12,697 bases of DNA from Flavobacteriaceae bacterium (lineage in GTDB: Bacteria; Bacteroidota; Bacteroidia; Flavobacteriales; Flavobacteriaceae). Below are positions 1-12,697 of the stretch, one piece after another (position 1 is the first letter of the stretch; each line of letters starts with the position of its first letter). Location of the stretch: NCBI GenBank assembly GCA_030633225.1, contig DAOVTF010000020.1, forward strand, positions 1 to 12,697. The letters run 5' to 3'. The notes beneath the pieces are model-generated. The model saw only the letters and a program-made list of their open reading frames with translations, did no database searches and was not told where the DNA came from. Made by a program: the position numbers and the translations under genes.

Positions 1-446
1 AAAAATTAGGTGATCTGGGTTTGTCAGAAACTAAGCTCACTATTTTAGAAAGCCAAAATGATTCAAAAATCAGAGGAGATATTGACCATATTAAAGATCT
101 TTATATTAATAATCATAAGTTATTAACTACAAAAGATGAAACAATAAGGGAAAAAGATATTAGAATAGATGAACTAGAGAAAGATTTGAGAAAATATTAC
201 GATGACGATTTTCTTTTTAAACAAATAACCCGTGAAATAAGAATCAATTATGAAGATCTAGAAAAAATTAGTTTAGCAAGAGAATATGTTACAAATTTCA
301 GTACTATTGATACCATACCAGTTGTTTCAGTTAAATGGAATTCACAATTAGATTTGGATCAACAAAAATTGGAAGAAAATAAATTAAAAAACTGGTTACA
401 GACCAGATTAAATATTAATAATATTGAGATTCGATCTCTAGAATAA
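1..446 (+). CDS. 3' part of an unrecognised coiled-coil-containing protein (5' end outside window)
   Basis: The reading frame is open from base 3 to a TAA at 444-446 and has no upstream stop, so this is the C-terminal part of a longer protein. The first in-frame start-like codon is a TTG at 21, which is probably internal. The visible part is hydrophilic and highly charged. A helical, coiled-coil-like stretch (around the motif REKDIRIDELEKDLRKYY) is followed by a compact segment containing DTIPVVSVKW and a C-terminal helix ending in NWLQTRLNI. No membrane span or catalytic motif is visible in this piece. The layout recalls the soluble C-terminal extension of TIGR00341/DUF389 membrane proteins of flavobacteria, but that rests on memory of the family and is weak. 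No hairpin terminator is evident in the 93 bases after the stop. Confidence 0.6.
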   Translation, partial: KLGDLGLSETKLTILESQNDSKIRGDIDHIKDLYINNHKLLTTKDETIREKDIRIDELEKDLRKYYDDDFLFKQITREIRINYEDLEKISLAREYVTNFSTIDTIPVVSVKWNSQLDLDQQKLEENKLKNWLQTRLNINNIEIRSLE

Positions 447-486
447 TATGTGTTTTTTTATATTAAGATTCAAAGATTAAAATTAT

Positions 487-515
487 TTGACATTACTATT
501 CTCTTTAAATTTTTG
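487..515 (+). promoter_or_regulatory. candidate promoter for the GNAT gene
   Basis: A TTG at 487-489 is followed after 18 bases by AATTTTTG at 508-515. This matches the Bacteroidota -7 consensus TAnnTTTG except at the first base. The start codon follows 24 bases later. In AT-rich DNA such matches are common, so this is only a candidate. Confidence 0.35.
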
Positions 516-539
516 CAATTCACATAATAAAAGATTTAA

Positions 540-1595
540 ATGATAGAACTAAAAGATTTTTCTGAATCCGACTTTAAAATTTTTAAGTCTTGGATTAAAA
601 ATGAAGAAGAATTAGTACAATTTGCCGGATCAATTTTCACCTTTCCCTTGACAAATAAACAATTGACAGATTATATTAAAATGTCTGATAAAAAACCTAT
701 GAAAATTGTTTTAACTGAAACTGATGAAACAATAGGTCATTGTGAATTAAATTTCGAAAATGGAAATAATCGATTATCAAGAATTTTAATTGGCAGTAAA
801 AAAATGAGAGGGAAAAAGATTGGAGAAAAAGTAGTATTGGAAATGACTAAATTATTATTTGAAGACACAAAAGTAAAAAAAATTGATTTGAATGTTTTTG
901 ATTGGAATGTGGGAGCAATTAAGTGTTACGAAAATGTTGGATTTAAAATTAATAACAAGAATAGTAAGATTAGAAAAGTCAATGGAAAAATCTGGAAAAG
1001 CCTTAATATGGAGTTAACAAAAAGGCAATTTGAAGAAAAAAATGCATCTAAAAACTTTAAAACAATTGTAAGAGAAATAGAATCAAATGATATTGATTTA
1101 ATTGCTAATTATTGGTTAAATTCTGATCCAGATTTTTTAACAAACATGGGAGTTGATTTAAATAAAATGCCAACTAGAGATAAATTAATCAATATGTTGA
1201 CTGAGCAGATAAATTCTCCTTTAAATCAAAAAAATTCCTATGCTTTGATTTGGGAAGTTGACGGAGTACCAATAGGGCATTCAAATGTTAACGGAATTGA
1301 TTTTGGAAATTTGGCTACCATGCATTTACATATTTGGAAACCTGATTTTAGAAAGAAAGGACTAGGAGCAGAGTTGGTTAAAAAGTCACTACCATTTTAT
1401 TTTGAAAAGTTGAAATTAAATTCTTTGTATTGTGAGCCTTTTGCATTTAATCCGGCACCAAACAAAACACTTGAAAAAGTTGGATTTGAGTTTGTTAAAA
1501 AGTACAGAACCATTCCAGGTTCATTAAATTTTGAACAAGAAGTAAATCGTTGGAAATTGACTAAAAAGAATTACATAAGAATAGTATCAATTTAA
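540..1595 (+). CDS. Two-domain GNAT-family N-acetyltransferase
   Basis: The 351-residue protein is two GNAT acetyltransferase folds in one chain; such enzymes move an acetyl group from acetyl-CoA to an amine. Domain 1 spans about residues 1-160. Its acetyl-CoA pyrophosphate loop (motif A, RxxGxG/A) appears as RGKKIG at 90-95, with the usual second glycine replaced by lysine. It has the typical later element VFDWNVGAIKCYENVGF at 119-135. Domain 2 spans about 172-343 and has a textbook loop RKKGLG at 271-276, followed by NPAPNKTLEKVGFEFV. The second domain resembles the AacA4/RimJ-like acetyltransferases with an HLHIWKPDFR strand. The substrate cannot be read from sequence; resistance, siderophore and protein acetylation are all possible. 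The ATG at 540 is the first in the frame and lies just after AT-rich leader sequence with a candidate promoter. It converges on mlaF. Confidence 0.85.
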   Translation: MIELKDFSESDFKIFKSWIKNEEELVQFAGSIFTFPLTNKQLTDYIKMSDKKPMKIVLTETDETIGHCELNFENGNNRLSRILIGSKKMRGKKIGEKVVLEMTKLLFEDTKVKKIDLNVFDWNVGAIKCYENVGFKINNKNSKIRKVNGKIWKSLNMELTKRQFEEKNASKNFKTIVREIESNDIDLIANYWLNSDPDFLTNMGVDLNKMPTRDKLINMLTEQINSPLNQKNSYALIWEVDGVPIGHSNVNGIDFGNLATMHLHIWKPDFRKKGLGAELVKKSLPFYFEKLKLNSLYCEPFAFNPAPNKTLEKVGFEFVKKYRTIPGSLNFEQEVNRWKLTKKNYIRIVSI

Positions 1596-1684
1596 GTTAT
1601 GTGTTTAACCAAGGGTCTAAAGTATTTTCTTAACTTACGGATTGATATTCAGGAGATATGAAAATATTTTGATCAACTCTAAAA

Positions 1685-2443
1685 TTATTTATTGTAAACC
1701 TCCCTAACTTTTTTAAACAGATTGGATGAATAAACAAAGTCAGTTACTGCTTCATTATCAGTTTTAAATATGGTGCTACTTTCTCCTTCCCAAGCTTTTA
1801 AACCATCTTTTAAAAAAATAATTTTCTCTCCAATTTCCATTACCGAATTCATATCATGCGTATTGATAATGGTAATCATTTGATATTCATCGGTAATTTC
1901 TTGAATTAAATTGTCAATAACAATTGATGTTCTAGGATCAAGTCCTGAATTTGGTTCATCACAAAACAAATATTTTGGATTCATTACTATTGCACGTGCA
2001 ATAGAAACTCTTTTTTGCATTCCTCCTGAAAGCTCAGCTGGAAATTTGTTGTTTACATTTTCGAGATGGACTCTGTTTAAAACAAAATTTACCCTTTCTA
2101 GCATTTCCTCATAGCTTTGATTGGTAAACATTTTTAGAGGAAACATGATGTTGTTTTCAATGGTTTCCGAATCGAATAAAGCTCCACTTTGAAAAACCAT
2201 TCCCATTTCTTTACGAAGATCACGTTTTTCTTTAAGTGTCATTTTACTGTAATACCTGCCATCATAACAAATATCACCATCATCCGGTTCAAATAATCCC
2301 AATAAACATTTTAAAAATACAGTTTTACCCGACCCACTTGATCCAATAATTAGACTTGTATCTCCTTTTTTAAAAGATGCTGTTATACCTTTTAAAACAT
2401 GATCTTCACCAAATGATTTATGTAAATTTGTAACTTCTATCAT
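1685..2443 (-). CDS. mlaF: ABC transporter ATPase of an MCE/Mla-type lipid transport system
   Basis: This is the ATP-binding subunit expected to power lipid movement between inner and outer membranes together with the MlaE-like permease encoded just upstream. The 252-residue protein has every ABC motif intact: Walker A GSSGSGKT (34-41), Q-loop Q85 in VFQSGALFD, signature LSGGMQKR (138-145), Walker B YLFCDEP (158-164), D-loop SGLD (166-169) and switch histidine H196. The GALFDS segment after the Q-loop and the LSGGMQKR signature are characteristic of the MlaF/Ttg2A group. Its ATG directly abuts the mlaE stop (TAAATG), which indicates translational coupling. No MlaD-type substrate-binding (MCE) gene follows; the next gene is convergent. 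I see no clear terminator in the 89-base gap to the GNAT gene. Confidence 0.93.
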   Translation of the reverse strand: MIEVTNLHKSFGEDHVLKGITASFKKGDTSLIIGSSGSGKTVFLKCLLGLFEPDDGDICYDGRYYSKMTLKEKRDLRKEMGMVFQSGALFDSETIENNIMFPLKMFTNQSYEEMLERVNFVLNRVHLENVNNKFPAELSGGMQKRVSIARAIVMNPKYLFCDEPNSGLDPRTSIVIDNLIQEITDEYQMITIINTHDMNSVMEIGEKIIFLKDGLKAWEGESSTIFKTDNEAVTDFVYSSNLFKKVREVYNK

Positions 2444-3184
2444 TTATCCTAAAAACATTTGAGTTAAAAAATAATTTAATACAATTATTACCACACTGGT
2501 CCAAACTACAGCCTTAGTACTTGCTTTACCAACTTCTAATGAACCTCCTTTAACATAAAACCCATAAAAAGATGGAATAGTTGCAATCATAAAAGCAAAA
2601 ACCATAGTTTTTATTAATGAATATTGAATTAAATATGGTTTAAAATCTTCTCTAATTCCCATAATATATTGGTCAGAGGTAAATAAGCCGGTTGCAAATC
2701 CAGATACCCATCCGCCAAGAATTCCCAAGAACATAGCTAATAATACTATAAAAGGATAAAACAATACTGTAGAGATTACTTTAGGTAAAACCAAGTGATT
2801 TAATGCGTTTATCCCCATGACTTCTAAAGCATCAATTTGTTCTGTAACTCTCATAGTACCGATGCTTGATGTAATATATGATCCAACTTTACCAGCTAAT
2901 ATAATTGCCATAAAAGTTGGTGCAAATTCTAATATAATTGCTCGTTTAGTTGCGAAACCAATAAGATATTTAGGTATCCAAGGATTGTCAACATTTAATC
3001 CAGTTTGAATAGCAACAACACCACCAACGAAAAAAGAAATAAAAGCTACAATACCAATCGATTTTAAACCTAACTCTTCAATTTCTTTAAAGAAATTTTC
3101 AAAAAAAATAGACCACTTTTGCGGTTTCTTAAAAACCTGCCCAAGCATTATAAAGTATTTTCCTATATTTTTTAAATATATCAT
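2444..3184 (-). CDS. mlaE: MlaE-family ABC permease (MCE-type phospholipid transport)
   Basis: This integral membrane permease of the MlaE/DUF140 family is the inner-membrane partner of the ATPase encoded next to it. The 246 residues contain several hydrophobic helices (roughly 42-62, 84-104, 136-165, 190-210, 224-244). They also carry the family's conserved cytoplasmic segment: EFAPTFMAIILAGKVG at 86-101, then MRVTEQIDALEVMGIN at 111-126, and the later GGSLEVGKASTKAVVW at 213-228. The length is that of a complete family member. The system is generally linked to outer-membrane lipid asymmetry; the direction of transport cannot be read here. It is the first gene of a two-gene operon and is divergent from the pafA-like gene across a 111-base gap. 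I found only weak promoter matches on this strand. Confidence 0.93.
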   Translation of the reverse strand: MIYLKNIGKYFIMLGQVFKKPQKWSIFFENFFKEIEELGLKSIGIVAFISFFVGGVVAIQTGLNVDNPWIPKYLIGFATKRAIILEFAPTFMAIILAGKVGSYITSSIGTMRVTEQIDALEVMGINALNHLVLPKVISTVLFYPFIVLLAMFLGILGGWVSGFATGLFTSDQYIMGIREDFKPYLIQYSLIKTMVFAFMIATIPSFYGFYVKGGSLEVGKASTKAVVWTSVVIIVLNYFLTQMFLG

Positions 3185-3251
3185 ATTCTCTAGTATAGTG
3201 CTAAAATATTAAAAATATATTGCTGTGTCACTAAAATATAATAAATATTAT

Positions 3252-3277
3252 TTGAGCATATTTAATTAGTACATTTG
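3252..3277 (+). promoter_or_regulatory. candidate promoter for the pafA-like gene
   Basis: TACATTTG at 3270-3277 is a perfect match to the Bacteroidota -7 element TAnnTTTG. A TTTG at 3251-3254 could serve as the -33 element, though the 15-base gap is shorter than the usual 17-23. The predicted transcript start lies only about a dozen bases before the ATG at 3296, which implies a very short leader without a Shine-Dalgarno sequence. Confidence 0.5.
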
Positions 3278-3295
3278 TTTTTTTAAAATTTTAAT

Positions 3296-4933
3296 ATGAA
3301 AAAAATATTTTTGCTAAGCTTAATTTTGTTAAGTTCAATTGAGTTTAAAGCACAGTCAAATTTAAATATTGATCGCCCAAAGTTAGTCGTTGGAATTGTT
3401 GTTGACCAGATGCGATATGATTATTTAACCAGATTTTATAATAAATATGATGAAGGTGGTTTTAAACGATTAATGAATGATGGTTTTAATTGTGAAAATG
3501 CACATTTTAACTATATCCCAACTTATACTGCAGTTGGGCATACTTCTATTTATACTGGAACTACACCTGATATACATGGAATTATTGGCAATAATTGGTA
3601 TGATAAATTTTCAAAAAAATCAATTTATTGCGTTGATGATTTTACATATAAAGCAGTTGGAACTAAAAAAACAAACGAACAAAAATCACCTTATAGATTA
3701 CTTACAACAACCATTACTGATGAGCTGCGGTTATCGCAAAACATGAATGGTAAAACGATAAGTATTGGTATTAAAGATCGTTCAGCTGTATTACCTGGTG
3801 GCCATACAGCAAATGCTGCTTATTGGTTTATTGGTAAAAATGAGGGTAAATTTATTACTAGTACCTATTACATGGAAAAATTGCCTAAGTGGGTAAATGA
3901 TTTTAATGATTTGGAATTACCAAAAAAATATGTCAAACAAAAATGGGAAACTTTATACCCAATTGAAACATATACAGAAAGCATTGCTGATAATAATAAT
4001 TTTGAAGGAACTTATAATGGAGAAAAGTCACCAACATTTCCACATGATTTGTCAAAACTAAGAAAGAAAAACAATAATTATGACCTTGTTAAAAGCACTC
4101 CGTTTGGAAATAATATTGTTACAGAATTTGCAAAGGCAGCGATAGAAAATGAAAATTTAGGAAAAGGAAATTATACTGATTTTTTAGCTATAAGCTATTC
4201 TAGTCCTGATTATATAGGGCATCAATTTGGTGTAGATTCAAAGGAAATTCAAGATACTTATTTGCGTTTAGATAAAGATATAGAAGAATTATTAAATTTT
4301 TTGGATAAAAATGTTGGTGTAAATAATTATACAATATTTTTGACTGCAGACCATGCTGCAGTTCAAGTTCCATCTTATTTAAATTCTTTAAAAATACCGA
4401 GCGGATATATTGATGTTGATGAATTTAAAAAATTTGTATTGGGAGTTACACAGAAAAATTTTAAATCTGTCAAGTTGATTGAAAATGTGTCAAATTTTCA
4501 AATATTTTTAAATAAAGAAGAGATTTCAAAATTAAAACTTGACCAAAATAAGGTTACTCAGGTTTTAGTCAATGAAATTATTAATTATGAAGGAGTGAAT
4601 AAAGTTGTTACTTCACAAACGTTACAAAACACTAATTTTACTGAGGGGATCTTGTATAATCTTCAAAATGGATATAATCAAAAGTTGTCTGGTGATATAT
4701 TAATAGTACCAAATCCTGCTACAATTATTCACTCAAAAGTTGGATCAACACATGGCTCAGGTTTTAGTTATGACACTCACGTTCCAATTATTTTTTATGG
4801 TAAAGGAATAAAGAAAGGTAAATCAAAAAATTATACTCCAATAATAAATATAGCACCTACATTGGCTAATTTACTGCAAATTGAGTTCCCAAATGGGAAT
4901 TCAGGATCTGTTTTAGAAGAAGTTTTGCGATAG
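3296..4933 (+). CDS. pafA: PafA-type alkaline phosphatase, periplasmic
   Basis: This 545-residue zinc phosphomonoesterase of the alkaline phosphatase superfamily is predicted to release phosphate from organic monoesters outside the cytoplasm. A Sec signal (residues 1 to about 19, ending FKAQ) precedes the mature enzyme. From memory of Elizabethkingia PafA, the key residues are nucleophile T79, metal ligands D38, D305, H309, D352, H353 and H486, and phosphate-contacting N100, K162 and R164. The equivalents here are T78 (in PTYTAVGHTS), D37 (VVDQMR), D305/H309 (SSPDYIGHQ), D352/H353 (TADHAA), H486 (STHGSG), N99 or N100, and K160/R162 (GIKDRS). Several fall at the same number, and the length is almost the same. 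The K/R pair supports monoesterase rather than diesterase activity. No PHO-box equivalent was seen. Its transcript ends facing the repeat array, whose first hairpin could stop it. Confidence 0.9.
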   Translation: MKKIFLLSLILLSSIEFKAQSNLNIDRPKLVVGIVVDQMRYDYLTRFYNKYDEGGFKRLMNDGFNCENAHFNYIPTYTAVGHTSIYTGTTPDIHGIIGNNWYDKFSKKSIYCVDDFTYKAVGTKKTNEQKSPYRLLTTTITDELRLSQNMNGKTISIGIKDRSAVLPGGHTANAAYWFIGKNEGKFITSTYYMEKLPKWVNDFNDLELPKKYVKQKWETLYPIETYTESIADNNNFEGTYNGEKSPTFPHDLSKLRKKNNNYDLVKSTPFGNNIVTEFAKAAIENENLGKGNYTDFLAISYSSPDYIGHQFGVDSKEIQDTYLRLDKDIEELLNFLDKNVGVNNYTIFLTADHAAVQVPSYLNSLKIPSGYIDVDEFKKFVLGVTQKNFKSVKLIENVSNFQIFLNKEEISKLKLDQNKVTQVLVNEIINYEGVNKVVTSQTLQNTNFTEGILYNLQNGYNQKLSGDILIVPNPATIIHSKVGSTHGSGFSYDTHVPIIFYGKGIKKGKSKNYTPIINIAPTLANLLQIEFPNGNSGSVLEEVLR

Positions 4934-4954
4934 AACTTTATACTGTAAAAATCG

Positions 4955-5035
4955 AAAAACCCTTCACTTCCGTGAAGAGTTTCCTTCTTTAACAATAACA
5001 ATTTTCCCTAGTTTCTATTTAAAAAAACTAATGAG
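4955..5035 (-). ncRNA. putative small RNA, copy A (array position nearest pafA)
   Basis: Predicted minus-strand RNA of about 80 nt. The 5' hairpin is TAGTTT/AAACTA, the core 5008-4984 is identical to copies B and D, and the 3' hairpin AAACTCTTCAC-ggaa-GTGAAGGGTTT (4982-4957) is followed by T residues. Its terminator stem has a different sequence from the other copies but the same shape, including one G-U pair that would be a C-A mismatch on the plus strand. The upstream CGTTG (5046-5042) and ACAATAT box (5067-5061) keep the family spacing, but a clear -33 TTG is missing, so its promoter may be weaker. Its hairpin could also end pafA transcription from the other side. The ends are estimates. 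Confidence 0.55.
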
Positions 5036-5142
5036 ATAATACAACGTATGATATTTTTATATATTGTTGATTGTTTTAAATAAAAAAGAAAAATTGATTT
5101 CTCTCCAGTAATTATATTTCTAAATAGAGGTAATATTAAATG

Positions 5143-5225
5143 AAAAAAACTCTCCATTTTCACGGAGAGTTTTTCTTCTTTAACAATAACAATTTTCCCA
5201 AGTTTTTATTTAAAAAACTCATGAG
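5143..5225 (-). ncRNA. putative small RNA, copy B
   Basis: This is the best-formed copy. On the minus strand a TTG at 5260-5258 is followed after 19 bases by TACGTTG at 5238-5232, a good promoter candidate. The predicted RNA begins near 5225. It forms a 5' hairpin GAGTTTTT-taaat-AAAAACTT (5220-5200), shows the conserved core at 5199-5175 and ends in AAAAACTCTCC-gtgaaaat-GGAGAGTTTTT with a T run to about 5143. Length is about 83 nt. No known RNA family was recognised. A short ATG frame inside it is not conserved in the other copies. Confidence 0.65.
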
Positions 5226-5321
5226 ATAATACAACGTATATTAATTTTTTATATTGCCAACTTTACAAAATAAAACTTACATTTTTGATAATCAAATTTA
5301 TGAATTAAGAAAAAATTGAGC

Positions 5322-5405
5322 AAAAAAAAACTCTCCATTTTATGGAGAGTTTTTACTCTTTAATTATAACAATTTTCCCAAGTTTTTGATTGTAAAAACT
5401 CATCA
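5322..5405 (-). ncRNA. putative small RNA, copy C (most diverged core)
   Basis: This copy has the same architecture as copies A, B and D, but the core at 5379-5355 differs at several positions (GTTATAATTA where the others have GTTATTGTTA). The 5' hairpin GAGTTTTT-acaatc-AAAAACTT is kept with a different loop. The terminator stem AAAACTCTCC/GGAGAGTTTT is perfect and is followed by nine T residues on this strand. The GCAATAT box (5437-5431) and CGTTT (5416-5412) keep the exact family spacing, but no TTG precedes the box. It may have diverged in target or be decaying. Confidence 0.55.
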
Positions 5406-5528
5406 AATTATAAACGATTAGTTGTGTTTTATATTGCTTTGAGACAAAATATTATTAAATAATAAGTAATAAATGTTACATATTATAAAAAATAATGCAA
5501 AAAATTAACTAAATATAGATATAAAATC

Positions 5529-5610
5529 AAAAAACTCCCCATTTTCATGGAGAGTTTTCCTTCTTTAACAATAACAATTTTCCCTAGTTTTAATTAAAAA
5601 ACTAATTGAG
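5529..5610 (-). ncRNA. putative small RNA, copy D (nearest the helicase gene)
   Basis: Predicted minus-strand RNA of about 82 nt. TTG at 5644-5642 precedes the AATAT box, and CGTTG lies at the family spacing, although the bases before it read CG rather than TA. The 5' hairpin is TAGTTTT-ttaatt-AAAACTA. The core at 5584-5560 is identical to copies A and B. The terminator AAAACTCTCC-atgaaaat-GGGGAGTTTT contains one G-U pair on this strand, which on the other strand would be a C-A mismatch. It is the first copy met by transcription coming out of the helicase gene, from which it is separated by a strong inverted repeat at 5818-5853. Confidence 0.6.
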
Positions 5611-5817
5611 ATTATACAACGCGAATAAATTTTTTATATTGCAATTTTTAAATATAAAAAGTAGATTTTTGGCATAAAATATTTACAACGGAAAGTTAAC
5701 TCTAGCAAACTATCAATTACATACAAGGTAATTATTCAATAATTGAAATTTGGAAATTGACAGATCTATAAAAAATGTGATTGGTTTAAAGTATTCAATT
5801 AACTATTATTATTAAGT

Positions 5818-5853
5818 AATAAGAGTAAAAAATATTTATTTTTTACTCTTATT
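5818..5853 (-). terminator. perfect 15-bp inverted repeat at the end of the helicase gene
   Basis: Bases 5818-5832 and 5839-5853 are perfect inverted copies around a 6-base loop. The core is AAGAGTAAAAAA/TTTTTTACTCTT. The helicase stop codon (5838-5836) lies in the loop. On the plus strand the stem is followed by a T run (5852-5857), so the hairpin is probably bidirectional, ending the helicase transcript and shielding the helicase gene from plus-strand read-through. It separates the helicase gene from the small-RNA array. Confidence 0.6.
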
Positions 5854-7176
5854 TTTTGGCGCTCTTGTTTTAGGTTTTTTATATTTCTTTTTAATTTCAC
5901 GTTTATAAGAACCACCTAAATTTACTTTTTTGTTTTTATCGCTTTTTTCATGAAAAGCTGCTCCAAGTGTAGAAGTATTTATTTTTTTATGGGTTATTTC
6001 TTTTTCTATTGTTTTATCCTTTTCTTCAGGCATAAGAATATTAGATATTTCAATATCTTTAGGAATAGAGGAAATAGGTATTTCAAACTGCATTAGAATT
6101 TCAATTTCCAATAACATTTCTTCTTCTTTTGGTGTAAAGAATATAATTGCATTTCCTTTTTTTCTGGCTCTACCTGTTCTTCCTATTCTATGAATATACT
6201 GTTCTGCAAATTTTGGGGTATCAAAATTAATTACATGAGAAACTTCTTTAATATCCATTCCACGAGAAACAATATCAGTTGCAATTAATATTCTATCTGA
6301 CCCATTTTGAAACTCTTCTATAGAATTGAATCTAAAGTTTTGGGATTTATTAGAATGAATTACATTGATCTCATCAATAAATGTTTCTTTTAAATTATCA
6401 AAAAGCCTGTCAGCAATTTTTTTGTTTTTAACAAAAACTAATACTTTTTCATACTCACTTTTGCTTAACAAAGAATTTAACAAATTGACTTTTGTATTAT
6501 AATTGGGTACCGAAAAACCTTTTTGATCAATTTTCTCTAAAGGTGTACCAACTGGTACAATTTCAATTTTTTTAGGGCTTTTAAAAAATCCTTTAATTAT
6601 ATTTTCAACATCTTCAGGAAGAGTGGCAGAGAATAATATGTTTTGTCTCTTTTTAGGTAGAATGTCTAAAATATTCATCAATTGGGGTCGAAATCCAATA
6701 AATAACATTTCATCAACTTCATCAATTACTAATTTTTGAATAGACGATAAACGTAAAACACCTGAAACGGCCAAATCAAATAACCTGCCTGGTGTTGCAA
6801 CTAAAATATCTAAGCCTTCACTAACCATTTGCCTTTGGTTATTTATATTTACGCCACCAAATACACCATCTATTCTAACAGTTTGATAAGTTGTTAAACT
6901 TTTTGCAGCCTCAACAACTTGGACTACCAATTCACGAGTAGGAACAAGGATTAGAATTCTAGGCTGAATTTGATCAGAAAATTGTAACTGTTTTAATAAA
7001 GGTAATAAATAGGCAAATGTTTTCCCGGTACCAGTTTGAGCTAATCCAACGACATCATTACCTGATAAAATTGCAGGTAAGGCTTTTAATTGAATAGGAG
7101 TAGGGTTTTCTATTCCCAAATCATTTAAAGCCTTAAGTTGTGGTTTATTAATTTTTAAAGTTTCAAATGTTTTCAT
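5836..7176 (-). CDS. DEAD-box ATP-dependent RNA helicase (RhlE-like)
   Basis: This is a cytoplasmic ATP-dependent RNA helicase of the DEAD-box group, which remodels RNA duplexes in ribosome assembly, mRNA decay or cold adaptation. The 446 residues carry all core motifs: Q-motif PTPIQ (26-30), motif I AQTGTGKT (46-53), Ia PTREL (79-83), Ib TPGR (128-131), II DEVD (152-155), III SAT (183-185), V ATDIVSRGMDI (299-309) and VI HRIGRTGR (329-336). Motif II reads DEVD instead of DEAD, a conservative change also seen elsewhere in the superfamily. The tail after about residue 400 is rich in Lys and Arg, as in RhlE-type proteins that use a basic extension to hold RNA. The ATG at 7176 follows an AT-rich leader. 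It lies on the same strand as, and just before, the small-RNA array. RhlE, CsdA and SrmB-like roles cannot be separated from sequence. Confidence 0.93.
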   Translation of the reverse strand: MKTFETLKINKPQLKALNDLGIENPTPIQLKALPAILSGNDVVGLAQTGTGKTFAYLLPLLKQLQFSDQIQPRILILVPTRELVVQVVEAAKSLTTYQTVRIDGVFGGVNINNQRQMVSEGLDILVATPGRLFDLAVSGVLRLSSIQKLVIDEVDEMLFIGFRPQLMNILDILPKKRQNILFSATLPEDVENIIKGFFKSPKKIEIVPVGTPLEKIDQKGFSVPNYNTKVNLLNSLLSKSEYEKVLVFVKNKKIADRLFDNLKETFIDEINVIHSNKSQNFRFNSIEEFQNGSDRILIATDIVSRGMDIKEVSHVINFDTPKFAEQYIHRIGRTGRARKKGNAIIFFTPKEEEMLLEIEILMQFEIPISSIPKDIEISNILMPEEKDKTIEKEITHKKINTSTLGAAFHEKSDKNKKVNLGGSYKREIKKKYKKPKTRAPKNKSKK

Positions 7177-7201
7177 TTGTTTTTTATTTATACTATAAGA
7201 C

Positions 7202-7231
7202 TAAAGATAAAAACTACCTATATTTATCAAA
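7202..7231 (-). promoter_or_regulatory. candidate promoter for the helicase gene
   Basis: On the minus strand TTTG (7231-7228) is followed after 18 bases by TATCTTTA (7209-7202), which is 7 of 8 to TAnnTTTG, about 26 bases before the start codon. It suggests that the helicase is transcribed separately from the two envelope genes upstream. Confidence 0.45.
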
Positions 7232-7257
7232 TGTTAAATGAACCTAACTCTTTTAAA

Positions 7258-8013
7258 TTAATCAAATGTATAAGACAATCCATTTAATAGTCTGTATTGA
7301 AATTCTGGAATACCACTGGCAGGCTCAGAGTCGTATGTTGCAATATATGTAATTCCTATAGAAAGCCCTTTAAAAACTTTAAACATGACAGAGTTATGAC
7401 TATAAATACGATAATCGCTAAATTCACTCAATTTTGGTTGATAAAAAGTTGTGCTAGTAGCAGTAAAGTTTTTAGTAGGAAACAGTCTAAAAGTTAGATA
7501 ACCACTAAACCTAAAATCATCATGAAAGACTGTAGGAACTTCGTCAATTTTTTCATGCTCATACATAAAAAGTGTTCCAACTACAGCATCATATTTTTTT
7601 TCTGTAAAAACAGTAAATCTTGGACCTGTACCAATTAATTGTCTCTTATCAATTTTAGAGATCGAATTATAATGTGATTGAGCAAAAGCTTCCCAGGTAA
7701 TTCGATCGTTTATCTTGTAATTATATCTTAAATGTTGTGTTCCTTTATTGATGATATAATCATCATCAACTTTTTTAATATTAAGATTATTTATAAAGAA
7801 AAATAAATGTCTGTTTTTTCTATATTGAATATAAACTGAATTTCCTAAGGCAAATATTGTACTGGTGTTTTTTATCAAACTAATATCTAAACCAATTGTA
7901 CCTGCAAATCCTGCAGAGTCCTTCTTTATTCTAAGCGCATCTGGATTTATAAATTGAGAATATAGATTTGTGCCGATAAAAAATATAAATATGAATGTAA
8001 CTTTTTTGAACAT
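7258..8013 (-). CDS. DUF481-like outer-membrane beta-barrel protein
   Basis: This 251-residue exported protein is likely a small outer-membrane barrel; its function is unknown. Residues 1-20 form a Sec signal ending in NLYSQ. The rest is a series of alternating polar/hydrophobic strands with aromatic girdles, for example KNRHLFFFINNLNIKK, GTQHLRYNYKINDRITWEAF and RQLIGTGPRFTVF, and the chain ends in an aromatic-containing last strand (LSYTFD). The repeated strand pattern and the segment QHLRYNYKINDRITWEAFAQ match what I know of DUF481-type proteins (YdiY-like) in flavobacteria. It follows the DUF4252 lipoprotein gene by 24 bases on the same strand, so the two are probably co-transcribed and both act in the envelope. 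The gap to the helicase contains no clear terminator hairpin. Confidence 0.75.
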   Translation of the reverse strand: MFKKVTFIFIFFIGTNLYSQFINPDALRIKKDSAGFAGTIGLDISLIKNTSTIFALGNSVYIQYRKNRHLFFFINNLNIKKVDDDYIINKGTQHLRYNYKINDRITWEAFAQSHYNSISKIDKRQLIGTGPRFTVFTEKKYDAVVGTLFMYEHEKIDEVPTVFHDDFRFSGYLTFRLFPTKNFTATSTTFYQPKLSEFSDYRIYSHNSVMFKVFKGLSIGITYIATYDSEPASGIPEFQYRLLNGLSYTFD

Positions 8014-8037
8014 TATTGGGTCGTTTAGTTATAAAAT

Positions 8038-8517
8038 TTATTGAATATCAAAAAGTTCATTAGAATTTGTTAAATCACTTATTCTGTTAGGATCAAAATT
8101 ACCTTTAAGAAATAATATTTTGTGATCATTATTGGTATTGTTATGGATGATTATTTCTTTTATTTTATCACCTTTTTCTTTAACGGAAACTAAAGTTTTT
8201 TTATTTTCTTTATTATCTCTAACAATATCAGTAAAGTTTTTTGTTATTTGATTGATGTCATTAGTAATTTTTTCACTTTGTTCAGGTGTGCAATTAGAAA
8301 ATGATATAGTTTTGAAATCTTTTACATTTTTTAAGAGACTATTCATTTCTGGAGAAGAATTTTTAAGGATACTTTTTAAATATCCAGGAACCTGAAAAGA
8401 ACTAACATTATTGTCGTTTTTGTGTTGATCATAAAATTGATTGAATGAACTTGTACTAGCACAGGAAACATTAATTATAAGAGTAAGTAGAACTAAAAAT
8501 TTGATAGTTTTATCCAT
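8038..8517 (-). CDS. DUF4252 lipoprotein
   Basis: This predicted 159-residue lipoprotein has a short hydrophobic leader followed by a lipobox NVSC with the acylated cysteine at residue 19. The mature part is a small mixed alpha/beta domain. The pattern FNQFYDQHKNDNNVSSFQVPG (in which a tyrosine, a charged stretch and 'VPG' are spaced as in DUF4252), followed by VSVKEKGDKIKEIIIHN and ILFLKGNFDPNRI, fits DUF4252 proteins of Bacteroidota, whose role is unknown. In this phylum they are often found near extracytoplasmic-function sigma factors, but none lies in this window. It is the first gene of a likely two-gene operon with the DUF481-like barrel, and has a good promoter candidate upstream. Confidence 0.8.
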   Translation of the reverse strand: MDKTIKFLVLLTLIINVSCASTSSFNQFYDQHKNDNNVSSFQVPGYLKSILKNSSPEMNSLLKNVKDFKTISFSNCTPEQSEKITNDINQITKNFTDIVRDNKENKKTLVSVKEKGDKIKEIIIHNNTNNDHKILFLKGNFDPNRISDLTNSNELFDIQ

Positions 8518-8545
8518 TTAATTTGTTGCTTTAATTTAACATTTG

Positions 8546-8576
8546 CAAAAATATATAAAATATTGTCAGCATCAAA
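8546..8576 (-). promoter_or_regulatory. candidate promoter for the DUF4252-DUF481 operon
   Basis: On the minus strand TTTG (8576-8573) is followed after exactly 19 bases by TATTTTTG (8553-8546), a full match to TAnnTTTG, 28 bases before the start codon of the lipoprotein gene. This is one of the two best promoter matches in the window. Confidence 0.65.
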
Positions 8577-8635
8577 AGTGTTCATTTCTTTTATTAGTTA
8601 CTTTTTTTTTTTAATATTACATAAAATATGAAAGG

Positions 8636-9265
8636 ATGGTACTAAGAAATAGTCAGATATTAAAAATTATAAAATCAATAGTTAGTATTTTATGGGTATT
8701 ACAATGGGCAGTTTTAATTTCAATTATAATTTACGTTCTGTTATTGATATTGAATGTTGATTTTTTTAATGTGGATGTTTTAAAAGGATTCAAAATTCAT
8801 TTTTCAAAGATTGATTTTCTAAAGCCTATTGTTATTGATGGAAAGGAGCATATTATAAAATTGACAAATGGTGAAGGTAGACTACATATTGAGAACTTTA
8901 ACCAAAGTTTTATATATATGAGAATATTTGGGGCATTTATTGATTCATTTTTGTACCTGCTAATACTTTATTTTTTGAGAAAGATTTTTAAAAATTTAAC
9001 ATCCAATCAATATTTTATTCCTGAGAATGGAGTTTTACTTCGAAAAATTGGTTTTACAATTATTGCTTTGGCAATTATACCTGCTATTATTCATTTTATT
9101 ACAGATGCAATGGTTTTAAAATCTTTACAATTAGAAAGCATTACTTTGAAAAATGAATTTGATTTTGATCTTCAAACCATATTACTGGGCATATTAGTAT
9201 TTGTAATTAGCATAGTTTTTTTACGTGGAATTGAACTGAAAAAAGATCAAGAACTAACAATTTAA
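8636..9265 (+). CDS. DUF2975 family membrane protein
   Basis: This 209-residue integral membrane protein has four hydrophobic spans: about 13-41, 94-116, 137-158 and 180-197. A polar segment between the first two (about 45-90) probably faces the outside. The stretch FLRKIFKNLTSNQYFIPENG (113-132), in which a linker of about 20 residues joins spans two and three, matches the hallmark region of DUF2975 proteins (Bacillus YoaS-like). Function is unknown. In Bacteroidota and Firmicutes these genes often sit next to a YozG-like XRE regulator, and here that gene starts 6 bases after this stop. The ATG at 8636 is preceded directly by GAAAGG; an ATG at 8628 in another frame stops after five codons. 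A run of eleven T residues at 8602-8612 lies in the leader. No confident promoter was found. Confidence 0.8.
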   Translation: MVLRNSQILKIIKSIVSILWVLQWAVLISIIIYVLLLILNVDFFNVDVLKGFKIHFSKIDFLKPIVIDGKEHIIKLTNGEGRLHIENFNQSFIYMRIFGAFIDSFLYLLILYFLRKIFKNLTSNQYFIPENGVLLRKIGFTIIALAIIPAIIHFITDAMVLKSLQLESITLKNEFDFDLQTILLGILVFVISIVFLRGIELKKDQELTI

Positions 9266-9271
9266 TTCAAT

Positions 9272-9481
9272 ATGCCAATTATAACCAATTTAGATGTTCA
9301 GTTAGCAAAGAATAAAATGACTCTTACTGAGCTTTCAGAAAGGGTAAATATTACAATGGCTAATCTTTCAATCTTGAAAAGTGGGAAAGCCAGAGCAATT
9401 CGTTTTTCTACTTTAGAACTTATTTGTAAGGAATTGAATTGTACTCCTGGAGATATTTTAGAATTTGTTCCTGATAAATAA
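9272..9481 (+). CDS. small YozG-like XRE/Cro HTH regulator, paralogue 1
   Basis: This 69-residue DNA-binding protein is almost entirely one Cro/C1-type helix-turn-helix domain. The scanning and recognition helices are TLTELSERVNIT (17-28) and ANLSILKSGKARAI (30-43), followed by the typical FSTLELICKELNCTPGDILE. Proteins this short usually bind as dimers and repress their own or neighbouring promoters. It lies 6 bases after the DUF2975 gene, an arrangement like the yoaS/yozG pair, so it is probably part of that operon. A second, closely related gene lies 150 bases downstream. An overlapping minus-strand frame (9489-9298) is only a shadow. The 19-bp inverted repeat after its stop may be both its terminator and an operator. 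Confidence 0.88.
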   Translation: MPIITNLDVQLAKNKMTLTELSERVNITMANLSILKSGKARAIRFSTLELICKELNCTPGDILEFVPDK

Positions 9482-9530
9482 TTAACCACAAGTAAATAAA
9501 TTTTCTGTATTTTTTAAGAGATGATAGATT

Positions 9531-9578
9531 ATATTTTATTGAAAAACAACTATTTTTTATTGTTTTTCAATAAAATAT
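9531..9578. promoter_or_regulatory. 19-bp perfect inverted repeat, candidate operator (or terminator)
   Basis: Bases 9531-9549 and 9560-9578 are perfect inverted copies around a 10-base loop. Each arm contains ATTGAAAAACAA. It lies between the two HTH genes, and its right arm covers the TTG of a promoter candidate for the second gene. A T-rich tract follows, so an intrinsic terminator for the first HTH gene is the alternative. Similar motifs in front of the metallopeptidase favour an operator. Confidence 0.55.
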
Positions 9579-9588
9579 TTTACTTTTA
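9560..9588 (+). promoter_or_regulatory. candidate promoter for the second HTH gene
   Basis: TTG at 9560-9562 is followed after 18 bases by TACTTTTA (9581-9588), 7 of 8 to TAnnTTTG. The start codon is 43 bases further on. The -33 element sits inside the right arm of the inverted repeat, as expected for a repressed or autoregulated promoter. Confidence 0.5.
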
Positions 9589-9631
9589 CGCCTAGTTTAC
9601 AAAATTAATTTGTGAAAATAGAATTCTTTTT

Positions 9632-9853
9632 ATGCCAATAATTACAAATTTAGATGTTCAACTCGCTAAAAATAAAATGACTCTAACTGAGCTATCAGAA
9701 AGAGTAGGTATTACAATAGCTAATCTTTCTATTTTAAAAAGTGGTAAAGCCAAGGCAATAAGATTTTCTACGTTAGAACTAATTTGCAACGAGTTGAATT
9801 GTCAGCCTTCAGATCTTTTTGAATATAGATCAGATCATCAAAAGGCGGTGTAA
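9632..9853 (+). CDS. small YozG-like XRE/Cro HTH regulator, paralogue 2
   Basis: This 73-residue Cro/C1-type HTH protein has its first 25 residues identical to paralogue 1 and differs at only a handful of positions through residue 60 (for example N26G, M29I, R41K, K54N). The DNA differs mostly at third codon positions, so the duplication is old and both copies have been kept under protein-level selection. The recognition-helix region ANLSILKSGKA is identical, so both proteins may bind the same sites. The C-termini diverge completely (EFVPDK against EYRSDHQKAV). It has its own promoter candidate, overlapped by the inverted repeat. The next gene is the metallopeptidase, whose promoter carries similar motifs. 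Confidence 0.88.
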   Translation: MPIITNLDVQLAKNKMTLTELSERVGITIANLSILKSGKAKAIRFSTLELICNELNCQPSDLFEYRSDHQKAV

Positions 9854-9894
9854 TTAACATTAAAAATAACAATAATATAATTTTTTGTTAAAAT

Positions 9895-9929
9895 ATCGAA
9901 AAACAATAAAATATTATTGAATAACAATA
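9895..9929 (+). promoter_or_regulatory. two direct operator-like motifs 21 bp apart
   Basis: ATCGAAAAACAATA at 9895-9908 and ATTGAATAACAATA at 9916-9929 differ from each other at two of 14 positions and start 21 bp apart, about two helical turns. Both match the arm of the inverted repeat at 9531-9578 (ATTGAAAAACAA). The second one covers the -33 TTG of the metallopeptidase promoter. A weaker half copy (AATAACAATA) lies at 9865-9874. Confidence 0.5.
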
Positions 9930-9946
9930 AATAAATTTTATATTTG
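9917..9946 (+). promoter_or_regulatory. promoter candidate for the metallopeptidase operon
   Basis: TTG at 9917-9919 is followed after exactly 19 bases by TATATTTG (9939-9946), a full match to the Bacteroidota consensus TAnnTTTG. The start codon at 9978 lies 31 bases further. Transcription would start near 9953, giving a leader of about 25 bases. The -33 element overlaps a motif shared with the inverted repeat between the HTH genes. Confidence 0.68.
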
Positions 9947-9977
9947 CAACATAATTAATCAATAATAAATTTTTTAG

Positions 9978-12149
9978 ATGAAACAATATTTTACTTTAAC
10001 AATAATGATAATAGTATTATTGAGTACTAAAGTATCATTCGCCCAAGATCAATACCAGAATCAAGAAATTGATGCTAAGATTGATGTAGTAAGTTCAGTT
10101 CTTAATATTAAGAATCAAATTTCTTTACCTTCAAACCTATTTGTAAATAATTCCAATAGTATTGAATTCTATTTAAACAAAAACCTAAAGATTGGAAATA
10201 TTGAAGGTGCTAAAATTGAAAGTTTAGTAAATAACGATACTTTAACCAATGGTTATGTGAACATGTATAAATTGGAATTTGACAAATCAAATAATCACAA
10301 TTTCACCATTGACTATAGAGGTATAATAAAAGATGATATAGAGAAATCTGCTGCCGAATATGCCAGAGGATTTAGCGAGACAAAGGGTGTGATATCTGAT
10401 AATGGAATTTATATGGCAAATTCTACTTATTGGTTACCTACATTTGATAAGAACTTACTAACAACATTTAATCTAAAGGTTGAAATAAATAAAGACTGGT
10501 CGGTTGTGTCTCAAGGTAAAAGAACTCAAAATGAACTTGTAAACGATAAAAAAGTAATAGTATATGAATCACCTGAGCCAATGGATGAAATATATTTGAC
10601 TGCAGCAAAATGGACAGAATATTCTAAGCAATTAGGTGATGTTGAAGTTCAGGCTTTTTTAAGAACTCCGGATGAGGAACTAGCACAAAAATATTTAGGA
10701 ATTACAAGTGGGTACTTACAAATGTATGAAACTTTGATTGGTGAATATCCTTATACAAAATTTGCTTTGGTTGAAAACTTTTGGGAAACAGGTTATGGAA
10801 TGCCATCTTTTACTTTATTAGGAGAAAAAGTAATTCGTTTTCCATGGATTCTTTATTCATCTTACCCACATGAATTATTGCATAATTATTGGGGGAACAG
10901 TGTTTATGTAAATTATGCTGAAGGGAATTGGTGTGAAGGGATTACAGCGTATATGGCAGATCATTTAATGCAAGAGCAAAGAGGAGTTGGTGCAACTTAT
11001 AGAAGAAATACACTACAAAAGTTTACAGACTATGTGAATGATGAAAATGATTTTCCTATCAATAAATTTTTGAATAGAAATAATTCTGCTGAAGAATCTA
11101 TTGGGTATGGAAAAGTATTAATGGTAAATAATATGTTGAGATATGACTTAGGTGATGAAACATTTATAAAAGCATACCAAAAATTTTATGCTGATAATAT
11201 ATACAAAAAAGTTTCATTTCCTGAAATTCAAAAGAGCTTTGAAGAAGTATCGGGTAAAGATCTAGAAGGATTTTTTGATCAATGGATTGATAGAAAAGGA
11301 GCTCCTTCTTTAAAAATTTCTAATGTGAAAGCTAATGGAAACAAATTAAATTTCACATTAAATCAAACTCAAAATGAAGCTGTATTTAATCTCAATGTAC
11401 CAGTTGCAATATTTACAGAAGGAAATAATGAAGTGATATGGAAAAATGTCACGATGAATAAAAAAGAGCAAAATTATTCATTTGATTTAGATCAAAAGCC
11501 ATTAAAAGTTGAAATTGACCCTCAGTTTAATCTTATGAGAAGAGTTGATAGAGGTGAAGTTCCTGCTTCGTTGTCACAAGTTTTTGGAGCCAAACAATCA
11601 ACAATTATTATTCCTGCTACCAGTAAAAATAAGGTTGCCTATCAAGACCTAGCAAATACATGGAAAGCTACTCAAGAAGCGCAAGGAAAAGTTGCTGTTA
11701 TTGTTAGTGATTCTGATATTGAAAATATACCTGTAGATCAATCTGTTTGGATCTTAGGATATGAAAACAAGTTTTACAATAAAGACCTTCAAGAAGCTTA
11801 TAGTAGTCATTTTGATAGTACAAAAATGGAATTAATCAATAATTTATCAAACGATGGAGCCTTAGTTTATGCTATTCCAAATGCAAGCAACAATATGCAA
11901 AGTGTTGGTTTTGTTGGGTCAAATTCTGACGATTCTATTAAAGCCTTGTCAAGTAAATTATTACACTATGGTAAATATGGGTATTTAGGATTTGAAGGTG
12001 ACGGTGCTAAAAACGTGATGAAAGGATCATTACCTGCATTAGATTCTCCATTAAATGTTACTGTTAATGAAGGAGATGTTAGTGCGAAATTAGATCCGCG
12101 TAAAGCTTTATACCAATCAAAAAGATCAGAAGGAAGACCTAAACATTAA
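9978..12149 (+). CDS. M1-like (gluzincin) zinc metallopeptidase, exported
   Basis: This 723-residue secreted zinc peptidase is related to M1 aminopeptidases. Residues 1-22 form a Sec signal ending SFA before QDQ. An N-terminal beta domain (about 30-215) precedes the catalytic domain with HELLH (298-302) and the third zinc ligand E320 in WCEG. The spacing between the second His and this Glu is one residue shorter than in classic M1 enzymes. Y377 in IGYGKV is the likely transition-state tyrosine. The usual GAMEN exopeptidase loop is replaced by GYGMPSFTLLG (272-282), so free-amino-terminus recognition may be absent and strict aminopeptidase activity is uncertain. After FFDQWIDRKGAPSL (432-445) come a beta domain and a C-terminal alpha/beta region of unknown role. 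It probably forms an operon with the propeller lipoprotein gene 27 bases downstream. Confidence 0.88.
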   Translation: MKQYFTLTIMIIVLLSTKVSFAQDQYQNQEIDAKIDVVSSVLNIKNQISLPSNLFVNNSNSIEFYLNKNLKIGNIEGAKIESLVNNDTLTNGYVNMYKLEFDKSNNHNFTIDYRGIIKDDIEKSAAEYARGFSETKGVISDNGIYMANSTYWLPTFDKNLLTTFNLKVEINKDWSVVSQGKRTQNELVNDKKVIVYESPEPMDEIYLTAAKWTEYSKQLGDVEVQAFLRTPDEELAQKYLGITSGYLQMYETLIGEYPYTKFALVENFWETGYGMPSFTLLGEKVIRFPWILYSSYPHELLHNYWGNSVYVNYAEGNWCEGITAYMADHLMQEQRGVGATYRRNTLQKFTDYVNDENDFPINKFLNRNNSAEESIGYGKVLMVNNMLRYDLGDETFIKAYQKFYADNIYKKVSFPEIQKSFEEVSGKDLEGFFDQWIDRKGAPSLKISNVKANGNKLNFTLNQTQNEAVFNLNVPVAIFTEGNNEVIWKNVTMNKKEQNYSFDLDQKPLKVEIDPQFNLMRRVDRGEVPASLSQVFGAKQSTIIIPATSKNKVAYQDLANTWKATQEAQGKVAVIVSDSDIENIPVDQSVWILGYENKFYNKDLQEAYSSHFDSTKMELINNLSNDGALVYAIPNASNNMQSVGFVGSNSDDSIKALSSKLLHYGKYGYLGFEGDGAKNVMKGSLPALDSPLNVTVNEGDVSAKLDPRKALYQSKRSEGRPKH

Positions 12150-12176
12150 AAACAAATAACTATAAAATAATAATTG

Positions 12177-12697
12177 ATGAAAAATATTTTAAAATTTTCA
12201 GTTGCACTTGGATTATCAACAATGGTAATGGTTTCATGTGCAGAAACTAAGAAAGAAGAAGTAAAAGCTGAGAAGAAAGAAAAATTAGCTGCAGTTGTTG
12301 AAAAAGCAATTGAATTACCTATTAAAAAAATACCTACGGTTACTAATGGAGCAGAAGCATATTTTTCTCCTGACGGAAAATCTGTAATATTTAATGGTAA
12401 AATGGGAAAAGATACAACACATCAGGTTTATACTATAAATATAGATGGTACTGATTTAAAAAAGATCAATGCTATAGGTGATGATGCTTGTTCGCATTAT
12501 ACTCCTGACGGAAAACATTTAATCTGGACATCAACTAAAGATAATTTAGATATGCACAGAGGTAACTATTCTGATCCAAAAGATTATCCGCAAGGAGCTG
12601 AGCTGTATATGAGCGATCTTGATGGTAAAAACATTGTTCGATTAACAAATAATAAACGATATGATGCTGAGGTAGGAATTAGTCCTAATGGGAAAGT
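12177..12697 (+). CDS. TolB/PD40-type beta-propeller lipoprotein, 3' end outside window
   Basis: The reading frame starts at ATG 12177 and is open to the window end (173 codons seen). The leader ends in the lipobox MVSC with the cysteine at residue 21, followed by a Lys/Glu-rich linker (KKEEVKAEKKEKL) typical of surface-exposed Bacteroidota lipoproteins. From about residue 58, blades of a WD40-like propeller repeat begin: AYFSPDGKSVIFNGK, then HYTPDGKHLIWTS, then VGISPNGK. Each carries the [ST]PDGK signature of PD40/TolB repeats. The phrases YTINIDGTDLKKI and LYMSDLDGKNIVRLT complete the blade pattern. It follows the metallopeptidase by 27 bases with no terminator, so joint expression is likely. 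A peptidase or binding domain could lie in the unseen part. Confidence 0.85.
   Translation, partial: MKNILKFSVALGLSTMVMVSCAETKKEEVKAEKKEKLAAVVEKAIELPIKKIPTVTNGAEAYFSPDGKSVIFNGKMGKDTTHQVYTINIDGTDLKKINAIGDDACSHYTPDGKHLIWTSTKDNLDMHRGNYSDPKDYPQGAELYMSDLDGKNIVRLTNNKRYDAEVGISPNGK

Follow-up and report, generated by a model that had tools for sequence, protein, structure and literature searches.

A conserved tandem array of predicted small RNA genes in the genus Lutimonas (Flavobacteriaceae)

In a Lutimonas genome (Flavobacteriaceae), four similar units, all on the minus strand, occupy the intergenic region flanked by a DEAD-box helicase gene and by a PafA-type alkaline phosphatase gene that is convergent with the array. 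The units are real and conserved, and most likely a new family of tandem small RNAs, ordinary as a kind. Lutimonas is a marine relative of Flavobacterium. The array is located in the window, the whole 12,697 bp stretch of DNA that was analysed, whose genome assembly comprises 305 contigs and is 67% complete. In the interpretation that we favour, and hold with moderate confidence, the units form a lineage-specific, tandemly duplicated small RNA family that would act in trans via an invariant core, with several copies providing dosage.

Organization of the array

Each unit is composed of a promoter-like block, CAATA-N15-CGTT, followed by a predicted transcript of about 90 nt that comprises a 5' hairpin, an unpaired core and a terminator hairpin with a T-tract (Table 1). 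The orientation is the same throughout, with start-to-start distances of 190, 180 and 205 bp, and when unit B was compared by BLAST with its own genome, units D, A and C were recovered with E values of 1e-37, 1e-28 and 3e-26, respectively. This confirms the layout proposed in an earlier note made from the sequence, which had described four minus-strand units at 180-205 bp, each with a promoter-like block, a 5' hairpin, a core and a terminator. The spacers, which the same note had called unrelated, are so by local alignment: the scores of the three inter-unit spacers were equalled by 83, 154 and 86 of 200 shuffles.

Table 1. Coordinates of the array units and flanking genes in the window (transcript positions are approximate).
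Feature	Position	Strand	Evidence
Unit D, predicted small RNA, ~90 nt, 5' end inferred	5526..5615	-	covariance model R1, 100 bits (copy itself in model); fold
Unit D promoter-like block CAATA-N15-CGTT	5618..5641	-	CAATA and CGTT in 45/45 copies
Unit D invariant core	5562..5584	-	copy alignment
Unit D intrinsic terminator	5529..5560	-	terminator scan
Unit C, predicted small RNA, diverged copy	5321..5411	-	model R1, 82.7 bits
Unit C promoter-like block	5413..5436	-	
Unit C core, sole deviating core among 45	5357..5379	-	copy alignment
Unit C intrinsic terminator	5326..5354	-	terminator scan
Unit B, predicted small RNA	5141..5230	-	model R1, 104 bits
Unit B promoter-like block	5233..5256	-	
Unit B invariant core	5177..5199	-	copy alignment
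Unit B intrinsic terminator	5143..5176	-	terminator scan
Unit A, predicted small RNA	4951..5040	-	model R1, 93.9 bits
Unit A promoter-like block	5043..5066	-	
Unit A invariant core	4986..5008	-	copy alignment
Unit A intrinsic terminator, end 21 bp from stop codon of convergent gene	4955..4984	-	terminator scan
DEAD-box helicase gene, upstream flank of array, same strand	5836..7176	-	Pfam DEAD and Helicase_C; synteny
Alkaline phosphatase PafA gene, convergent flank	3296..4933	+	NF042991, 813 bits vs cut-off 650
MlaE-type permease gene, conserved downstream neighbour	2444..3184	-	PF02405; synteny

Elsewhere in the window, a DUF2975 gene is followed on the plus strand by a pair of small helix-turn-helix genes (9272-9481 and 9632-9853) that closely resemble each other. 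The second copy is 83% identical (tblastn), and the pair is also found in locus L061 of another member of the genus.

Structure of the units and conservation of the core

A scan of positions 4900-5750 gave seven terminator-like sites (four minus-strand, three plus-strand), where shuffles gave 0.1, and in folding all four units surpass their shuffles (z -3.9 to -5.0). Because the plus strand also folds well in the two copies tried (z -3.3 and -4.7), the strand was called from the T-tracts, the promoter-like block and the anatomy of the units, and not from folding energy.

The unpaired core, GGGAAAAUUGUUAUUGUUAAAGA, is 23 nt long and identical in 44 of the 45 aligned copies, a set that was collected by similarity and may miss copies with an altered core. 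Unit C of the window is the exception, in line with the earlier observation that units A, B and D share an identical 25-nt core. In unit C two adjacent positions of the core changed from TG to AA, another difference is found near the core end, and one base fewer follows CGTT; this unit may be a decaying or a newly specialised copy. Over all copies, the mean pairwise identity is 0.98 for the core and 0.73-0.78 for the hairpins; the promoter spacer of 15 nt averages 0.51 and the sequence upstream of the block 0.42.

Covariation was computed for the 43 distinct copies, in which standard pairs fill 99.1% of the pair cells and seven of the 20 pairs display changes on both sides. None of 500 shuffles scored as high and the real structure beat every slid version, a control whose weak points are that related rows can beat shuffles without any structure and that the structure was derived from the same alignment. 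Six of the seven covarying pairs belong to the terminator stem, where upkeep of the terminator alone could explain them, and one belongs to the 5' hairpin. The nearest relative of a unit was found in the same locus for 18 of 44 units, which gives a mixed picture of old paralogy and of recent duplication or conversion of units.

Units B and C each have a start codon that opens a frame (20 and 16-17 codons, respectively) extending across the core, as would be expected if the units were genes for small proteins. Such frames are present in only two of the 45 units, however, and the would-be third codon positions of the core are invariant outside unit C, and we regard a coding role as very improbable.

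The promoter-like block

Both CAATA and CGTT are present in all 45 copies, always 15 nt apart, the spacer being constant in length with a mean majority identity of 0.65. The flavobacterial housekeeping promoter TTG-N17..23-TAnnTTTG was found in 0/45 copies, as was TAnnTTTG alone, while an SM5-like box (TAnnTTGY) occurs in eight of the 45, three of them in the window. The spacing of CAATA-N15-CGTT presumably agrees with that of the -35 and -10 elements of ECF-type promoters, and this geometry suggests that the unit promoter may be under the control of an ECF sigma factor.

Pattern searches, both strict and looser, together with the inspected contexts, identified no sigma factor or shared regulon for this promoter. 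Outside the arrays the strict pattern matched one sequence that recurs in 12 genomes and that lies, in one context inspected, inside a reading frame which we take to be PorP/SprF-like; there were also four single matches. The looser pattern gave 78 matches, 35 of them in arrays, against 17 for the control. Fifteen of the 43 non-array loose matches were inspected: one is the coding stretch, six are antisense within one conserved gene, two represent a single noncoding site that precedes a gene in two genomes, and four single matches are located 119-191 nt before an open frame. The remaining two, in loci L205 and L206, are antisense in one gene and lie 235-239 nt before a divergent gene, presumably NusG-like, of which they may be the promoter; similar matches are found in seven genomes.

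Distribution and synteny

Among 84,980 species genomes searched, 21 stretches contain an exact 20-mer of the core. The records bearing it are MAGs assigned to Flavobacteriaceae, Flavobacteriales, Flavobacteriia or (three) Bacteroidia, plus Lutimonas saemankumensis and L. halocynthiae. The array is present in 18 of the 22 genus genomes, at a single locus in each, with two to five copies, or one at a contig end. Of the four genomes with no array match, an MlaE gene was undetected at E 1e-40 in three, and in the remaining one (G152) the adjacent phosphatase gene is interrupted by an N-gap; because the locus is missing or gapped in these assemblies, the four misses fail to establish an absence in the genus.

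Wherever the contig extends far enough, the array keeps its position and strand with respect to the helicase gene and the MlaE-ABC genes, the exceptions being G151 and both genomes of a second genus, where no helicase gene adjoins the array. In this second genus, the family is represented by one copy adjoining a stretch of Ns (G146) and by two copies (G349), and the array sits between DUF481 and MlaE. Both copies of G349 (locus L170) share an extra block, TTTACCGTGATTTT, upstream of CAATA, which is perhaps a regulator site or the mark of a recent duplication. As for the PafA-type phosphatase gene, its presence is variable: it was undetected between the array and MlaE in L048, L051, L054 and L062, with the array retained.

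A covariance-model search of relatives, as the earlier note had proposed, covered 397 Flavobacteriaceae genomes with stricter filters that may miss weak relatives and gave matches in 36 of them: five members scored 79.8-104.2 bits and the other 31 at most 46 bits. The 24 non-member matches inspected in full are all terminator-like and have no core. Nine distant BLAST matches outside Lutimonas and G146 did not, by eye, combine a promoter block, a core and a terminator, and were taken as chance matches or terminators.

Two further explanations bear on this distribution. Array and MlaE-ABC genes are kept together on the same strand, as direct neighbours where the phosphatase gene was undetected, which would suit a multicopy leader or attenuator that acts in cis on the MlaE-ABC operon downstream of it. 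Yet every unit possesses its own promoter-like block and terminator, and the convergent phosphatase gene was detected beside the array in 14 of the 21 loci examined (including L196), which makes a leader function distinctly improbable. A repeated or mobile DNA element of the REP type without RNA function, inserted at random sites, is the outcome that the earlier note had set against its own proposal. Several hairpin-bearing copies per genome are compatible with such an element; the single locus per genome, with synteny across the genus, is not what it predicts, the core is more constant than its surroundings, and no unit was seen in the 212 bases inspected for the sole exact 20-mer match in viral contigs. 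We consider a REP-type origin exceedingly improbable. The synteny, the covarying stems and the invariant core support a tandem family of small RNA genes, as originally proposed.

Comparison with known RNA families

At the gathering score, Rfam gave no match in the window and none in four related loci. A permissive scan returned 39 matches, all below gathering, and Flavo-1, the Rfam RNA named after flavobacteria that the earlier note had suggested for comparison, was not among them. Within the literature searched, no paper joined Lutimonas with sRNA, small RNAs were the subject of none of ten listed titles out of 57 papers naming Lutimonas, and no earlier description of the family was found.

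The closest comparison within the Bacteroidota is with FopS of Bacteroides thetaiotaomicron, a family with 14 members (nine intergenic, four antisense and one from a 3' UTR), canonical sigma-ABfr promoters, binding by the RRM_1 protein RbpB and a pairing region, R1', at the 5' end (PMC11697453). Both families consist of many near-identical short small RNAs of Bacteroidota with a common conserved stretch; unlike FopS, the Lutimonas units form one tandem array with the sigma-ABfr promoter in 0/45 copies and an RRM_1 protein in 0/22 genomes, and they have a hairpin near the 5' end and an internal invariant core. The RRM_1 search of the 22 genus genomes had a positive control that was detected in a Bacteroides genome, and Hfq, also 0/22, had a positive control detected in 5 of 14 named genomes; in six of the 22, completeness is 90% or more and contamination 5% or less. 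Because Hfq and RRM_1 were not found in these genomes, the family is not a FopS/RbpB-type system.

Tandem sibling small RNA pairs of Proteobacteria are described for OmrA/OmrB, PrrF1/PrrF2 of P. aeruginosa and AbcR1/AbcR2 of A. tumefaciens and S. meliloti (PMC4211561). The Lutimonas units resemble these in that related small RNA genes adjoin each other, and differ by having up to five copies, no Rfam match and no Hfq found. Qrr, OmrA/B and PrrF are Hfq-dependent siblings, a dependence for which the 0/22 count in Lutimonas offers no counterpart. Among flavobacterial small RNAs, Rfp11 and Rfp18 of Flavobacterium psychrophilum likewise have a strong predicted structure (PMC9723704). The Lutimonas family was undetected in the other Flavobacteriaceae genera sampled, save the second genus.

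Search for targets of the core

No conserved genus-wide target was found in complementarity and start-region searches. The exact 13-mer complement of the core has 21 non-array matches in the 22 genomes, and no recurring orthologue was seen among 20 inspected contexts (G168 contig 136 was left out). Stretches of 19 nt complementary to the core with at most three mismatches numbered 56 in five genomes, eight of them in arrays, against 67 for a control pattern, hence no excess (16 contexts were inspected). For 309 genes sampled by mechanical calling in G025, the core paired with the start regions no better than 60 shuffled cores did: 18 regions reached -10 or better versus 12.6 (sd 4.7) for the shuffled cores, two versus 2.4 reached -12, and none versus 0.4 reached -14. 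Relative to coding windows, the start regions performed slightly worse than nearly all shuffles. In L124 and L254, from two genomes, a core-complementary stretch lies 25 and 36 nt before the start of two genes that we take to be sulfatase-like, which may be due to chance.

A weak candidate is the region upstream of porV (PorV identified by NF033710). A duplex of -14 kcal/mol or better was predicted in 10 of 17 upstream regions from 16 genomes and the site is lacking in seven, five of these from array-bearing genomes; these are raw counts, two of 19 loci were dropped as no start was called, and four genus genomes gave no porV match. In one part of the genus (L244, L245, L255 and other porV loci) the site matches the core complement over 13-14 nt, and it includes the last codons and stop of the preceding gene, presumably porU. 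An envelope-stress-type circuit working without Hfq or RbpB, in which an ECF sigma factor would fire the two to five tandem copies and the core would cover this porV-upstream region, tuning type IX secretion, is very unlikely.

The main rival to pairing with mRNAs is a protein-binding decoy, in which the RNAs would titrate an RNA-binding protein via the unpaired UUGUUAUUGUUA, with its two UUGUUA repeats, and would pair with no mRNA. The entire core is invariant though the target searches found none, and several copies would suit titration; against this, neither RRM_1, the domain of the Bacteroides partner RbpB, nor Hfq was detected in any of the 22 genus genomes, and these searches yielded no candidate protein. 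We regard a decoy as possible but doubtful.

Proposed mode of action and significance

Several near-identical copies, every one equipped with a separate promoter-like block and terminator, and an invariant unpaired core are features that dosage-type small RNAs acting in trans would be expected to show. In the trans-acting scheme that we infer, each unit would be transcribed separately from the ECF-geometry promoter, giving an RNA of about 90 nt in which the core is exposed between the 5' hairpin and the terminator hairpin. The copies would act jointly, allowing dosage and a quick response, and the core would pair with one or few mRNAs. As Hfq and RRM_1 were not found in the 22 genus genomes, such pairing would be chaperone-free or assisted by another protein.

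Small RNA regulation in Bacteroidota beyond the gut Bacteroides is little charted. The Lutimonas array, a predicted small RNA that is compact, strongly conserved and multicopy, with a non-housekeeping promoter, would offer a tractable case for small RNA function without the known chaperones, in a genus that includes the cultured species L. saemankumensis and L. halocynthiae.
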